Source: Alphaproteobacteria bacterium
Lineage (GTDB): Bacteria > Pseudomonadota > Alphaproteobacteria > Ferrovibrionales > Ferrovibrionaceae
DNA length: 64,000 nucleotides
NCBI GenBank assembly: GCA_017307375.1
Contig: JAFKFH010000013.1
Location: 62,001-126,000, forward strand
Direction: 5' to 3'
The notes beneath the pieces were generated by a model, which saw only the letters and a program-made list of their open reading frames with translations, made no database searches and had not been told where the DNA came from. Positions 1 to 64,000 of this stretch are shown here, piece after piece. Within the stretch, counting starts at the first letter, position 1; every line of letters begins with the position of its first letter. The position numbers and the translations under genes are program-made.

Positions 1-33
1 TCCCTGCCCTGATCAAGTTTGCGGGGGTTCGCG

Positions 34-3000
34 ATGGCGGGTGTCGTCTCTGCGCTGCGGCAGCTAGTTCTGGCCGCGGCTTTGGTGGCAGCAGGGAGCA
101 AGACGGCGCTCGCCGCCCTCGTCTATGCAACCAGCATGACGGGGCACACGATCAACGTGATCGATACCGCGACGAACACGATCGTCGCCCAACCCGACGT
201 GGGCGGCATCTCCTATATCGGCGCCGGTGTCCTGCCGAACGGCAACTACGCCTATATCGCGGTGGCAAACCCGAACCAGGTGGCGGTTCTCGATACGCTG
301 ACGCACAGCGTCGTGGCGACGGTCGACACCCTGTCCCAGGCCTGGGGGTTCGCGGCCCTGCCCGATTCGAGCCGCGTGTATGTCAGCGACTACAGCGCGA
401 ACCGCATTCTGGTGATCGATGCCGCGACCAATACCGTGGCGGCAACAATCACGGGCGTCGTTCAGCCCTACGGCGCTGTGGCTGCCCCGGATGGCAGCAA
501 GGTCTACGTCGCCACCTTCTCCGGCACCTCCGTCGTCATCATCGACACCGCGACGAACACCATCGCCGACACGATCGACCTGGGCGGCAGTAGTGCGGTC
601 GCTGTGGACATCTCGCCCGACGGCGGCAAGCTCTATGTGGTCCTGCCCGGGGCGCCGGCGGTGGCGGTCTACGACACGACGACCCTGGCCAGGACCGCCA
701 CGTATACCCTGCCGAGCAGCGCGCGCGGCATCGCGCTTTCCGCCGACGGGGCCAAGGCCTATGTCGCGTTGAATTCGTCGGCCAACGTCGTGGTGTTCGA
801 CACCGCCACCGGCAGCCAGATCACATCGATCACGGTCGGCACGGCGCCGCGCGGCGTCTCGCTCGACGCGACGCGCAGCCGTCTCTACGTGACCAATTCG
901 GGCAGCGGCTCGGTCAGCGTGATCGACGTCACCACCGACACGGTCATCGATACCATCACACCGACACCGGGCGTCAATTCCACGGGCCGGTTCCTGACGC
1001 CCGAGTTGTCGACATTGACCATCGCGACCAGCACCGCAGGCGGCAGCATCAGGGCTGGCCTCGCGACCGGGCCGCAACTGACCTGCACTGCCACCTGCCG
1101 GCGCAACTTCAACGTTTCGGCCACCGTCACGCTGACGGCCGTGCCGCTCGACGGCTACGCCTTCGACCGCTGGGGCGGCGATTGCAGCGGCACCGCGATC
1201 AGCACGACGGTCGACATGGCGACGGCGCCCAGTTGCTCGGCCAGCTTCACCCAATTGCCCCCACCACCGCCGACACCACCGCCACCGCCACCGCCCGTCC
1301 CGGGCTGGTTCAACGAAAACGCCCCGGCCCCGCAACTGGCCACGACCGTCGGACTGGACGGCCGGTTCGTCTCGGCCTCGCTGGCACCGTTCTTCCAGGA
1401 CCCGGCGAGCCTCACCTTCAGCGTCTCGCGGGCCGACGGCGGCGCCCTGCCGGCCGGCATCACCTTCGACCCGGCCACCCTCACCTTCGGCGGCACGGTC
1501 CAGTTGGCCGACCGCCCGGTCCAGACCCTACCAACGGCGGATCCGACCGGTCGATCTGTTCCCAACCCCGTCTATCCGGCCAGCGCACTGATCGAACGCC
1601 TGCCCGTGCTCATAACCGCGCGCGACGGGCGCGGTGCCAGCTACAGCATCACCCAGTATCTCGACCTGCAGACACCGCGCGAACCCGTCGCGATGGCGGC
1701 GCTGTCGGTCAGCCGCGACGGACGGTCGGGCGGCAATGCCATGTCGAGCAAGCCGGCCTTGTCGCATGACGGCGGCCAGATCGTGTTTCAGAGCGCGGCG
1801 ACGAACCTGGTGACGACGGCCTCGCCGGCCGGCACCGACATTCTGCGGTACCACACCCTTGCCGGAACGCTCGATCGGCTCAGCCAGTCTGCGTTTCCGG
1901 GTGGCGGGCCTTCGTCGGGCGCGCTCGGTCCTGCCGTCGACCCGGCGGTCAGCAACGACGGCCAATATGCCGCCTTCACGGCGTCGGGCCAGGGGCTGGT
2001 CGTCGGCCTCGACACCGGCGGCAAGCGGCAGGTCTATCGCATCGGCCTGAAGCATCCCCGTATCGATCTCGACCCGGCGACACCGACGGCCGAACTGGTC
2101 TCGGGCACAGCGGAGGGCGTTGCGGGCAACGATCATTCCGGCAGCCCGACCCTGTCCGCCGACGGCCGCTACGTCGCCTTCGTCAGCCGTGCGACGAACC
2201 TCGGCATCGGGCAGGACGGGACGCCGCGAATCTGGCGAAAGGACCTGTCTACCGGTGCGCTGACCCCAGTCTCGGCGCGGGAGGCAGATGCCGCGGCCGA
2301 TCCTGCCATCACGGCGGACGGACAGGTCATCGCGTTCGCGGCCGGCGGGCAAGTGCATCTCCGCGATCTCGGGACCGGCGCGTTGCGGACGATCGCGCCG
2401 GGAGCCAGCCCGCGGCTGTCGGCCAACGGCGATACCATCGTCTTCGTCGCGGAAAATGCCGTGATCGCCGTGCGGGGCACCAACCGGGACATCGTCGGTG
2501 CCGGCGACCAGCCCAGCGTATCGGACGATGGCCGCTTCGTCGCCTGGCGCACGCCCGAGGGCCAGATCCAGGTCGGCGATATCCTGCGCGGCGTGTCGGC
2601 CCTGGTCAGCCGCACCGGCAACGGCAGTCCCGGTAATGGCAATTCGGCCAACCCGGCGATCGCCGGCGATGGCCGTTCGATCGCCTTCGCCACCAATGCC
2701 CGCGATCTCGTCGGCGGCACGCTGGCGGCGGGGCAGATCATGCTGGCCGGCAATCCGCTGGTCGACCCGGCCGGCACCCGCTACTGGTACGTCGCATCCG
2801 GCGACCGGCAGCCCTTTGCCGTCGAACGGCGCGGCGACCGGGCCTATGTCGCCAGCCTGACCTATGATGCGGCCGGCGCCTCGACCTGGACGGCCGGTTT
2901 CTGCAGCTTCGCCGGCCTCACCTGCACCGGATCGGGCTTTGCCATCGTCTTCGCCGAAACCGGAACCGAGGCGACGCTGCGCTTCGGTCAGACCAGCCTG

Positions 3001-3414
3001 GAGCTGCGCGCCTACCCGCTCGGCGGCAATACCCGGCCGGCGATGCCGGGCCTGCCAGAGGGGGGCTGGTGGTACAATCTCGACGACCCCGGCAGCGCCA
3101 CCGGCTGGTTCCTGGCGATCGCGACACCCGATGCCAACGGCATTCCGGGCGCACCGGTCGCCTTGCTGACCGGGGCGGTCTACGACGCGACCGGCAGGCC
3201 GTTCTGGCTGGCAGGGCAAGGCACGATCGGCGATGGCGGCCTGGCCGCGACGCTGAACCGCTATGCGGGCGGGGCACCGCTCGGGCAAGCTTCGGCGCAG
3301 CCGCCATCCGCCAGTCCGGCCGGCCCGATCGCCCTGACCTGGAGCGGACCGCGCAACGCCACGGCGATCCTGCCGAACGGCCAGCGCGCCAGGCTTGGGC
3401 GCTGGCCGTTCTGA
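34..3414 (+). CDS. Large secreted YVTN/TolB-type beta-propeller protein with C-terminal modules
   Basis: A protein of about 1126 aa with an N-terminal signal peptide ending near the TALAA stretch. Residues ~25-330 carry YVTN-type propeller repeats (recurring VIDTATNTI-like units). Residues ~350-405 form a cysteine-containing beta domain (TCTATC, GGDCSGT), followed by a polyproline linker (~409-423), a putative Ig-like segment, and a second TolB/WD40-like propeller (~560-900; DGRYVAF, DGRSIAF motifs). Two related C-terminal modules start near residues 914 (YWYVAS) and 1009 (GGWWYN) and also occur on two other secreted proteins in this window. I chose ATG 34 over TTG 19; an in-frame stop at 10-12 shows that the gene begins here. 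The architecture suggests an extracellular or periplasmic binding/scaffold role; the ligand is unknown. Confidence 0.85.
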   Translation: MAGVVSALRQLVLAAALVAAGSKTALAALVYATSMTGHTINVIDTATNTIVAQPDVGGISYIGAGVLPNGNYAYIAVANPNQVAVLDTLTHSVVATVDTLSQAWGFAALPDSSRVYVSDYSANRILVIDAATNTVAATITGVVQPYGAVAAPDGSKVYVATFSGTSVVIIDTATNTIADTIDLGGSSAVAVDISPDGGKLYVVLPGAPAVAVYDTTTLARTATYTLPSSARGIALSADGAKAYVALNSSANVVVFDTATGSQITSITVGTAPRGVSLDATRSRLYVTNSGSGSVSVIDVTTDTVIDTITPTPGVNSTGRFLTPELSTLTIATSTAGGSIRAGLATGPQLTCTATCRRNFNVSATVTLTAVPLDGYAFDRWGGDCSGTAISTTVDMATAPSCSASFTQLPPPPPTPPPPPPPVPGWFNENAPAPQLATTVGLDGRFVSASLAPFFQDPASLTFSVSRADGGALPAGITFDPATLTFGGTVQLADRPVQTLPTADPTGRSVPNPVYPASALIERLPVLITARDGRGASYSITQYLDLQTPREPVAMAALSVSRDGRSGGNAMSSKPALSHDGGQIVFQSAATNLVTTASPAGTDILRYHTLAGTLDRLSQSAFPGGGPSSGALGPAVDPAVSNDGQYAAFTASGQGLVVGLDTGGKRQVYRIGLKHPRIDLDPATPTAELVSGTAEGVAGNDHSGSPTLSADGRYVAFVSRATNLGIGQDGTPRIWRKDLSTGALTPVSAREADAAADPAITADGQVIAFAAGGQVHLRDLGTGALRTIAPGASPRLSANGDTIVFVAENAVIAVRGTNRDIVGAGDQPSVSDDGRFVAWRTPEGQIQVGDILRGVSALVSRTGNGSPGNGNSANPAIAGDGRSIAFATNARDLVGGTLAAGQIMLAGNPLVDPAGTRYWYVASGDRQPFAVERRGDRAYVASLTYDAAGASTWTAGFCSFAGLTCTGSGFAIVFAETGTEATLRFGQTSLELRAYPLGGNTRPAMPGLPEGGWWYNLDDPGSATGWFLAIATPDANGIPGAPVALLTGAVYDATGRPFWLAGQGTIGDGGLAATLNRYAGGAPLGQASAQPPSASPAGPIALTWSGPRNATAILPNGQRARLGRWPF

Positions 3415-3418
3415 GCGT

Positions 3419-4303
3419 TCAGCCCTTTTTGCGGCGGGCGGTCTGGCGGATCATCAGGCTGGAGGTGTCGTAGCGGTTGCCACCCATCTCCTGGACCTCG
3501 GCATAGAACTGGTCGACCAGCGCAGTCAGGGGCAGCGAGATGCCGGCCCGTCGCGCCTCGCCCAGGCAGATGCCGAGGTCCTTGCGCATCCAGTCGACGG
3601 CAAAACCGAAATCGTACTTGCCTTCGGCCATGGTCAGGGCACGGTTCTCCATCTGCCAGCTTTGCGCCGCGCCCTTCGAGATCACCTCGATCAAAGTCTT
3701 GGGGTCGAGGCCGGTGGCGGCCGCCAGCGACATGCCCTCGGCCAGCCCCTGCAATACGCCGGCGATGCAGATCTGGTTGACCATCTTGGCCAATTGGCCC
3801 GACCCGGCCGGGCCCATGCGGCGGATCATCTTGGCATAGGTTTTCAATACCGGCTCGGCCCGGTCGTAGACTGCCTCGTCGCCGCCGACCATGATCGTCA
3901 ACTGGCCGTTGACGGCACCGGCCTGGCCACCGGAGACCGGGGCGTCGAGACAGCCGAACCCCTTCTCGGCCGCAACGTTCGCCAGGTCGCGCGCGACGTC
4001 GGCCGAGGCGGTGGTGTGGTCGACGAAAACGGCGCCCGGCTTCATCCCGGCGAAGATGCCGTCCTTGCCCAGCGTCACCTGGCGCAGGTCGTCGTCGTTG
4101 CCGACGCAGGCCATGACGAAGTCGCTGGCCGCGGCGGCCTCGGCCGGGGTCGCGGCGGCGGCGCCGCCATGCTCGCCCGCCCATTTCGCGGCCTTTGCCC
4201 CTGTCCGGTTCCAGACCGTGACCTGATGGCCGGCACGGGCGAGATGACCCGCCATCGGATAACCCATCACCCCGAGACCGATGAAGGCGAGCTTGAGCGA
4301 CAT
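3419..4303 (-). CDS. NAD(P)-dependent beta-hydroxyacid dehydrogenase (3-hydroxyisobutyrate dehydrogenase family)
   Basis: 294 aa, the usual length for the family. The Rossmann motif GLGVMG is at residues 9-14. The substrate-binding signature DAPVSGGQAGA lies near residue 120, and the catalytic-lysine segment GSGQLAKMVNQ near 170. Members oxidise or reduce small beta-hydroxyacids such as 3-hydroxyisobutyrate, tartronate semialdehyde or glyoxylate; the sequence alone does not separate these. ATG 4303 has an AGGGAAG ribosome-binding site. It converges on the upstream propeller gene with only 4 nt between stops and has no obvious partner gene, so the substrate stays open. Confidence 0.9.
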   Translation of the reverse strand: MSLKLAFIGLGVMGYPMAGHLARAGHQVTVWNRTGAKAAKWAGEHGGAAAATPAEAAAASDFVMACVGNDDDLRQVTLGKDGIFAGMKPGAVFVDHTTASADVARDLANVAAEKGFGCLDAPVSGGQAGAVNGQLTIMVGGDEAVYDRAEPVLKTYAKMIRRMGPAGSGQLAKMVNQICIAGVLQGLAEGMSLAAATGLDPKTLIEVISKGAAQSWQMENRALTMAEGKYDFGFAVDWMRKDLGICLGEARRAGISLPLTALVDQFYAEVQEMGGNRYDTSSLMIRQTARRKKG

Positions 4304-4420
4304 CGAGCGCTTCCCTTGATTGCTTACAGGCGGGCCACCTTAATGCCGGCCCGGTGCTCTTGCAATTCGCGGGGGCTGCTGTTCTAGTGGCGGCGCCCAG
4401 GGCTGGCGGAGAGGCGCTCG

Positions 4421-6832
4421 ATGCGTTGGTTGATAAGAATTGCGGCAGGCCTGGTCGGCCTCGTGGCCATTGCCGCCGGCGCACTCTATCTCTATGTCCG
4501 GCAGGCCCTGCCCACCGTCAACGGCACGTTGAACGCCCCCAGCCTGGCCGCACCGGTCGATATCGTGCGCGACCGCGCCGGCGTGCCGCATATCACAGCC
4601 CAGACGCCGGACGACGCGCTCTACGCGCTCGGCTTCGTCCATGCCCAGGACCGCCTGTGGCAGATGGAAATGAATCGCCGCATCGGTTCGGGCCGCCTGT
4701 CGGAGGTGGTCGGCAACAATCCGCGCACGATCGAGGCCGACAAGTTCCTGCGGACACTGGGGGTGCGCTACCGGGCCGAACGCTCGCTGCAATACCTGTC
4801 AGACGATACCAAGCGGCTGCTTGCCGCCTATGCCCGCGGCGTCAATGGTTTCCTGGCCCAGCGGACCGGCCCCCTGCCGCCGGAATTCCTGATCATGGGC
4901 GTGGTGCCGGAACCCTGGACGCCGGTCGATTCGCTGGTCTGGGTCAAGATGATGGCCTGGGATCTCTCCGGCAATTGGCGCACCGAGCTCGAACGGCTGC
5001 GTCTTTCCACCATCCTGTCGCCCGACCAGATGCAGGACTTCTTTCCGCCCTATCCCGGCGACAAGCCGGTACGCCTGCCCGACCTGAAGCAACTCTACCA
5101 GTTCGCCGACGCGGCCGGGCTGCGCGACGCGCTCGGCCGGCTGGCCGAACTGGGGCCCGACGAACCGCAGGTCGAGGGCATCGGCTCGAACAACTGGGTG
5201 ATCGACGGCAGCCGCACCGCCACCGGCAAGCCGCTGCTGGCCAATGACCCGCATCTCGGCCTGTCGGCCCCGGCGCTGTGGTATTTCGCGCATATGTCGG
5301 CGCCCGGCCTCGAAGTGATGGGCGCCACCCTGCCCGGTGTCCCGGCGGTGGTCCTCGGCCGCAACAAGCGGATCGCCTGGGGCTTCACCAATACCGGTCC
5401 GGACACGCAGGACCTGTTCCTGGAAAAGATCGATCCCACCGATCCCGGCAAGTACATCACCCCGTCGGGTCCGCAGCCGTTCGTGACCCGCCAGGAGGTG
5501 ATCAAGGTCAAGGGCGCCGACCCGATCGCGATGACGGTGCGCGAGACGCGGCATGGCCCGATCATCTCCGATGCCCTGGACCTCGCCCGCGAGGCGCTGG
5601 GCAACCAGGACAAGGGTTATGCGCTGGCGTTCCAGTGGACCGCCCTGATGGATGAGGACCGCACCGCCGATGCCGCAATGGGGCTGGCCCAGGCGATGAA
5701 CTGGGACCAGTTCGTGATGGCCGTCCAGCGGTTCGACAACCCGCAGCAGAACATGGTCTATGCCGATGTCGACGGCAATATCGGCTATATCGCCCCGGCC
5801 CGCGTGCCGATCCGCAAGCCCGAGAACGACCTGAAGGGCCTGGCACCGGCACCGGGATGGGATGCCCGCTACGACTGGGCCGGCTTCATTCCGTTCGAGG
5901 GCCTGCCCAAATCCTACAACCCGGCCAGCCACGCCATCATCACCGCCAACCACAAGGTGGTGACCGACGACTATCCCTATTTCCTGACGACGGAATGGGC
6001 CGAACCCTACCGTGCCGAGCGCATCGCCGAACTGATCGCCGCCCGCCAGGTCCATTCGGTCGAATCGTTCCGTCAGATCCAGGGCGATGTCCGTTCGGGC
6101 ATGATCCGCGACCTGCTGCCGGCCATGCTCGCGGTGCCGCAGACCGACAATGCCGCCCGCCAGGCCCTGGCGCTGCTGGCGCCCTGGGACGGCACCGCCG
6201 CCGCCGACCGCCCGGAAGCGCTGATCTTCTGGGCCTGGTACCGCCAGTTCACCCGGCTGGTCAGCGAAGCCAAATTCGGACCGGCCTATGAAGCGTTCTG
6301 GCAGCCCCGCCCCCGCTTCACCAAGGCGCTGCTGACCGACAAGGCGGTCGCGGCACGATGGTGCCCGGCGGCCGACTGCACCGGCCTGGCACGTCAGGCC
6401 CTCGAACTCGGCCTGGCCGAGCTGCGCAAGCTGCAGGGTGACGAGATGTCGCGCTGGCGCTGGGGCGAGGCCCACTACGCCAAGAGCACGCATATGCCGT
6501 TCTCCAACGTCGCCGGCCTGCGCGAGATCTTCGAGATCCGGGTCCCCACCGGCGGCGATACCTACACGGTCAATGTCGGCCGCAATCGGATGAACGACCG
6601 CGAGGCGCCGTTCGCCTCGGTTCATGCGGCATCGTTGCGCGCGATCTACGACCTGGCGGACCTCGACCGTTCGCTGTTCATGCATTCGACCGGCCAGTCG
6701 GGCAACCCGATGTCGCCGCGCTATGCCGACCTTGCCGGGCCCTGGGCCGAGGTCGACTACCTGCCGATGTCGATGAACAAGGCCGACTACGAGGCCGGGG
6801 CCCTCGGTCGGCTGATGCTGACGCCGAAGTGA
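4421..6832 (+). CDS. Penicillin acylase family protein (Ntn hydrolase, S45)
   Basis: 803 aa with an N-terminal hydrophobic anchor or signal (residues ~4-25), so probably exported. The family processes itself autocatalytically before a nucleophilic serine. Here GIGSNNW places that serine at residue 256, giving an alpha part of ~255 aa and a beta part of ~548 aa. Conserved beta-chain blocks are visible: NDPHLGL, then PGVPAVVLGRNKRIAWGFTN. Family members hydrolyse amide bonds of penicillins, acyl-homoserine lactones or other N-acyl compounds. Quorum-quenching acylases look like this, but the substrate cannot be read from sequence. The ATG is preceded by GGAGAGG. It is flanked by divergent and unrelated genes. 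Confidence 0.9.
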   Translation: MRWLIRIAAGLVGLVAIAAGALYLYVRQALPTVNGTLNAPSLAAPVDIVRDRAGVPHITAQTPDDALYALGFVHAQDRLWQMEMNRRIGSGRLSEVVGNNPRTIEADKFLRTLGVRYRAERSLQYLSDDTKRLLAAYARGVNGFLAQRTGPLPPEFLIMGVVPEPWTPVDSLVWVKMMAWDLSGNWRTELERLRLSTILSPDQMQDFFPPYPGDKPVRLPDLKQLYQFADAAGLRDALGRLAELGPDEPQVEGIGSNNWVIDGSRTATGKPLLANDPHLGLSAPALWYFAHMSAPGLEVMGATLPGVPAVVLGRNKRIAWGFTNTGPDTQDLFLEKIDPTDPGKYITPSGPQPFVTRQEVIKVKGADPIAMTVRETRHGPIISDALDLAREALGNQDKGYALAFQWTALMDEDRTADAAMGLAQAMNWDQFVMAVQRFDNPQQNMVYADVDGNIGYIAPARVPIRKPENDLKGLAPAPGWDARYDWAGFIPFEGLPKSYNPASHAIITANHKVVTDDYPYFLTTEWAEPYRAERIAELIAARQVHSVESFRQIQGDVRSGMIRDLLPAMLAVPQTDNAARQALALLAPWDGTAAADRPEALIFWAWYRQFTRLVSEAKFGPAYEAFWQPRPRFTKALLTDKAVAARWCPAADCTGLARQALELGLAELRKLQGDEMSRWRWGEAHYAKSTHMPFSNVAGLREIFEIRVPTGGDTYTVNVGRNRMNDREAPFASVHAASLRAIYDLADLDRSLFMHSTGQSGNPMSPRYADLAGPWAEVDYLPMSMNKADYEAGALGRLMLTPK

Positions 6833-6868
6833 TGACATTTTGTTGCGAGGCAAACCCTCGATTAACTT

Positions 6869-6874
6869 TATAAT
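6869..6874 (+). promoter_or_regulatory. Candidate -10 element upstream of motB
   Basis: A perfect TATAAT lies 42 nt upstream of the motB ATG in a locally AT-rich patch of otherwise GC-rich DNA. No good -35 box sits at 16-18 nt; the nearest TTGCGA (6843-6848) is 20 nt away. A small CGAGG/CCTCG hairpin (6846-6860) just after the acylase stop could help end the upstream transcript. A promoter here would fit the 84-nt gap. Confidence 0.35.
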
Positions 6875-6916
6875 GCGAGGCTGCATCGCCAGCTAGGCGC
6901 CACTGGAACGGGTAGA

Positions 6917-7891
6917 ATGGCTGACCAGTCCAACCAGCCGATCATCATCAAGAAGGTCAACAAGGTCGAAGGCGGCCATCACGGCGGCGCCTGGAAGGTC
7001 GCCTATGCCGACTTCGTGACCGCGATGATGGCGTTCTTCCTGCTGCTCTGGCTGCTGAACGTCACGACCTCGGACCAGAAGAAGGGCATCGCCGACTATT
7101 TCGCACCGGCCTCGATCTCGTCGTCGAAATCCGGTGCCGGCGGCCTGCTCGGCGGCCAGACGGTGATCGTCGACGGGGCGCGCATCGCGACCTCGGGCGT
7201 CGTCTCGGCCCAGCCGGGCATGGCGCCCCCTGCGTCGGACGCCAAGAAGACCGACGAGCAGAAGGAAGGCGACCAGACCGGGGCGGGCCTCGCCGGCCAA
7301 ACCGGCGACGCCTCGGGCCAGTCCGGCGATACCGGCGATGGCACCGGCCGGGCCGGCAAGCTGTCCGACAAGGAGCTCGAGGCCCAGGCGGCGATGCGCG
7401 AAGAACAGAAGATGCGCGAGATCGAGGGCCAGCTGAAGCAGGCGATCCAGGACAACCCGCAGATTTCCGAACTTTCGAAGCAGATCATCACCGACCTGAC
7501 GCCGGAAGGCCTGCGCATCCAATTGGTCGACCAGGATCAGAGCTCGATGTTCAATTCGGGCTCGGCCGGCATGAACGACCGGACGCGCAAGCTGATGCAG
7601 CTGGTGGCCCAGGCATTGGCCAAGCTGCCCAACAAGATCTCGATCTCGGGCCATACCGACGCCACGCCGTTCCGCGGCACCGGCGGCTACGGCAACTGGG
7701 AACTGTCGGCCGACCGCGCCAATGCCAGCCGCCGCGCGCTGGTCGAGGCCGGCCTGGCCCCGCCGCGGATCAAGCAGGTGGTGGGCAAGGCCGATACCGA
7801 GCCGCTGATCTCGTCCGACCCGCAGAACCCGGCCAACCGCCGCATCTCGGTCGTCGTGCTGCGCGAACGCGGCGGCGCCCCCGCTCAATAG
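6917..7891 (+). CDS. motB: Flagellar motor stator protein MotB
   Basis: 324 aa. It has the short basic N-terminus, a single transmembrane segment (~residues 33-48, FVTAMMAFFLLLWLLN) and the proton-binding aspartate in YADF at residue 32, the same number as in E. coli MotB. A long hydrophilic Gly/Ala/Glu-rich linker follows. The C-terminal OmpA-like peptidoglycan-binding domain (ISISGHTDATPF, then NWELSADRANASRR) begins near residue 235. MotB anchors the proton-driven stator to the wall. Unusually, no motA is adjacent: a penicillin acylase gene lies upstream and a ribokinase gene starts 5 nt after the stop. Confidence 0.95.
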   Translation: MADQSNQPIIIKKVNKVEGGHHGGAWKVAYADFVTAMMAFFLLLWLLNVTTSDQKKGIADYFAPASISSSKSGAGGLLGGQTVIVDGARIATSGVVSAQPGMAPPASDAKKTDEQKEGDQTGAGLAGQTGDASGQSGDTGDGTGRAGKLSDKELEAQAAMREEQKMREIEGQLKQAIQDNPQISELSKQIITDLTPEGLRIQLVDQDQSSMFNSGSAGMNDRTRKLMQLVAQALAKLPNKISISGHTDATPFRGTGGYGNWELSADRANASRRALVEAGLAPPRIKQVVGKADTEPLISSDPQNPANRRISVVVLRERGGAPAQ

Positions 7892-7896
7892 CCGCC

Positions 7897-8820
7897 ATGT
7901 CGATCCTGGTCTTCGGCAGCGTCAATGTCGACATCGCGGTCTACGCCCCCCGGCTGCCGCAGCCGGGCGAAACGCTGCACGCCCAGCGCTACGCGATCGG
8001 GCTGGGCGGCAAGGGCGCCAACCAGGCCGCCGCCGCCGCAAGGCTCGGCACGCCCACCATCTTCATCGGCCGCACCGGTCGCGACGAGATGGGCGCGCAG
8101 GCCCGCGGCCTGCTGGGCGGCTACGGCCTCGACCTGGCGGGCGTGGCCGAAGACGACCAGGCTGGAACCGGCATCGCCCAGATCATCGTCGGTGCCGCCG
8201 ACGGCCAGAACATCATCGCGCTGGTCGCCGGGGCCAACATGCGGCTCGGCCGCGCCGACGTCGAACGCGCGGCTGCGCGGCTGGCGGATACCCGCGTCCT
8301 GCTGCTGCAGCTGGAAACGCCGCTCGCGGCCAGCCTCGATCTTGCGGCGCGGGCGCGTGCCGCCGGCATCACCGTCATCCTGGACCCGGCCCCGGCCCCG
8401 GAAGGCGGCCTCGACCCGGCAGTCCTGCAGGCGATCGACATCATCACCCCCAACGAGACCGAGACGGCAGCCCTGCTCGGCCGCCGGCCGGCAACGGCCG
8501 AAGACGCCGTCGCCGCGGCCCGCGAACTGGTGGCCCGCGGCTGCCGCATGGCCATCGTCAAGCTCGGCGGCAATGGGGTCGCCTTTTATGCCGGCGACGG
8601 CCGGGAAGGTTTCGTGCCGGCCTTCCCTGTCACCGTGGTCGACACCGTCGCCGCCGGCGACTGCTTCAACGGCGGCCTGGCCACTGCCTTGGCCCGCGGC
8701 GACACCCTGCCCGACGCGGTTCGCTTCGCCGCGGCCTGCGGCGCCATCGCGGTCACCCGGCCCGGCGCCGCTGCGGCCGCCCCGACCCTGGCCGAGGCGG
8801 AAGCGCTGCTGCGCCGATAG
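7897..8820 (+). CDS. rbsK: Ribokinase
   Basis: 307 aa PfkB-family sugar kinase. The N-terminal ribose-binding pattern GSVNVDIA and GGKGANQAAAAARLG is present, and the C-terminal PfkB signature VDTVAAGDCFNGG holds the catalytic aspartate in AAGD. The product would be ribose 5-phosphate (or 2-deoxyribose 5-phosphate) for the pentose phosphate pathway. It starts 5 nt after motB, so the two are probably co-transcribed, and it is convergent with a nucleoside hydrolase gene 4 nt away, which could supply free ribose. No ribose importer is present in the window. Confidence 0.93.
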   Translation: MSILVFGSVNVDIAVYAPRLPQPGETLHAQRYAIGLGGKGANQAAAAARLGTPTIFIGRTGRDEMGAQARGLLGGYGLDLAGVAEDDQAGTGIAQIIVGAADGQNIIALVAGANMRLGRADVERAAARLADTRVLLLQLETPLAASLDLAARARAAGITVILDPAPAPEGGLDPAVLQAIDIITPNETETAALLGRRPATAEDAVAAARELVARGCRMAIVKLGGNGVAFYAGDGREGFVPAFPVTVVDTVAAGDCFNGGLATALARGDTLPDAVRFAAACGAIAVTRPGAAAAAPTLAEAEALLRR

Positions 8821-8824
8821 CGGG

Positions 8825-9760
8825 TCAGGGCAACGTCGCCAGCCGCTCGGTCAGCAGCGCGAAGAAACCGTCGGCGTCGATCTCGTTGATGAACCGGACA
8901 TTGGCCGGCCGGTCGGTTACCCGCCACCAGTCGACCACGGTCTGGCCCATGGTCAGCTCGCTGCGCGTCTCGACGCAGAGATTGACCTGCTTGCCCCTGA
9001 ACAGTTCCGGCTTGACCAGGTAGGCGACCGTGCAGGGGTCGTGCAGCGGGGCGCCGGCGCTGCCGTACTTCTCGACGTCGAAGCGTTCGAAGAAGTCGAG
9101 CCAGGCGGCGGCGACCGGGCCGACGCGATTGGGCAGGCGGCGGAAGGCCTCGACCCGCTCGCGCGTCGACAGGGCCTTGTGGGTGACATCGAGCGGCATC
9201 ACCGTGATCGGCAGGCCGGAGCGGAAGACGAGATCGGCGGCCTCCGGATCGACATAGATGTTGAACTCGGCCGCCGGGGTGATGTTGCCGCCCTCGAAAT
9301 AGGCCCCGCCCATCAGCACGATCTCGCGGATCTTGTCCTTGATGTCGGGGGCGCGCATCAAGGCCAGCGCGACGTTGGTCAGCGGCCCGACCGGGCAGAG
9401 GGTCATGCCGTCATCGGGACCGGCGCGCAGCGTCTCGACCAGGAAGTCGACCGCGTGCTGCGCCTGCAGGGGCATCGTCGGCAGCGGCAGGTCGTAGCCG
9501 TCGAGGCCGGTCTTGCCATGAACTTCCTCGGCGGTCACCAGCGGCCGCATCAGCGGCCGGTCGCAACCGGCATAGACCGGGATGTCGGGCCGCCCGGCCA
9601 GTTCGCAGACCGTTCGGGCATTTCGCGTGGTGTGGTGCAGCGGCACGTTGCCGGCGACGACGGTGATGGCGCGCAGGTCGAGTTCGGGCGAGGCCAGCGC
9701 CAGCAGGATGGCGAAGGCATCGTCCTGCCCGGGATCGGTATCGATGATGATGGGGCGCAA
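8825..9760 (-). CDS. Inosine-uridine-preferring type nucleoside hydrolase
   Basis: 311 aa. The N-terminal DTDPGQDDAFAIL is the calcium-binding aspartate cluster of the IunH/nucleoside hydrolase fold, and further signatures such as LMGGAY and GNITPAAEFNIYVDPEAA follow. The enzyme cleaves the N-glycosidic bond of nucleosides to base plus ribose. It lies downstream of the glutamate-type ABC genes on the same strand (39 nt after the ATPase gene) and faces the ribokinase. Purine versus pyrimidine preference is not decidable here. Confidence 0.92.
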   Translation of the reverse strand: MRPIIIDTDPGQDDAFAILLALASPELDLRAITVVAGNVPLHHTTRNARTVCELAGRPDIPVYAGCDRPLMRPLVTAEEVHGKTGLDGYDLPLPTMPLQAQHAVDFLVETLRAGPDDGMTLCPVGPLTNVALALMRAPDIKDKIREIVLMGGAYFEGGNITPAAEFNIYVDPEAADLVFRSGLPITVMPLDVTHKALSTRERVEAFRRLPNRVGPVAAAWLDFFERFDVEKYGSAGAPLHDPCTVAYLVKPELFRGKQVNLCVETRSELTMGQTVVDWWRVTDRPANVRFINEIDADGFFALLTERLATLP

Positions 9761-9799
9761 GTCGGCTACTCCGTTGGAATCGGCCGGAGTCTACCCGGA

Positions 9800-10543
9800 T
9801 CAATGGGAGGCGACCAGCACCCGCGACAGGAAGGTCTGCGCGCGTTCCGAGCGCGGCTTGCCGAAGAATTCGGCCTTCGGCGCATCCTCGACGATCTCAC
9901 CCTGGTCCATGAACACGACCCGGTGGGCGACCGAGCGGGCGAAGCCCATCTCGTGGGTCACGACCATCATCGTCATGCCCTCGCGCGCCAGGTCGACCAT
10001 CACGTCGAGCACTTCCTGGATCATCTCGGGGTCGAGCGCCGAGGTCGGCTCGTCGAACAGCATGGCGATCGGATCCATCGCCAGGGCGCGCGCGATCGCC
10101 ACGCGCTGCTGCTGGCCGCCGGAAAGCTGCCCGGGGAATTTCCGCGCGTGGGCCTTCAGGCCGACGCGGTCGAGCAACGCCATCGCCTTGGCCACCGCCT
10201 GGTCGCGGCTGCGGCCCAACGCCTTCATCTGCGCCAGGCACAGGTTGTCGGTGACCGACAGATGCGGGAACAGCTCGAAATGCTGGAAGACCATGCCGAC
10301 GCGGGCGCGCAGCTTCGGCAGGTTGGTTTCCGGCGCGTCGACACGGATGCCGTCGACGGTGATGGTGCCCTGGTCGATCTTCTCCAGCCCGTTGACGCAT
10401 TTGATCAGCGTCGACTTGCCGGACCCGGACGGGCCGCAGACGACGACGACCTCGCCCTTGGCAACGTCGAGGGTGCAATCCTTCAGCACCTGGAAGGTCG
10501 GATTGTACCATTTGCTGACATGGGCGATTTCGATCATCGGCAT
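9800..10543 (-). CDS. gltL: Glutamate/aspartate-type ABC transporter ATP-binding protein
   Basis: 247 aa polar-amino-acid ABC ATPase. Walker A is GPSGSGKST, the signature is [15 protein letters not shown], and Walker B is [13 protein letters not shown]. The domain is complete and without fusion. ATG 10543 follows the permease stop by 17 nt; an in-frame ATG at 10537 is an alternative. It is the last of four consecutive genes (binding protein, two permeases, ATPase) behind a LysR gene. The four-gene arrangement matches gltIJKL systems; coupling to dgcNA suggests D- and/or L-glutamate as substrate. Confidence 0.93.
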
Positions 10544-10560
10544 GACGGATCAGGGCCTTC

Positions 10561-11253
10561 TCAGCGAATGATGGCGATGCGCGCCTGCAGGCGCTTGACC
10601 AGCAGCGACGCGGTCAGCGAGATCACGAAGTAGATCGCCGCGGCGAACAGGTACATCTCGACCAGGCGGCCGTCGCGCTGCGCCACCTTGGCCGCGGCGC
10701 CCAGCAGGTCGGTGATCGAGATGACGTAGACGAGCGAGGTGTCCTGGAACAGGACGATGGTCTGGGTCAGCAGCACCGGCAGCATGGTGCGGAAGGCCTG
10801 GGGCAGCACGATGGTCGTCGTCACCTGGGCATAGGTCAGGCCGAGCGCCTGGCCGGCGGCGATCTGGCCGCGCGGGATCGACTGGATGCCGGCGCGGATG
10901 ATCTCGCAGAAATAGGCGGCTTCGAACAGCGTGAAGGTGATCAGCGCCGACCAGAAGGCGCCGACCTGGATCGGCCGCGACGCCCCGGTGGTCCATTGGC
11001 CTATGTAAGGCACCAGGAAATAGAACCAGAAGATGACGAGGACCAGCGGCAGCGAGCGCAGGACATTGACGTAGAGCCCGGCCACGCGCGGCAGCAGCGG
11101 CAGCGAGGACAGCCGGGCGAGCGCCAGCAGCGTGCCGAAGACGACGCCGCCGGCCGTCGCCAGGGCGGTCAGGGTCAGGGTGAATCCGAGGCCGTCGACC
11201 AGCAGGTAGCGGGCCGAGCGGGCGATCACGTCGAAGTCGAAATCCGAGAACAT
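10561..11253 (-). CDS. gltK: Glutamate/aspartate-type ABC transporter permease (GltK-like)
   Basis: 230 aa integral membrane protein with about five transmembrane helices. The inner-membrane component signature appears as SIPRGQIAAGQALGLTYAQ, with the EAA-loop glycines that contact the ATPase. The HisM/GlnP-type family forms heterodimers with the upstream permease. The start is 12 nt after the stop of the partner permease, which indicates one transcript. Confidence 0.92.
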   Translation of the reverse strand: MFSDFDFDVIARSARYLLVDGLGFTLTLTALATAGGVVFGTLLALARLSSLPLLPRVAGLYVNVLRSLPLVLVIFWFYFLVPYIGQWTTGASRPIQVGAFWSALITFTLFEAAYFCEIIRAGIQSIPRGQIAAGQALGLTYAQVTTTIVLPQAFRTMLPVLLTQTIVLFQDTSLVYVISITDLLGAAAKVAQRDGRLVEMYLFAAAIYFVISLTASLLVKRLQARIAIIR

Positions 11254-11265
11254 GCGCCGTCGTCC

Positions 11266-11997
11266 CTACTTCGCCATGATGAAGCCGGGCACCCGCAGCC
11301 GGCGTTCCAGCAGGCTCATCGCGCCGACGACGACCAGGTTGATCAGCAGGTAGACCACCGTCGCCGCGGTGAACGCCTCGAAGACCTGAAACGAGAATTC
11401 CTGGATGGCGCGGGCCCGGGCGGTCAGTTCGAGCAGGCCGATGGTCAGGGCGACCGAGGTATTCTTCAGGTTGTTCAGGAACTCCGACGTCAGCGGCGGC
11501 ATGACGATGCGATAAGCCATCGGCAGCAGCACGTGGCGATAGGTCTGCGCGCGGGTGAGGCCCAGCGCCAGCCCGGCCATCGACTGGCCGCGCGACAGGG
11601 CGAGGATGCCGGCCCGCACCTGCTCGGCCACGCGGGCCGAGGTGAAGAAGCCGAGGCAGACCACCGCCGTCCAGAACGGGGCGTTCGGCAACTGCTTGAC
11701 CCACATCCCCGCTGCCTGGGGCAGCAGTTCCGGCAGCACGAAGAACCACAGGAACATCTGCACCAGGACCGGGATGTTGCGGAACAGCTCGACATAGGCA
11801 TCGCCGAGCCGCCTGGCCCAGGCCTGGGGCAGCGTGCGGACGATCCCGACGATCGAGCCGAGGGTGAAGGCCAGCGCCCAGGAGCACAGCGCGGTCACGA
11901 CCGTCCATTGCAGGCCGGTGACCAGCATGCCGAGATAGGTGCCGGCCCCCTCGGGCGAGGGCTGGAAGAAGATGCCCCAGTTCCAGTTGTAGTTCAC
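11266..11997 (-). CDS. gltJ: Glutamate/aspartate-type ABC transporter permease (GltJ-like)
   Basis: 243 aa hydrophobic protein of the HisM/GltJ family. The EAA-like loop reads LSRGQSMAGLALGLTRAQTY, typical of polar-amino-acid permeases. The N-terminus (NYNWNWGIFF) is characteristic of GltJ. Translation starts with GTG at 11997, with GGAC upstream. It lies 45 nt downstream of the binding-protein gene, a gap large enough for differential expression of the binding protein. Confidence 0.92.
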   Translation of the reverse strand: MNYNWNWGIFFQPSPEGAGTYLGMLVTGLQWTVVTALCSWALAFTLGSIVGIVRTLPQAWARRLGDAYVELFRNIPVLVQMFLWFFVLPELLPQAAGMWVKQLPNAPFWTAVVCLGFFTSARVAEQVRAGILALSRGQSMAGLALGLTRAQTYRHVLLPMAYRIVMPPLTSEFLNNLKNTSVALTIGLLELTARARAIQEFSFQVFEAFTAATVVYLLINLVVVGAMSLLERRLRVPGFIMAK

Positions 11998-12042
11998 GTC
12001 GTCCAGCCCTCGCCCGCCATTCCCCGCCCGGCCGCCGTACCG

Positions 12043-12951
12043 TCAGTAATCGTCCGGATTGGGGCTGTCGGTCGGCTTGGTCATCAGCTTCTTCAGGCCG
12101 GCCGACATCGGGACGTTGAGGTTCAGGTTCTTCGGCGGGACCGGGTTCATGAACCACTTGTCGTAGATCTTGGTGATCTCGCCGGACGTGTAGATCTTGC
12201 TCATCGCCGCATCGACGACCTTCTTGAAGGCCGGGTCGTCGCGCCGCAGCATGATGCCGTAGGGCTCGGGCTTGGACAGGCCGTCCTCGGAAATCTCGTA
12301 GGCGGCCGGCGCCTTCGAGGCCGCGACGAGGCCCGCCAGCAGGATGTCGTCCATCACGAAGGCAACCGCACGGTCGGTCTCGACCATCAGGAAGGCCTCG
12401 GCATGATCCTTGGCGGCGACGATATTGATGCCGAGATTCTGGGCGGCATTCGCCTCGTTCAGCTGCTTGATGTTGGTGGTGCCGGCGGTCGAAACCACCG
12501 TCTTGCCCTTCAGGTCGGTCAGCTTCTTGATGTTGGCCGACTTCTTGGTGACCCAGCGACTGGCCGTCAGGAAGTGGGTGATGGTGAACGACACCTGCTG
12601 CTGGCGCTCGACATTATTGGTCGTCGAGCCGCATTCGAGGTCGATGGTGCCGTTGGCCATCAAGGGAATGCGGGTGGCCGAGGTGACCGGGTTCAGCTTG
12701 ACGTCGAGCTTGGCCAGCTTCAGTTCGTCCTTCACCGCCTCGACGATGCGGCCGCACAGGTCCATCGCATAGCCGATCGGCTGCTGCTTGTCGTCGAGAT
12801 AGGAGAACGGCACCGAGGAATCGCGGGTGCCCAGGGTGATCGAGCCGGTTTCCTTGATCTTCTTCAGCGTGCCGGTCAGGTCCTGGGCCTGGGCGCCGCC
12901 ACAGATGGCGCTGGCGGCAAGCAGGGCGGCGGCAAGGGTCGTAACGCGCAT
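12043..12951 (-). CDS. gltI: Glutamate/aspartate-type periplasmic substrate-binding protein
   Basis: 302 aa with a clear signal peptide (cleavage near GGAQAQ). The mature part follows the GltI/DEBP pattern: TGSITLGTRDSSVPFSY, then NGTIDLECGSTTNN. Its ATG at 12951 shares one base with the stop of the LysR gene (TAATG), so translation of the two is coupled. Known homologues bind L-Glu and L-Asp; stereospecificity for D-glutamate is an inference from the dgcNA neighbourhood. Confidence 0.92.
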   Translation of the reverse strand: MRVTTLAAALLAASAICGGAQAQDLTGTLKKIKETGSITLGTRDSSVPFSYLDDKQQPIGYAMDLCGRIVEAVKDELKLAKLDVKLNPVTSATRIPLMANGTIDLECGSTTNNVERQQQVSFTITHFLTASRWVTKKSANIKKLTDLKGKTVVSTAGTTNIKQLNEANAAQNLGINIVAAKDHAEAFLMVETDRAVAFVMDDILLAGLVAASKAPAAYEISEDGLSKPEPYGIMLRRDDPAFKKVVDAAMSKIYTSGEITKIYDKWFMNPVPPKNLNLNVPMSAGLKKLMTKPTDSPNPDDY

Positions 12952-13904
12952 TATGCTTCTCTCCTCCTGATGGAACGATACGGCCGGCCGTTGCGGCGCG
13001 GCGGCGGTGAAAGGGCCTGGTGGCCGGCAAGGTCGGCCCAGAGCCGGTCGACCGAAGGCCTGGTATTGGCGCGGTCGCGAAAGGCGACGATCGACAGGTC
13101 GAGCGACCAGGGTTCGGCATCGAGCGGCACCAGGCCGGGCCGGCCGGCGGCAACCGTGCGGTCGGGCAGCCAGGCAATGCCGAAGCCGGCCAGCGCCATG
13201 TCGCGCAGCACGTCCGACATGTCGCTTTCCAGCACCCGGCGTCCGATCAGCGGTTCCGGCGCGGCGGCAAGCGTCAGGTCGATGATACGGGCAAAATAGA
13301 TGCCGGGCGTATACATCAGAAGTGGCAGAGGCCGAGGGGCGCGGCCTGGAAACACGGCCTCGCCGCGCTCGACCAGGTCGTGCGCCGCATAGGGGCGTAA
13401 GCGCTCGGCCTCAATCACGGTGCGGTCGAAATGCTCGGGGTCGAGATGCACCGGCTGCTGGGCGTGATGGAAACAGATCAGGAGATCGACGTTGCCGGCG
13501 ACCAGCGAGGTGACGAGATCGTGGATGTTGCCGAGTTGCACCGAGCAGGAGAGATTGCGTTGCCGCGACCAGTCGGCCCACCAGCGCGGCAACGACGCGG
13601 TGGCCAGGGCATAGGGAATGGCGATGCGGATGTTTTCCTGCGCGGGGACGCCGGACAACTCGCCCTTGGCATCGCCGGCAAGCGACAGGATGTCGGCGGC
13701 GTAGCGGCGGAAACGATCGCCTTCCGGGGTCAGCCGCGTCGGAAAGACCGACCGGTCCACAAGGGTGACGCCAAGCCAGGATTCGAGCGACTGGATACGG
13801 CGCGAGAAGGCCGCCTGCGACGAATTGCGGCTGTCGGCGGCCCTGGTGAAATTGCCGACCTCGGCCACCGTCAGGAAATCCTGCAGCCAGCGTATGTCCA
13901 ACGC
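12951..13904 (-). CDS. LysR-family transcriptional regulator of the putative D-glutamate module
   Basis: 317 aa using TTG 13904, which gives the standard LysR beginning L/MDIRWLQDFLTVAE; an upstream start at 13961 would add 19 residues before the usual HTH boundary. The HTH is NFTRAADSRNSSQAAFSRRI, and the C-terminal effector domain is complete. It heads the operon with the glutamate importer (TAATG overlap with gltI) and is divergent from dgcN. A 17-bp dyad with T-N11-A spacing lies between them. By context it may be the DgcR-type sensor of the D-glutamate pathway, but the assignment is positional. Confidence 0.88.
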   Translation of the reverse strand, partial: ALDIRWLQDFLTVAEVGNFTRAADSRNSSQAAFSRRIQSLESWLGVTLVDRSVFPTRLTPEGDRFRRYAADILSLAGDAKGELSGVPAQENIRIAIPYALATASLPRWWADWSRQRNLSCSVQLGNIHDLVTSLVAGNVDLLICFHHAQQPVHLDPEHFDRTVIEAERLRPYAAHDLVERGEAVFPGRAPRPLPLLMYTPGIYFARIIDLTLAAAPEPLIGRRVLESDMSDVLRDMALAGFGIAWLPDRTVAAGRPGLVPLDAEPWSLDLSIVAFRDRANTRPSVDRLWADLAGHQALSPPPRRNGRPYRSIRRREA

Positions 13905-13987
13905 TTGCGCCCACCCCGTTGTTTTTCTCTGTCGTGAGCCCCCCGGCCCAGAAGCCGCCATCCTAGGCAGCGGGCCGGCAAATCGCT

Positions 13988-14004
13988 AATGCAAATCTTG
14001 CATT
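13988..14004. promoter_or_regulatory. LysR-type T-N11-A operator between the regulator and dgcN
   Basis: AATGCAA-ATC-TTGCATT is a perfect 7-bp inverted repeat with a 3-nt spacer. Within it the T-N11-A rule of LysR boxes is met (AT-N11-AT). It sits 62 nt upstream of dgcN and 83 nt upstream of the regulator start, the normal position for a box that controls both divergent promoters. Confidence 0.65.
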
Positions 14005-14066
14005 GGACAGCCCGGATGCGCCAGCCTTAACCCTCGAAGACGATCCCTGACCTTGCGAGGCGGCCG

Positions 14067-15077
14067 ATGACGACGATCACCCCACCCTACCTGATGTTCC
14101 TCGGCGACGTGCCCGATGCTTTGGCCGCCAAGACCGCCTACGGCATCGTCGACTGGCGGCCGGAATGGTGCCTGGGCCAATTGCGCCTGCCCGGCTGCAA
14201 GGCCGATCTTGGCATCGCCGACCTCACCATCGCCGAGGCCGCGGCCAAGGGCGCCAGGACGATGATCGTCGGCGTGGTCAATGCGGGCGGCGTTCTGCCC
14301 GACCATTGGGTCGACGTGATCGTCAAGGCGATCGAGGCGGGCTTCGACATCGCCTCGGGCCTGCACACCCGCCTCGCCTCCAAGCCCGCGATCGCCGAAG
14401 CCGCCGAACGCCATGGCAGGCAGTTGTTCGACGTCCGCCATACCGACCGTACCTTCGCCACCGGCAAGGGCACCAAGCGGTCGGGCCTGCGGCTGCTCAC
14501 CGTCGGCACCGACTGCTCGGCCGGCAAGAAGTATACGGCGCTGGCGCTGGAGCGCGAGATGCGCGGCCGCGGGCTGGATGCCGATTTCCGCGCCACGGGC
14601 CAGACCGGCGTGTTCATTTCCGGCCGCGGGGTCGCGATCGATGCCGTCGTCGCCGACTTCATCTCGGGCGCCGTCGAATGGCTGTCGCCGGATGCCCCCG
14701 CGACCCACTGGGACCTGATCGAAGGCCAGGGCTCGCTGTTCCACCCGTCTTTCGCGGGCGTCTCGCTCGGCCTGCTGCACGGCGCCCAGCCCGATGCCTT
14801 CGTCATCTGCCATGAGCCGACCCGAACGAAGATGCGCGGCGTGCAGCACCCGCTGCCGACGATCCAGCAGGTCATCGACCTCACCGTGACCTGCGGCCGG
14901 TTGACCAACCCGGCGATCCGCCCGGTCGGCATCTCGATCAATACCCAGGCGCTGGACGAGGCGGCGGCCCGCGCCTATCTCGACGAGACGGCCCGTGCGC
15001 ACGACCTGCCGGCGACCGATCCCGTGCGCTTCGGCGTCGCCCCGATCGTCGACCACCTGCAGAAGCTGTTCCCGTGA
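14067..15077 (+). CDS. dgcN: DUF1611 protein, D-glutamate N-acetyltransferase DgcN-like
   Basis: 336 aa DUF1611-type protein. A P-loop-like motif, GTDCSAGKKYTALAL, lies near residue 148, and EGQGSLFHP and HEPTRTKMRGV are further conserved blocks. In the reported DgcN-DgcA pathway this protein N-acetylates D-glutamate and DgcA racemises the product to N-acetyl-L-glutamate. The gene immediately downstream here is a DgcA-like enolase-superfamily enzyme, overlapped by GTGA, which supports that role. The older view of DUF1611 as an ATP-binding protein of unknown function remains an alternative. It is divergent from a LysR gene and a glutamate importer. Confidence 0.85.
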   Translation: MTTITPPYLMFLGDVPDALAAKTAYGIVDWRPEWCLGQLRLPGCKADLGIADLTIAEAAAKGARTMIVGVVNAGGVLPDHWVDVIVKAIEAGFDIASGLHTRLASKPAIAEAAERHGRQLFDVRHTDRTFATGKGTKRSGLRLLTVGTDCSAGKKYTALALEREMRGRGLDADFRATGQTGVFISGRGVAIDAVVADFISGAVEWLSPDAPATHWDLIEGQGSLFHPSFAGVSLGLLHGAQPDAFVICHEPTRTKMRGVQHPLPTIQQVIDLTVTCGRLTNPAIRPVGISINTQALDEAAARAYLDETARAHDLPATDPVRFGVAPIVDHLQKLFP

Positions 15078-16060
15078 CCGGCCCGAAGCTTAGCGTTGCG
15101 GTCGAACGCTGGCCGATCGCCGGCAGCTTCACCATCTCGCGCGGCAGCCGCACCGAAGCCGTCGTGGTCGTCGCGACGATCACCGACGGCGCCCATGCCG
15201 GCCGCGGCGAATGCGTGCCCTATGCGCGCTACGGCGAGACGGTCGACGGCGTCGTCGCCGCGATCACGGCGATGGCCCCGGCCATTGCGGCCGGTGCCGG
15301 CCGGACCGTGATCGCCGACGGCATGTCGCCGGGCGCCGCCCGCAACGCGATCGATTGCGCCTTGTGGGACCTCGAAGCCAAGCGCGCCGGCAAGCGGGTC
15401 TGGGAACTGGCCGGCCTCGCCGCGCCGACACCGGTGGTGACGGCTTATACGCTGAGCCTCGGCAGCCCTGAGGCGATGCACGAGGCGGCGCTGGCCGCCT
15501 CGGACCGGCCGGTGCTGAAGGTCAAGCTCGGCGGGCTGGGCGACCCGGCGCGGCTCGCCGCCGTCCGCCGCGGCGCGCCGAAGGCGCTGATCATCGCCGA
15601 CGCGAACGAGGCCTGGACGCCTGAAATCCTCGACGACTGCCTCGCCGCCTGCCGCGATACGGGCGTCTCGCTGATCGAACAGCCGCTGCCGGCGAATGCC
15701 GACGCGGCCCTCGACGATCGCGACCGCTCCATCCCGATCTGCGCCGACGAAAGCCTGCACGATCGTCATCATCTCGCCGAAGTGCTGAAACGGTACGAGG
15801 TGATCAACATCAAGCTCGACAAGACCGGCGGGCTGACCGAGGCGATCGCGCTGGCGAAGGCCGCCAAGGCGGCGGGGGCCGGGATCATGGTCGGCTGCAT
15901 GGTCGGCACCTCGCTGGCCATGGCGCCGGCGATGTGCCTGACGCCGGGCGCCGCGTTCGTCGATCTCGATGGCCCGCTGCTGCTCAGGACCGATCGCGAT
16001 CCGGGCTTGAGCTTCAGCGGCAGCCAGGTGTCGCCGCCTGCGGCGGCCCTCTGGGGCTGA
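15074..16060 (+). CDS. dgcA: Enolase-superfamily racemase, N-acetyl-D-glutamate racemase DgcA-like
   Basis: 328 aa member of the mandelate racemase/dipeptide epimerase group. The KxK base is K149-V-K151. The metal ligands are D176 (ADANEAW), E202 (LIEQPL) and D225 (CADES), and the second base is K247 (IKLDKTGG). All catalytic positions are intact. Start is GTG 15074, overlapping the dgcN stop by 4 nt. Related enzymes include L-Ala-D/L-Glu epimerases, so a murein-peptide role is the main alternative; pairing with dgcN favours N-acetyl-glutamate racemisation. Confidence 0.87.
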   Translation: MTGPKLSVAVERWPIAGSFTISRGSRTEAVVVVATITDGAHAGRGECVPYARYGETVDGVVAAITAMAPAIAAGAGRTVIADGMSPGAARNAIDCALWDLEAKRAGKRVWELAGLAAPTPVVTAYTLSLGSPEAMHEAALAASDRPVLKVKLGGLGDPARLAAVRRGAPKALIIADANEAWTPEILDDCLAACRDTGVSLIEQPLPANADAALDDRDRSIPICADESLHDRHHLAEVLKRYEVINIKLDKTGGLTEAIALAKAAKAAGAGIMVGCMVGTSLAMAPAMCLTPGAAFVDLDGPLLLRTDRDPGLSFSGSQVSPPAAALWG

Positions 16061-16087
16061 GGCGCGGTTTGCGCTAAGGTGGGCGCC

Positions 16088-16837
16088 ATGGGCGCCTACC
16101 CTTCACCCTTGCACGGCCTGTCGCTCCGCAGCTATCGCGCGGCCGAGGCGGCCCATGCCCATGATCATCACCAGGTCGTGCTGCCCCTGGCCGGCGGGCT
16201 GCATCTGGCGGTCGGCGATCATGAAGACATCGTCGGCGGTGACCGGGCCGTGGTGGTCGCCGCCGGCCAGATGCATCGCTTCCGGCCGGCCGAAGGCGCC
16301 AATCGTTTCGTGGTGCTCGACCTGACCCTCGGCGACGACCGGGCCGAACGGCTGGTTCGGACCCGGTCGGCCAGCGCACCGTTTTTTCCCGTCGATTCCG
16401 GCCTTGGGCACCTGCTCGGCTATCTCGGCGAACGCGGCACCGACCGGATCGAGCCGGCCTTGGCCCATCACGCGACCGCCCTGCTGCGCGATGCGCTGGA
16501 ACGGCGTTTTGAAATTCCGAAAATGCCCGCCGTCGTCGCCGACGCGCTGGCGGTGATGGAACGGCGCCTGGCCGAACCGCTGACCGTCGCCGATCTGGCC
16601 GCCGAGACCGGCCTGTCGCCTTCCCGCCTCCATGCCGCCTTTCGCACCGCCACCGGCCAGGGCCCGGCCGCCTGCCTGGCCGACCTGCGGCTCGACCGCG
16701 CCGTCGACCTGCTGGGCCAGGGTCGCCTGGGCATCGCCGAGATCGCGCTGGCCTGCGGCTATGCCGAGCAGAGCGCCCTGACCCGGGCGCTGCGCCGCCG
16801 GCGCGGCGTTACCCCTGGGCAGCTGCGGCGCCGCTGA
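16088..16837 (+). CDS. AraC-family regulator with cupin-type N-terminal domain
   Basis: About 249 aa from ATG 16088; GTG 16079 is an alternative start. The N-terminal half has a cupin-like pattern (HAHDHHQVVLPLAGG, then AAGQMHRFRP). The C-terminal half holds two HTH motifs (LTVADLAAETGLSPSRLHAA and IAEIALACGYAEQSALTRAL). It lies 27 nt (or 18 nt) after dgcA on the same strand, so it is probably co-transcribed. Its target is unknown; the D-glutamate genes already have a LysR regulator, so dual control is possible. Confidence 0.88.
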   Translation: MGAYPSPLHGLSLRSYRAAEAAHAHDHHQVVLPLAGGLHLAVGDHEDIVGGDRAVVVAAGQMHRFRPAEGANRFVVLDLTLGDDRAERLVRTRSASAPFFPVDSGLGHLLGYLGERGTDRIEPALAHHATALLRDALERRFEIPKMPAVVADALAVMERRLAEPLTVADLAAETGLSPSRLHAAFRTATGQGPAACLADLRLDRAVDLLGQGRLGIAEIALACGYAEQSALTRALRRRRGVTPGQLRRR

Positions 16838-16844
16838 CGCCGCG

Positions 16845-18053
16845 CTATTGCTGATCCATCCACGCCTTCCACTGCGGCACGGCGACGGCAAACGTGCCGC
16901 GATGGCTGGTCTTGCCGGTCGAGACCGCCGCGACCCGATCGTTGCCCATCGCCTTCTGCCAGGTCATCGGCAATTGCCCGAGTTCGGTGCGGATCGCCTC
17001 GTCGGTCTCGCCGTAGAAGGTCCGGACCGGTGTCCTGATCACCCAGCGATAGGCCTGGGTCGCCGCCACCAGCCGGCCATAGGCCGAGGCGGCGAAGAAC
17101 TGCGGATCGAAATACTCCGCCCGGACGATCTGGCGCAGTTGGGTCGGAACCTGGGACGGATCGAACGGCTGCCGCTCGTAGGCCTTGCGCGCCAGGTCGT
17201 AGTATGCGTCGGTCAGGACCGAGCGGGCCAGACCGGGAATGCCGTAATAATTCTCGAACGCGAACGCCGACAGGATGAACAAGGTCGGCACCCAGTCGGC
17301 ATCATTGGGGCGGGGGAAATTCAGGAAACCATTCAGGGCGACGAAAACATCAGCAGGAGCGCTCGCGGTCATCGCCGCCGCGACGGGCACGCCGGCGCTT
17401 TCGAGCTTTTCCAGCATCGCGAGCGTGACGAAGCCACCCTGTGACCATCCGGCCAGGAACAGCTTGGTCGCGGAACGATCGAGGGCTGCGAGCACGGCGC
17501 GTGCGGCCATCAGCATGTCGTAGGTCGCCTGCTGGTGGCTGGCCTTGACCATGTAGCCTTCGGGCTCGTCGGATTCGCCCAGGCCGAAATAGTCGGCACC
17601 GATGAGGATGTAACCCTGGCCGGCGAATTGGGCCAGCATCAGCTGGGTTTCGGGCGACTGCTCGGCGAACGAGGGCACCTGCTGCTTACCATAGACGGTG
17701 CCGTGCTGGTAGGAGACCATGGGTAAGCTGGCGCCGCCGGTATCGGGCACCGCGACCAGGCCGGACGCCATGGTGGGCTTGTTGCCGCGTTCCGGGATCA
17801 CCGACGGATAGCGCACGCGATAAAGCTTCACCGCATTGCGCGCCGGGCTGTAGGTCACCGGCAGCCCGGCGAATGCCGACGTATCGGTCGTCAGGATCCG
17901 GTTCAGCCTGTCGACATCCCAGCGCGCCAGGAACTCGTAGGTGACGCCGGCGGCGACTGATACAGGAGCACCGACGGTCTGCGCCGATGCCGGATTGCGG
18001 CCGACAGCACAGCACAGCATCAGCAGGGCAAGAATTCGAATCAGTCCGGTCAT
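16845..18053 (-). CDS. Secreted alpha/beta hydrolase (secretory lipase-like)
   Basis: 402 aa from ATG 18053, which begins a good signal peptide (MTGLIRILALLMLCCAV, cleavage near ASAQ). The nucleophile elbow is GWSQGGFV, and YQHGT upstream of it fits an oxyanion-hole region. The overall pattern resembles secretory lipases and cephalosporin-esterase-like hydrolases of about 400 aa. A longer reading from 18161 would put 36 charged residues before the signal peptide and is rejected. Substrate is not known; it stands alone and is divergent from a secreted pentapeptide protein. Confidence 0.85.
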   Translation of the reverse strand: MTGLIRILALLMLCCAVGRNPASAQTVGAPVSVAAGVTYEFLARWDVDRLNRILTTDTSAFAGLPVTYSPARNAVKLYRVRYPSVIPERGNKPTMASGLVAVPDTGGASLPMVSYQHGTVYGKQQVPSFAEQSPETQLMLAQFAGQGYILIGADYFGLGESDEPEGYMVKASHQQATYDMLMAARAVLAALDRSATKLFLAGWSQGGFVTLAMLEKLESAGVPVAAAMTASAPADVFVALNGFLNFPRPNDADWVPTLFILSAFAFENYYGIPGLARSVLTDAYYDLARKAYERQPFDPSQVPTQLRQIVRAEYFDPQFFAASAYGRLVAATQAYRWVIRTPVRTFYGETDEAIRTELGQLPMTWQKAMGNDRVAAVSTGKTSHRGTFAVAVPQWKAWMDQQ

Positions 18054-18252
18054 CCCAAGCGCCTCCTCGATACGGCCGATGATATCGCGGTCTTCGGATT
18101 CGCCCGTCAACCAGATGCAACGATCGCCGAACTCGCCAGCGGCGAGTGCGTCACTTGACAACCTTTGCTCGCTTACGTCAGGTGTGGACGTTCAAAGTCG
18201 GGGCCAATGCGCGGGACCCCGCAGGGGCGGCGTGGATAGGGAAATTTCGATC

Positions 18253-19209
18253 ATGCGACTGGTCATTCTGCTTCTTGCCGCGCTCACCGCGACGTGGCTC
18301 GCGGCGCCGGCATCGGCATCGGCGGGTAGTGTACGTTGCCAAGGTGATTCGAATAACGGCAGCAGTTGCCCTTGCAAGATCGAGCCAAACGGCAGCTGCC
18401 AAGGCACAACGATATGGCACCTCTCTGCTACTGATTTTTCAGTTCAGGGAATAAATCTGTCGAAGTCCAAGATTAATTCACTTGAACTCAGGCATGTCGA
18501 TCTGATCGGCGCCAATTTGAGCGAGATATCGACCAAATCTGGCCTTTTCGATAGCGTAGACATGATCCAAGCCAACCTTTCTAACGCCAGTCTGGAGCGT
18601 GCTAAATTTTGGCGAGCCAAACTTGGAGGCGCCAATTTCAGCAATAGTGACTTGAGAGGCGCCGAATTCAACGAAAGCCGCCTCAACAGCACGTCCTTTG
18701 CGGGGGCAGATCTTCGGCAAGCCATTTTCAGAAATCCCATATTCAGGCAGACAGATTTCACCGGTGCGACCTGGGTGGACGGGTCCAAATGCGGCCCAGG
18801 GTCGATTGATCGCTGCATCCCGGTCACGGTGACCGGGACGCGCAGCGGCATGGCGCTGCCTTCGCCCGGTTTGCCGACGATCGTGCCCCATGCGGGTATG
18901 TGGCGCACGCCGGGCGGCAGCGAAGGCTATGTCTTGGAACCGGCCATGGCCGGGGCACTTCGCGTGATCGTGGTGGGATTCGATGCCGCCGGGATTCCTA
19001 CCTGGACGATGGCCGAAGGCACGATCGGCCCGGACAACCTGTTCACGGCGGCGTTGCGCCGCTGCACCGCCGGCACGACGCCAGCAGGCACCAAGGACTG
19101 CACCGGCGAACTGGGCCAGATCTCGCTTCAATTCGCAGACAACGACTCGGCAACGCTGTTGGCACCGGGGGCGGCGCCCGTCAGCATCGCGCCGGCGCCC
19201 ATCCCTTGA
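18253..19209 (+). CDS. Secreted pentapeptide-repeat protein with a shared C-terminal module
   Basis: 318 aa with a signal peptide (MRLVILLLAALTATWLAAPASASA). Residues ~70-175 are pentapeptide repeats of the A(N/D)LSX type (GANLSE, QANLSNA, GANFSNS, DLRGAEF, FAGADLRQA), expected to form a right-handed quadrilateral beta-helix. Residues ~210-318 match the GW..GY.LE...FD..G.PTW..A.G module seen on two other secreted proteins here. The repeat part (about 18330-18780) is clearly lower in GC than its surroundings, whereas the C-terminal module has the host composition; this suggests a composite or partly acquired gene. No function is assignable. Confidence 0.8.
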   Translation: MRLVILLLAALTATWLAAPASASAGSVRCQGDSNNGSSCPCKIEPNGSCQGTTIWHLSATDFSVQGINLSKSKINSLELRHVDLIGANLSEISTKSGLFDSVDMIQANLSNASLERAKFWRAKLGGANFSNSDLRGAEFNESRLNSTSFAGADLRQAIFRNPIFRQTDFTGATWVDGSKCGPGSIDRCIPVTVTGTRSGMALPSPGLPTIVPHAGMWRTPGGSEGYVLEPAMAGALRVIVVGFDAAGIPTWTMAEGTIGPDNLFTAALRRCTAGTTPAGTKDCTGELGQISLQFADNDSATLLAPGAAPVSIAPAPIP

Positions 19210-19266
19210 CGGTGGCCGCCGCGCCGCCGGGGACATGACGATCGACTTCCGAGGGGGAAGAGAGGA

Positions 19267-20451
19267 ATGCGTCGTTTTGCCTTCGTGGCAGGCGCGGCCG
19301 TACTGGCTGTGCCGTTTCATGCCAGTGCCCAACCGCAGACCGAAGCACCGATCGCACTGTCGGTCGGCGGGTATTTCATGGGATATTTCGCCGGCAAATC
19401 GGAGCAGGACGGTCCCGGCCAACCGGGCGCGGATACCCGGAACATCGCGATCTTCCGCAAGTCCCGCATCGAGTTCGCGGGGATCGGCCAACTGGCAGGG
19501 GGCAGCCGCGTGGGCGTGCGGATCCAGCTCCGCGGCGAGGCGGCCCAGGGCGACCAGATCGACCGCTCCTACATCTTTGCCGACACCCCCGTCGGCCGCC
19601 TCGAACTCGGCAAGCAGCGCGGGCCGGCGTTCCAGATGCATGTCGCCGCCCCGAACCCGTTCGATGCGCAGGGCCTTGGCTTCGGCCAGGACTATGCGGA
19701 CTTCTTCGCCTTAAGTCAGCCGGGTGGAAACTTGGTGACGGCGATCGGCGGCCACCTGACCTATATCGACACGTTCAAGTACGAAAAGATCGCCTACTAC
19801 ACCCCGCGCGTGGCAGGGCTGCAGATCGGCATCTCCTTCGCACCGCAGAGTTGCAGCGTCGGGGCGCCGACCGGGACCAACACCTGCGGCATCACGACGG
19901 CGTTCAACCCTGACAACCTGGTGGGCGAACAGAAGAACGGGCTCGGCGCCGGGGCCAACTACACCATCAACGTCGGCGGCGTCGAGGCGACCCTCTCGGC
20001 CGGCTGGTACGGTTCGACGCTGGAAGTCAACAATCCCACCGGCTCGTTCACTGATCGCCGGTCGTGGAACCTGGGTGCGCAGATCGGCTATGCCGGCCTC
20101 ACCCTCGGTGGCGGGTACATGACCGACAATTCCGGCATCCGCGCCGGGCTGGCGTTCAGTCCGCTGCCGACGCGCCAGCAGCACTGGAATGTCGGAATGG
20201 CCTACACCTGGTCGCGCTGGCGCATCGGCGCTGCCTACTACCATTCGGCAGTCGAGGCACGCGACGACACCGGTGCCCGCCTGGGCCAGGATCGCTACGC
20301 CGGCCTGTCGCTGGGCGCATCCTACGCGCTGGGGCCGGGCATCTCGATCAACGGTGGCGTCGAAGCCGGTCGCTGGCGAAGCTATAGCGGCGTCCCGGAG
20401 AATCAGAACCGCGGGGTTGCCTATCTGGTGGGCACAATCCTGTCGTTCTGA
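19267..20451 (+). CDS. Outer-membrane porin
   Basis: 394 aa with signal peptide (cleavage near ASAQP), alternating amphipathic strands throughout and a terminal phenylalanine (LVGTILSF), the sorting signal of outer-membrane barrels. The N-terminal strand (SVGGYFMGYF) and the KSRIEFAGIGQL and GRLELGKQRGPAFQMH blocks are typical of 16-stranded Gram-negative porins of alphaproteobacteria. One Cys pair (near SCSVGAPTGTNTCG) may form a loop disulfide. The ATG follows a GAGAGG ribosome-binding site. Probably a trimeric diffusion channel; selectivity unknown. Confidence 0.9.
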   Translation: MRRFAFVAGAAVLAVPFHASAQPQTEAPIALSVGGYFMGYFAGKSEQDGPGQPGADTRNIAIFRKSRIEFAGIGQLAGGSRVGVRIQLRGEAAQGDQIDRSYIFADTPVGRLELGKQRGPAFQMHVAAPNPFDAQGLGFGQDYADFFALSQPGGNLVTAIGGHLTYIDTFKYEKIAYYTPRVAGLQIGISFAPQSCSVGAPTGTNTCGITTAFNPDNLVGEQKNGLGAGANYTINVGGVEATLSAGWYGSTLEVNNPTGSFTDRRSWNLGAQIGYAGLTLGGGYMTDNSGIRAGLAFSPLPTRQQHWNVGMAYTWSRWRIGAAYYHSAVEARDDTGARLGQDRYAGLSLGASYALGPGISINGGVEAGRWRSYSGVPENQNRGVAYLVGTILSF

Positions 20452-20470
20452 TCGCGGTCGCGTGGAGTCC

Positions 20471-20499
20471 GGGTCAAGGAATCGAGCGTCAGGGTCAAG
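20471..20499. promoter_or_regulatory. Direct repeats GGGTCAAG upstream of the HAD gene
   Basis: Two exact GGGTCAAG octamers start at 20471 and 20492, a 21-bp period equal to two helical turns. They lie between the porin stop and the HAD start (20553). Such spacing suits a dimeric activator, but no cognate regulator is evident. Confidence 0.3.
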
Positions 20500-20552
20500 A
20501 CGCCGGCAACCGGCCCAGCCAGTCTGGCGGGGATCTTATCCAGGAGACCGCC

Positions 20553-21266
20553 ATGAGCTTCAGTACCTTCCGCGCCCTCACCTTCGACGTCTACGGCACC
20601 CTGATCGACTGGGAGGCCGGCATCCTCGCCCAATTGCGGCCGTTCGCCGTCCAGCATGGCCTCGGGCTCGACGACGAGGGCCTGCTGTCGGCCTTCGCCG
20701 CGGCGGAGGGGCGCTGGGAAGCCGACCATCCGGGCATGCCCTATTCGACCCTGCTCGCCGCCGTCCATCGCGACCTGCAACGCAGCTGGGGCGTCGGACC
20801 GGACGAGGCGGCGGCACTGGCTTTCGGTGCCTCGGTGCCCGAATGGCCGGCTTTTCCGGACAGTGCCGGCGCGCTGGTTCGCCTCAAGCGTCATTTCCAG
20901 CTCTACGCGCTGTCGAACGTCGACAACAGGAGCATCGGCGGCAGCCTGCCCCGCCTGGGCCATCCGTTCGACGCGACCTTCACGGCCGAAGACATCGGCA
21001 GCTACAAGCCGAACCCGCGCAATTTCGACTACGCGCTGGACCAGTTGCAGCGCCGGGGCATCGCGCCGGGTGCGGTCCTGCATGTGGCGCAGAGCCTGTT
21101 CCACGATCACGTGCCCGCCGCCGCCAGGGGGCTGGCCAATGTCTGGATCGACCGCCGCGCCGGCATGACCGGCCAGGGCGCGACGCCGCTGCCGGCCGAG
21201 ATGCCGAAGATCGGCTGGCGCTTCGACAGCCTCGCCGCTTTCGCCGACGCCGTCGAGCGGGGGTGA
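20553..21266 (+). CDS. HAD-family hydrolase, type II haloacid dehalogenase-like
   Basis: 237 aa. Motif I is LTFDVYGTLIDW with the nucleophilic aspartate. Motif II serine/threonine lies near YALSNVDN, the motif III lysine in GSYKPNPRNF, and the motif IV region is VAQSLFHDHVPAA. These fit (S)-2-haloacid dehalogenases or close phosphatase relatives. Discrimination needs the aromatic pocket residues, so substrate is left open. It ends 2 nt before a 14-bp perfect hairpin and converges on the StyA-like gene. Confidence 0.87.
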   Translation: MSFSTFRALTFDVYGTLIDWEAGILAQLRPFAVQHGLGLDDEGLLSAFAAAEGRWEADHPGMPYSTLLAAVHRDLQRSWGVGPDEAAALAFGASVPEWPAFPDSAGALVRLKRHFQLYALSNVDNRSIGGSLPRLGHPFDATFTAEDIGSYKPNPRNFDYALDQLQRRGIAPGAVLHVAQSLFHDHVPAAARGLANVWIDRRAGMTGQGATPLPAEMPKIGWRFDSLAAFADAVERG

Positions 21267-21268
21267 TC

Positions 21269-21300
21269 GGCATGACGGATGCCGATGCATCCGTCATGCC
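21269..21300. terminator. Strong 14-bp hairpin between convergent genes
   Basis: GGCATGACGGATGC, loop CGAT, then GCATCCGTCATGCC: a perfect 14-bp stem in the 63-bp gap between the HAD and StyA-like stops. It has no T-run on either strand, so it may be a bidirectional pause or transcript-end stabiliser rather than a classical intrinsic terminator. Confidence 0.6.
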
Positions 21301-21329
21301 TGCCAAGTTCGCCGGCGAGCGGCGATCGC

Positions 21330-22562
21330 CTAGGCTGCGGCGCGCAGAGTGGCGACGTAGCTTTCGGCCTGCTCCGGCTCGAAGAACCAGTCGGCATAGT
21401 CGCGGGGATCGTCGAACCCCGCGACGAAGCGGTCGGCGATCGGCTGCAGCGTGTTGGCCATGCCCAGCAGCATCAGCACGTGCGGCGGCGGAGGCAGCAG
21501 CAGGGCGTTAGTCCAGCGCGCGACATGCCGGGCATAGGCCCAGTAGCGATCGAACGTCGCCTGCATGAAAGCGCCATCGAACGCCCGGTCGCCATGCGCA
21601 ATGATCGCCTCGAGATAGCTTGCCGCGCATTTCGCCGCGTTATTCGATCCCTGACCGGTGATCGGATCGTTCAGGACGACGACATCGGCCATGCCCAGCA
21701 CCGGCTTGCCGGAAGGCAGCAGGGCCACCGGATGGCGAACGGTCGGCGGGAAGCGGCCGGCCAGGATGCCGTTCCCGTCGGTCAGCTCGACGTGGTTGCA
21801 GCGCTCGGCCTCCCAGGGAAAGAACTGGCGCAGGATGGCGGTCGAGCGTGCGAGGTGTTCCGCCGGGGTCTTCACGTCGCCCCAGCAATCCATCGGCCCG
21901 CCCGGAATGCCTTCGAACACCATGATCTCGCAGGGGCCCGAAGTGGTCAGGGCAGGGAACACGAAATACTCGCCGACGCCCGGGCACAGGTTGAAGCAGA
22001 CGGCGCTGTGGCCGGGCCGCGGCGTCATGCCGGTCACGTAGGTCAGTGCCAGGGCCCGCATCGGCTGGGCAAAGGTGGAGGTTTCGGCGTTGCGCTGGAA
22101 CATCTGCGCGATCTCGCCCTTGCCGGCGGCGACGATCACCAGATCGGCGCGGGCGGCATGCCGTTCGAGATCGGGAATGCCGGCCTCGACCAGTTCGACC
22201 TTGCCACCGCGCCGCTCGAACTCGGCCAGCCAGCGCGGGATCTTCACCCGCTGGTCCACTGCCTGCGCCGGCCGGTCGAGCCGCGCCGCCCAGTCGATCG
22301 CCTTGCCCGACCCGTCCGGGGCCGGGACGGTGAAGGAGATGCCCTCGACATCGGGGCATTCGTCGGCCCAGAAATCGAGGCCGAGCGCGCGTTCGTGGCT
22401 CAGCGCCGTGGCGAACATGCACTGGCTGGACATCACCTTGCCGCGGGCGATGTCGTCGCCGGTGCGGTTGGTGAGGACGGTGACGCCGTAGCCGCGGGCC
22501 TGCAGCCCCAGCGCCAGTTGCAGGCCGGACTGCCCGGCGCCGACGATGACGATCTCTCGCAT
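21330..22562 (-). CDS. StyA-like flavoprotein monooxygenase (styrene monooxygenase oxygenase-subunit family)
   Basis: 410 aa. The FAD-binding VGAGQSGLQLALGL motif is at the N-terminus and the second FAD block DPITGQGSNNAAKCAASYL near residue 310. The overall pattern, including VVAAGKGEIAQMF and FSPG-like CFNLCPGVGEYF, resembles StyA, the FADH2-dependent epoxidase/sulfoxidase subunit of two-component group E monooxygenases. Its start lies 19 nt after an SDR gene in the same orientation. No StyB flavin reductase is in the window, so reduced FAD must come from elsewhere. The true substrate is unknown. Confidence 0.85.
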   Translation of the reverse strand: MREIVIVGAGQSGLQLALGLQARGYGVTVLTNRTGDDIARGKVMSSQCMFATALSHERALGLDFWADECPDVEGISFTVPAPDGSGKAIDWAARLDRPAQAVDQRVKIPRWLAEFERRGGKVELVEAGIPDLERHAARADLVIVAAGKGEIAQMFQRNAETSTFAQPMRALALTYVTGMTPRPGHSAVCFNLCPGVGEYFVFPALTTSGPCEIMVFEGIPGGPMDCWGDVKTPAEHLARSTAILRQFFPWEAERCNHVELTDGNGILAGRFPPTVRHPVALLPSGKPVLGMADVVVLNDPITGQGSNNAAKCAASYLEAIIAHGDRAFDGAFMQATFDRYWAYARHVARWTNALLLPPPPHVLMLLGMANTLQPIADRFVAGFDDPRDYADWFFEPEQAESYVATLRAAA

Positions 22563-22581
22563 GATGCTCTGCCTCTCTGTC

Positions 22582-23361
22582 TCAGGCCATCAATTGGGGA
22601 ATGGCGGGCACGGCCTGCTCCGGTCCCATCGCGCTGTAGCCGCCATCGACCGCCCAGTCGGCGCCGGTGACGAAGCCGGCGCGATCCGAGCAGAGGAAGA
22701 CGACGACATCGGCGACCTCGGCCGGATTGCCGACGCGGCCCAGCAGGTGGAAGGGCGCCGCGACCCGATCGGTCTTGGCGCGGTCGCCGTGGGTCAGCTG
22801 GTTCATGATCGCCGACCAGGTCCAGCCCGGCGACACGGCGTTGACGCGGATGCCGCGCGGTGCCAGATCCATTGCCATGTTGCGGGTCAGCTGCAGCATA
22901 GCGGCCTTCGAGACCGGATAGAGCCAGCGGCCGGTCTGGGCGACCTTGGCCGAGATCGAGCCGAAATTGACGATCGCCCCGCCGCCGCGACGCTCGACCG
23001 CCGGCACCGCAGCTCTGGCCATCATCGCCGCGCCGACCAGATTGACGTCGAGCGCCTTGTGCCAGTCGTCGCGGCCCGAGGCAAAACCATCATCGAGATA
23101 GCTGCAGGCGAGATTGACGAGGCAGTCGACGCCGCCGAACGCCGCCTCGGCCGCGGCGACGCAGGCCTCGATCGAGGCGTCGTCGGTCACATCGGTGTAC
23201 TGGTACAGCACACCGGGTCCGAGCCGTCCGGCAAGGTCGCCTCCGCCCGACCGGTCGATGTCGGCAATCACCACCGAGGCGCCCGCCGCCCGGAACGCCT
23301 CGACCACGCCCGCGCCGATCAGGGTCGCCCCGCCGGTCACGATCACGCATTTCCCGTTCAT
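22582..23361 (-). CDS. SDR-family oxidoreductase
   Basis: 259 aa from ATG 23361, which has GGGAGGG seven nt upstream; ATG 23379 is a less likely start. It has the Rossmann glycine region VTGGATLIGAGV, the variant NAG-like segment LVNLACSY, the catalytic serine in GSIS, and YPVSK with catalytic Tyr and Lys. The C-terminal SPGW and DGGYSAMG are typical of classical SDRs. It leads the StyA-like gene in one operon and is divergent from an AraC activator, so it may process the alcohol or diol made by the monooxygenase; this is inference. Confidence 0.9.
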   Translation of the reverse strand: MNGKCVIVTGGATLIGAGVVEAFRAAGASVVIADIDRSGGGDLAGRLGPGVLYQYTDVTDDASIEACVAAAEAAFGGVDCLVNLACSYLDDGFASGRDDWHKALDVNLVGAAMMARAAVPAVERRGGGAIVNFGSISAKVAQTGRWLYPVSKAAMLQLTRNMAMDLAPRGIRVNAVSPGWTWSAIMNQLTHGDRAKTDRVAAPFHLLGRVGNPAEVADVVVFLCSDRAGFVTGADWAVDGGYSAMGPEQAVPAIPQLMA

Positions 23362-23545
23362 GTCAGCCCTCCCGGCCATTTGCGGTCAAGGCTGGGGCAA
23401 AACCGGCAGGCTCGAAATCCGCGCCGGGCGACCACTATCCGAAAAACGCGGTCGAGCATGGTCGCGGCGAAATGGAAAGCTGCCCGACCGACCATTTGCC
23501 GATAGAGTGTTGCGCAAAGACAGGGGGCAAGCGAAGGAGGCGCGT

Positions 23546-24529
23546 ATGCAGGCCGCGCTGCCGTTGGCGCGTTACACCGTGTTCGCCACCGAGGATCTGG
23601 ACGAGGCGCGCGACCGCGTCGCCCGCATCTTCTGCCCGCATCATCTGGCGCTGGAAGGCCGGGGAGAAAGGCTCGCCGCCCGTCATCACCATGCGCCACT
23701 GGGCCCGGTATCGCTGAACTACGTCGATTACGGCGGCGCGGTGACGATCGAGCCCGGTGCCCTCGGCCGCTTCTTCCTGGTGCAGATCCCGCTGGCCGGG
23801 CGGGCCGAGATCGCCTGCGGCCGCGCCATCGTCGGCGCCGGCCCCGGCCTTGCCTCGATCCCCGACCCGCGCGAACACCTGGCGATGCGCTGGCAGGCCG
23901 GCACCCCCCACCTGATCGTCAAGATCGAGCGCGCGGTGCTGGAGCGCCACGTCGCCGCCCTGCTCGACCGGCCGGTCGCCCAGCCGCTGCATTTCGATCT
24001 CGGCTTCGACCTGACGACCGAACGCGGCCGCGCCTTCCTCGACTATGTTCTGATGCTGCGCGCGATGCTCGATCGTTCGGATGCCCTGACCGGGGCCGCG
24101 CTGGCCACGGCCGAGGCGGCGCGGCTGATCATGACGGCGCTGCTGGAGGCGCAACCGAGCAACCTGTCGGCCTGGCTGGACCATCGCGTCTCGCCGGCGA
24201 TGCCGCGCCACGTGAAGCGGGCCATCGACTATCTGGAAGCCTGCCCGGAAGAGGCGATCGATGCGCCGCGGCTGGCCGAGATATCGGGAACCTCGCTCAG
24301 GGCCTTGCAGGAAGGATTCCGGCGCTTCAAGGGCACGACGCCGATGGGCTATCTGCGTGGCGTCAGGCTGGCCCGCGTCCGCGCCGAACTGACCGGGCCT
24401 GGCATGGCGGACCGTTCGGTCACCGAGATCGCGCTACGCTGGGGCTTTACCCATCTCGGCCGCTTCGCCGAAAGCTACCGTGCCGCCTATGGCGAGACGC
24501 CGTCGGCGACGCTCAGGCAAAACGCCTGA
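23546..24529 (+). CDS. AraC/XylS-family transcriptional regulator
   Basis: 327 aa from ATG 23546, preceded by GGAGG. The N-terminal sensor (~1-200) resembles the AraC-binding-like domain of XylS/FeaR types. The C-terminal part carries HTH motifs (DAPRLAEISGTSLRALQEGF, then VTEIALRWGFTHLGRFAESY). It is divergent from the SDR-StyA operon with a 184-nt gap, the usual layout for an activator of that operon, sensing an aromatic or similar compound. The 3' end overlaps the convergent nitronate monooxygenase gene by 17 nt. Confidence 0.9.
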   Translation: MQAALPLARYTVFATEDLDEARDRVARIFCPHHLALEGRGERLAARHHHAPLGPVSLNYVDYGGAVTIEPGALGRFFLVQIPLAGRAEIACGRAIVGAGPGLASIPDPREHLAMRWQAGTPHLIVKIERAVLERHVAALLDRPVAQPLHFDLGFDLTTERGRAFLDYVLMLRAMLDRSDALTGAALATAEAARLIMTALLEAQPSNLSAWLDHRVSPAMPRHVKRAIDYLEACPEEAIDAPRLAEISGTSLRALQEGFRRFKGTTPMGYLRGVRLARVRAELTGPGMADRSVTEIALRWGFTHLGRFAESYRAAYGETPSATLRQNA

Positions 24530-25577
24530 GCGATGTCTCGGTTTCGGCCGCCAGCAGGCCGACCAGTTCCGCCGCGGGCAGCGGCCGCGCAAGCCGCGCG
24601 CCCTGCCCGACCCACATCGACATGAAATCGGTCAGGCCGCGCTTGGCGGCCTCGGCGCGCAGGCGCCGGGTCAGCGCATTCTGGATCGGATAGGGCGGGA
24701 TCGCCGCGCCGGTCTCGCGCAGATCGACCATGAACCGGTTGCGGATGCCGCGGGCCGGCCGGCCCGAGAACGCCCGGGTGACTTCGGTCTGTTCGGCCTC
24801 GGCCTTGGGAATGGCTTCCTTGTAGGAGACCGGAATGCCGGACTCCGGGCAGGTCAGGAAGGCCGTGCCCATCTGGGCCGCGGCCGCGCCCAAGGCCAGC
24901 GCCGCGGCGATGCCGCGGCCGTCCATGATGCCGCCGGCTGCCACGACGGGAACGTCGACCGCATCGATGATCTGGGGAACCAGTGTCATCACCCCGATCA
25001 TCGCGTCGTCGAATTCTGCCAGGAAGGTGCCGCGATGCCCGCCCGCTTCCGAACCCTGCGCGACCACGACGTCGACACCGGCCTCGACCAGCGCACGTGC
25101 CTCGGCCACCGTCGTCGCCGTGCCGAGGACCTTGGCACCCGATGCCTTGATGCCGGCGAGCAGCGCCGGTTCGGGAATCGCGAAGGCGAACGAGAAGACC
25201 GGCACCTTCTCCTCGATGATCACCTGCATCTGGGCGTGGAAATCCTCGGCTGCTTTGTCCGGCAACGCCGGGGCGTCAAGCCCGAGTTCCTTGTGATATG
25301 CGCCGAGGCGCTTGACCATTGCCGCCGCTGCCCCGAGCCGCGGATCCTCCGGCGTCGGGACCAGCAGGTTGACGTTGAACGGCCGCGCGGTGCGGGCGCG
25401 GACGGCGCGAATCGCCTCGCGCAGATCGGAAGGCGACAGCATGGCCGCACCGAGCGAACCGAGCGCACCGGCATTCGACACCGCACCCACCAGTTCGGGT
25501 GTCGTCGCGCCCCCGGCCATCGGCCCCTGGATTACCGGAACGTCGATCCCGATCTGCGTGGCAAGCCGTGTCCGCAT
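24513..25577 (-). CDS. Nitronate monooxygenase family protein (2-nitropropane dioxygenase-like)
   Basis: 354 aa TIM-barrel flavoprotein. The N-terminal PVIQGPMAGG and GALGSLGAAM and the FMN phosphate-binding QGSEAGGHRG are diagnostic; VPVVAAGGIMDGRGIAAALA follows. ATG 25577 was chosen over the GTG at 25592 because the AGGATCAGG ribosome-binding site sits directly upstream and the family starts at MRTRLA. It would oxidise nitronates such as propionate 3-nitronate; annotation transfer in this family is often imprecise. Confidence 0.88.
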   Translation of the reverse strand: MRTRLATQIGIDVPVIQGPMAGGATTPELVGAVSNAGALGSLGAAMLSPSDLREAIRAVRARTARPFNVNLLVPTPEDPRLGAAAAMVKRLGAYHKELGLDAPALPDKAAEDFHAQMQVIIEEKVPVFSFAFAIPEPALLAGIKASGAKVLGTATTVAEARALVEAGVDVVVAQGSEAGGHRGTFLAEFDDAMIGVMTLVPQIIDAVDVPVVAAGGIMDGRGIAAALALGAAAAQMGTAFLTCPESGIPVSYKEAIPKAEAEQTEVTRAFSGRPARGIRNRFMVDLRETGAAIPPYPIQNALTRRLRAEAAKRGLTDFMSMWVGQGARLARPLPAAELVGLLAAETETSLRRFA

Positions 25578-25707
25578 CCTGATCCCTGTCACTTAGCCTG
25601 TGAAGCCGCGATGTTGCCGCATATTGGCAGCCCCCGCGCCAATGAGGCGTGCAAAGGATGCAACGGTCTCATGCGTTCGGGCGGCCCCGGCCGGGGCGCG
25701 GGCGGGT

Positions 25708-26499
25708 TCAGTTGTCGTCGAGCGCCCCAAGGAATCGGCCGAACGCCTGCTCCGGCGTCATGCCCAGCCGCTCCTCGATGATCGCACGCTGCTCCGGCGT
25801 CGGGTTGCGGGCCGGGGCGAACAGTGCATGAAACAGCAGGCGGAAGTGCTGGCCGTCGAACGGCGGCAACGGCTCATGCTCGCGCGACGGGATATAGACA
25901 TGGGCCGAAACCGCCTCCGTCGCCGGGTCGTAGCTCATCAGGTCGATGAACCACTGGCGCCGCAGGTCGAAGCGCGCAAACGACCTGGCGATCCGGCCGA
26001 GCACCTTGAAGTAGACGCCCTGGATTCGCGGGTGTTGGTAGAATGTCTTCCAGTCGGGCTCGGGGGCCGTTGGCGAGATTTCGTCGGCAACCGCCTCGCA
26101 TTCGATCTGCAACTCGTCGCGATCGTCGCCCAGCAGATGTCGGAAGAAGGCGAAATAATTCGAAAGATAGCGCCGGTCGATGGCGCCGGAATCGAGCAGC
26201 GATTCGAGGGGATGGACCATGACGCGCTGGAACAGGTCCTTGCGGCCGTCCCGCTCGGCATGGGGCAGTTCGGCCTCGACCGCCATCAGCGCCCGGCTGG
26301 CGAGGCCATCGAACCAGGGCGATTGCTTCAGCGCGTCGATCAGCCGCTTGCCGTCGCCCGGGCGCAGCGCGCGCTCGCGGATCGTGGCGTCGATGACCTG
26401 GGCGGCCATGTCGAGTGTCGCCGCCAACTGGCGGCGCAGCGCCGCGGTTGCCCCGTGGCTGCCGCCGGCCGTCTCGCGTCTTGCCGCTTCACCGCTCAT
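25708..26499 (-). CDS. Conserved hypothetical protein, 263 aa
   Basis: I do not recognise a family. From ATG 26499 it is a soluble, mostly helical-looking protein with no signal peptide or membrane segment. Distinctive segments are YLSNYFAFFRHLLGD, QGVYFKVLGRIARSFARF and WFIDLMSYDP. The C-terminus has a short helix pair (TPEQRAIIEERLGMTPEQAF). A longer reading from 26571 would add 24 residues of poor quality. It is divergent from the bpt gene with about 200 bp between. Codon use matches the host. Confidence 0.65.
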   Translation of the reverse strand: MSGEAARRETAGGSHGATAALRRQLAATLDMAAQVIDATIRERALRPGDGKRLIDALKQSPWFDGLASRALMAVEAELPHAERDGRKDLFQRVMVHPLESLLDSGAIDRRYLSNYFAFFRHLLGDDRDELQIECEAVADEISPTAPEPDWKTFYQHPRIQGVYFKVLGRIARSFARFDLRRQWFIDLMSYDPATEAVSAHVYIPSREHEPLPPFDGQHFRLLFHALFAPARNPTPEQRAIIEERLGMTPEQAFGRFLGALDDN

Positions 26500-26701
26500 G
26501 GTGCACCACGTTATGGCCTCACCTGTTAACCAACATTGAAAGCTGCCCTGGTCAACCACAGCTTTAAACACCGGGTCGTTCCACCCTCAGTAACGGCTGT
26601 CACGGGCAGGTCATGCGGCCGATCGGGGGTCTTGTCCCTTAACTCCGATGCGATAAGCTGGGTTCTCACGAACGGCCGCCGGGCCGGAAAGGGCAGACGG
26701 G

Positions 26702-27469
26702 GTGAAACATCGGGTGCAGATACCCCTGCGACACTTCTTTGCGACGCCGCCGACGCCGTGCCCCTATCTGCCGGACCGGATGGAACGCAAGGTCGTCACG
26801 TTGCTGACCGGCGACGACCCCGACCGGTTGCACGAGGCGTTGAGCCACGCCGGCTTCCGGCGCAGCCAGGATCTGGCCTACCGTCCGGCTTGCGATGATT
26901 GCAATGCCTGCGTGCCCGTCCGGGTCCTGGTCGGCGGCTTCGTACCGAACCGCACGCAGCGCCGCATCTGGAAGAAGAACGCCGGCGTGACCATGCGGCT
27001 GGTGCCGCCCTATGCGACACGCGAGCATTACGCGCTGTTTCGCCGCTATGTGCTGTCGCGCCACGCCGGCGGCGGCATGGCCGACATGGATTTCGCCGAC
27101 TACCGCGCGATGATCGAGGATAGCCCGGTCTCGACCCACCTGGCAGAGTACCGCGAGCCGGACGGGCGGCTGTTCGGGGTTTGCCTGACCGACCGGATGT
27201 CGGACGGCCAGTCGCTGGTCTACTCGTTCTTCGAACCGACCGCCGAGGCGCGCAGCCCCGGCGGCTTCATGGTGCTGGCGGCGATCGCCACGGCGCAGAC
27301 CCAAGGGCTCGACTACGTCTATCTCGGCTACTGGATCGGCGAGAGCCGCAAGATGGCCTACAAGCGCACCTATCAGCCGCTGGAGGCACTGACCGCCAAT
27401 GGCTGGCAGCCGCTGGGTCCGCCCGAGGCTACGGCCATCGGGGTCCCGGCCGCCGAGGCCGCCGACTAA
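26702..27469 (+). CDS. bpt: Leucyl/arginyl-tRNA--protein transferase Bpt (N-degron pathway)
   Basis: 255 aa, normal for Bpt. The N-terminal CPYLPDRMERKV and YRPACDDCNACVPVRV hold the cysteine-rich ATE-N region, and the C-terminal ATE domain includes YVYLGYWI and MAYKRTYQPLEAL. Bpt transfers leucine from Leu-tRNA to N-terminal Asp/Glu of proteins, marking them for ClpAP. The start is GTG 26702; the next good ATG (26780) would lose the cysteine block. It is a stand-alone gene, followed after ~50 bp by a small membrane-protein gene. Confidence 0.93.
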   Translation: MKHRVQIPLRHFFATPPTPCPYLPDRMERKVVTLLTGDDPDRLHEALSHAGFRRSQDLAYRPACDDCNACVPVRVLVGGFVPNRTQRRIWKKNAGVTMRLVPPYATREHYALFRRYVLSRHAGGGMADMDFADYRAMIEDSPVSTHLAEYREPDGRLFGVCLTDRMSDGQSLVYSFFEPTAEARSPGGFMVLAAIATAQTQGLDYVYLGYWIGESRKMAYKRTYQPLEALTANGWQPLGPPEATAIGVPAAEAAD

Positions 27470-27522
27470 CGAATTGCCTTGAAACGACGGCCGACCTATC
27501 ATCCCGCGCCTTTCTGGAGTGG

Positions 27523-27699
27523 ATGATGTCTCTCAATCTCTATTACGCCGTGCTCGGGGTCCTGGCGTTGGCCGTCCTGGCGAGTGTGGCCTTCCGGCGC
27601 CGCAAGCATCAGCCGTGGACCGCGGTGGCCGTCGATTCGGTCTATGCCGGCCTGATCGCCTGCGTCGTCATGGTCGTCGCTTCTTTCGCCAAGATCTGA
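27523..27699 (+). CDS. Small two-helix membrane protein
   Basis: 58 aa starting MMSLNLYYAV with TGGAG 9-13 nt upstream. Two hydrophobic segments (YAVLGVLALAVLASVAF and SVYAGLIACVVMVVASF) are separated by a basic RRRKHQPW loop. A second ATG at 27526 could be used. Function unknown; composition and codon use match neighbouring genes, and the good ribosome-binding site supports expression. Confidence 0.6.
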   Translation: MMSLNLYYAVLGVLALAVLASVAFRRRKHQPWTAVAVDSVYAGLIACVVMVVASFAKI

Positions 27700-27742
27700 T
27701 CCCGCCACCGTCCCGCAACCGGATTCGATCTCGGCGCGTTTC

Positions 27743-27759
27743 GACATCACATTGATGTC
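27743..27759. promoter_or_regulatory. 17-bp operator-like dyad before the iron-permease-like gene
   Basis: GACATCA-CAT-TGATGTC is a perfect 7-bp inverted repeat with a 3-nt spacer, ending 15 nt before the start codon. A repressor bound there would cover the ribosome-binding region. It does not look like a Fur box. Confidence 0.4.
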
Positions 27760-27774
27760 ATCGCGGAGCGCGCC

Positions 27775-28209
27775 ATGGGCGGTTCGGTCTGGTTCACCAA
27801 GTTCGCCAACGGGGTTGCCCACGCGGCGGGACGTCCTGCAGCCTTTGCCCTGTGCTGCCTTGCCATCGTCGTCTGGGGTGCAAGCGGGCCGCTGTTCGGC
27901 TTCTCGGACACGTGGCAACTGGTCATCAACACCGGCACGACCATCGTCACCTTCCTGATGGTGTTCCTGATTCAGAACACCCAGAACCGGGATGGCGCGG
28001 CGATCCAGGCCAAGCTGGACGAACTGATCCGCGTCAGCGAGGCGCGCAACCGCTTCATCGGCATCGAGCATCTTACGGATGAAGAAGTCGAGGCCTTGCG
28101 CGCGCGCTGCGAGCGCGAGGCGCGCGACCTGATTCGCCGGGAGGAAAATGCGGCGCGGCGCGACTGCAGCGCGCTGACGGCTATTGCAGAGGCGCGAGAA
28201 AGGCCTTGA
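27775..28209 (+). CDS. Low-affinity iron permease family membrane protein
   Basis: 144 aa. Two transmembrane segments (AAFALCCLAIVVWGASGPLF and TIVTFLMVFLIQNTQNRD) are followed by a charged cytosolic helix (KLDELIRVSEARNRFIGIEHL). This pattern matches the family named after fungal low-affinity iron permease Fet4; whether bacterial members move iron is not established. Its 3' end overlaps the convergent hydrolase gene by 29 nt. A 17-bp dyad lies just upstream. Confidence 0.85.
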   Translation: MGGSVWFTKFANGVAHAAGRPAAFALCCLAIVVWGASGPLFGFSDTWQLVINTGTTIVTFLMVFLIQNTQNRDGAAIQAKLDELIRVSEARNRFIGIEHLTDEEVEALRARCEREARDLIRREENAARRDCSALTAIAEARERP

Positions 28210-29056
28210 CCGGGCCCGACCAGATCTCGACGCCGCCCTTGCCGCCGAAGAAGCTGTGCCCGTCCTTGGCGAAGGCAGGCATCAGCTTGTAGTCACCCTT
28301 GCCACCCGCCTTCACATAGGCGTCGAATACCGACCGCGACAGCTTCGGATCGAAATAGGAATCGTTCTCGGTGTAGACCCACAGGGTGGGCGCACCGGCG
28401 GTTGCGCCATATTTCCCCGCCGTTTCGATCAGGCGTTCCGGCGCACAGTTCTCATTGGCATTGATCGACGTGTCGCCGCCGAGATGACCGCCGCGGCCGC
28501 CGGCGAAATTGATCACACCGACCACCCCTTTGACCGGCGCCGCCGAGGCAGCAATCACGCCCCAACCTCCTGCCGACTGGCCGACCAACACGACTTTGTC
28601 GCCACGCACGAACGGCTGGCGCTGCATGTAGGTCACTGCCGCGTTGATGTCGCGCGCTGTCTCGAGCCCAGCCCAATAGAAATCGGCAGTGCGGCACTTG
28701 CCGTAAGTCTCGGCCCAATCGCCGCCCGTGGCGCCATAGCCACGGCGAACCGGCAAGGCGACGGCATACCCCTGGCCGACGAACCATTCCGAGGGCTGCG
28801 AGTAGACCGGCCGCATCGTCTTGCGTTCCGCCGGCGAGCCCGGCGAGCCGTGATTGATAACCACGAGCGGCCAGGGGCCATCGCCCGGCGGCCGGAACAC
28901 GGTCATCTCCATCAGCTGGCCGCCCTCCAGCGGAACCAGATGAATCTGCCGGCGCAGCTTTCCTTCAGGCTCGCCTTGCGGTCCGGACTGCTGTGCCACT
29001 GCCGGATCAGCGACGACAATGGCCAGGAAAAGCCCGGGCGCGCATCGGGAAAACAT
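28181..29056 (-). CDS. Secreted alpha/beta hydrolase, dienelactone-hydrolase-like
   Basis: 291 aa with signal peptide (MFSRCAPGLFLAIVVADPAVAQ). Elements seen: the HGSPGS oxyanion region, nucleophile elbow VGQSAGGWG, a likely acid residue in YTENDSYFDP and a histidine in DGHSFFGGKG. The fold resembles periplasmic dienelactone hydrolase-type or acyl-peptidase-like enzymes. It is not in an operon: hss lies upstream on the same strand with a 56-nt gap. Substrate unknown. Confidence 0.87.
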   Translation of the reverse strand: MFSRCAPGLFLAIVVADPAVAQQSGPQGEPEGKLRRQIHLVPLEGGQLMEMTVFRPPGDGPWPLVVINHGSPGSPAERKTMRPVYSQPSEWFVGQGYAVALPVRRGYGATGGDWAETYGKCRTADFYWAGLETARDINAAVTYMQRQPFVRGDKVVLVGQSAGGWGVIAASAAPVKGVVGVINFAGGRGGHLGGDTSINANENCAPERLIETAGKYGATAGAPTLWVYTENDSYFDPKLSRSVFDAYVKAGGKGDYKLMPAFAKDGHSFFGGKGGVEIWSGPVKAFLAPLQ

Positions 29057-29112
29057 TCACTACCCCCCACGAACCAAGCCCGCCCCCGGCGAAGGGGACG
29101 GGCCCGTAGCCG

Positions 29113-30519
29113 TCAGACGACCCGGAAGTTCTTGAACTGCCAGGGATCGTCGGTGTCGATGTCCTCGGCGAACAGCTTGCCGCGATCCTGCAGCGGGGTC
29201 CAGTCGGTATAGGCGCCGACCATCTTGCCGAGATAGGGACGCGAGATTTCCATGATGCGGGCGTGGTCGAGGTGATCGGCCTCGACTAGGCCGGCGCGCG
29301 GATTCTCGATCGCCCAGATCATGCCGGACAGCACGGCGACGGTGACCTGCAGGCTGGTGGCGTTATTGTGCGGCACCAGCTGGCGCGCCTCGTCGATCGA
29401 CAGCACCGAACCATACCAGTAGGCGCCCTTCTCGTGGCCCATCAGCAGGACGCCGAGCTCGTCCACGCCGGAAACGATCTCGTCCATCATCAGGCGCTTG
29501 CGCGACTGCATTTCCCAGTTCTTGCCGGCGATTTCGTGCACCGACAGCACGGCGTCGTCGGAGGGGTGATAGGCGTAATGCGCGGTCGGACGGTAGACGA
29601 CCTTGTCGCCTTCCCGGACGGTATAGTAGTCGGCCAGCGAGATCGCCTCGTTGTGGGTGATCAGAAAGCCGTGGAACGGCCCTTCGCCGGGCGTCCAGGT
29701 GCGCACGCGGGTCGAGGCGCCCGGCCGCATCAGGTAGATCGCGGCATCGCAGCCGAAGTCGTGGCGACGGCCATCCGGCGGCAGCGCCTTCTCGTGGCTG
29801 CCCCAGCCGAGCTCGGCCGGCTGACACCCCTCGCCGACGAAACCGTCGATCGACCAGGTGTTGACGAATTCGTCGCGTTGCTTCGGCACGCTGGCAAGCT
29901 GGGTGTCGCGCTCGGCGACATGGATCACCTTGACGCCAAGGTCGCGGGCCAGCGCGGCCCAGCCGGCCTGGTCGGCCGGCGCTGCGGCGGTACGGCCGGT
30001 GTCGCGCGCGATGTTGAGCAGCGCTTCCTTGACGAAGTGCGAGACCATGCCGGGATTCGCGCCGTGGGTCAGCACCGCGGTCGGCCCGCCCTTGTACTGG
30101 TCGCGCAGGGCCAGCGCGGATTCGCGCAAGGCGTAGTTCGAGCGCTGCGACGGGCTGAGCGACGGATCGGTATAGCCGCCGAGCCAGGGCTCGATGCAGG
30201 TATCGATGTAGAAGGCGCCCTTGTCCTGGGCGTAATGAATCAACGCGACCGACGAGACGTCGACCGACAGGTTGCACAGGAAGTCGCCGGCACCGAGCAG
30301 CGGGTCCAGCACCGACTTGTAATTCTCGCGGGTCAGCGCCTGCTTGACGAACGTGATGCCGTATTCATTGGCGACGTCGTGGCCGCGTTCCTCCGCCGTG
30401 ACGATGGTGATCCGGTCGCGCGGCATGTCGATATGCCGCAGGATCAGCGGCAGGACGCCCTGACCGATCGAGCCGAACCCGACCATCACCAGACGGCCGG
30501 CGAACGCGCAATGCTTCAT
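29113..30519 (-). CDS. hss: Homospermidine synthase
   Basis: 468 aa saccharopine-dehydrogenase-like protein. The N-terminal NAD-binding motif is VGFGSIGQGVLP, with CNLSVDVSS, DTCIEPWLGGY and THGANPGMVSHFVKEAL as in characterised bacterial homospermidine synthases. It makes homospermidine from putrescine with NAD+ as hydride carrier. ATG 30519 has a strong AAGGAGAAGGAAG purine tract. It lies 90 nt downstream of the ornithine decarboxylase gene, which provides putrescine, with a strong hairpin between them. Confidence 0.95.
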   Translation of the reverse strand: MKHCAFAGRLVMVGFGSIGQGVLPLILRHIDMPRDRITIVTAEERGHDVANEYGITFVKQALTRENYKSVLDPLLGAGDFLCNLSVDVSSVALIHYAQDKGAFYIDTCIEPWLGGYTDPSLSPSQRSNYALRESALALRDQYKGGPTAVLTHGANPGMVSHFVKEALLNIARDTGRTAAAPADQAGWAALARDLGVKVIHVAERDTQLASVPKQRDEFVNTWSIDGFVGEGCQPAELGWGSHEKALPPDGRRHDFGCDAAIYLMRPGASTRVRTWTPGEGPFHGFLITHNEAISLADYYTVREGDKVVYRPTAHYAYHPSDDAVLSVHEIAGKNWEMQSRKRLMMDEIVSGVDELGVLLMGHEKGAYWYGSVLSIDEARQLVPHNNATSLQVTVAVLSGMIWAIENPRAGLVEADHLDHARIMEISRPYLGKMVGAYTDWTPLQDRGKLFAEDIDTDDPWQFKNFRVV

Positions 30520-30551
30520 CTTCCTTCTCCTTCAAGAACAATAGTCTGCCC

Positions 30552-30578
30552 CACCGCGCCCCTTTTGGGGGCGCGGTG
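30552..30578 (-). terminator. Hairpin between ornithine decarboxylase and hss
   Basis: CACCGCGCCCC, loop TTTTG, GGGGCGCGGTG: an 11-bp stem in the intergenic region on the transcribed minus strand, without a following T-run. It could attenuate or process the transcript so that hss is expressed at a different level from the decarboxylase. Confidence 0.5.
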
Positions 30579-30609
30579 TGACACGGCGATGACAGTACTA
30601 TTACTTCAG

Positions 30610-31842
30610 TCAGGCGACCAGGGCGAGGCCCGGCGTCTCCAGCATCGGGCGGTCGACGACCTCGACCATGTTTGCATGATCGAAACCGTTGAACGCGGTG
30701 CGCAGCGATGCGCCGTAAGCGCCGAGCTGGCCGATCTCGATCCAGTCGCCCTCGCGCACATCGTCGGGCAGCGGGAACGGCCCGTTCATCCGGTCGACGC
30801 TGTCGCAGGTCGGGCCGAAGAAGGCGAAATCACGCATCGCGCCCTCTTCCACCGGAACTTCACGCCCGTCGCGGATCAGCCGCACCGGGAACTTGAAGGC
30901 CGGAATCCCCGCATCCGACAGGCTGCCATAGACGCCGTCGTTGATGAACAGCTCGGCCCCGCGGCGATGCTGGACCTGGACGACGACCGAGGTGCCGCCC
31001 GCGACCAGCGCACGGCCGGGCTCGGCCCACAGGCGGGGCATGGCCGGCAGATCGAGACGCTCGACCGCCGCCTCGATCTCGGCCATGTAGGCGCCGAGCG
31101 GCGGCGGGGTGACGCCGGGATAGCTGACCGCGAAGCCGCCGCCCACGTCGATCACGTCGATCGCCACGCCCGCGGCCTTGATCACCTCGCCGGCCAGCGC
31201 GATGGCGCGGGCATAGGCGACGGGATCGAGGCATTGCGAGCCGACGTGGAAGCACACACCCAGCGTGCGGGCATGCACCCGCGCCGCGCGCAGCAGTTCC
31301 ACGGCGTCGGCCATCTCGGCGCCGAACTTGCCCGACAGATCATAGACCGCCCCACCCTTCGGCAGGGCCAGGCGGATGAACAGGCCGAGCTCGCCCGAGC
31401 CATTGGTCTCGTCGAGGATCTTCTGCAGCTCCGCCGCCGAATCGAGCGAGAAGTCGCGCACGCCATGCGTCGCATAGGCTTCGCGGATCGCCGGGCGGGC
31501 CTTGACCGGGTGCATGTAGTGGATCGCGGCATCGGCAAACAGGCTGCGGACCAGCGCGACCTCGGCCGGCGAGGCGCAGTCGAAGTGACGCACGCCGCCC
31601 TGCCACAGGGCACGCAGCACGCGCGGTTCCGGGTTGCACTTCACCGCGTAGAGGACATCGCCGGGAAAGGCCTCGACGAAGGCCGCCGCGGCTTCGGCGA
31701 TCACCGCCGGGCGCAGGCAGTGCATCGGATCGGTCGGGCGCTCGGCCGCGACGGCGACATCGACGGTCATCCGCGGCTGCGGGGCCGCATCGACGCGACG
31801 GCGGACGGGGGCAACGGCGAGGCGGAAACGACGGCTGGCCAT
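30610..31842 (-). CDS. odc: Ornithine decarboxylase (fold III PLP-dependent)
   Basis: 410 aa group IV decarboxylase. The PLP lysine is K68 in LYAVKCNPEP. HVGSQ, the phosphate-binding DVGGGFA, EPGRALVAG, and the active-site cysteine in FFGPTCDSVDRM are all present, so the enzyme should be active. Ornithine versus lysine specificity is not certain. It would supply putrescine to the homospermidine synthase encoded next. The ATG follows GGAG, and a 477-bp gene-free leader lies upstream. Confidence 0.92.
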   Translation of the reverse strand: MASRRFRLAVAPVRRRVDAAPQPRMTVDVAVAAERPTDPMHCLRPAVIAEAAAAFVEAFPGDVLYAVKCNPEPRVLRALWQGGVRHFDCASPAEVALVRSLFADAAIHYMHPVKARPAIREAYATHGVRDFSLDSAAELQKILDETNGSGELGLFIRLALPKGGAVYDLSGKFGAEMADAVELLRAARVHARTLGVCFHVGSQCLDPVAYARAIALAGEVIKAAGVAIDVIDVGGGFAVSYPGVTPPPLGAYMAEIEAAVERLDLPAMPRLWAEPGRALVAGGTSVVVQVQHRRGAELFINDGVYGSLSDAGIPAFKFPVRLIRDGREVPVEEGAMRDFAFFGPTCDSVDRMNGPFPLPDDVREGDWIEIGQLGAYGASLRTAFNGFDHANMVEVVDRPMLETPGLALVA

Positions 31843-32319
31843 CGGTCAAGCTCCAACGACTGGCGCACCGGCCCCACGGACCGGTGACGGCGAAACCATG
31901 CCCACGGACACTTCAGGCACGAAGGCCGAAGCGATCTTTCAGGCGACGATGTCGGGGGTGCCGATGGCTGAGGAGACGACTTCCCACCGCAGAAGCGGTG
32001 CTCGGTCGTTCAGGCCAGCGGCGCGCGAGTTGTCAGGGAGACCCTGTACTGTGTCCCGGCGCGATCATATCCACCTCCCATAAGGGACCCGGCCCACGGT
32101 TGACCGGTTCTACCGAACAGGACGCGTTACGTCGTTGCTTGACCTGGTTGCATGCCGTAAATCGTGGCAGCGCCAGTGGCCGGGGGCACGTGCGATTGCG
32201 TCTGGACCCGGTATTTAGGCCAAAAGCCCGGCGATGCAAGCGATAATTTTGCGACAGCGAAATACCGCAGAAAAATCGCCTGCAGGGGGCCAGGCAGCAT
32301 TTTATGCTGTTGGGGCCGA
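31843..32319 (-). promoter_or_regulatory. Long leader of the ornithine decarboxylase gene, possible speF-type element
   Basis: The only gene-free stretch over 300 bp. On the minus strand it holds a possible promoter (TTGCAT 32239-32234, 16 nt, TAAATA 32217-32212), giving a leader of about 360 nt. Three short perfect hairpins follow: CAGGG/CCCTG (32034-32046), CACCGC/GCGGTG (31985-32000) and CACCGG/CCGGTG (31866-31886). A 17-codon open frame (31899-31846, beginning MVSPSPVRG) ends 3 nt before the decarboxylase ATG. Alphaproteobacterial speF leaders of about 400 nt precede such genes; I could not test the match. Confidence 0.45.
32295..32309 (-). terminator. Small hairpin after the VOC gene
   Basis: CAGCAT-TTT-ATGCTG, a 6-bp stem 11 nt past the VOC stop on the minus strand. 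A run of five T follows about 35 nt later but not directly, so termination here is only possible. Confidence 0.35.
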
Positions 32320-32895
32320 TCAGCGCAGCTCTTTCAACCCCGCCGATGTTTCGATCAGTGCCCGGTAGCTAAGTATTGGGCCGTAAACGACTTCGGGCGA
32401 CTCAGCAATCGACTGGTAGAGCGCCGCTACGGCGGCGGGATCGGGATGTTCGAGGGTGAATAGCCGCAGCCGTGCGCCGAGATCGGGAATCGCGGCCATC
32501 GGCGGCGGCGCACCGTGGCGGTCAATCAGCGAGGGCAGCGCCTCGTCAGCCGCCATGGCGAACTCGAACCCCGGTAGCGACAGCTTGTCCACGGCATCGA
32601 TTGCCTCGGTGCTGGCCACCCAGCCGCACAGGCGGCGGCCGGCATCCCAGTCGGCCCTGACCTTGTCCTGATCGTCGAGGCCGAACCAGCGCGGCCGGCC
32701 GGGCGGCCGGGCTTCCGGATCCAGTGCGACGATCTCGAGATAGACGGCCTGGCCGAGTTGCAGCCGGTGATTGTGGGTGCCCATATAGGGATGGCGCGTG
32801 CCGAACGGCACCTCGACCCCAAGACTGGTCCGCACATGCGCGACCCCCTCGGCCAGCGTCGGCGCGACGATGGTGAGATGGTCGAGCCGCGCCAC
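32320..32895 (-). CDS. VOC-family (glyoxalase-like) protein
   Basis: 191 aa. It begins with ARLDHLTIVAPTLAEGVAHV, the beta-alpha opening of a Glyoxalase_3-like VOC domain, and continues with YMGTHNHRLQLG and YLEIVAL. These hold plausible metal or substrate ligands (His, Glu). It starts 3 nt after the stop of the agmatinase-family gene, so they form a two-gene operon. Such proteins may be lyases, epimerases or binding proteins; no specific reaction can be given. Confidence 0.85.
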   Translation of the reverse strand: MARLDHLTIVAPTLAEGVAHVRTSLGVEVPFGTRHPYMGTHNHRLQLGQAVYLEIVALDPEARPPGRPRWFGLDDQDKVRADWDAGRRLCGWVASTEAIDAVDKLSLPGFEFAMAADEALPSLIDRHGAPPPMAAIPDLGARLRLFTLEHPDPAAVAALYQSIAESPEVVYGPILSYRALIETSAGLKELR

Positions 32896-32898
32896 GGT

Positions 32899-33792
32899 TC
32901 AGGAACCGAGCAGCGCCAGATACTCCCAGACCATCGTCGCGGCGGCCAGCGCGGTGATTTCGGCATGGTCGAAGGCCGGCAACACCTCGACCATGTCCAT
33001 GCCGCGCCAGTCGATGTCCTTCAGCGCCCGGATGATCGCCTGGGCCTGCCAGGTGGCCAGCCCGCCGATCTCCGGCGTGCCGGTACCGGGCGCGAAGGCG
33101 GGGTCGAGCGCATCGATGTCGAACGACAGATAGGCCGGGCCGCTACCGATCACGCGCCGGACCTCGTCGGCCACGCTGGCCGGCCCCCGGGCGTGGACAT
33201 CCTGCCCGGACAGCACCGTGATGCCGCGGCTCAGCGTCCAGTCCATGACCTCGTTCTGCACCGGCGAGCGGATGCCGATCTGGATCATCCGCGTCGGATC
33301 CACCAGCCCCTCCTCGACCGCATGGTAGAAGCACGATCCGTGGCCATAGGGCTGGCCGAACGAATCCGGCCAGGTGTCGACATGGGCGTCGAAATGAACG
33401 AGGCCGAGCGGCTCGCCGACCTTGCGGCGCAACGCGCGCAGCAGGGGCAGCGCGATGCCGTGATCGCCACCCAGCGTGATCAGCTGGCCCTTGATCGCCT
33501 CGGCCTGGCCTTCGATCAGCGTGTAGCTGGCCGCCACCTCGCCCAGCGCGATCGCGAAGTTGCCGATATCGGCGATGTCGAAGGTGCCCGGATCGACCCG
33601 CCACACCGGGTGGCTACCATCGACCAGCATGTGACTGGCCTTGCGGATCGCCGCCGGCCCGAAACGCGCGCCACCGCGGTTGGTGGTCCCGATGTCGAAC
33701 GGCACGCCGGCGATGACGAAGCGGGCATCGGGGTCGCGGCGGGTGACGGCCAGAAAACCGCCCTCAAGGGCAAACGTCGGAATACCGGCCAT
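32899..33792 (-). CDS. speB: Agmatinase/ureohydrolase family protein
   Basis: 297 aa. All manganese ligand blocks are present: GGDHG, HFDAHVDT, and SFDIDALDPAFAPGTGTPE. The N-terminal GVPFDIGTTNRGGARFGP is typical of agmatinases. It would release urea from agmatine to make putrescine, which fits the ornithine decarboxylase/homospermidine synthase genes 1-4 kb downstream on the same strand. No arginine decarboxylase is visible, so guanidinobutyrase or another guanidine substrate is an alternative. The next gene (VOC) is 3 nt away. Confidence 0.9.
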   Translation of the reverse strand: MAGIPTFALEGGFLAVTRRDPDARFVIAGVPFDIGTTNRGGARFGPAAIRKASHMLVDGSHPVWRVDPGTFDIADIGNFAIALGEVAASYTLIEGQAEAIKGQLITLGGDHGIALPLLRALRRKVGEPLGLVHFDAHVDTWPDSFGQPYGHGSCFYHAVEEGLVDPTRMIQIGIRSPVQNEVMDWTLSRGITVLSGQDVHARGPASVADEVRRVIGSGPAYLSFDIDALDPAFAPGTGTPEIGGLATWQAQAIIRALKDIDWRGMDMVEVLPAFDHAEITALAAATMVWEYLALLGS

Positions 33793-33978
33793 GGCTTGGC
33801 GACCTCTGGGGCGAACGGACAGCCGCTACATTTAGGCAGGCCGGCGCCGGACTGCAACGGAGGACGACGTCGCCAGGCGGCCGAACTGCATTCATCCGAA
33901 GCCGGAACCGGAACACCGCCGGGCGACCTGCGATGGCTTGCCGTCGGCGCCGCTTGCCGACCGGATCTTCTTCGATCG

Positions 33979-34779
33979 TCAACGCAGCAGGATGAACAGC
34001 ATCGTCCCGCCGAGCAGGATGCGATACCAGGCGAAGACGCCGAAGCCGTGGCGGCTGATGAAGGCGACGGCGACCTTCACGACCGCCAGCGCCGCGAGGA
34101 AGGCGACGACAAAACCGACCGCGATCACGGCGAAACCGGTGTCGTCGATCGAGGAGAAGTTCTTGTAGCCGTCGTAGACGGTGGCGCCGAGCATCGTCGG
34201 AATCGCCAGGAAGAACGAAAACTCCGTTGCAGCGGCACGCTGCACCCCAAAAAGCCGTGCGCCCATGATGGTGGCACCCGAGCGCGAGACGCCCGGAACC
34301 ATCGCCAGCGCCTGGCAGAATCCGATCTTGAGCGCGGTGGCATAGTCGATGTCGTCGACATGGCGGATCGTGCCGCGGGCGGCCATCCGTTCGATCAGCA
34401 GGATCAGCACGCCGCCCACGACCAGCGAGATCGAGACGACCAGCGGGTTGAACAGGACCGACTTGATCACCTTGTGGAACATCACGCCGAGGACCGCGGC
34501 CGGCAGGAAGGCCAGGACGACGGCGATGGCGAAGCGCCGGGCCGTCGCATCGACGAAGAAGCCCAGCACCGTATCGATGATCTTCTGCCGGTAGAGCCAG
34601 CAGACCGCCAGGATGGCGCCGAGCTGGATGACGATCTCGAAGACCTTGCCCGGCGGCCCCTCGAACCCGAGCACGTCGCCCAGCAGGATCAGGTGCCCGG
34701 TCGAGGAGACCGGCAGGAATTCGGTCAGGCCTTCGACCAGACCGAGCAGCGCCGCCTGCAGGTAGATCATGTCGGGCAT
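33979..34779 (-). CDS. uppP: Undecaprenyl-diphosphatase UppP (BacA)
   Basis: 266 aa from ATG 34779 (ATG 34770 is an alternative). Multi-span membrane protein with the active-site motifs EGLTEFLPVSSTGHL near the N-terminus and PGVSRSGATI near residue 170. It recycles the undecaprenyl carrier lipid for peptidoglycan synthesis. It begins 4 nt after the parC stop and so is likely the last gene of the lepB-rnc-era-recO-parC transcript. A 186-bp gap separates it from speB. Confidence 0.95.
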   Translation of the reverse strand: MPDMIYLQAALLGLVEGLTEFLPVSSTGHLILLGDVLGFEGPPGKVFEIVIQLGAILAVCWLYRQKIIDTVLGFFVDATARRFAIAVVLAFLPAAVLGVMFHKVIKSVLFNPLVVSISLVVGGVLILLIERMAARGTIRHVDDIDYATALKIGFCQALAMVPGVSRSGATIMGARLFGVQRAAATEFSFFLAIPTMLGATVYDGYKNFSSIDDTGFAVIAVGFVVAFLAALAVVKVAVAFISRHGFGVFAWYRILLGGTMLFILLR

Positions 34780-34783
34780 GATG

Positions 34784-37027
34784 TCAGTTGCCGAACTTGT
34801 TGTTCTTGGGGAAACCCTTCGGCGGCACCCGGCCGGTGCCGGCACGCTCGCCGAAGAATTCGGTCAGGTTGGTCTCGGTCCGCGTCCGCCCGGCCGGGTC
34901 GAGCCAGGTCAGCCCGTCGGCCTTGTTGAACAGCTTGGCGTCGGTCAGCTGGCCATCCTTGAACTTCTGCAGCCGCACGCCCTTGCCCCGCGTCATCTCG
35001 GGCAGGTCGGCGCGCGGGAACAGCAGCAGCTTGCGATAGCTGCCGGTGACCGCGACGGTGTCGCCGCCTTCGGCGGGCACGCAGATCGCCGCTTCCTGGT
35101 TCTCGTCGAGGTTCAGGATCTGCACGCCCTTGCGGGTCTGGGCGATCATCTCGTCCTCGGGCACGATGAAACCGCGGCCGTCGGTCGAGGCGACCAGCCG
35201 CTTCGTCCCGGCCTTGTGGATGAACAGCGTGACGATGTCCTGGTCGTTGGCCAGGTCGATCATCAGCCTGACCGGTTCGCCGTGGCCGCGACCGCGCGGC
35301 AGCTTGTCGGTCGACAGCGTATAGGCGCGCCCGTTGGTGCCGAAGACCACCAGCTTGTCGATCGTCTCGCACTGGATCCAGTAGCGGCCGCGATCGCCCT
35401 CCTTGAACGAGGCCGACCCGTCGTCGACGACATGGCCCTTCACCGCACGGATCCAGCCCTTTTCCGACAGGATCACGGTGATCGCCTCGCGCTCGACCAT
35501 CGCCTCGATCGGGATGTCGACCACGGCCGGCGCATCGGCCACCTCGGTGCGGCGTTCGTTCAGCGGTCCGCGCGCCTTCAGCTTCTTCTTCAGGTCCGAA
35601 AGCTCGGTTCCGATCGCCGTCCAGCGCTTGCCCTCGTCGGCCAGCAGCGCCTCGAGACCCGCCTTCTCGTCGGACAGCGACTTGTGCTCGTTCTTGATCT
35701 CCATCTCTTCCAGGCGGCGCAGCGAACGCAGGCGCATGTTGAGAATGGCTTCGGCCTGTACGTCGGTCAGGCGGAACTCGGCCATCATCACCTGCTTGGG
35801 CTCATCCTCGGTGCGGATGATCTCGATGATGCGGTCGAGGTTCAGATAGGCGATCAGGAAGCCTTCGAGCAGGTGAAGGCGGTTGGCGATCTTTTCCAGC
35901 CGATGGCGCGACCGCCGCTCAAGCACCTCGAGGCGATGGTTCAGCCACGCCTGCAGCGCCTCCTTGAGCGACATGACGCGCGGCTGCTTGCCGCCGTCGA
36001 GGACGTTGAGATTGAGGGGGAAGCGCGTTTCCAGGTCGGTCGCCCGGAACAGGCTTTCCATCATCACCTCGGGCGCGACGTTGCGCGACTTCGGCTCCAG
36101 CACCAGCCGGACGTCCTCGGCCGACTCGTCGCGGACGTCGCCGACCAGCGGCAGCTTCTTCTCGCCGATCAGCTCGGCGATGCGTTCGACCAGCTTGCCC
36201 TTCTGGACCTGATAGGGAATCTCGGTAACGACAACCAGCCACTGGCCGCGCGACTTTTCCTCGACCTGCCATTTCGCCCGGTGGCGAAAGGCACCGCGGC
36301 CGGTCCGGTAGGCCTCGATCATCGACGACTGGGGCTCGACCAGAATGCCACCGGTCGGGAAATCGGGGCCCTTGACGAAGCTGCAGAGCTTCTCGACCGG
36401 GGCCTCTGGATGCTTGACCAGCCAGGCGGCGGCATCGATCAGTTCGATAGCATTATGCGGCGGGATCGAGGTCGCCATGCCGACGGCAATGCCGGTCGCG
36501 CCATTGGCCAGCAGGTTCGGAAACGCCGCCGGCAGCACCACCGGCTCCTGCTCCTCGCCGTCGTAGGTCGCGCGGAAATCGACGGTATCGTCGTCGAGCG
36601 ACTGCAGCAGGAATTCGGCGATCTCCGTCAGACGGGCCTCGGTATATCGCATGGCCGCCGGGTTATCGCCGTCGATATTGCCGAAATTGCCCTGGCCGTC
36701 GACCAGCGGATAGCGCTGGGCGAATTCCTGGGCCAGGCGGACCAGCGCATCGTAGACCGACTGGTCGCCATGCGGATGGTATTTGCCGATGACATCGCCG
36801 ACGACGCGGGCGCATTTCTTGAAGCCGGCATTGGGGTCGAGCTTCAGGAGGCGCATGGCATAGAGCACGCGGCGCTGCACCGGCTTCATGCCGTCGCGCA
36901 CGTCGGGCAGCGACCGGGCCATGATGGTCGACAGCGCATAGGCAAGGTAGCGCTCGCTCAGCGCGTCGGCGAGCGGGGTGTCGCGAATCGAGTCCGGCAT
37001 GTCGCCGGGGGGCAGGTGCTTGCTCAT
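34784..37027 (-). CDS. parC: DNA topoisomerase IV subunit A
   Basis: 747 aa, right for ParC (shorter than GyrA). The opening [36 protein letters not shown] region spans the winged-helix/QRDR, the active-site tyrosine is in [10 protein letters not shown] (near residue 128), and the [17 protein letters not shown] block follows. A shortened C-terminal beta-pinwheel distinguishes it from gyrase A. It decatenates daughter chromosomes with ParE. Its ATG overlaps the recO stop by 4 nt. Confidence 0.96.
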
Positions 37028-37791
37028 GGGCGGGTTACTACACCAACTGCCGCGCCCGCGCCAAGCAGCCGGTCGACCAGCCGGCCCCGCGCCGGCGGCA
37101 GCGCCTGGCCGGCGGCGGGAAACACCCGCTGCTCAAGGAAAAAAGCCGAGAGGACTAAACCGTCAGCAAGGTCGCGCTGAGAATCGTTCGCCGGGGGTCC
37201 GCCTCGACCCGAAGCCAGAAAGGATGGCAATCTCAATAGCTTGGCGGCGTAGGGCAATCCCGCTTCCTCGGTTACCGCTCGTCCCGACCGCGGCGAGACA
37301 TGGGTCAGGCCCTGCGTCGCACCGGTAACTGCACAGGCCGACAAATCCAGGCCGAAACCCAGTTCCGACAGCAGCCCCAATTCGAATCGGACATAGACGA
37401 ACGGCCACGACGCCGCGCCATCCGCGATGGCGTCGAGCAGGATGGCCAGCGCCTCGTAGAGCGCCGGATGGGCCTCGCGCTCGGGCAGGCAGGCCTCGAC
37501 CATGGCGGTCGCCGCCGCGACGCCGGCCAGCCGCAGCGGATCGTCGAGCACGGCTGCGGCATGGGCACGATCGAGTTCCAGCGACCAGATGCCGAGATGA
37601 TCGGCCAGCCTGCCGCTCCAGGCACAGGCGACACGGTTTCCCGGCTCGACCACGCCACGCAGCCGCTTGCCGGCGATGCCGCGGGCCAGACCGTGATGGC
37701 GGCCGTGTTCGCGGGTCAGGATCGAGACGATACCGGCGGTTTCGCCGTGCCGCCGGGCGCCGAGGATGATCCCCTGATCCTGCCAGTGCAT
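37024..37791 (-). CDS. recO: DNA repair/recombination mediator RecO
   Basis: 255 aa. The N-terminal OB-fold begins [36 protein letters not shown]; the C-terminal helical part contains [25 protein letters not shown]. It loads RecA on SSB-coated DNA with RecR in the RecFOR pathway. It lies between era and parC in the same orientation; the end overlaps parC by 4 nt. Confidence 0.95.
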
Positions 37792-37840
37792 TCAGGCGGA
37801 ACGCTGATCGAGGCTCCGGCGCCGCGTGTCGCTCATCCTG

Positions 37841-38749
37841 CTATCCCTTGGGAAATTCGAGCCCCATGGCTTCGTAGCGCTCCGGATCGTCCTGCCAGGC
37901 TTCGCGCACCTTGACGAACAGGAACAGATGCACGCGGCGCTCGAACATCTGCTCGAGTTCGGCGCGCGCCAGTTCGCCGATCTTCTTGATCGTCGCCCCG
38001 CCCTTGCCCAGCACGATCGGCTTCTGGCTCTCGCGCTGGACATAGATCGTCTGCTCGATGCGGACCGATCCGTCCTTCTTTTCCTGCCAGGCTTCGGTCT
38101 CGACGGTCGAGGCATAGGGCAGTTCGTCGTGCAGGCGCAGGAACACTTTCTCGCGCGTCACTTCCGCCGCCAGCAGGCGTTCGGAGATATCGGCAAGCTG
38201 GTCTTCCGGATAGAGCCACGGCGCCAGCGGCAGGCGCTGGGCCAGCCATTTGCGGACGTCGGCGCAGCCTGAACCCTTGTGGGCCGAGATCATGAAGGTG
38301 GTGGCGAAGTCGAAGTCGGCATTGATCGCGGCCGACAGACCCAGCAGCGATTCGCGCTTGACCAGATCGATCTTGTTCAGCGCCAGGGCGACGGGGCGCT
38401 TGCCGCCCTCGGCCTTCAGTGCCTCGACGATCGCCCTGGTTTCGGCGTCGTAGCCGCGCTCGGCATCGACCAGCAGCAGGATGACGTCGCCATCCTTGGC
38501 CCCGGCCCAGGCGGCATCGAGCATCGCGCGCTCCAGCCTGCGCTTGGCCGTGCGAAAAATGCCCGGGGTATCGACGAAGACCAGCTGGGCTTCGCCTTCC
38601 ATCGCGATCGCGGTGATGCGGGCCCGGGTGGTCTGGACCTTGGGGCTGACGATCGAAACCTTCTGGCCGACCAGCTTGTTCAGCAGGGTCGACTTGCCGG
38701 CATTGGGCGCGCCGAGAATGGCGATGTAACCGCAGCGCTGTTCGGTCAT
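37841..38749 (-). CDS. era: GTPase Era
   Basis: 302 aa. G1 GAPNAGKST near residue 13, G3 FVDTPGIF, and G4 NKID are in order, and the C-terminal KH domain carries the GKGG loop (VLGKGGATIKKIGELA). Era binds 16S rRNA near its 3' end for 30S maturation. The start overlaps the rnc stop by 4 nt, the usual rnc-era coupling. Confidence 0.97.
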   Translation of the reverse strand: MTEQRCGYIAILGAPNAGKSTLLNKLVGQKVSIVSPKVQTTRARITAIAMEGEAQLVFVDTPGIFRTAKRRLERAMLDAAWAGAKDGDVILLLVDAERGYDAETRAIVEALKAEGGKRPVALALNKIDLVKRESLLGLSAAINADFDFATTFMISAHKGSGCADVRKWLAQRLPLAPWLYPEDQLADISERLLAAEVTREKVFLRLHDELPYASTVETEAWQEKKDGSVRIEQTIYVQRESQKPIVLGKGGATIKKIGELARAELEQMFERRVHLFLFVKVREAWQDDPERYEAMGLEFPKG

Positions 38750-39456
38750 GACACCGCTCCTTCAATCTGGTTCAAGAGGATGCGGGCCGCCGCCTGCTCG
38801 GCGATACGCTTCGAGCCGCCGCTACCTTCGGCGGTTCCATGGTCGGGCAGGGTCACCGCGACGGTGAAGCGCGGCTGGTGGGCCGGGCCGTCCTGGGTGA
38901 CGACCCGATAGGTCGGGGTGGGGATGCCGCGTGCCGCCGCCCATTCCTGCAACGCGGTCTTCGCGTCCTTGGCCGCGCCGCCCGCCTCGTCGAGATGGTC
39001 GGCGACCAGGTGCAGCACGATCCGGCGCGCCACCTCGAAGCCGCCGTCTAGGAACAGGGCGGCGATCACCGCTTCGACCGCATCGGCCAGGATCGCCGGC
39101 TTGGCGGCGCCGCCGGTATCGCGCTCGCTTTTCGAGAGGCGCAGATACTTGCCGAGGTTCAGGCCCTCGGCGATTCTGGCCAGCGTTTCCTGGCGGACGA
39201 CGGCGTTGAAGCGCCGGGCGAGTTCGCCGGCATCGGCGGCGGCGAAGCGGCCATGCATCGCTTCCGCCACGATCACGCCCAGCACCCGGTCGCCGAGAAA
39301 TTCCAGGCGGTCGTAATGCTTGCGCGCCGCGCGGCCACGCGCCTCGACCGAGGGATGGGTCAGCGCTTCTTCGAGCAGGGCCGGCTGGCCGAACTGATGG
39401 CCGAGCCGATCCATCAAGGGGGTGAGATCGGTCGGCTTGGACTCCGCGCGGCTCAT
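38746..39456 (-). CDS. rnc: Ribonuclease III
   Basis: 236 aa from ATG 39456, which shares one base with the lepB stop (TGATG). The signature DRLEFLGDRVLG and the second acidic site ILADAVEAVIAALFLDGG form the catalytic centre. The C-terminal dsRNA-binding domain begins near DAKTALQEWAAARG. A start at 39504 would lie inside lepB and add 16 unlikely residues. It processes rRNA and mRNA. Confidence 0.96.
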   Translation of the reverse strand: MSRAESKPTDLTPLMDRLGHQFGQPALLEEALTHPSVEARGRAARKHYDRLEFLGDRVLGVIVAEAMHGRFAAADAGELARRFNAVVRQETLARIAEGLNLGKYLRLSKSERDTGGAAKPAILADAVEAVIAALFLDGGFEVARRIVLHLVADHLDEAGGAAKDAKTALQEWAAARGIPTPTYRVVTQDGPAHQPRFTVAVTLPDHGTAEGSGGSKRIAEQAAARILLNQIEGAVS

Positions 39457-40211
39457 CAATCGATGAGGTTGAGCAGGCGCGACCAGCGAATCGCCTGTGG
39501 CCACCGCCAGACTTCCCAGAAATTGGCGCTGCCGTCGGTCGAGAAGAACAGGATCTCGGCCCGGCCCACCAGATTCACGTCCGGGACGTAGCCGACGCCG
39601 CCGTCATTGACCGCGACCCGGCTGTCGAGCGAATTGTCGCGGTTGTCGCCCATCAGGAAATAGTTGCCGTTCGGCACGGTGTAGATGCCCGTGTCGTTCA
39701 TCGGTCCGCCGCGCAGCAGCTCGAGCGTATGATAGCTGACGCCGTTGGGCAGGGTCTCCTGATACTGCACCACGGGACGGACGGTGCCGAAGGCGGTCCG
39801 CTGTTCGAAATCGGCGATGCGGCGCCGTTCGACCGGCTTGTCATTGATGTAGAGCTGGCCGGCCTTCATCTGGATACGGTCGCCGGGCAGGCCGATGACG
39901 CGCTTGATGTAGTCGGTCGAATTGTCGCGCGGCAGTTTGAACACCACGACGTCGCCGCGCTTGGGTGGCGACGACAGGATGCGGCCGGGAATCAGCGGCA
40001 GGCCGAAGGGCAGCGAATAGCGGCTGTACCCGTAGGCGTATTTCGAGACGAACAGATAATCGCCGACCAGAAGTGTCGGCAACATCGACTCGGAAGGGAT
40101 GGAGAACGGTTCAAAGGCGAAGGAGCGAATGCCCAACGCCACCACCATCGCATAGACTACGGTCCGGACGATTTCACCGAAACCGCCGCCCTGCTGCTTT
40201 TCGTCCGCCAT
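39456..40211 (-). CDS. lepB: Signal peptidase I
   Basis: 251 aa from ATG 40211; ATG 40232 would add seven residues. One N-terminal transmembrane helix (VVYAMVVALGIRSFAF) is followed by the catalytic serine in IPSESMLPTLLVGD (S42) and the lysine in DYIKRVIGLPGD (K103). The box E region GDNRDNSLDSR is intact. It removes signal peptides of exported proteins, several of which are encoded in this window. It heads the core operon. Confidence 0.95.
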   Translation of the reverse strand: MADEKQQGGGFGEIVRTVVYAMVVALGIRSFAFEPFSIPSESMLPTLLVGDYLFVSKYAYGYSRYSLPFGLPLIPGRILSSPPKRGDVVVFKLPRDNSTDYIKRVIGLPGDRIQMKAGQLYINDKPVERRRIADFEQRTAFGTVRPVVQYQETLPNGVSYHTLELLRGGPMNDTGIYTVPNGNYFLMGDNRDNSLDSRVAVNDGGVGYVPDVNLVGRAEILFFSTDGSANFWEVWRWPQAIRWSRLLNLID

Positions 40212-40432
40212 CGGGGAGTCTTTGTAACTCATTGAATTCAATAGGGTAGAGTCCGTCCGTCGACGGAACAGGACGCCTATCAAGCGCGCCGGCCCCGGTC
40301 TAGTCAAGCGCAATCCCCCGAGCCGGAAATCGGCGCCTTGCTTACACCACCCTGACGGGCAGGCGAAAGTTTCATCAAGCCAACGCGTTAGTGACATGCG
40401 GCTGCAATAAGACAAGCCGAATTGTCATCGCC

Positions 40433-41665
40433 ATGACACTATCGCCCAGCGACGACCTGCTCGCCCATGCGGTTTACGGCCATCGCGACGCCGACCGCCC
40501 CGCCCCCCTTCTCGACCGGCTGTTCGCCTTCTGGTTCCGGCGACTGGTCTATACCCAGATCTGGGAGGACCCGGCCGTCGACATGGCGGCACTGGCGCTG
40601 CGCCCCGGCGAACGGGTGCTGAGCATCGCTTCGGCCGGCTGCAACGCCATCGCCTATCTGACGGAGGATCCGGCGTCGGTCACGGCGGTCGACCTCAATC
40701 CGGCGCATCTGGCCCTGGCCCGTCTCAAGGCCGGGGTGATCGCCGCGGCCCCCGACCATGACGCGCTGATCCGCTTCTTCGGCACGGCCGACGATTCGCG
40801 AAACGTCGCCTGGTTCGATCGCGAAATCGCCGCCAGGCTCGATCCCGAGACCCGGTCCTGGTGGCAGGCGCGCGACTGGCGCGGCCGCCGGCGTATCCAG
40901 TTCTTCGCCCGCGGGTTCTTCGCCCACGGCCTGCTGGGCCGCTCGATCGGGCTGCTCCACCTGTTGGCCGGCGCCCTCCGCGTGGACTTGGCGGCCGGCC
41001 TGCGCCAGCCGGATGTGGCAGCGCAGGCAGCCTGGTTCGAGCAGAACATCGCGCCGGTATTCGCCAATCGCTTCGTGCAGTGGCTGTGCCGCTCGCCGCT
41101 GGTGGTCTACAACCTGGGCATCCCGCCGGCGCAGTATCAGGCGCTCTGCGAGGGCCGGCCCGAGCGGATGGCCGACGTGCTGTGCGATCGCGTCCGCCGG
41201 CTGGCAACGACCGGCCCGTCTGCCGAGAACTACTTCGCGTGGCAGGCATTCGGCCGGCGCTATCCGGTCGAAGGCGGCGACCAGGGCCTGCCGCCCTATC
41301 TGCAGGCCCGCCATTTTGCCGGCATCAAGGCTCGCATCGGCCGCGTCGACTTCCGCCATGCGACGCTGCGCGGCCATCTCGAGACCCAGCCGGCCTCCAG
41401 CCTCGACGCCTATGTCCTGCTCGATGCCCAGGACTGGATGACGCCGGCCGAACTCTGCGCGCTGTGGACCGAAATACGCCGGACCGCACGGCCCGGCGCG
41501 CGTGTCGTCTTCCGCACCGCCGGCGCCGCTTCGCCGGTCGACCGGGCCCTTGCTCCCGCCGATCTCGGCGAATGGCAGAAGGATGAACGCCTTGGCGCAG
41601 ATCTCCACGGCCGCGACCGGTCCGGAATCTACGGCGGCTTCCACATCTATCGCCTTCCCGCGTGA
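40433..41665 (+). CDS. btaA: BtaA-like S-adenosylmethionine:diacylglycerol 3-amino-3-carboxypropyltransferase
   Basis: 410 aa DUF3419 protein. LVYTQIWEDPAVD and the SAM-binding blocks VLSIASAGCNAIAYL and VTAVDLNPAHLALARLK match BtaA of Rhodobacter-type bacteria. The C-terminal DRSGIYGGFHIYRL is conserved. BtaA transfers the 3-amino-3-carboxypropyl group of SAM to diacylglycerol, giving diacylglyceryl-homoserine, the precursor of betaine lipid DGTS made during phosphate limitation. The N-methyltransferase BtaB is not adjacent; a GNAT-like gene follows. It is divergent from lepB with a 221-bp gap. Confidence 0.9.
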   Translation: MTLSPSDDLLAHAVYGHRDADRPAPLLDRLFAFWFRRLVYTQIWEDPAVDMAALALRPGERVLSIASAGCNAIAYLTEDPASVTAVDLNPAHLALARLKAGVIAAAPDHDALIRFFGTADDSRNVAWFDREIAARLDPETRSWWQARDWRGRRRIQFFARGFFAHGLLGRSIGLLHLLAGALRVDLAAGLRQPDVAAQAAWFEQNIAPVFANRFVQWLCRSPLVVYNLGIPPAQYQALCEGRPERMADVLCDRVRRLATTGPSAENYFAWQAFGRRYPVEGGDQGLPPYLQARHFAGIKARIGRVDFRHATLRGHLETQPASSLDAYVLLDAQDWMTPAELCALWTEIRRTARPGARVVFRTAGAASPVDRALAPADLGEWQKDERLGADLHGRDRSGIYGGFHIYRLPA

Positions 41666-42725
41666 CATCGCGGGGGATCTACGGCCCTGGCTGGTCAATG
41701 CCGGGGCTGAACTGCTGTGGCTCGACGTACCCGGCGGGGCCGTGCCGGTGATCCTGGCCGAAGGCCTGCGCCGCGGCACCTGGATCACCAATCCGCTGAC
41801 CGCCTGGTGCGACATCCCCGAGGCGACGCTGGCTGCCGGCGGTTCGACCGCGGCGCGATGCTCCCGGGTCGGGCTCGGCCTGGTCCGGCGCGCCGGCGCC
41901 GCCATCGGCCTCGATCGCGCGGTGATGCTGGGCCATCTGCCGCAATCGACCTGCCTGCCCGGCTGGTCGCGCCACCAGATCGAGATCGCAGCGGGCCTGG
42001 CCCGCCGCCGCTGGCCCGACCGGGCGGTGATGCTGCGCCATCTCGACGGCGAGCGCGACGCGGCCCTGATGGATCTGCTCGAAGCGGACGGCTTCCTTCG
42101 TCTGCCGGCCCGTGTCGTCTATCATTGGCCGACGGCGGACGGCAGCCTGCCCATGGCATCGCACGCCAAGCGGGACCGCAGCCTGCTCGGTCGCGCCGGA
42201 CTGACCCGCCTGCCGCACGACGCCTTCGACCGGGCGCGCCGCGCCGAGGCCCGGCGGCTGTACCGCGCGATCTATATCGATCGGCATGGCCCGTACAACC
42301 CCGACTACACCGAAGCCTGGTTCGACCGCGCGCATGAAACGGGCTGGTGGGAATTCATCGGCTTGGCGAGAGCCGACGGCACCCTTGCCGCGTTCGCCGC
42401 GCTGCACCAGGGCAAAGGCGCACTCTGCGTTCCGGCGCTGGGCCACGATCCCGCCGCCGCGCGGGAGGAAGGCGGCTATCGCCAGATCGTCGCCTGGGTC
42501 ACCGAGATCGCCTCGCGGCGCCGCGTCGATTTCGACTTCAGTTCCGGTGCCGGCGACTTCAAGCGCCGGCGCGGGGCCGTGCCCGCGATCGAGTGGGCGA
42601 TGGTTTCGCCTGCGCTGACGGCGCGCCGTCATCCCGCGGTGCTGTTGCTGCAAGCAGCAGCGACTTGGGCTGCCGGCTTGACCCCGGAACGGCTGATCGC
42701 CCTGGGTGGCGCGGCCGACGTCTGA
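41583..42725 (+). CDS. GNAT/FemAB-like acyltransferase next to btaA
   Basis: 380 aa from ATG 41583, which overlaps the btaA 3' end by 83 nt in another frame; no good in-frame start was found after the btaA stop, so the start is uncertain. The C-terminal half (~215-370) has the Acetyltransf_6-type pattern, with FDRARRAEARRLYRAIYIDR and DFDFSSGAGDFKRRRGAVPA. Such proteins transfer acyl or aminoacyl groups. The tight overlap implies joint expression with BtaA and perhaps action on the same lipid head group; this is inference. Confidence 0.75.
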   Translation: MNALAQISTAATGPESTAASTSIAFPRDIAGDLRPWLVNAGAELLWLDVPGGAVPVILAEGLRRGTWITNPLTAWCDIPEATLAAGGSTAARCSRVGLGLVRRAGAAIGLDRAVMLGHLPQSTCLPGWSRHQIEIAAGLARRRWPDRAVMLRHLDGERDAALMDLLEADGFLRLPARVVYHWPTADGSLPMASHAKRDRSLLGRAGLTRLPHDAFDRARRAEARRLYRAIYIDRHGPYNPDYTEAWFDRAHETGWWEFIGLARADGTLAAFAALHQGKGALCVPALGHDPAAAREEGGYRQIVAWVTEIASRRRVDFDFSSGAGDFKRRRGAVPAIEWAMVSPALTARRHPAVLLLQAAATWAAGLTPERLIALGGAADV

Positions 42726-42727
42726 TC

Positions 42728-44014
42728 TCAGCCCAGCACCTGCCCCATCGCGGCGGTCAGCAACTGACGCAGGTCATAGGTCGCGGCAAGGCGGCCGGCC
42801 ACAGCCGCCGCCATCTTGATACGTCCCGCCGGATCGATCAGCCAGCGATCGGCCAGATCCAGCATTTCCGCCTCGTCTTCGAAGGTCACTGCTGGCGTCA
42901 GATCGCCCAGGACCTCGTCGCTGTCGACGAGCCGGGATTGTAGCAGGAAGCCGCCGTACTGCACGATGTCGCAGCTGCGGGGAAACATCATGCTGTCATA
43001 GGAAAGACTGCCGAAGTCGAGACTGATCGCCGCGGCCCGGTAACGAAGCGGCGCGGTATCATTTTCGGCCGGGCGCGCCGTGATGCCGAAGCGCGCCCAA
43101 TCGTTGCCATAAACGGCGAAATCGTCGCCATAGCGGGCTTGCAGTGCCCGGACGCGTGCCCGCCGCATCGCCAACCGGTGGCCGCGCTCGAGTTGAGCTG
43201 CAAGCCGATGGCGGAGCAGCAGGACGCGCGGCTCATCGCCCGACAGGTCGGTGACATCAGCGACGTAGTCGTCGATACGTGCCTGGCGATCGGTGAGCGT
43301 CAGGTCGGCGGGAAAGCCGAAGCCAGTCTCATAGTCGGCGACATAGGCAGAAAACGGACGCGGCAGGCCAAAAGCCATCGGCCCGAAGCAGAAGGTCTGG
43401 ATTTCATCGGTCACGTGCAGCGCGGCGCTGCCCAGATAGACGAGGCGAGCAGGCGGATCGGTGAGCGGGCGCCGGCCAGCGAGACTGTCGAGCAACCTTT
43501 CATGCGGCGCCAAACGCTCGCGCTCAGCCGTCGCACTCAGGAGCCCGACCGGAAACACGCGGTCGTCGTCGCCGTACATCAGGCACTGATCCATGATGCC
43601 CACGGGCAGGTCGACACGCTGTTCGACCCCGAAGCGCGCCAATGACGCATGGTCGAGCGGCGACAGAAGGCCAAGCCAGATGCGATTGTCCCGCAGGAAC
43701 CCTGCCACGTCACGGTGGCCGGCCAGTTCGAGCAATGCGTCGAACGGCGAATTGAAGCAGAGATTGATGAAGGGTGGAAAGCCCTGGAGGCGGCGGTTGA
43801 CCGGGTTTTCCGGGTCGGAGAAGAAGCACCAGTCCGCCGAAATACCGAGATCGAACCGATGATCGAGGATGCTGCGGCGGATGGCGCCGGCGTTGGCCAT
43901 CGAATTGGCGGTGTCTATCCAATAATAGACATCATGGCCGAGGTCGATCAGTGCCGCGACGATGCTGCGGAACTGGTCGACCCGATAACGATTGGCGATG
44001 ACGCAGATCTTCAT
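42728..44014 (-). CDS. CgeB-like glycosyltransferase family protein
   Basis: 428 aa from ATG 44014. It starts KICVIANRYRVDQFRSIVAA, a GT-B-like first strand. The C-terminal part (CDIVQYGGFLLQS, then TFEDEAEMLDLADRWLIDPA) matches the pattern of CgeB/spore-maturation-type glycosyltransferases. The middle shows no obvious nucleotide-sugar motif, so the donor is unknown. It begins only 4 nt after the stop of the secreted trypsin gene. GC seems slightly below the neighbours. Confidence 0.65.
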   Translation of the reverse strand: MKICVIANRYRVDQFRSIVAALIDLGHDVYYWIDTANSMANAGAIRRSILDHRFDLGISADWCFFSDPENPVNRRLQGFPPFINLCFNSPFDALLELAGHRDVAGFLRDNRIWLGLLSPLDHASLARFGVEQRVDLPVGIMDQCLMYGDDDRVFPVGLLSATAERERLAPHERLLDSLAGRRPLTDPPARLVYLGSAALHVTDEIQTFCFGPMAFGLPRPFSAYVADYETGFGFPADLTLTDRQARIDDYVADVTDLSGDEPRVLLLRHRLAAQLERGHRLAMRRARVRALQARYGDDFAVYGNDWARFGITARPAENDTAPLRYRAAAISLDFGSLSYDSMMFPRSCDIVQYGGFLLQSRLVDSDEVLGDLTPAVTFEDEAEMLDLADRWLIDPAGRIKMAAAVAGRLAATYDLRQLLTAAMGQVLG

Positions 44015-44018
44015 GCCG

Positions 44019-45554
44019 TCAGTATAGCGTGAAGCGCGCCAGGCTGATCGCCCGACCATCGGGCAGCATCAGCGTCGCGGTGAACGGGTTGGTGAAGACC
44101 AGGGCGACCGACTGGCCGGTCGACGCGCAAGTCGGCACATGGGCGGCATCGCTGACCGGCTGGCCGCCGGCACAGAGGTTGAGCGGCGACTGGATCGTCA
44201 CCCCGCCCGCCGCATTCGCCACGGCCTGGGCCGAAAAATAGTACCAGACCGGCTGCCCGTCGGCGCGGTACATGAAGCCCCCGAAGAAGATCTGGTCGCG
44301 CTGGGCCTCGATGAAATAGCCGCGACCGCCTTCGGCCGCGTTCCAGTACCAGCCGGTTTCGGGCATGCCGGACGCGGGTCCCGCCGCCACGCCGCCGGCG
44401 GCGATGTCGTAGCGGACGAGGTTCGCGACCTGGCCGTTCAGGCTCATCACCGCCGTCGTGTCGGAGGTGAAGGTGATGGCGATGCTGCCGACGGTTCCGA
44501 CCATCACCGGCGCCGCATAGGGGCCGGTCAAGGTCTGGCCGCCGGCGAATTTCTGCAGCGTGCCGGCATAGGTCGTCGCGGAATTCATCGAGCCCGAAGA
44601 GGTGTACCACACCGCCGATCCGTCGGTATCGTAGAGATAGCCGGCGAAATAGAGCCGGCCTGAGCGGAACTCGATCGAATATCCCCGCGCCGGCTGGTCG
44701 GCGACGTACCACCAGCCCGATTGCAGGGTGGTCGACAGCAGCGCGGCCGGCACGTAGGACCGTACCCAGTCGTTGTAGCGCGACACGCGCGTGTAGACAC
44801 CGGGATAGTCCGCCTCGGCACAGCCGATCCCGAAGCTGGTGATGCCGACCTGGATGACGCCACCGGCATGGTTGGAGGCAAACAGCGGCCCGCCGGAATC
44901 GCCCTGGCAGGTATCCTTGCCCGGCGAGGCGGCGCAGATCATGTTGGCGGTGATGTCGCCGCCATAGGCCATGTTGCAGCTCGACTGCGAGGTGACCGTC
45001 AGGTCGACCTGCTGCAGCCTGGAGGGATAGTTGGCCGTGCCGGTCGCGTTGGTATTGCCCCAGCCCGTCGCGGTGACCACCTGCCCCGTGCCGGCCCAGG
45101 CGGCATCGGTCGCAGGGGTCGCCAGCATGACCGGATTGTTGATCGTGACCGACTGGCTCAGTTGCAGCAGCGCGATGTCGTTGTCATCGAGGGTCGGGTT
45201 GTAGGAGGGGTGGGTGATGAGCCGGGTCACGCTGCGGCGCTGGCCCGAACCGTCACTGTTGTTGTCGGTGCCGGCCACCACCGTCAGGTCGCTGGCGCGT
45301 AGGACCAGTTGGCCCCGGCTGTTGTAGAAGCAATGCGACGCCGTCATGACCCAGTCGGCCGACAGGAGCGTGCCGCCGCAGAAGTGGCTCGACGGCGAGC
45401 CATACTGGATAGAGACCTGCACCGGCCAGCGCCGTTCGGAAACGGTGACGCCACCGATGATCTTTGCGGAGTCGACCGCCTGCGCGGCATGACCGCCCAG
45501 GAAAATGACGGCCGCCAGCCCGATGGCCAGCCACCGCGACAACACCTGCACCAT
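44019..45554 (-). CDS. Secreted trypsin-like serine protease with two C-terminal modules
   Basis: 511 aa from ATG 45554, giving a signal peptide that ends near HAAQA. KIIGG at 31-35 is the zymogen activation site. The triad is H74 (TASHC), D126 (DNDIALL) and S220 (GDSGGP), and D214 six residues before the serine predicts trypsin-like Arg/Lys specificity. Six cysteines fit disulfides. Residues ~285-511 hold two copies of the GWWY..GY.IE...Y..DG..VWY module, also on two other secreted proteins here. The next gene encodes a glycosyltransferase. Confidence 0.92.
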   Translation of the reverse strand: MVQVLSRWLAIGLAAVIFLGGHAAQAVDSAKIIGGVTVSERRWPVQVSIQYGSPSSHFCGGTLLSADWVMTASHCFYNSRGQLVLRASDLTVVAGTDNNSDGSGQRRSVTRLITHPSYNPTLDDNDIALLQLSQSVTINNPVMLATPATDAAWAGTGQVVTATGWGNTNATGTANYPSRLQQVDLTVTSQSSCNMAYGGDITANMICAASPGKDTCQGDSGGPLFASNHAGGVIQVGITSFGIGCAEADYPGVYTRVSRYNDWVRSYVPAALLSTTLQSGWWYVADQPARGYSIEFRSGRLYFAGYLYDTDGSAVWYTSSGSMNSATTYAGTLQKFAGGQTLTGPYAAPVMVGTVGSIAITFTSDTTAVMSLNGQVANLVRYDIAAGGVAAGPASGMPETGWYWNAAEGGRGYFIEAQRDQIFFGGFMYRADGQPVWYYFSAQAVANAAGGVTIQSPLNLCAGGQPVSDAAHVPTCASTGQSVALVFTNPFTATLMLPDGRAISLARFTLY

Positions 45555-45662
45555 GAAGCCTACTCCCTGCTGCCGCCCCTGCCCCGGGGAACCGTCAGCC
45601 GCACCGACCTGAAACGACAACGCAATCCCGCAACAAATCCGACGCGAATTTTCCGCCGCCCT

Positions 45663-46397
45663 TCACTCTACCCGCCGCCGCGGTTTCCAGCGCGCGATCG
45701 GCCGGCCGTCGGCCGTGAAGCCGAGATCGGCCGGCGGGAACGTCGCGGGCTTCAGATCCTCGTCCGAAAACGGACCGGTGATTTCCTCGCGCTTGCGCTC
45801 GGCCGACGCGGCGGTCGCCGGTGGCGCTGCCGGGGGGCGGGCAAAGGCCTGGGCCGCGGCAGCCGGCCCGGCTGCGGGTCGCATCGGCCGCTCGCCGTCG
45901 AGCCGCAGTGCCGAAAGGGGGTTGGCGCGGGCCGGTTGCGGCGCCGACGGCATCGACGGGCCGCGTCGCCGCTGTTCCTGGCGGACATAGGCTTGGCGCA
46001 GTACGTCATCGGCAATCTCGCTGCCTTCGCCCAGGCCCAGCGTCTCGGTCCACGCGCCGTCGGCGCCGATCAGGCGGTCGAGCGCCGGCTGGGGCAACGC
46101 CCCCAGCCGCAGCCAGAAATCCGCAAGAAACGCCAGGGCCTGGCCGGAAAGTTCGGGCGCCCAGGGGTTCTGCAGGCCGCTTTCCAGTACGAGGCGGGTG
46201 GTGGGCTCGACCGGGCCTTCGCGCATCGCAACGAAACAGGCCGGCATCAGCTTGTTGCCCGTCTTGCCGAAAAATTCGCCTTGCGCGAGGTACATCAGCG
46301 ACAGCAGGCGTTTCAGCGTGACGCTCGCCCCCTCCTGGCCAGCCCGTTCCAGGAACCAGAAGGCGATGTCGATGGGGGATCGCGCGGCAGGGATCAT
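45663..46397 (-). CDS. Solitary Panacea (SocA/DUF4065-like) domain protein
   Basis: 244 aa. Residues ~5-100 follow the SocA-like Panacea pattern: SPIDIAFWFLERA, TLKRLLSLMYLAQGEFFGKTG and CFVAMREGPVEPTT. The rest is an Ala/Pro-rich low-complexity tail (~140-210) and a short basic C-terminus. Panacea domains serve as antitoxins or chaperone-like adaptors next to varied toxins, but no toxin gene is adjacent: the trypsin gene lies 108 bp away on the same strand and a small membrane protein is divergent. It may be a proteolysis adaptor rather than an antitoxin. Confidence 0.7.
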   Translation of the reverse strand: MIPAARSPIDIAFWFLERAGQEGASVTLKRLLSLMYLAQGEFFGKTGNKLMPACFVAMREGPVEPTTRLVLESGLQNPWAPELSGQALAFLADFWLRLGALPQPALDRLIGADGAWTETLGLGEGSEIADDVLRQAYVRQEQRRRGPSMPSAPQPARANPLSALRLDGERPMRPAAGPAAAAQAFARPPAAPPATAASAERKREEITGPFSDEDLKPATFPPADLGFTADGRPIARWKPRRRVE

Positions 46398-46518
46398 CGG
46401 GAATGCTCGTCATCAGCCGGTAGACAGGTCACGGGATCGCTGTTGCCTTCTTACGCCGCCCTGGATTAACAACCGGTATGCCCAGGGTCAGCTTAAGCAC
46501 CGGAGCGCAAGAAAGTCG

Positions 46519-46647
46519 ATGGAGATGACCAGTCCGCCGGCCGCCCCGACCGAACCGCCCCGCGACCGGGCCATTCCCGCATGGTTGTGGTCAAGCCTGC
46601 TCGTCATCGTGGTGCTGGCCCTGCTGCTGGTTTTCGCCCGTGGGTGA
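46519..46647 (+). CDS. Small single-helix membrane protein
   Basis: 42 aa (MEMTSPPAAP...); ATG 46525 is an alternative start. The hydrophobic segment AWLWSSLLVIVVLALLLVFA forms one C-terminal transmembrane helix after a proline-rich head. The stop overlaps the start of the next gene by 8 nt, which suggests translational coupling. No purine-rich site is strong upstream (GCGCAAGAAAG). Function unknown. Confidence 0.5.
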   Translation: MEMTSPPAAPTEPPRDRAIPAWLWSSLLVIVVLALLLVFARG

Positions 46648-47464
46648 CGCCAAGCGCCGCAAGCAGCAGTTGCAGCAGGGCGCCCCGGATCCGCGCGATG
46701 CCGACCGCCTGATGGACGACTTTCCGCTGCCGCCGCCGCGGACCGCCGCCGATCCCGCGGCAGTGGCCGAGCAGGCGCGGGAAATCCGGCGGCTGGCCGG
46801 CCTGCTGCGCCAGGACGGCGCCGCGGTCAGGACCGCCGGGGACAAGCTGTCGGCCCTGGGCGAGGTCATCACCAGGCTGGCCCTGCCCCGGCTGGAGGAA
46901 GGGATCGCATCGTTCACCGAAGCGATCGACGAGGTTCCGGCCGTACCGATCGGCTGCGCCAAGGGCTGCGACTGGTGCTGCCGCCAGCCGGTCGAGACGA
47001 CGATTCCCGAGGCCATCGCCGCCGCCCGCCTGCTGTTGGACCAACCCGACGACGAACGGCGCGCCAAGGCGGCCGCCGTCGCCGCCTTCGATATCGAACG
47101 CCGGGCCGCCGGGGCCGAGGTGCCGATCCGCCCCTGCCCGTTCCTCGGGCCCGACGACGGGGCTTGCACGATCTATCAGGCCAGGCCGATGGCCTGCCGC
47201 AGCTATCTTGCGCCGGAGCCTGAGCGCTGCCGCCTCGCCTTCGCCGCACTGGCCGAAGGCCGGATCGCCAGCGAGGCCAATTCCTATATCTGGCCGCGCT
47301 ATCTCGGCCATGCCTATCTCGCCGCGGTCTGCGGCATCGCCAGGGATGCCGGGCTTCAGTCGGACCCGGTCGAACTGTCGGCCACGGTTGCCGCGATCCT
47401 TGCCGAACCAGGCCTGATCGATCGCTGGCAGGCCGGCGAGCGGGTATTCGCCCCGATCCGCTGA
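46640..47464 (+). CDS. YkgJ-family cysteine-cluster protein
   Basis: 274 aa with GTG start, coupled to the small membrane-protein gene. The family pattern is visible: GCAKGCDWCCRQPVETTIPE, then RPCPFLGPDDGACTIYQARP and MACRSYLAPEPERC, giving about eight cysteines that could bind Zn or an Fe-S cluster. The N-terminal ~90 residues are hydrophilic and basic (DAKRRKQQLQQG). It converges on the TauE gene. Function of the family is not defined. Confidence 0.83.
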   Translation: MGDAKRRKQQLQQGAPDPRDADRLMDDFPLPPPRTAADPAAVAEQAREIRRLAGLLRQDGAAVRTAGDKLSALGEVITRLALPRLEEGIASFTEAIDEVPAVPIGCAKGCDWCCRQPVETTIPEAIAAARLLLDQPDDERRAKAAAVAAFDIERRAAGAEVPIRPCPFLGPDDGACTIYQARPMACRSYLAPEPERCRLAFAALAEGRIASEANSYIWPRYLGHAYLAAVCGIARDAGLQSDPVELSATVAAILAEPGLIDRWQAGERVFAPIR

Positions 47465-47471
47465 AGCGCCG

Positions 47472-48260
47472 TCAGAACGCCCCCAGGCTGCGGACCACCA
47501 CGTAGAGGCCGGTGGCCGCGACGACCAGCGCGAACAGCCGCGACAGCAACGCCTTGCGCGCCGCCAATCGCCGCGCCAGCGTGGCCCCGCCCAGGCCACC
47601 GGCCAGCCCGCCGGCGACGAACATCGCCACCAACCGCCAGTCGACCAGGCCGGACCACGCATAGCTGGCAGCCGTCGTGGCCCCGAACGCCGTGACGGCG
47701 ACGAGCGAGGAACCGATCGCGACGATCAGCGGCATCCGGGTCGAGGCGAGCAGGCCCGGCACGACAAGAAACCCGCCGCCAATACCGAAAAACCCCGCCA
47801 GCGCGCCAACCGCGCCGCCGAACCCGACCAGCCGCGGCAGCAGGCGGCCGGCCGATTCGGGCGTCAACCGCACGCCGGGATCGCCGCCGTCGTCACGGCG
47901 CAGCAGCATCGCGGCCGAGACCCCGAGCATCAGCAGGCCGAACAGCAGCAGCAGCCTGCCGCCATCGACGGCCTTGCCAAGATGCGAGCCGGCGGCCGCA
48001 CCACCGACGCCCGCCGCGGCAAAGACCAGCGCGCAGGGCCATTTCACATTGCCCGACCTGGCATAGCCCACGAGATTGAGCGCGGCGCTGATCGCGACCG
48101 CGACCGCACTGGTGCCGATGGCGACATGCGCCGAGGCGACGCCGACACCGTAGACCAGCAGCGGCACGGCCAGGATCGAGCCGCCGCCGCCGATCAGGCC
48201 GAGGACGAAGCCGACCAGACCGCCCGAGGCCACGCCGGCGAGGTCGGAAAAGCCGGTCAC
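47472..48260 (-). CDS. Sulfite exporter TauE/SafE family protein
   Basis: 262 aa with about eight transmembrane helices. The family repeats GFVLGLIGGGGSILAVPLLV and GALAGFFGIGGGFLVVPGLL are both present. It overlaps the persulfide dioxygenase gene by 4 nt and probably exports the sulfite made from persulfide oxidation. It is the last gene of the sulfur operon. Confidence 0.92.
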   Translation of the reverse strand: MTGFSDLAGVASGGLVGFVLGLIGGGGSILAVPLLVYGVGVASAHVAIGTSAVAVAISAALNLVGYARSGNVKWPCALVFAAAGVGGAAAGSHLGKAVDGGRLLLLFGLLMLGVSAAMLLRRDDGGDPGVRLTPESAGRLLPRLVGFGGAVGALAGFFGIGGGFLVVPGLLASTRMPLIVAIGSSLVAVTAFGATTAASYAWSGLVDWRLVAMFVAGGLAGGLGGATLARRLAARKALLSRLFALVVAATGLYVVVRSLGAF

Positions 48261-49129
48261 AGCGCGTTCAGCGGCACCTTCAGGAACCGCCTGCCCCGCT
48301 CGTCGGCCGGCGGCAGCACGCCCGCCCGCATGTTCACCTGGATCGACGGCAGAATCAGCCGGGGCATGTCGAGCGTGGCGTCGCGCGCGCGGCGCATGGC
48401 AACGAAATCATCCTCGCCGATGCCGTCCCGGACATGGATATTGGCCGCGCGCTCGGCCGCGACGGTGGTCTCCCAGGCGATCGCGCGGCCGTCGGGGCCG
48501 TAGTCATGACACATGAACAGCCGCGTTTCGCCCGGCAGGTCGAGCACGCGCCGGATCGAGCGATAGAGCGTGCGCGCATCGCCGCCCGGAAAATCGGCCC
48601 GTGCCGTGCCGCCGTCCGGCATGAACATTGTGTCGCCGACAAAGGCGGCATCGCCGACGACATGGGTCATGCAGGCCGGCGTATGGCCGGGTGTGTGCAG
48701 TGCCCGGGCGGTCAGCCCGCCGATCGCATAGGTCTCGCCATCGGTAAACAGGTGATCGAACTGGCGGCCATCCCGGGCGAAGTCGGGGCCTTCGGCGAAC
48801 AGGTCGGCGAACGTCGCCTGCACGATCGCGATATCCCGGCCGATGCCGATCTGCCCGCCCAGCACACCCTTGAGGTAGGATGCGGCCGACAGGTGATCGG
48901 CATGGACATGGGTCTCGATCAGCCAGTCGACTTGCAGGCCGCGTTCGCGCACGAAGGCGATCAGCGTATCGGCCGAGGCGTGGCCGATGCGGCCCGCCGC
49001 GTAGTCGATGTCCAGAACGCTGTCGACGATCGCGCAGGCCGGCGACGCAGGATCCTGCACCACATAGCTGATCGTGTTGGTCGCGGCGTCGAAGAAGCCG
49101 GTCACCAGCGGATTGTTGGCAGTCATCAC
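48257..49129 (-). CDS. blh: Persulfide dioxygenase-like MBL-fold protein (Blh)
   Basis: 290 aa metallo-beta-lactamase fold with the iron-binding ETHVHADHLSAA, HTPGHTPACM, and GDTMFMPDGGTARADFPGG, matching ETHE1/Blh persulfide dioxygenases. It would oxidise glutathione persulfide to sulfite. The ends overlap the YeeE gene upstream (4 nt) and tauE downstream (4 nt). No rhodanese domain is fused here. The setting matches BigR-controlled sulfide detoxification operons. Confidence 0.92.
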   Translation of the reverse strand: MMTANNPLVTGFFDAATNTISYVVQDPASPACAIVDSVLDIDYAAGRIGHASADTLIAFVRERGLQVDWLIETHVHADHLSAASYLKGVLGGQIGIGRDIAIVQATFADLFAEGPDFARDGRQFDHLFTDGETYAIGGLTARALHTPGHTPACMTHVVGDAAFVGDTMFMPDGGTARADFPGGDARTLYRSIRRVLDLPGETRLFMCHDYGPDGRAIAWETTVAAERAANIHVRDGIGEDDFVAMRRARDATLDMPRLILPSIQVNMRAGVLPPADERGRRFLKVPLNAL

Positions 49130-49542
49130 ACGTTCCTCATCGAGAGCCAGCGGGCAACGGCCATGCCGGCGATCATGGCGGGGACGAACATCAGCGTGCC
49201 CGGCGCGGCCAGGCCGAGCGACGTCAGCGCCGGGCCTGGGCAGAACCCGGCAAGGCCCCAGCCGATGCCGAAGACGGCCGGGCCGATCACGATGCGCGCA
49301 TCCAGCGCCGTCTTGCCCGGCAGGTCGAACGCCGGGGCGAAGAACGGCCGCGGCCGCGACAGGACAAGGCGATACCCGCCCATGGTGACGGCCACGGCAC
49401 CGGCCATGACAAAGGCGAGGCTCGGATCCCAGGTGCCGGCAAGATCGAGGAAATTCATCACCTTGGCCGGATCGGCCATGCCCGAGACGACGAGCCCGAT
49501 GCCGAACAGCAAGCCCGCCAGCAATTGCAGCACGATTCCCAT
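49126..49542 (-). CDS. YeeE/YedE family transporter, second half
   Basis: 138 aa with four hydrophobic segments. The pore-like motif [16 protein letters not shown] holds the conserved cysteine used for thiosulfate or sulfur-compound passage in YeeE/TsuA proteins. With the preceding gene it forms a split version of the usual single-chain transporter (PmpA/PmpB-like pairs of other bacteria). It starts 1 nt after the partner stop. Confidence 0.9.
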
Positions 49543-49543
49543 C

Positions 49544-49978
49544 TCAACCTCCGATCAGATGGCGGGTGACGAAGACCGTCGCCACCGCCGTGGCCATGAA
49601 GGTCAGCGTCGCAACCAGCGAACGCGGTGACAGCCGGGCAAGGCCACAGACGCCGTGGCCGCTGGTGCAGCCATTGCCCCAGACCGAACCGAAACCGACC
49701 AGCAGGCCGGCCAGCACCATCAGGAGCGGCGCAGACCCGACGGTCTGGGCCACGGGCCGGCCGGTGGCGGCCGTGTAGACGAGCGGCGCGACGACCAGCC
49801 CGACCACGAAGGCGAGGCGGCCGGCGATGTCGGCCTCGCGATAGGGCGGCAGCAAGCGCGCCGCCATGCCGCTGATCCCGGCAATGCGGCCGGACGCGGC
49901 CAGCAGCAGGACGGCGGCGAGCCCGATCAGGGCGCCGCCCGCCAGCGCCGACCACGGCGTGAAAGCGGTCGGTGTCAT
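49544..49978 (-). CDS. YeeE/YedE family transporter, first half
   Basis: 144 aa from ATG 49978; a longer start at 50035 would run into the regulatory dyad. Four hydrophobic segments with the motif [20 protein letters not shown], diagnostic for YeeE/YedE sulfur-compound transporters. It is the first gene after the bigR intergenic operator, so its promoter is probably BigR-controlled. Confidence 0.9.
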
Positions 49979-50040
49979 CGCGCTGCCGCTCCGTTCGGGG
50001 TCTGATATAGGGTGGTCATGTCGATCGCCTCGCAATCCAG

Positions 50041-50070
50041 TATATTTTTATATTCGAATATACTAATATA
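50041..50070. promoter_or_regulatory. BigR/SqrR-type operator dyad
   Basis: A perfect 14-bp palindrome TATATTCGAATATA (50049-50062) is nested in a 30-bp dyad with TATATT/AATATA outer arms sharing one centre (two mismatched positions per arm at 50047-48 and 50063-64). It is strikingly AT-rich in GC-rich DNA, only 6 nt before the bigR ATG, and 62 nt from the sulfur operon start. Position and composition fit an ArsR-type repressor site controlling both genes. Confidence 0.75.
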
Positions 50071-50076
50071 AAGGCC

Positions 50077-50418
50077 ATGACCTTGCAAGCCCCTGCCCTG
50101 CGGCCTGACATCGCAGCCCTGGAAGAACGCGCCGAGGAAGCGGCGGCGCTGCTCGGCGCGATGGCGAACGCCAAGCGCCTCCTTGTCCTCTGCCACCTGG
50201 TCGACGGCGAAAGATCGGTCGGCGACCTGGCCGAAATCGCCGGAATCAGCCAGTCGGCGCTGTCCCAGCATCTGGGCAAGATGCGGCTGCAGGGCCTCGT
50301 CGCCACGCGGCGCGAGGCCCAGACGATCTATTACAGCCTGGCCAGCCGCGACGTGCGCGTGCTGATCGAAACCCTTTACGGGCTGTTCTGCGGACCGGGA
50401 ATCACGCCGACAACGTAA
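50077..50418 (+). CDS. bigR: BigR/SqrR-type ArsR-family persulfide-responsive repressor
   Basis: 113 aa winged-helix protein. The HTH is ISQSALSQHLGKMRLQGLV. The two cysteines used for persulfide sensing in BigR/SqrR are present, C39 (LLVLCHL) and C105 (GLFCGP), and metal-site residues of other ArsR proteins are absent. It is divergent from the YeeE-Blh-TauE operon and has its own dyad operator. Its 3' end overlaps the convergent map gene by 17 nt. Confidence 0.92.
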   Translation: MTLQAPALRPDIAALEERAEEAAALLGAMANAKRLLVLCHLVDGERSVGDLAEIAGISQSALSQHLGKMRLQGLVATRREAQTIYYSLASRDVRVLIETLYGLFCGPGITPTT

Positions 50419-51190
50419 AGATCTCGACGCCGTCGTCGGTCACGCCGACCGAATGCTCGAACTGCGCCGACAGCGAGCGGTCGCGGGTGACCGCCGTCCA
50501 GCCGTCGGGCAGGATCTTCACGTCCTTGCGGCCGGCGTTCAGCATCGGCTCGATCGTGAAGATCATGCCGGGCTCCAGCCGCACTCCCTTGCCCGGCTTG
50601 CCGTAATGCAGCACGTCCGGGGCATCGTGGAAGACCTGGCCGACACCATGGCCGACAAAATCCTCGACGATCGAGAAGCGTTCCTTCCTGGCCACGGTCT
50701 CGATCGCGTGGCCGACATCGCCCAATGTCGCGCCGGGACGCACGGCCGCCACGCCGGCCATCAGGGCGGCATAGGTCGTATCGACCAGCCGGCGCGCCAG
50801 CCGCCCGACCGTGCCGACGCAGAACATCCGGCTGGAATCGCCGTGCCAGCCATCGACCTTCGGGGTGACGTCGATATTCAGGATGTCGCCTTCGGCCAGG
50901 ATCTTGTCGACCGACGGTATGCCGTGGGTGACGACATGGTTGACCGAGATGCAACTGGCGTGGCGATAGCCGCGATAGCCGATCGTCGCCGGGATGCCCC
51001 CATGATCGCGCATGAATGTCTCGCACGCGGCATCCAGGGCCGCGGTCGAGACGCCCGGGCGGATCAGGCCCTCGATGTAGTCGAGCGTCTGGGCGGCCAG
51101 CCGGCCCGCCTTGCGCATCCCCTCGAACCCTTCCGGGCCATGCAGCGGAATCGGGCGACGGGTGGAATCACGCTGGGTAGAATAGTTCAT
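50402..51190 (-). CDS. map: Type I methionine aminopeptidase
   Basis: 262 aa from ATG 51190. Metal ligands: D in NIDVTPKVDG, D in HGDSSRMF, H in VGHGVGQVFHDAP, E in TIEPML and E in FEHSVGV. It lacks an N-terminal zinc-finger extension (Map Ia type). It removes initiator methionine in the cytosol. Its ATG shares a base with the stop of a TetR gene (TGATG), which is unusual for a housekeeping map; it could be a second, regulated copy. Confidence 0.95.
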   Translation of the reverse strand: MNYSTQRDSTRRPIPLHGPEGFEGMRKAGRLAAQTLDYIEGLIRPGVSTAALDAACETFMRDHGGIPATIGYRGYRHASCISVNHVVTHGIPSVDKILAEGDILNIDVTPKVDGWHGDSSRMFCVGTVGRLARRLVDTTYAALMAGVAAVRPGATLGDVGHAIETVARKERFSIVEDFVGHGVGQVFHDAPDVLHYGKPGKGVRLEPGMIFTIEPMLNAGRKDVKILPDGWTAVTRDRSLSAQFEHSVGVTDDGVEIFTLSA

Positions 51191-51780
51191 CACGCGGCTA
51201 CTTTCTCAAACTCGGCCGCGAACAGTTCGGCGACCAGATCATCGACATAGGGCGGCACCCCGCCCGGCCGCCCGAGCGTCGGACGCAACAGGGCGATCGG
51301 GCCGTCGAACAGACGGAAACGCGCACGCGCGACGGCGGCCGGATCCCCGGCTGCCGTGGGCGCGACCAGCGACATATAGGTCGAAAACGACCGATCCAAA
51401 GCCTGCTGTTCGTCACGCACCGCCTGAAGCTGCGCCGGTGGCGGCGGGTCGGCCAGCACCGATTCGGTATCGTGCAGCAGCAGCAGGGCCGCGGCTTCCG
51501 GCTCGGCCCGTGCCCAGCCGACCAGGGCCAGCGCCGCGGCGCGGCCGGCGCCCTGCTCCAGCAACGGGCGGATGCGCGCCGAAAAGGCGGCATGGGCTTT
51601 CAGCCAGGCGGCAGCGAGAATCGCGGCACGCGAGGGAAATCGATGATAGACCGAGCCGGTCGGCGCCCCCACCCGCGCCGCGATCGCAGTCAACGTCGCG
51701 GCATCGGGACCACCGGCGGCGACCAGGGCTGTGGCGGCCGAAACGAAGGCGTCGGCATCGAAGCGGGCAGTGCGAACCAT
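51190..51780 (-). CDS. TetR-family regulator coupled to map
   Basis: 196 aa from ATG 51780. The N-terminal HTH is LTAIAARVGAPTGSVYHRFP, and the C-terminal ligand domain is rich in Ala/Leu and not assignable. ATG 51795 is an alternative upstream start. It directly precedes map with a one-base overlap, so both lie in one transcript. Two copies of an 8-bp palindrome sit just upstream of its start, which indicates autoregulation and, with it, regulation of map. Confidence 0.88.
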   Translation of the reverse strand: MVRTARFDADAFVSAATALVAAGGPDAATLTAIAARVGAPTGSVYHRFPSRAAILAAAWLKAHAAFSARIRPLLEQGAGRAAALALVGWARAEPEAAALLLLHDTESVLADPPPPAQLQAVRDEQQALDRSFSTYMSLVAPTAAGDPAAVARARFRLFDGPIALLRPTLGRPGGVPPYVDDLVAELFAAEFEKVAA

Positions 51781-51781
51781 G

Positions 51782-51805
51782 TTTCTAGAAATCACATTCT
51801 AGAAC
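51782..51805. promoter_or_regulatory. Twin TTCTAGAA palindrome operator of the TetR-map operon
   Basis: TTCTAGAA occurs at 51783-51790 and again at 51797-51804, a 14-bp period; the whole forms a larger imperfect dyad around ATCACA. It is 2 nt upstream of the TetR ATG, where a bound repressor would block its own transcription. Confidence 0.6.
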
Positions 51806-51932
51806 ATGCCGCAAGTTACGAATATGCCTCGGCAATCACCCGTGTAACTTGACCGATCGTTCAGGCATGGCACACACTCGGCGCGTGCCTTGGGGACATC
51901 ACTCCCTGGGCGTTTCATGAGGGAGGATGCAC

Positions 51933-52400
<468 letters not shown>

Positions 52401-52439
52401 GACGACAAACGTCAGCCGGATCCCTAGGGAGGGACAGCC

Positions 52440-54812
52440 ATGACCGCACATACTGGTATCGGCGCCGCCGTGCGCCGCAAGGAAGACTTCCGCTTCATCA
52501 CCGGCGCCGGCCGCTACACCGACGACATCAACCGGCCCGGCCAGGCGCATGCCTATTTCCTGCGCTCGCCCCATGCCTTTGCCCGCATCAAGAAACTCGA
52601 CACCGCCGCGGCCGCGAAGATGCCGGGCGTGGTCGCGGTGCTCACCGGGGCCGACGTCCAGGCCGACAAGGTCGGCGGGCTGATCTGCGGCTGGGTCCTG
52701 AAGGGCAAGTCGGGCGAGCCGCACAAGGCGCCGCCGCATCCGGTGATCGCGCTGGACCATGTCCGCCATGTCGGCGACCAGGTTGCCGTGGTCATCGCCG
52801 ATACGCTGGCCCAGGCGCGTGACGCAGCCGAGGCGATCGTCGTGGAATACGAGCCGCTGACGCCGGTCATCGACCTGCGCCGTGCGCTCGAAGCGGATGC
52901 GCCCCAGGTGCATCCGGAAGCGCCGGGCAACCTCTGCTACGACTGGGAAATCGGCACGCCGAAATCCGAGGTCGACGCGACCTTTGCGGCGGCCGCCCAC
53001 CGGGTCAGTCTCGATCTCGTCAACAACCGCCTCGTGCCCAACCCGATGGAGCCGCGCGCGGCCGTCGGCGAATACGACCGCGGCACGGACGAACTGGTCT
53101 GCTACTCGACGTCGCAGAACCCGCATGTCCTGCGCCTGATCCTCTGTGCCTTCATCCTCGGCATCCCCGAACACAAGCTGCGCGTCATCGCCCCCGATGT
53201 CGGCGGCGGCTTCGGCTCGAAGATCTTCTGCTATGCCGAGGAAACCGTCTGCGTCTGGGCCGCCCGCAAGCTGGGCCGTCCGGTCAAGTGGACGTCGGAC
53301 CGGTCCGAAGCGTTCATGACCGACGCCCATGGCCGCGACCACATCACCAAAGCCGAACTGGCGATGGATGCCAATGGCAAGTTCCTGGCGATGCGGGTCG
53401 ACACCATCGCCAACATGGGCGCCTATCTCTCGACCTTCGCGACCGCGGTGCCGACCTATCTCTACGGCCTGCTGCTGGCCGGCCAGTACACGACCCCGCA
53501 GGTCCATTGCAACGTCCGCGCGGTGTTCACCAACACCACCGCCGTCGATGCCTATCGCGGTGCCGGCCGGCCGGAAGCGACCTACGTGGTCGAACGGCTG
53601 GTCGAGGCGGCGGCCCGCCACCTGAAGGTCGACCCGGCCGAGCTGCGCAAGCGCAACTTCGTGCCGCCCGACGCCTTCCCCTACCAGACCCCCGTCGTCG
53701 TCGCCTATGACAGCGGCAACTACGCCAACACCCTCGACGAGGCACTGAAGCTTGCCGACTACGCCGGCTTCCCCGCCCGCAAGGCGGAAGCGGCCGCCCG
53801 CGGCAAGAAGCGCGGCATCGGCTTCTCGGCCTATATCGAGGCCTGCGGCCTGGCACCGTCGGCCGTGGTCGGTTCGATCGGCGCGGGTGTCGGCCAGTGG
53901 GAGTCGGCGCAGATCCGCTTCAACGCCACCGGCTCGGTCTTCGTCAACACCGGCAGCCACAGCCATGGCCAGGGCCATGAGACCACCTTCGCCCAGATCG
54001 TGTCGGACCGCCTGGGCGTGCCGATCGATCAGGTCGAGGTCGTGCATGGCGATACCAACCGCGTGCCGATGGGCATGGGCACCTATGGCTCGCGCAGCCT
54101 CGCGGTCGGCGGCTCGGCGATCATGAAGGCCTGCGACAAGATCATCGAGAAGGGCAAGAAGATCGCCGCCCATCTGATGGAAGCCTCGGTCGACGACCTG
54201 GAATACGAGCACGGCATCTACAAGGTGGCGGGGACCGACAAGTCGGTGCCGATGGCGCAGGTCGCGTTCACCGCCTATGTGCCGTTCAACTATCCGCCGG
54301 GCCTGGAACCGGGCCTGGAGGAAAGCGCGTTCTACGACCCGTCGAACTTCACCTATCCGTCGGGCGTGCATATCGCCGAGGTCGAGATCGATCCCGACAC
54401 CGGCATCACCACCATCGCCAACTGGACCGCGGTCGACGATTTCGGCAACGTCGTCAATCCGATGATCGTCGAGGGCCAGGTCCATGGCGGCATCGCCCAG
54501 GGCGTCGGCCAGGCACTGCTGGAAGGCGCGGTCTACGACAAGGATTCGGGCCAGTTGCTGACCGGCTCGTTCATGGACTACTGCATGCCGCGCGCCGACG
54601 ACCTGCCGAGCTTCAACGTCGGCATGACCCACACGCCCTGCCCGCACAACCCGCTGGGGGTGAAGGGCTGCGGCGAGGCCGGCGCGATCGCCTCGCCGGC
54701 CGCGCTGATGAATGCGATCACCGATGCGATCGGCACCGAGATCCAGATGCCGGCGACGCCGGAAAAGGTCTGGCGCGCGATCCAAGCCAACAGTTCGGCC
54801 CAGGCCGCCTGA
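52440..54812 (+). CDS. coxL: Form II CO dehydrogenase-like molybdenum large subunit
   Basis: 790 aa xanthine oxidase-family protein. The active-site loop reads AYRGAGR at residues 371-377, the form II signature; form I enzymes with proven CO oxidation have AYxCSFR with the Cys bound to Cu. The catalytic glutamate is E746 in GCGEAGA. It has molybdopterin-binding motifs ([19 protein letters not shown]) and no signal peptide. The true substrate of form II enzymes is uncertain; CO is one candidate. A strong AGGGAGGGAC ribosome-binding site precedes it. Confidence 0.94.
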
Positions 54813-54825
54813 GGAGGGACCCACG

Positions 54826-55620
54826 ATGTACCAGTTCGAATTCCACCGGCCCAAATCGCTTGCCGAGGCCGCGGCGCTCCTCGAGGCCAACGAGGACGCC
54901 AAGGCGCTGTCGGGCGGCCAGACCCTGCTGCCGACGCTCAAGCAGCGCCTGGCCAGCCCGTCCGACGTCGTCGATCTTTCCGCGGTGCCCGAGCTGAAGG
55001 GCATTTCCGTGAGCGGCGATACCGTGACGATCGGCGCTTTCACCCGCCATGTGGACGTCGCCAAGTCGGCCGAGGTCGCCAAGGCGATCCCGGCGCTCAG
55101 CCAGCTCGCCGCCCATATCGGCGACCCGGCGGTGCGCAACCGCGGCACGATTGGCGGTTCCGTTGCCAACAACGACCCGGCGGCGGACTATCCGTCGGCG
55201 GTGCTGGCGCTGAACGCGACGATCCACACCAACAAGCGCACGATCGCGGCCGACGACTTCTTCAAGGGCCTGTTCGAGACCGCGCTGGACGCCGGCGAAC
55301 TGATCGTCAAGTTCACCTTCCCCGTTCCCAAGCGCGCCGGTTACGCCAAGTTCCCGAACCCGGCCTCGCGCTATGCGATGGTTGGCGTGTTCGTCGCCGA
55401 GACGGCCTCCGGCGTTCGCGTGGCGGTGACCGGCGCCGGACCGGGCGTCTTCCGCGCCAAGGAGATCGAGGCGGCGCTGGCCGGCTCGTTCAGCGCGGCC
55501 AGCCTCGATGGCGTCAAGGTGCCGTCGGCCGGGATGAACAGCGACATGCATGGCTCGGCCGAGTACCGCGCCCATCTGGTCACGGTGATGGCCAAGCGCG
55601 CCGTCGCCGCCGCCGGCTGA
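54826..55620 (+). CDS. coxM: CO dehydrogenase-type medium (FAD) subunit
   Basis: 264 aa from ATG 54826, with GAGGAGGGAC upstream. FAD-binding motifs SGGQTLLP and TIGGSVANNDPAADYP are intact. The C-terminal CODH-FAD domain closes with YRAHLVTVMAKRAV. Order S-L-M is the form II arrangement (form I is M-S-L). A strong hairpin follows the stop. Confidence 0.95.
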   Translation: MYQFEFHRPKSLAEAAALLEANEDAKALSGGQTLLPTLKQRLASPSDVVDLSAVPELKGISVSGDTVTIGAFTRHVDVAKSAEVAKAIPALSQLAAHIGDPAVRNRGTIGGSVANNDPAADYPSAVLALNATIHTNKRTIAADDFFKGLFETALDAGELIVKFTFPVPKRAGYAKFPNPASRYAMVGVFVAETASGVRVAVTGAGPGVFRAKEIEAALAGSFSAASLDGVKVPSAGMNSDMHGSAEYRAHLVTVMAKRAVAAAG

Positions 55621-55626
55621 ACGACC

Positions 55627-55652
55627 AAGGGGGCCCGGTTGCGGGCCCCCTT
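55627..55652. terminator. GC-rich hairpin after coxM
   Basis: AAGGGGGCCCG, loop GTTG, CGGGCCCCCTT: perfect 11-bp stem starting 7 nt after the coxM stop and lying before the convergent VOC gene. It ends in only two T, but on either strand it is likely to end transcripts. Confidence 0.7.
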
Positions 55653-55675
55653 GACTGCTTGCCCTGCCTGAAAGA

Positions 55676-56014
55676 TCAGTTCCGGCCTTCCGCCCCGACC
55701 TTGATCAGGTTCTGGTCCTCGTCGACCAGATAGAATTCGCGCATGCCCCAATCGGTTTCCTGCGGCGGTTCCAGCCCGCCGACTGCGGCATTGAACGCGT
55801 TGAACCATTCGTCGAGGTCGTCGACCCGGATATAGGCGGCGGCAACCTGGTCTTCCGGAATCTCGTCGACGGTCGAGACATGCAGTTCGGCGCCGCCGCG
55901 GCGGCAGATGATGTAGCCGGCATAGTTGGCGACGGTGAAACCGAGCTTTTCGTAGTATTGCGCGGCGCGTCGGGTATCAGTCGAGATCAGGATAGGAATG
56001 GCGACGGCGGCCAT
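55676..56014 (-). CDS. VOC/bleomycin-resistance-like small protein
   Basis: 112 aa single VOC domain: AIPILISTDTRRAAQYYEKL, YIICRRGGAELHVS, then MREFYLVDEDQNLIKVG. It has the FYLVDEDQNLI pattern of glyoxalase/bleomycin-resistance proteins (normally dimers). It sits on the opposite strand between coxSLM and coxDE. No specific reaction assigned; a role in the cox locus is not indicated. Confidence 0.85.
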   Translation of the reverse strand: MAAVAIPILISTDTRRAAQYYEKLGFTVANYAGYIICRRGGAELHVSTVDEIPEDQVAAAYIRVDDLDEWFNAFNAAVGGLEPPQETDWGMREFYLVDEDQNLIKVGAEGRN

Positions 56015-56136
56015 GGCGGTCTCCCCTGGTTGGCGCGATCGAGCGGGATGGTACCCGTGCCGACGCTGCCGCGCCCGAGATATTTTGGCTGATATGTCGT
56101 CTTGCCGCTGTGCAGCATGCGTCCTATCGTTGCTTC

Positions 56137-57057
56137 ATGACCCGCGCTGAGCTTCCCGGCAGCATCGATGCCACCGTCGACCTGCTCGAACGCGGCGACT
56201 ACGTCGCCGACCGTTCGCTTGCCACCACCCTGTTCCTGGCCCTCAGGATGGGCCGGCCGCTGTTCCTCGAAGGCGAGGCCGGCGTCGGCAAGACCGAGAT
56301 CGCCAAGGTCCTCTCGCAGACGCTCGGCCGCCGACTCGTGCGGCTGCAATGCTATGAGGGCCTTGATGCTGCCTCGGCCGTCTACGAATGGAACTACGCC
56401 CGGCAGATGATCGAGATCCGGCTCGCCGAGGCCGAGGGCGTGGCCGACCGTGCCAGGCTGGCGGGCGACGTGTTCGGCGAAGGTTTTCTGATCGAGCGGC
56501 CGATCCTGTCGGCGCTGCGCCCCGATCCGTCCGGCGCACCCGTGCTGCTGATCGACGAGCTCGACCGCACCGACGAGCCGTTCGAGGCCTATCTGCTGGA
56601 AGTGCTGGCCGACTTCCAGGTGACGATCCCCGAACTGGGCACGATCAAGGCGCCCGAGCCGCCGATCGTGATCATCACCTCGAACCGCACCCGCGAGATC
56701 CATGACGCGCTGAAACGGCGCTGCCTCTATCACTGGGTCGATTATCCCAGCGCGCCGCGCGAACTGGAAATCCTGCGCCGCAAGGTGCCGGGCGCCCCCG
56801 AACGGCTGTCGGCCCAGGTCGTGGCCTTCGTCCAGGCGCTGCGGCAGGAAGACCTGTTCAAACTGCCGGGCATCGCCGAGACGATCGACTGGACGACGGC
56901 GCTGACCGCGCTCAACGCGCTCGTGCTCGATCCGCAGACGGTCAACGACACGCTGGGCGTGCTGCTGAAATACCAGGACGACATCGCCCGCATCCGGGGC
57001 TCGGAGGCGGCAAGGCTGCTGGAGACGGTCGACCGCGAGCTGTCCGCCGCGGGCTGA
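56137..57057 (+). CDS. coxD: MoxR-type AAA ATPase CoxD
   Basis: 306 aa from ATG 56137 (GTG 56110 would add nine residues). Walker A is GEAGVGKTEIAK and Walker B VLLIDELDRTDEPF; the sensor region ITSNRTREIHDALKRRCLYHW is typical of MoxR. CoxD family proteins help insert or assemble the metal-sulfur part of the active site in carboxydotrophs. The next gene (coxE, VWA) starts 2 nt after the stop, and together they form the usual MoxR-VWA pair. Confidence 0.93.
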   Translation: MTRAELPGSIDATVDLLERGDYVADRSLATTLFLALRMGRPLFLEGEAGVGKTEIAKVLSQTLGRRLVRLQCYEGLDAASAVYEWNYARQMIEIRLAEAEGVADRARLAGDVFGEGFLIERPILSALRPDPSGAPVLLIDELDRTDEPFEAYLLEVLADFQVTIPELGTIKAPEPPIVIITSNRTREIHDALKRRCLYHWVDYPSAPRELEILRRKVPGAPERLSAQVVAFVQALRQEDLFKLPGIAETIDWTTALTALNALVLDPQTVNDTLGVLLKYQDDIARIRGSEAARLLETVDRELSAAG

Positions 57058-57059
57058 CC

Positions 57060-58283
57060 ATGATCGCGGAAGCCGACAGCAACACGGGCGGACGGCTGGC
57101 CGAGAACATCATGCATTTCGCCCGCGTGCTGCGCCGGGCGGGTTTGCCGCTCGGCCCCGGCAAGGTCATCGATGCGGTGCGCGCCGTCGAGGTCGCTGGC
57201 ATCCGCCGGCGCGACGATTTCTACTGGACGCTGCACTCGGTGTTCGTGAACCGCCGCGACCAGCGCGACCTGTTCGACCAGGCCTTCCACGTGTTCTGGC
57301 GCAATCCGAAGCTGCTGGAAAAATCGCTGTCGCTGCTGCTGCCCAAGGTCGAGGTGCCGCCCGACGAGGAGAAGAAGGCCAAGCCGGCTTCGCAGCGTCT
57401 GGCCGAGGCGATGTTCCCCAATGCCGGCGAACGCCCGCCCCGGCAAACCGACGAGGAGGAGGTCGAGGTCGACATGACCCTGACCTGGTCGGATCGCGAA
57501 CGGCTGTCGGCGCTCGACTTCGAGAAGATGACCAACGCCGAGATCGCCGCCGCCAAGCAGGCGATGGCCCGGCTGGTGATGCCGGTCGCGACCGTGCCGA
57601 CCCGGCGCATGCGCCCCGATCCGCGCGGCCGGGCCGTGGACATGCGCGCCACCCTGCGCGCCTCGCTGCGGGCCGGCGGCGCCATCGCCCTGCGTCGCAA
57701 GACCCGGCGCGAACTGCCGCCGCCGCTGGTGGTCTTGTGCGACATATCGGGCTCGATGAGCCGGTACAGCCGCATGCTGCTGCATTTCATGCATGCGCTG
57801 ACCAACGATCGCGAGCGCGTGTCGTCGTTCCTGTTCGGCACGCGGCTGACCAACATCACCCGGCATCTGCGCCACAAGGACGTCGATGTCGCCCTGGGCA
57901 AGATCGGCGCGCAGGTCGAGGACTGGTCGGGGGGCACGCGCATCGGCCCGGCGCTGGCCGAGTTCAATCGCAAGTGGTCGCGGCGGGTACTGGGCCAGGG
58001 CGCTGTCGTCCTGTTCATTTCCGACGGCCTCGACCGCGAGGGCGGCGACGGGCTGGGACCGGAGATGGAGCGCCTGCACAAATCCTGCCGGCGGCTGATC
58101 TGGCTCAACCCGCTCTTGCGCTGGTCGGGGTTCGAACCCAAATCAGCGGGTATCCGGGCGATCCTGCCGCATGTCGACGAATTCCGCCCGGTGCACAACC
58201 TCGACAGCCTGGCCGACCTGGCGCAGGCATTGAGCCGGCCGGCGGGTCCCCGCGGCCGGCATGGCTGGGAGAACCGGTTATGA
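57060..58283 (+). CDS. coxE: VWA-domain protein CoxE
   Basis: 407 aa. The N-terminal ~190 residues are CoxE-specific (RNPKLLEKSLSLLLPKVE). The MIDAS motif DISGSMSRYS (VVLCDISGSM) starts the VWA domain near residue 228, and FISDGLDREGGDG follows. It acts with CoxD in maturation of the molybdoenzyme. It overlaps the next gene by 4 nt (ATGA). Basic and acidic low-complexity linkers (EEEVEVD) are present. Confidence 0.93.
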   Translation: MIAEADSNTGGRLAENIMHFARVLRRAGLPLGPGKVIDAVRAVEVAGIRRRDDFYWTLHSVFVNRRDQRDLFDQAFHVFWRNPKLLEKSLSLLLPKVEVPPDEEKKAKPASQRLAEAMFPNAGERPPRQTDEEEVEVDMTLTWSDRERLSALDFEKMTNAEIAAAKQAMARLVMPVATVPTRRMRPDPRGRAVDMRATLRASLRAGGAIALRRKTRRELPPPLVVLCDISGSMSRYSRMLLHFMHALTNDRERVSSFLFGTRLTNITRHLRHKDVDVALGKIGAQVEDWSGGTRIGPALAEFNRKWSRRVLGQGAVVLFISDGLDREGGDGLGPEMERLHKSCRRLIWLNPLLRWSGFEPKSAGIRAILPHVDEFRPVHNLDSLADLAQALSRPAGPRGRHGWENRL

Positions 58284-58594
58284 GCGACGATATCTTGACC
58301 CAGGCGGCCCGCTGGCGCGACGAAGGCAAGCCGGTGGCCCTGGCGACCGTGGTCGAGACCTGGGGATCGGCACCGCGCCCGGTCGGATCGCAGCTGGCGG
58401 TGACGGCCGAAGGCGCCTTTCTCGGCTCGGTTTCCGGCGGCTGCATCGAGGGCGCGGTGATCCACGCGGCCCAGGAGGTCATGGCCGAAGGTCGCCCGCG
58501 CATGCTGGATTTCGGCGTCACCAACGAGCAGGCCTGGGAAGTCGGCCTGGCCTGCGGCGGCAAGATCAAGGTCTATGTCGAAAGGCTGAACTGA
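58280..58594 (+). CDS. Short XdhC-family protein (XdhC/CoxI N-terminal domain only)
   Basis: 104 aa. It contains the XdhC_CoxI domain block VATVVETWGSAPRPVGSQLA and SVSGGCIEGAVIHAA, but no Rossmann part. Homologues bind molybdenum cofactor and promote sulfuration of xanthine dehydrogenase-type enzymes. The Rossmann half is encoded by the next gene, 1 nt downstream, so the normal XdhC protein seems split or duplicated. Confidence 0.88.
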   Translation: MSDDILTQAARWRDEGKPVALATVVETWGSAPRPVGSQLAVTAEGAFLGSVSGGCIEGAVIHAAQEVMAEGRPRMLDFGVTNEQAWEVGLACGGKIKVYVERLN

Positions 58595-58595
58595 G

Positions 58596-59293
58596 ATGGA
58601 ACGCAGCCTGCTCGACCGGCTGGCGCAGGATCGCGCGGCTAAGCGACCGGTCGTGGTCGCCACCTTCCTCGACACGGGCGAGCAGCGCCTGCTCTATCTC
58701 CAGGGCAAGGAGAACACCCAGGGCATCGACCATGCCATCGCCGAGGCCGCCCGCGCGGCGATCGTCGCCGACAAGCCCAGGACCATCGACAGCGCCCAGG
58801 GCAAGGTCTTCCTGAACGTGTTCAATCCGCCGCTGCGGCTGATCCTGGTCGGCGCGGTGCATATCGCCCAGGCCCTGGCCCCGATGGCGGCACTGGCAGG
58901 CTTCGACGTCGCCATCGTCGATCCGCGCGGCGCCTTCGCGACGCCCGACCGCTTCCCCGGCGTCTCGCTCCATGACGCCTGGCCCGACGAGGCGATGACG
59001 GCGCTGAAGCCCGACCTGCGCACCGCGGTCGTCACCTTGACCCACGACCCCAAGCTGGACGACCCTGCACTGGCCGCGGCCTTGCGGTCTGATGCCTTCT
59101 ACATCGGCGCGCTCGGCTCGAAGAAAACCCATGCCGCGCGGCTGGGCCGGTTGGCCGAGGCCGGTTTCCCCGAGCACGAACTGGCCCGCATCCGCGGCCC
59201 GCTCGGCCTTGCCATCGGCGCGGTGTCGCCGGCCGAGATCGCCGTCTCGGCGCTGGCCGAGATCATCCAGGTCCTGCGCCAGGCCGGCCCGGC

Positions 59294-59297
<4 letters not shown>
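58596..59297 (+). CDS. XdhC/CoxI-family protein with Rossmann domain
   Basis: 233 aa. Residues ~1-80 are a reduced XdhC_CoxI-like segment (RPVVVATFLDTGEQRLLYLQ), and from ~85 the XdhC Rossmann domain follows: LRLILVGAVHIAQALAPMA, VDPRGAFATPDRFPG and YIGALGSKKTHAARLGRL. It probably delivers or modifies the Mo cofactor for CoxL. The start follows the short XdhC gene by one base, and the end overlaps the next gene by 4 nt (GTGA). Confidence 0.9.
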
Positions 59298-60903
<1,606 letters not shown>

Positions 60904-60907
<4 letters not shown>

Positions 60908-61347
60908 GCGACCTTCTCTACCAGAAATCGTTGTTGCGACTGGCTGCCCGCGCCACCGGGGCCGGACGGCTGGATCCGCGCGACGGCAGTGCGACCCAGT
61001 CCAACCCGCTCTGCGGCGACCGCGTCACCCTCGACCTGCGCTGCCGCGACGGCCGCATCGAAGCGGTCGGCCATGACGTCCGGGCCTGCGTATTGTGCCA
61101 GGCATCGGCCGTGCTGATCGCCGAACGGGGCCTGGGCCTCAACCGGGAAGATGCCCGCCAGGTGGCCGAGGCGGTGCGGCAATTCCTGGCGCGGCCGGCC
61201 GCGGGCCCGCCCACCGGCTGGGACGATTTCGCGGCGATGGCACCGGTCGCCGACGTGCCGAGCCGGCATCGCTGCGTGCTGCTGCCGTTCGAAGCGCTCG
61301 ACCGCGCCTTCGCCGCGGCGGACGGCAGCGACGAGGCGGCGACATGA
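60904..61347 (+). CDS. IscU/SufU-like Fe-S scaffold protein in the cox locus
   Basis: 147 aa. The scaffold residues are in place: C37 with D39 (NPLCGD), C62/C65 (ACVLCQASA), and C124 (RHRCVLLPFEAL). A SufU/IscU-like fold is thus expected. Being enclosed between the cofactor gene and the sensor kinase with 4-nt overlaps, it may serve the CoxS clusters. It is short of the zinc ligand pattern of full SufU, so functional status is uncertain. Confidence 0.85.
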
Positions 61348-62876
61348 ATGCCGCAGTCCTCGCCCATCCGGAAACCGCATGGCGCAGTGCTGTCGACGTC
61401 CTCGACGTGGCCCTGGCGCTGTTCGATGCCGATGACCGGCTGGTCGGGGTCAATCGCTGCCTTGCCGACCTCAATCCGCTGTTCGTCACCTCGTTGCGGC
61501 CGGGCATTCATTTCAGCGACTACGTCGACCAGGCGCTGAAGGCCGGCTTCATCGACCTGACCAACGACAGTCGCGAGGACTTCGTCGAACGGCTGCACCG
61601 GCGCTTCGCCGCCGCCGACGGGTCGGCCGCGCTGGTCACCCATCTCGACGGCACGGTGGTCCGCGCCCGCTTCTACCGGCTCGACGGCGGCGGCAAGCTG
61701 ATGGTGCGCGACGACATCACCCGCATCTATCGCGCCGAAAACGACCGCCGCCAGGCCGAGGAGCGTTTCGCCCATCTGATGGCGAACATGCGCGGCATCA
61801 TCGTCTACCGGGCCGCGCCGGGCGAGCCGATGCGGGCCTGGGGCAGCGAGCGGATCGGGTTCGGCCAGGTGATCGGCCCGGACGGCGTCGTCGATCTCGA
61901 CTTGTGGTACCGGTTGATCGCGCCGGAAGACCTCGACCGCTACCTGACCGCCGAACGGGCGCGGCGCGAACACGGCGCGGCCTTCACCGTCGAGTTCCGG
62001 TACCGTTCGCCCGGCTCCGCCGCCTGGATGTGGGCCACGGAATCGGGCTGGACCGTCACCGACCCGGTGACCGGGGCACAGTATTACGACGGCTTCGTGC
62101 TGGACATTTCCGACGCCAAGCGGCGCGAGGCGGAACTGGCCGAAGCCCATACGGCGGCCGAGGCGGCCAACCGCGCCAAGTCGACCTTCCTGGCCAATAT
62201 GAGCCACGAGCTGCGCACCCCGCTGTCGGCGATCATCGGTTTTTCCGACGTGATGATCCAGGGGGTGATGGGGCCGGTGACGCCGGCGCGCTATCGCGAA
62301 TATATCGGCGACATCCACGCCTCGGCCCGCCATCTGCTGTCGCTGATCCAGGACATCCTCGACCTCGCCAAGGCCGAATCCGGCCGCGCCGGCATGCGCG
62401 AGGAGGAAGTGGACCTGGCCGAACTCGCCACCGGTGTGCTGCGCATGCTGGGACCCCGGGCCGAAGAGGGCCAGGTCATGCTGCGTCACGACTGGCCGCC
62501 GGCGCTACCGCGCGTCCGCGGCGAAAGCCGCAAGCTGCGCCAGATCCTGATCAACCTGCTGAGCAATGCCGTGAAGTTCACCCCCGCCGGCGGCGAGGTT
62601 CATGTCGAGATCCGGCGCGCCGAGGGCGCCGGCATCGAGATCGTCATCGCCGACACCGGCGTCGGCATGTCGTCGACCGAGATCCCGCGCGCCTTCGAAA
62701 GCTTCGTGCAGCTCGAATCCGGCCTAGCCCGCGCGGCCGAGGGCACGGGGCTCGGCCTGCCGCTGACCCGCGCCCTGATCGAGCAGCACGACGGCACCAT
62801 CGGGATATCGAGCGAGCCCGGCCGCGGCACCACCGTCACGGTCAGGCTGCCGCCGGGCCGGACCGTTCCTAGCTAG
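61344..62876 (+). CDS. Cytosolic PAS-domain sensor histidine kinase
   Basis: 510 aa with no transmembrane segment. Two PAS regions (about residues 15-125 and 140-255) precede the HisKA domain, in which H288 lies in MSHELRTPLSAIIGFSD. The HATPase has the N box NLLSNAVKFTPAGG, G1 DTGVGM, and G2 GTGLGLPL. It could sense redox or a ligand for the cox operon, but no response regulator gene is in the window. It overlaps the scaffold gene by ATGA; its 3' end overlaps a convergent Sel1 gene by 8 nt. Confidence 0.92.
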   Translation: MNAAVLAHPETAWRSAVDVLDVALALFDADDRLVGVNRCLADLNPLFVTSLRPGIHFSDYVDQALKAGFIDLTNDSREDFVERLHRRFAAADGSAALVTHLDGTVVRARFYRLDGGGKLMVRDDITRIYRAENDRRQAEERFAHLMANMRGIIVYRAAPGEPMRAWGSERIGFGQVIGPDGVVDLDLWYRLIAPEDLDRYLTAERARREHGAAFTVEFRYRSPGSAAWMWATESGWTVTDPVTGAQYYDGFVLDISDAKRREAELAEAHTAAEAANRAKSTFLANMSHELRTPLSAIIGFSDVMIQGVMGPVTPARYREYIGDIHASARHLLSLIQDILDLAKAESGRAGMREEEVDLAELATGVLRMLGPRAEEGQVMLRHDWPPALPRVRGESRKLRQILINLLSNAVKFTPAGGEVHVEIRRAEGAGIEIVIADTGVGMSSTEIPRAFESFVQLESGLARAAEGTGLGLPLTRALIEQHDGTIGISSEPGRGTTVTVRLPPGRTVPS

Positions 62877-63684
62877 GCAGCTTCGCGCCGAGTTGCGCCA
62901 CCCGGGCCGCCACCGCGGCCTTTTCCTCGTCGCTCATCGCCTGCTCGACGATCTTGCGGTCGGCCTGGGCAGCCTGGGCCGTCGCGGCATCGCCGCGGTC
63001 GGCAGCCAGCGCCAGCCAGGCGACGGCACCGACCAGATCGCGGCTCTCAGGCGAGGCCGAGGCCATCAGCCGGCCGAGATTGAGGAAGGCCGGGGCAAAG
63101 CCCTGGGCGGCCGCCTGCTCGAGCAACTTGCGTGCGGCATCGACATCCGCCTCCCCGCCCCGCCCTTCGGCCAGCAGCAGCGCCAGGTTGTTGCGGGCCC
63201 GGGCCTCGCCCTGGGCCGCGGCCATGCCGTACCAGCGCCGGGCACCGGCCGCATCGGCCGCGCCGCCCATGCCGCTGTCCAGCAATGTGCCCAGCGTCAG
63301 CTGCGCCTCGACCGCGCCGGCCTGGGCGGCCAGCGCCAGCCAGTCGCGCGCCGCCGCCTGGTCGGCGGCCGGGCCACGGGCCAGCATCAGCCCGAGCGCC
63401 AGGATCGCCCGCGGCTCGCGCTGCCGTGCGGCCTTCTCGTACCATTGCCGGGCCAGGGCCGGGTCGGCCGGCACGCCCAGGCCGCGCTCGTAGACCATGC
63501 CCAGCGTGAACTGGGCATTGGCATCGCCCGCCTCGGCCGGACGCTGGTAGTAGCGCGCCGTGTCGCGCCACGGATCGGCCGGTGCCGTCGTGGCCGCGTT
63601 GATGCCGGCCCCCACCGGCATGATTGACAGAATGAGCGCGAGCGGCCATGTGACCACCGCGCTGGTATGGATGACTCGGCGCAC
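62869..63684 (-). CDS. Exported Sel1/TPR-repeat protein
   Basis: 271 aa using GTG 63684, which opens a signal-like segment (VVTWPLALILSIMPVGAG). Sel1-like repeats recur from ~45: AQFTLGMVYERGLGVPAD, AILALGLMLARGPAADQ, AQLTLGTLLDSGMGG, ARNNLALLLAEGRGG and AFLNLGRLMASA. Longer starts would run into the divergent DUF2842-like gene. Such repeats mediate protein-protein contacts; partner unknown. Confidence 0.85.
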   Translation of the reverse strand: MRRVIHTSAVVTWPLALILSIMPVGAGINAATTAPADPWRDTARYYQRPAEAGDANAQFTLGMVYERGLGVPADPALARQWYEKAARQREPRAILALGLMLARGPAADQAAARDWLALAAQAGAVEAQLTLGTLLDSGMGGAADAAGARRWYGMAAAQGEARARNNLALLLAEGRGGEADVDAARKLLEQAAAQGFAPAFLNLGRLMASASPESRDLVGAVAWLALAADRGDAATAQAAQADRKIVEQAMSDEEKAAVAARVAQLGAKLPS

Positions 63685-63766
63685 TGCTCCCCCGCAATCG
63701 CTTAGCCGGCGCAATCTAGCACAGGCGCCCAGGCCTGCGAGCGGCAATGGTAGAAGGAGGCGGCGG

Positions 63767-64000
63767 GTGTCTGCAAGGTGGCGCAAACTGATCGGGCTGG
63801 TCGTCGGCCTCGTCGGGCTGGTGGTCTATGCGCTGGCCGCCGTGCTGCTGGGCGGCTGGATTGGCCGGTTCAGCTACGGCGCCGAACTGGTCTGGTACGT
63901 GATCGCCGGCGTGCTGTGGGTGCCACCCGCCGGCCGGCTGGTGCGCTGGATGCAGGCGCTCGACCCCGCCCTCACCACGTTCGGGCGCAAGCCGCGGCGC
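63767..64000 (+). CDS. DUF2842-like membrane protein, cut by the window end
   Basis: 78 codons are visible from GTG 63767, with AGAAGGAGG upstream, and the frame is open to the end. Two transmembrane segments (LIGLVVGLVGLVVYALAAVL and YVIAGVLWVPPAGRLVRWM) match the short alphaproteobacterial DUF2842 proteins. Function unknown; the stop should lie within a few codons. Confidence 0.75.
   Translation, partial: MSARWRKLIGLVVGLVGLVVYALAAVLLGGWIGRFSYGAELVWYVIAGVLWVPPAGRLVRWMQALDPALTTFGRKPRR

Follow-up and report, generated by a model that had tools for sequence, protein, structure and literature searches.

The window (the whole 64,000-nucleotide stretch of DNA analysed here, which lies within contig G000:C29 of the 7.54-Mb, 41-contig source assembly G000) encodes three exported proteins that together carry five copies of a small module. 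As listed in Table 1, these are a propeller protein with YVTN/YncE-like propeller, InlB B-repeat-like and PD40 propeller domains, a pentapeptide-repeat protein with one module, and a trypsin-like serine protease that keeps the His, Asp and Ser motifs (TASHC, DNDIALL and GDSGGP). To avoid circularity, the profile used to establish homology was trained on 105 modules from other organisms only and was searched against all 525 window ORFs of 60 aa or more. Since this profile recovered all five window copies, with the best unrelated window ORF at E 1.1 and no match with E < 0.1 in 20 shuffles of all 525 ORFs, the five copies are confirmed, at the level of sequence, as one homologous domain family. 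The first propeller copy is the weakest of the five; it is shortened, covers only part of the profile and is weak on its own. The original prediction, that copies common to the propeller, trypsin and pentapeptide proteins occur in the window, had their positions right, and the profile search that it proposed recovered the module family without any unrelated fold.

Table 1. Carrier genes and barrel modules in the window; positions are counted from its first base.
Feature	Position	Strand	Evidence
Exported propeller protein, module pair at C-terminus	34..3414	+	ORF and domain matches; start and signal-peptide-like N-terminus
Propeller protein, barrel module 1 (short and divergent)	2773..3021	+	Independent profile E 5.7e-4; AF2 strands E7-11 to E78-84
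Propeller protein, barrel module 2 (up to stop codon)	3058..3411	+	Independent profile E 6.9e-12; AF2 strands E102-106 to E209-214
Exported pentapeptide-repeat protein, one C-terminal module	18253..19209	+	Pfam Pentapeptide 7e-26
Pentapeptide protein, single barrel module	18889..19203	+	Independent profile E 1.5e-9
Exported trypsin-like serine protease with module pair	44019..45554	-	Pfam Trypsin 4e-65
Trypsin, barrel module 1	44403..44723	-	Independent profile E 4.1e-31; AF2 pLDDT 93
Trypsin, barrel module 2 (up to stop codon)	44022..44360	-	Independent profile E 3.6e-30; AF2 pLDDT 93

The trypsin and propeller pairs were modelled with AF2, with an alignment of natural relatives as input. The trypsin pair reached a pLDDT of 93.2 and a pTM of 0.89, and the propeller pair a pLDDT of 87.0 and a pTM of 0.83. 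Every modelled module has eight strands, apart from the short propeller copy with seven to eight, and each is confidently predicted to form an eight-stranded antiparallel up-and-down barrel. Structure prediction, which had been put forward as a check on the family, did not refute it: the two pairs agreed in their eight-strand pattern and in their PDB neighbours. Foldseek searches of the PDB and BFVD returned no match at E 1e-3 or better. By VIA-align, de novo barrels lay nearest to both pairs (best Z 9.2 for the trypsin pair and 10.8 for the propeller pair, the latter for its module 2 against 6czj with an rmsd of 2.7 over 96 aligned residues). Other neighbours were the D-aminopeptidase 1ei5 (trypsin Z 7.9 over 97 residues, propeller Z 10.4 over 74), the quinohemoprotein amine dehydrogenase 1jju (7.8 and 9.4, respectively), nitrophorins (7.6 and 8.0) and fHbp (7.3 and 7.6), with fHbp and TbpB together spanning 7.0-7.6. 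Such Z values demonstrate that the strands are arranged as a barrel but not that the proteins are related.

In the alignment, both modules have a nearly invariant Trp on strand 1 and Arg on the last strand; the invariant residues of the pair comprise GW-x-W, G-R-G, Glu/Gln, Tyr and Trp. As residue types they recall the calycin latch, in which a Trp on strand 1 and an Arg or Lys on the last strand make a cation-pi contact over a 3-10 helix (PMC2954199). Together with the predicted eight-stranded up-and-down barrel, which aligns with calycins and lipocalins (nitrophorins 1pm1 and 2asn; NE1406) at Z 7-8, these residues would suit a carrier that holds a hydrophobic small molecule inside each barrel, as nitrophorins and other lipocalins do. 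We nevertheless consider a carrier role very unlikely, because Z values of 7-8 are background level for this method, a length of about 105 residues is short by lipocalin standards, and the modules have a fixed Gly-Trp-x-Trp spacing and not the Gly-x-Trp of lipocalins. The modules also differ from lipocalins in forming a tandem-pair add-on and in having no sequence match to them.

Whether the window proteins, the consensus or the relatives were searched, no curated Pfam (2025) or NCBIfam (June 2026) model matched the module at its cut-off; a PDB sequence search for a known family gave nothing above chance; and a full-text literature search, with most subscription journals outside its coverage, found no paper on the domain. 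The tandem-barrel add-on is thus an uncatalogued domain of exported proteins, real and widespread, and because it has no Pfam or NCBIfam entry its carriers are currently annotated by their partner domain only or as hypothetical. A profile for the twin barrel would annotate many exported proteins, and make it testable which ligand or destination proteases, glycosidases and propellers have in common.

The source genome holds 38 ORF records with the module and about 65-67 modules (iterated profile search, fetched regions); the records include one double entry and several ORFs cut by contig ends, and the genome has about 35-37 frames with the module. The original description of a module shared by three unrelated proteins therefore stands for the window but not for the genome. 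Two modules are present in 25 of the 28 complete source-genome ORFs. Partner domains, assigned with Pfam, include several trypsins, a subtilase (S8), an M12B reprolysin-like domain, M23, GH8, GH5 and a GH64-like domain, an intradiol-dioxygenase-like domain, pentapeptide repeats and several propeller types; the wider census of attached partners also contains GH26, peptidase M30, RCC1, and SBBP and DUF5122 propellers, and 6 of the 25 source-genome proteins scanned have no Pfam match at all. A second pentapeptide-repeat protein (L013:2271-3428, G000:C38) has exactly one module, like that of the window, and the single-module form therefore goes with the pentapeptide partner. The propeller gene has a tandem paralogue directly upstream of the window (L028:967-4446, G000:C29), which likewise encodes a module pair. 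It stops about 55 bases short of window base 1, and over 1.7 kb the two genes are about 73% identical in DNA. About ten module copies lie at contig ends (L025, L026, L030, L031 and L034-L037), with DNA identities of 96% between L030 and L031 and 98% between L034 and L036; near-identical module copies therefore probably broke the source assembly.

Because 138 of the 140 modules in 70 tandem pairs have their best cross-protein match at the same position, the pair travels as a unit, its first and second barrels being old and distinct lines that move together. In the module tree, which was built from 107 columns and in which the bootstrap is unsettled, the second modules of the GH8, S1-like and M12B proteins and of one unassigned source-genome protein form one clade (support 100/93), and the first modules of the same four proteins form two starred pairs (100/96 and 99/82). 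Judged by these shared clades, the pair is swapped between unrelated catalytic domains, as had been proposed for an add-on of unrelated exported proteins. The usual pairing of two distinct barrels, and the pTM of 0.89 for the trypsin pair, suggest a fixed barrel-barrel interface and might be taken to indicate an oligomerisation or stabilising domain, whose barrels would pack together or on the passenger and bind no external ligand. A precedent is Pab87, a serine peptidase in which a C-terminal lipocalin barrel drives assembly of an octamer (PMC2651629). The lipocalin-like barrels of Pab87/CubicO proteins and of the O. anthropi D-aminopeptidase (1ei5) likewise lie C-terminal to a serine peptidase; however, they occur on penicillin-binding-type (S12) peptidases whereas the twin barrel occurs on many unrelated folds, and no sequence similarity between them was found. 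With partners as unlike one another as GH8, pentapeptide and propeller domains, and with both termini used, a shared passenger interface is unlikely, and we regard the oligomerisation role as distinctly improbable.

A crude heuristic detected signal-peptide-like N-termini in 65 of 83 complete module ORFs compared to 48 of 470 controls. The module was originally described as C-terminal, which holds for the source genome, where 24 of the 28 complete ORFs have no more than 5 residues after the last module, but not as a general rule. Of 55 pairs in other organisms, 25 are C-terminal and 27 are followed by more than 50 residues, and in many Burkholderiales the pair comes immediately after the signal peptide, often with a lipobox, and precedes the passenger. 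A lipobox occurs in 10 of 31 proteins with an N-terminal or internal pair versus 3 of 63 with a C-terminal pair, a contrast that is confounded by taxonomy; a lipid anchor and a C-terminal pair therefore seldom coexist. Loci with an N-terminal or internal pair, often predicted lipoproteins, are L063, L066, L082, L084, L087, L089-L092 and L095. Of 179 modules, 139 have no cysteine and 31 have two. This predominance of none or two suits an oxidising compartment and suggests an optional disulphide. This pattern was recorded at three of the window copies (2773-3021, 18889-19203 and 44022-44360).

The C-terminal placement in the source genome is what would be expected if the pair were an export signal, that is, if an outer-membrane machine (Slam/T11SS, as with TbpB and fHbp, or T2SS) recognised it and the passenger crossed the outer membrane. 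The cargo of T11SS cluster 1 is unified by variable N-termini and a C-terminal eight-stranded barrel (PMC12282271), and fHbp and TbpB resemble the carriers in their barrel, variable N-terminal passenger and export; GspD- and GspE-like genes are also present in the source genome, and GspD in the Beta- and Gammaproteobacteria tested. However, Z values near 7 may reflect a common arrangement only, the carriers differ from T11SS cargo in their twin barrels and, in many organisms, their N-terminal placement, and the modules have no sequence match to Pfam models of T11SS cargo barrels. SlipAM/DUF560 (PF04575, Slam) was found neither in the source genome nor in 8 of 10 other carriers, with weak matches in G260 and G726, and T11SS export, an idea prompted by the fHbp and TbpB neighbours, was dropped as the leading explanation. 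GspD and GspE were not detected in the draft genomes G463, G500, G657 and G726, four of the five other alphaproteobacterial carriers examined, and over the genomes tested these T2SS markers showed no consistent association with the module. In Burkholderiales the pair often follows the signal peptide with the passenger after it, and about half of the pairs outside the source genome are not C-terminal; a strict C-terminal export signal can therefore not account for every member. Overall, an export-signal role is unlikely, and the secretion-related role first suggested is not supported as a general rule.

Carbohydrate-binding and other substrate-binding add-ons keep enzymes near their site of action. 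The twin barrel resembles carbohydrate-binding accessory modules in being mobile, position-independent and present on many exported hydrolases, but differs in that no such Pfam family matches it. We consider that there is about an even chance that the twin barrel is a position-independent accessory domain that serves in binding or tethering outside the cytoplasm. The carrier protein would first be exported by Sec; the twin barrel would then bind a common ligand outside the cytoplasm, possibly a polysaccharide, on the cell surface or extracellular, or else the polymer under degradation, and by analogy with such add-ons this binding may hold the attached hydrolase or propeller close to where it acts. 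Binding or tethering fits because most partners either work on extracellular polymers or serve as scaffolds, although pentapeptide, RCC1 and propeller partners, which have no obvious polymer substrate, fit less directly. Surface attachment, as a putative function, is favoured. The stronger proposal that the twin barrel serves as a dedicated tag for surface display, by which dozens of unrelated exported enzymes would be fixed to one common polymer or receptor at the surface, seems to us rather doubtful; if true, the tag would be a lineage-expanded system at the outer membrane, comparable to display by cell-wall binding or by cohesin and dockerin.

A profile built from the source genome found the module in none of 17 same-family genomes and in none of 43 others from the class, and vertical inheritance from family or class was therefore not seen. 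Matches were found in 6 of 398 genomes drawn from the phylum and in 6 of 385 drawn from the class, the source genome being included in each case. A scan of named genomes with a six-row alignment of the pair returned 52 loci in Lysobacterales, Burkholderiales and their kin (Undibacterium, Andreprevotia, Rhodoferax and Curvibacter), alphaproteobacterial MAGs, Gemmatimonadota and Acidobacteriota; the relatives in Lysobacterales agree with the similar repeats in Xanthomonadaceae secreted proteins that had been mentioned at the outset. The patchy occurrence in Alpha-, Beta- and Gammaproteobacteria, Acidobacteriota and Gemmatimonadota, together with the high copy number in some carriers, suggests horizontal spread or repeated loss. 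A protein of G726, a genome of the same class, matches a protein of an alphaproteobacterial MAG in length and module positions (L106 and L071, respectively), which makes Alphaproteobacteria the probable class of the source genome. Plasmid and phage collections contained almost no modules. One entry labelled as a 209-kb cyanophage (PP438435.1, Dolichospermum phage Dfl-JY45) encodes two proteins with one module each (L111:7941-8915 and 8978-9871); both proteins bear signal peptides and their modules resemble those of Lysobacterales, and the sequence is either phage-borne or mislabelled bacterial DNA.
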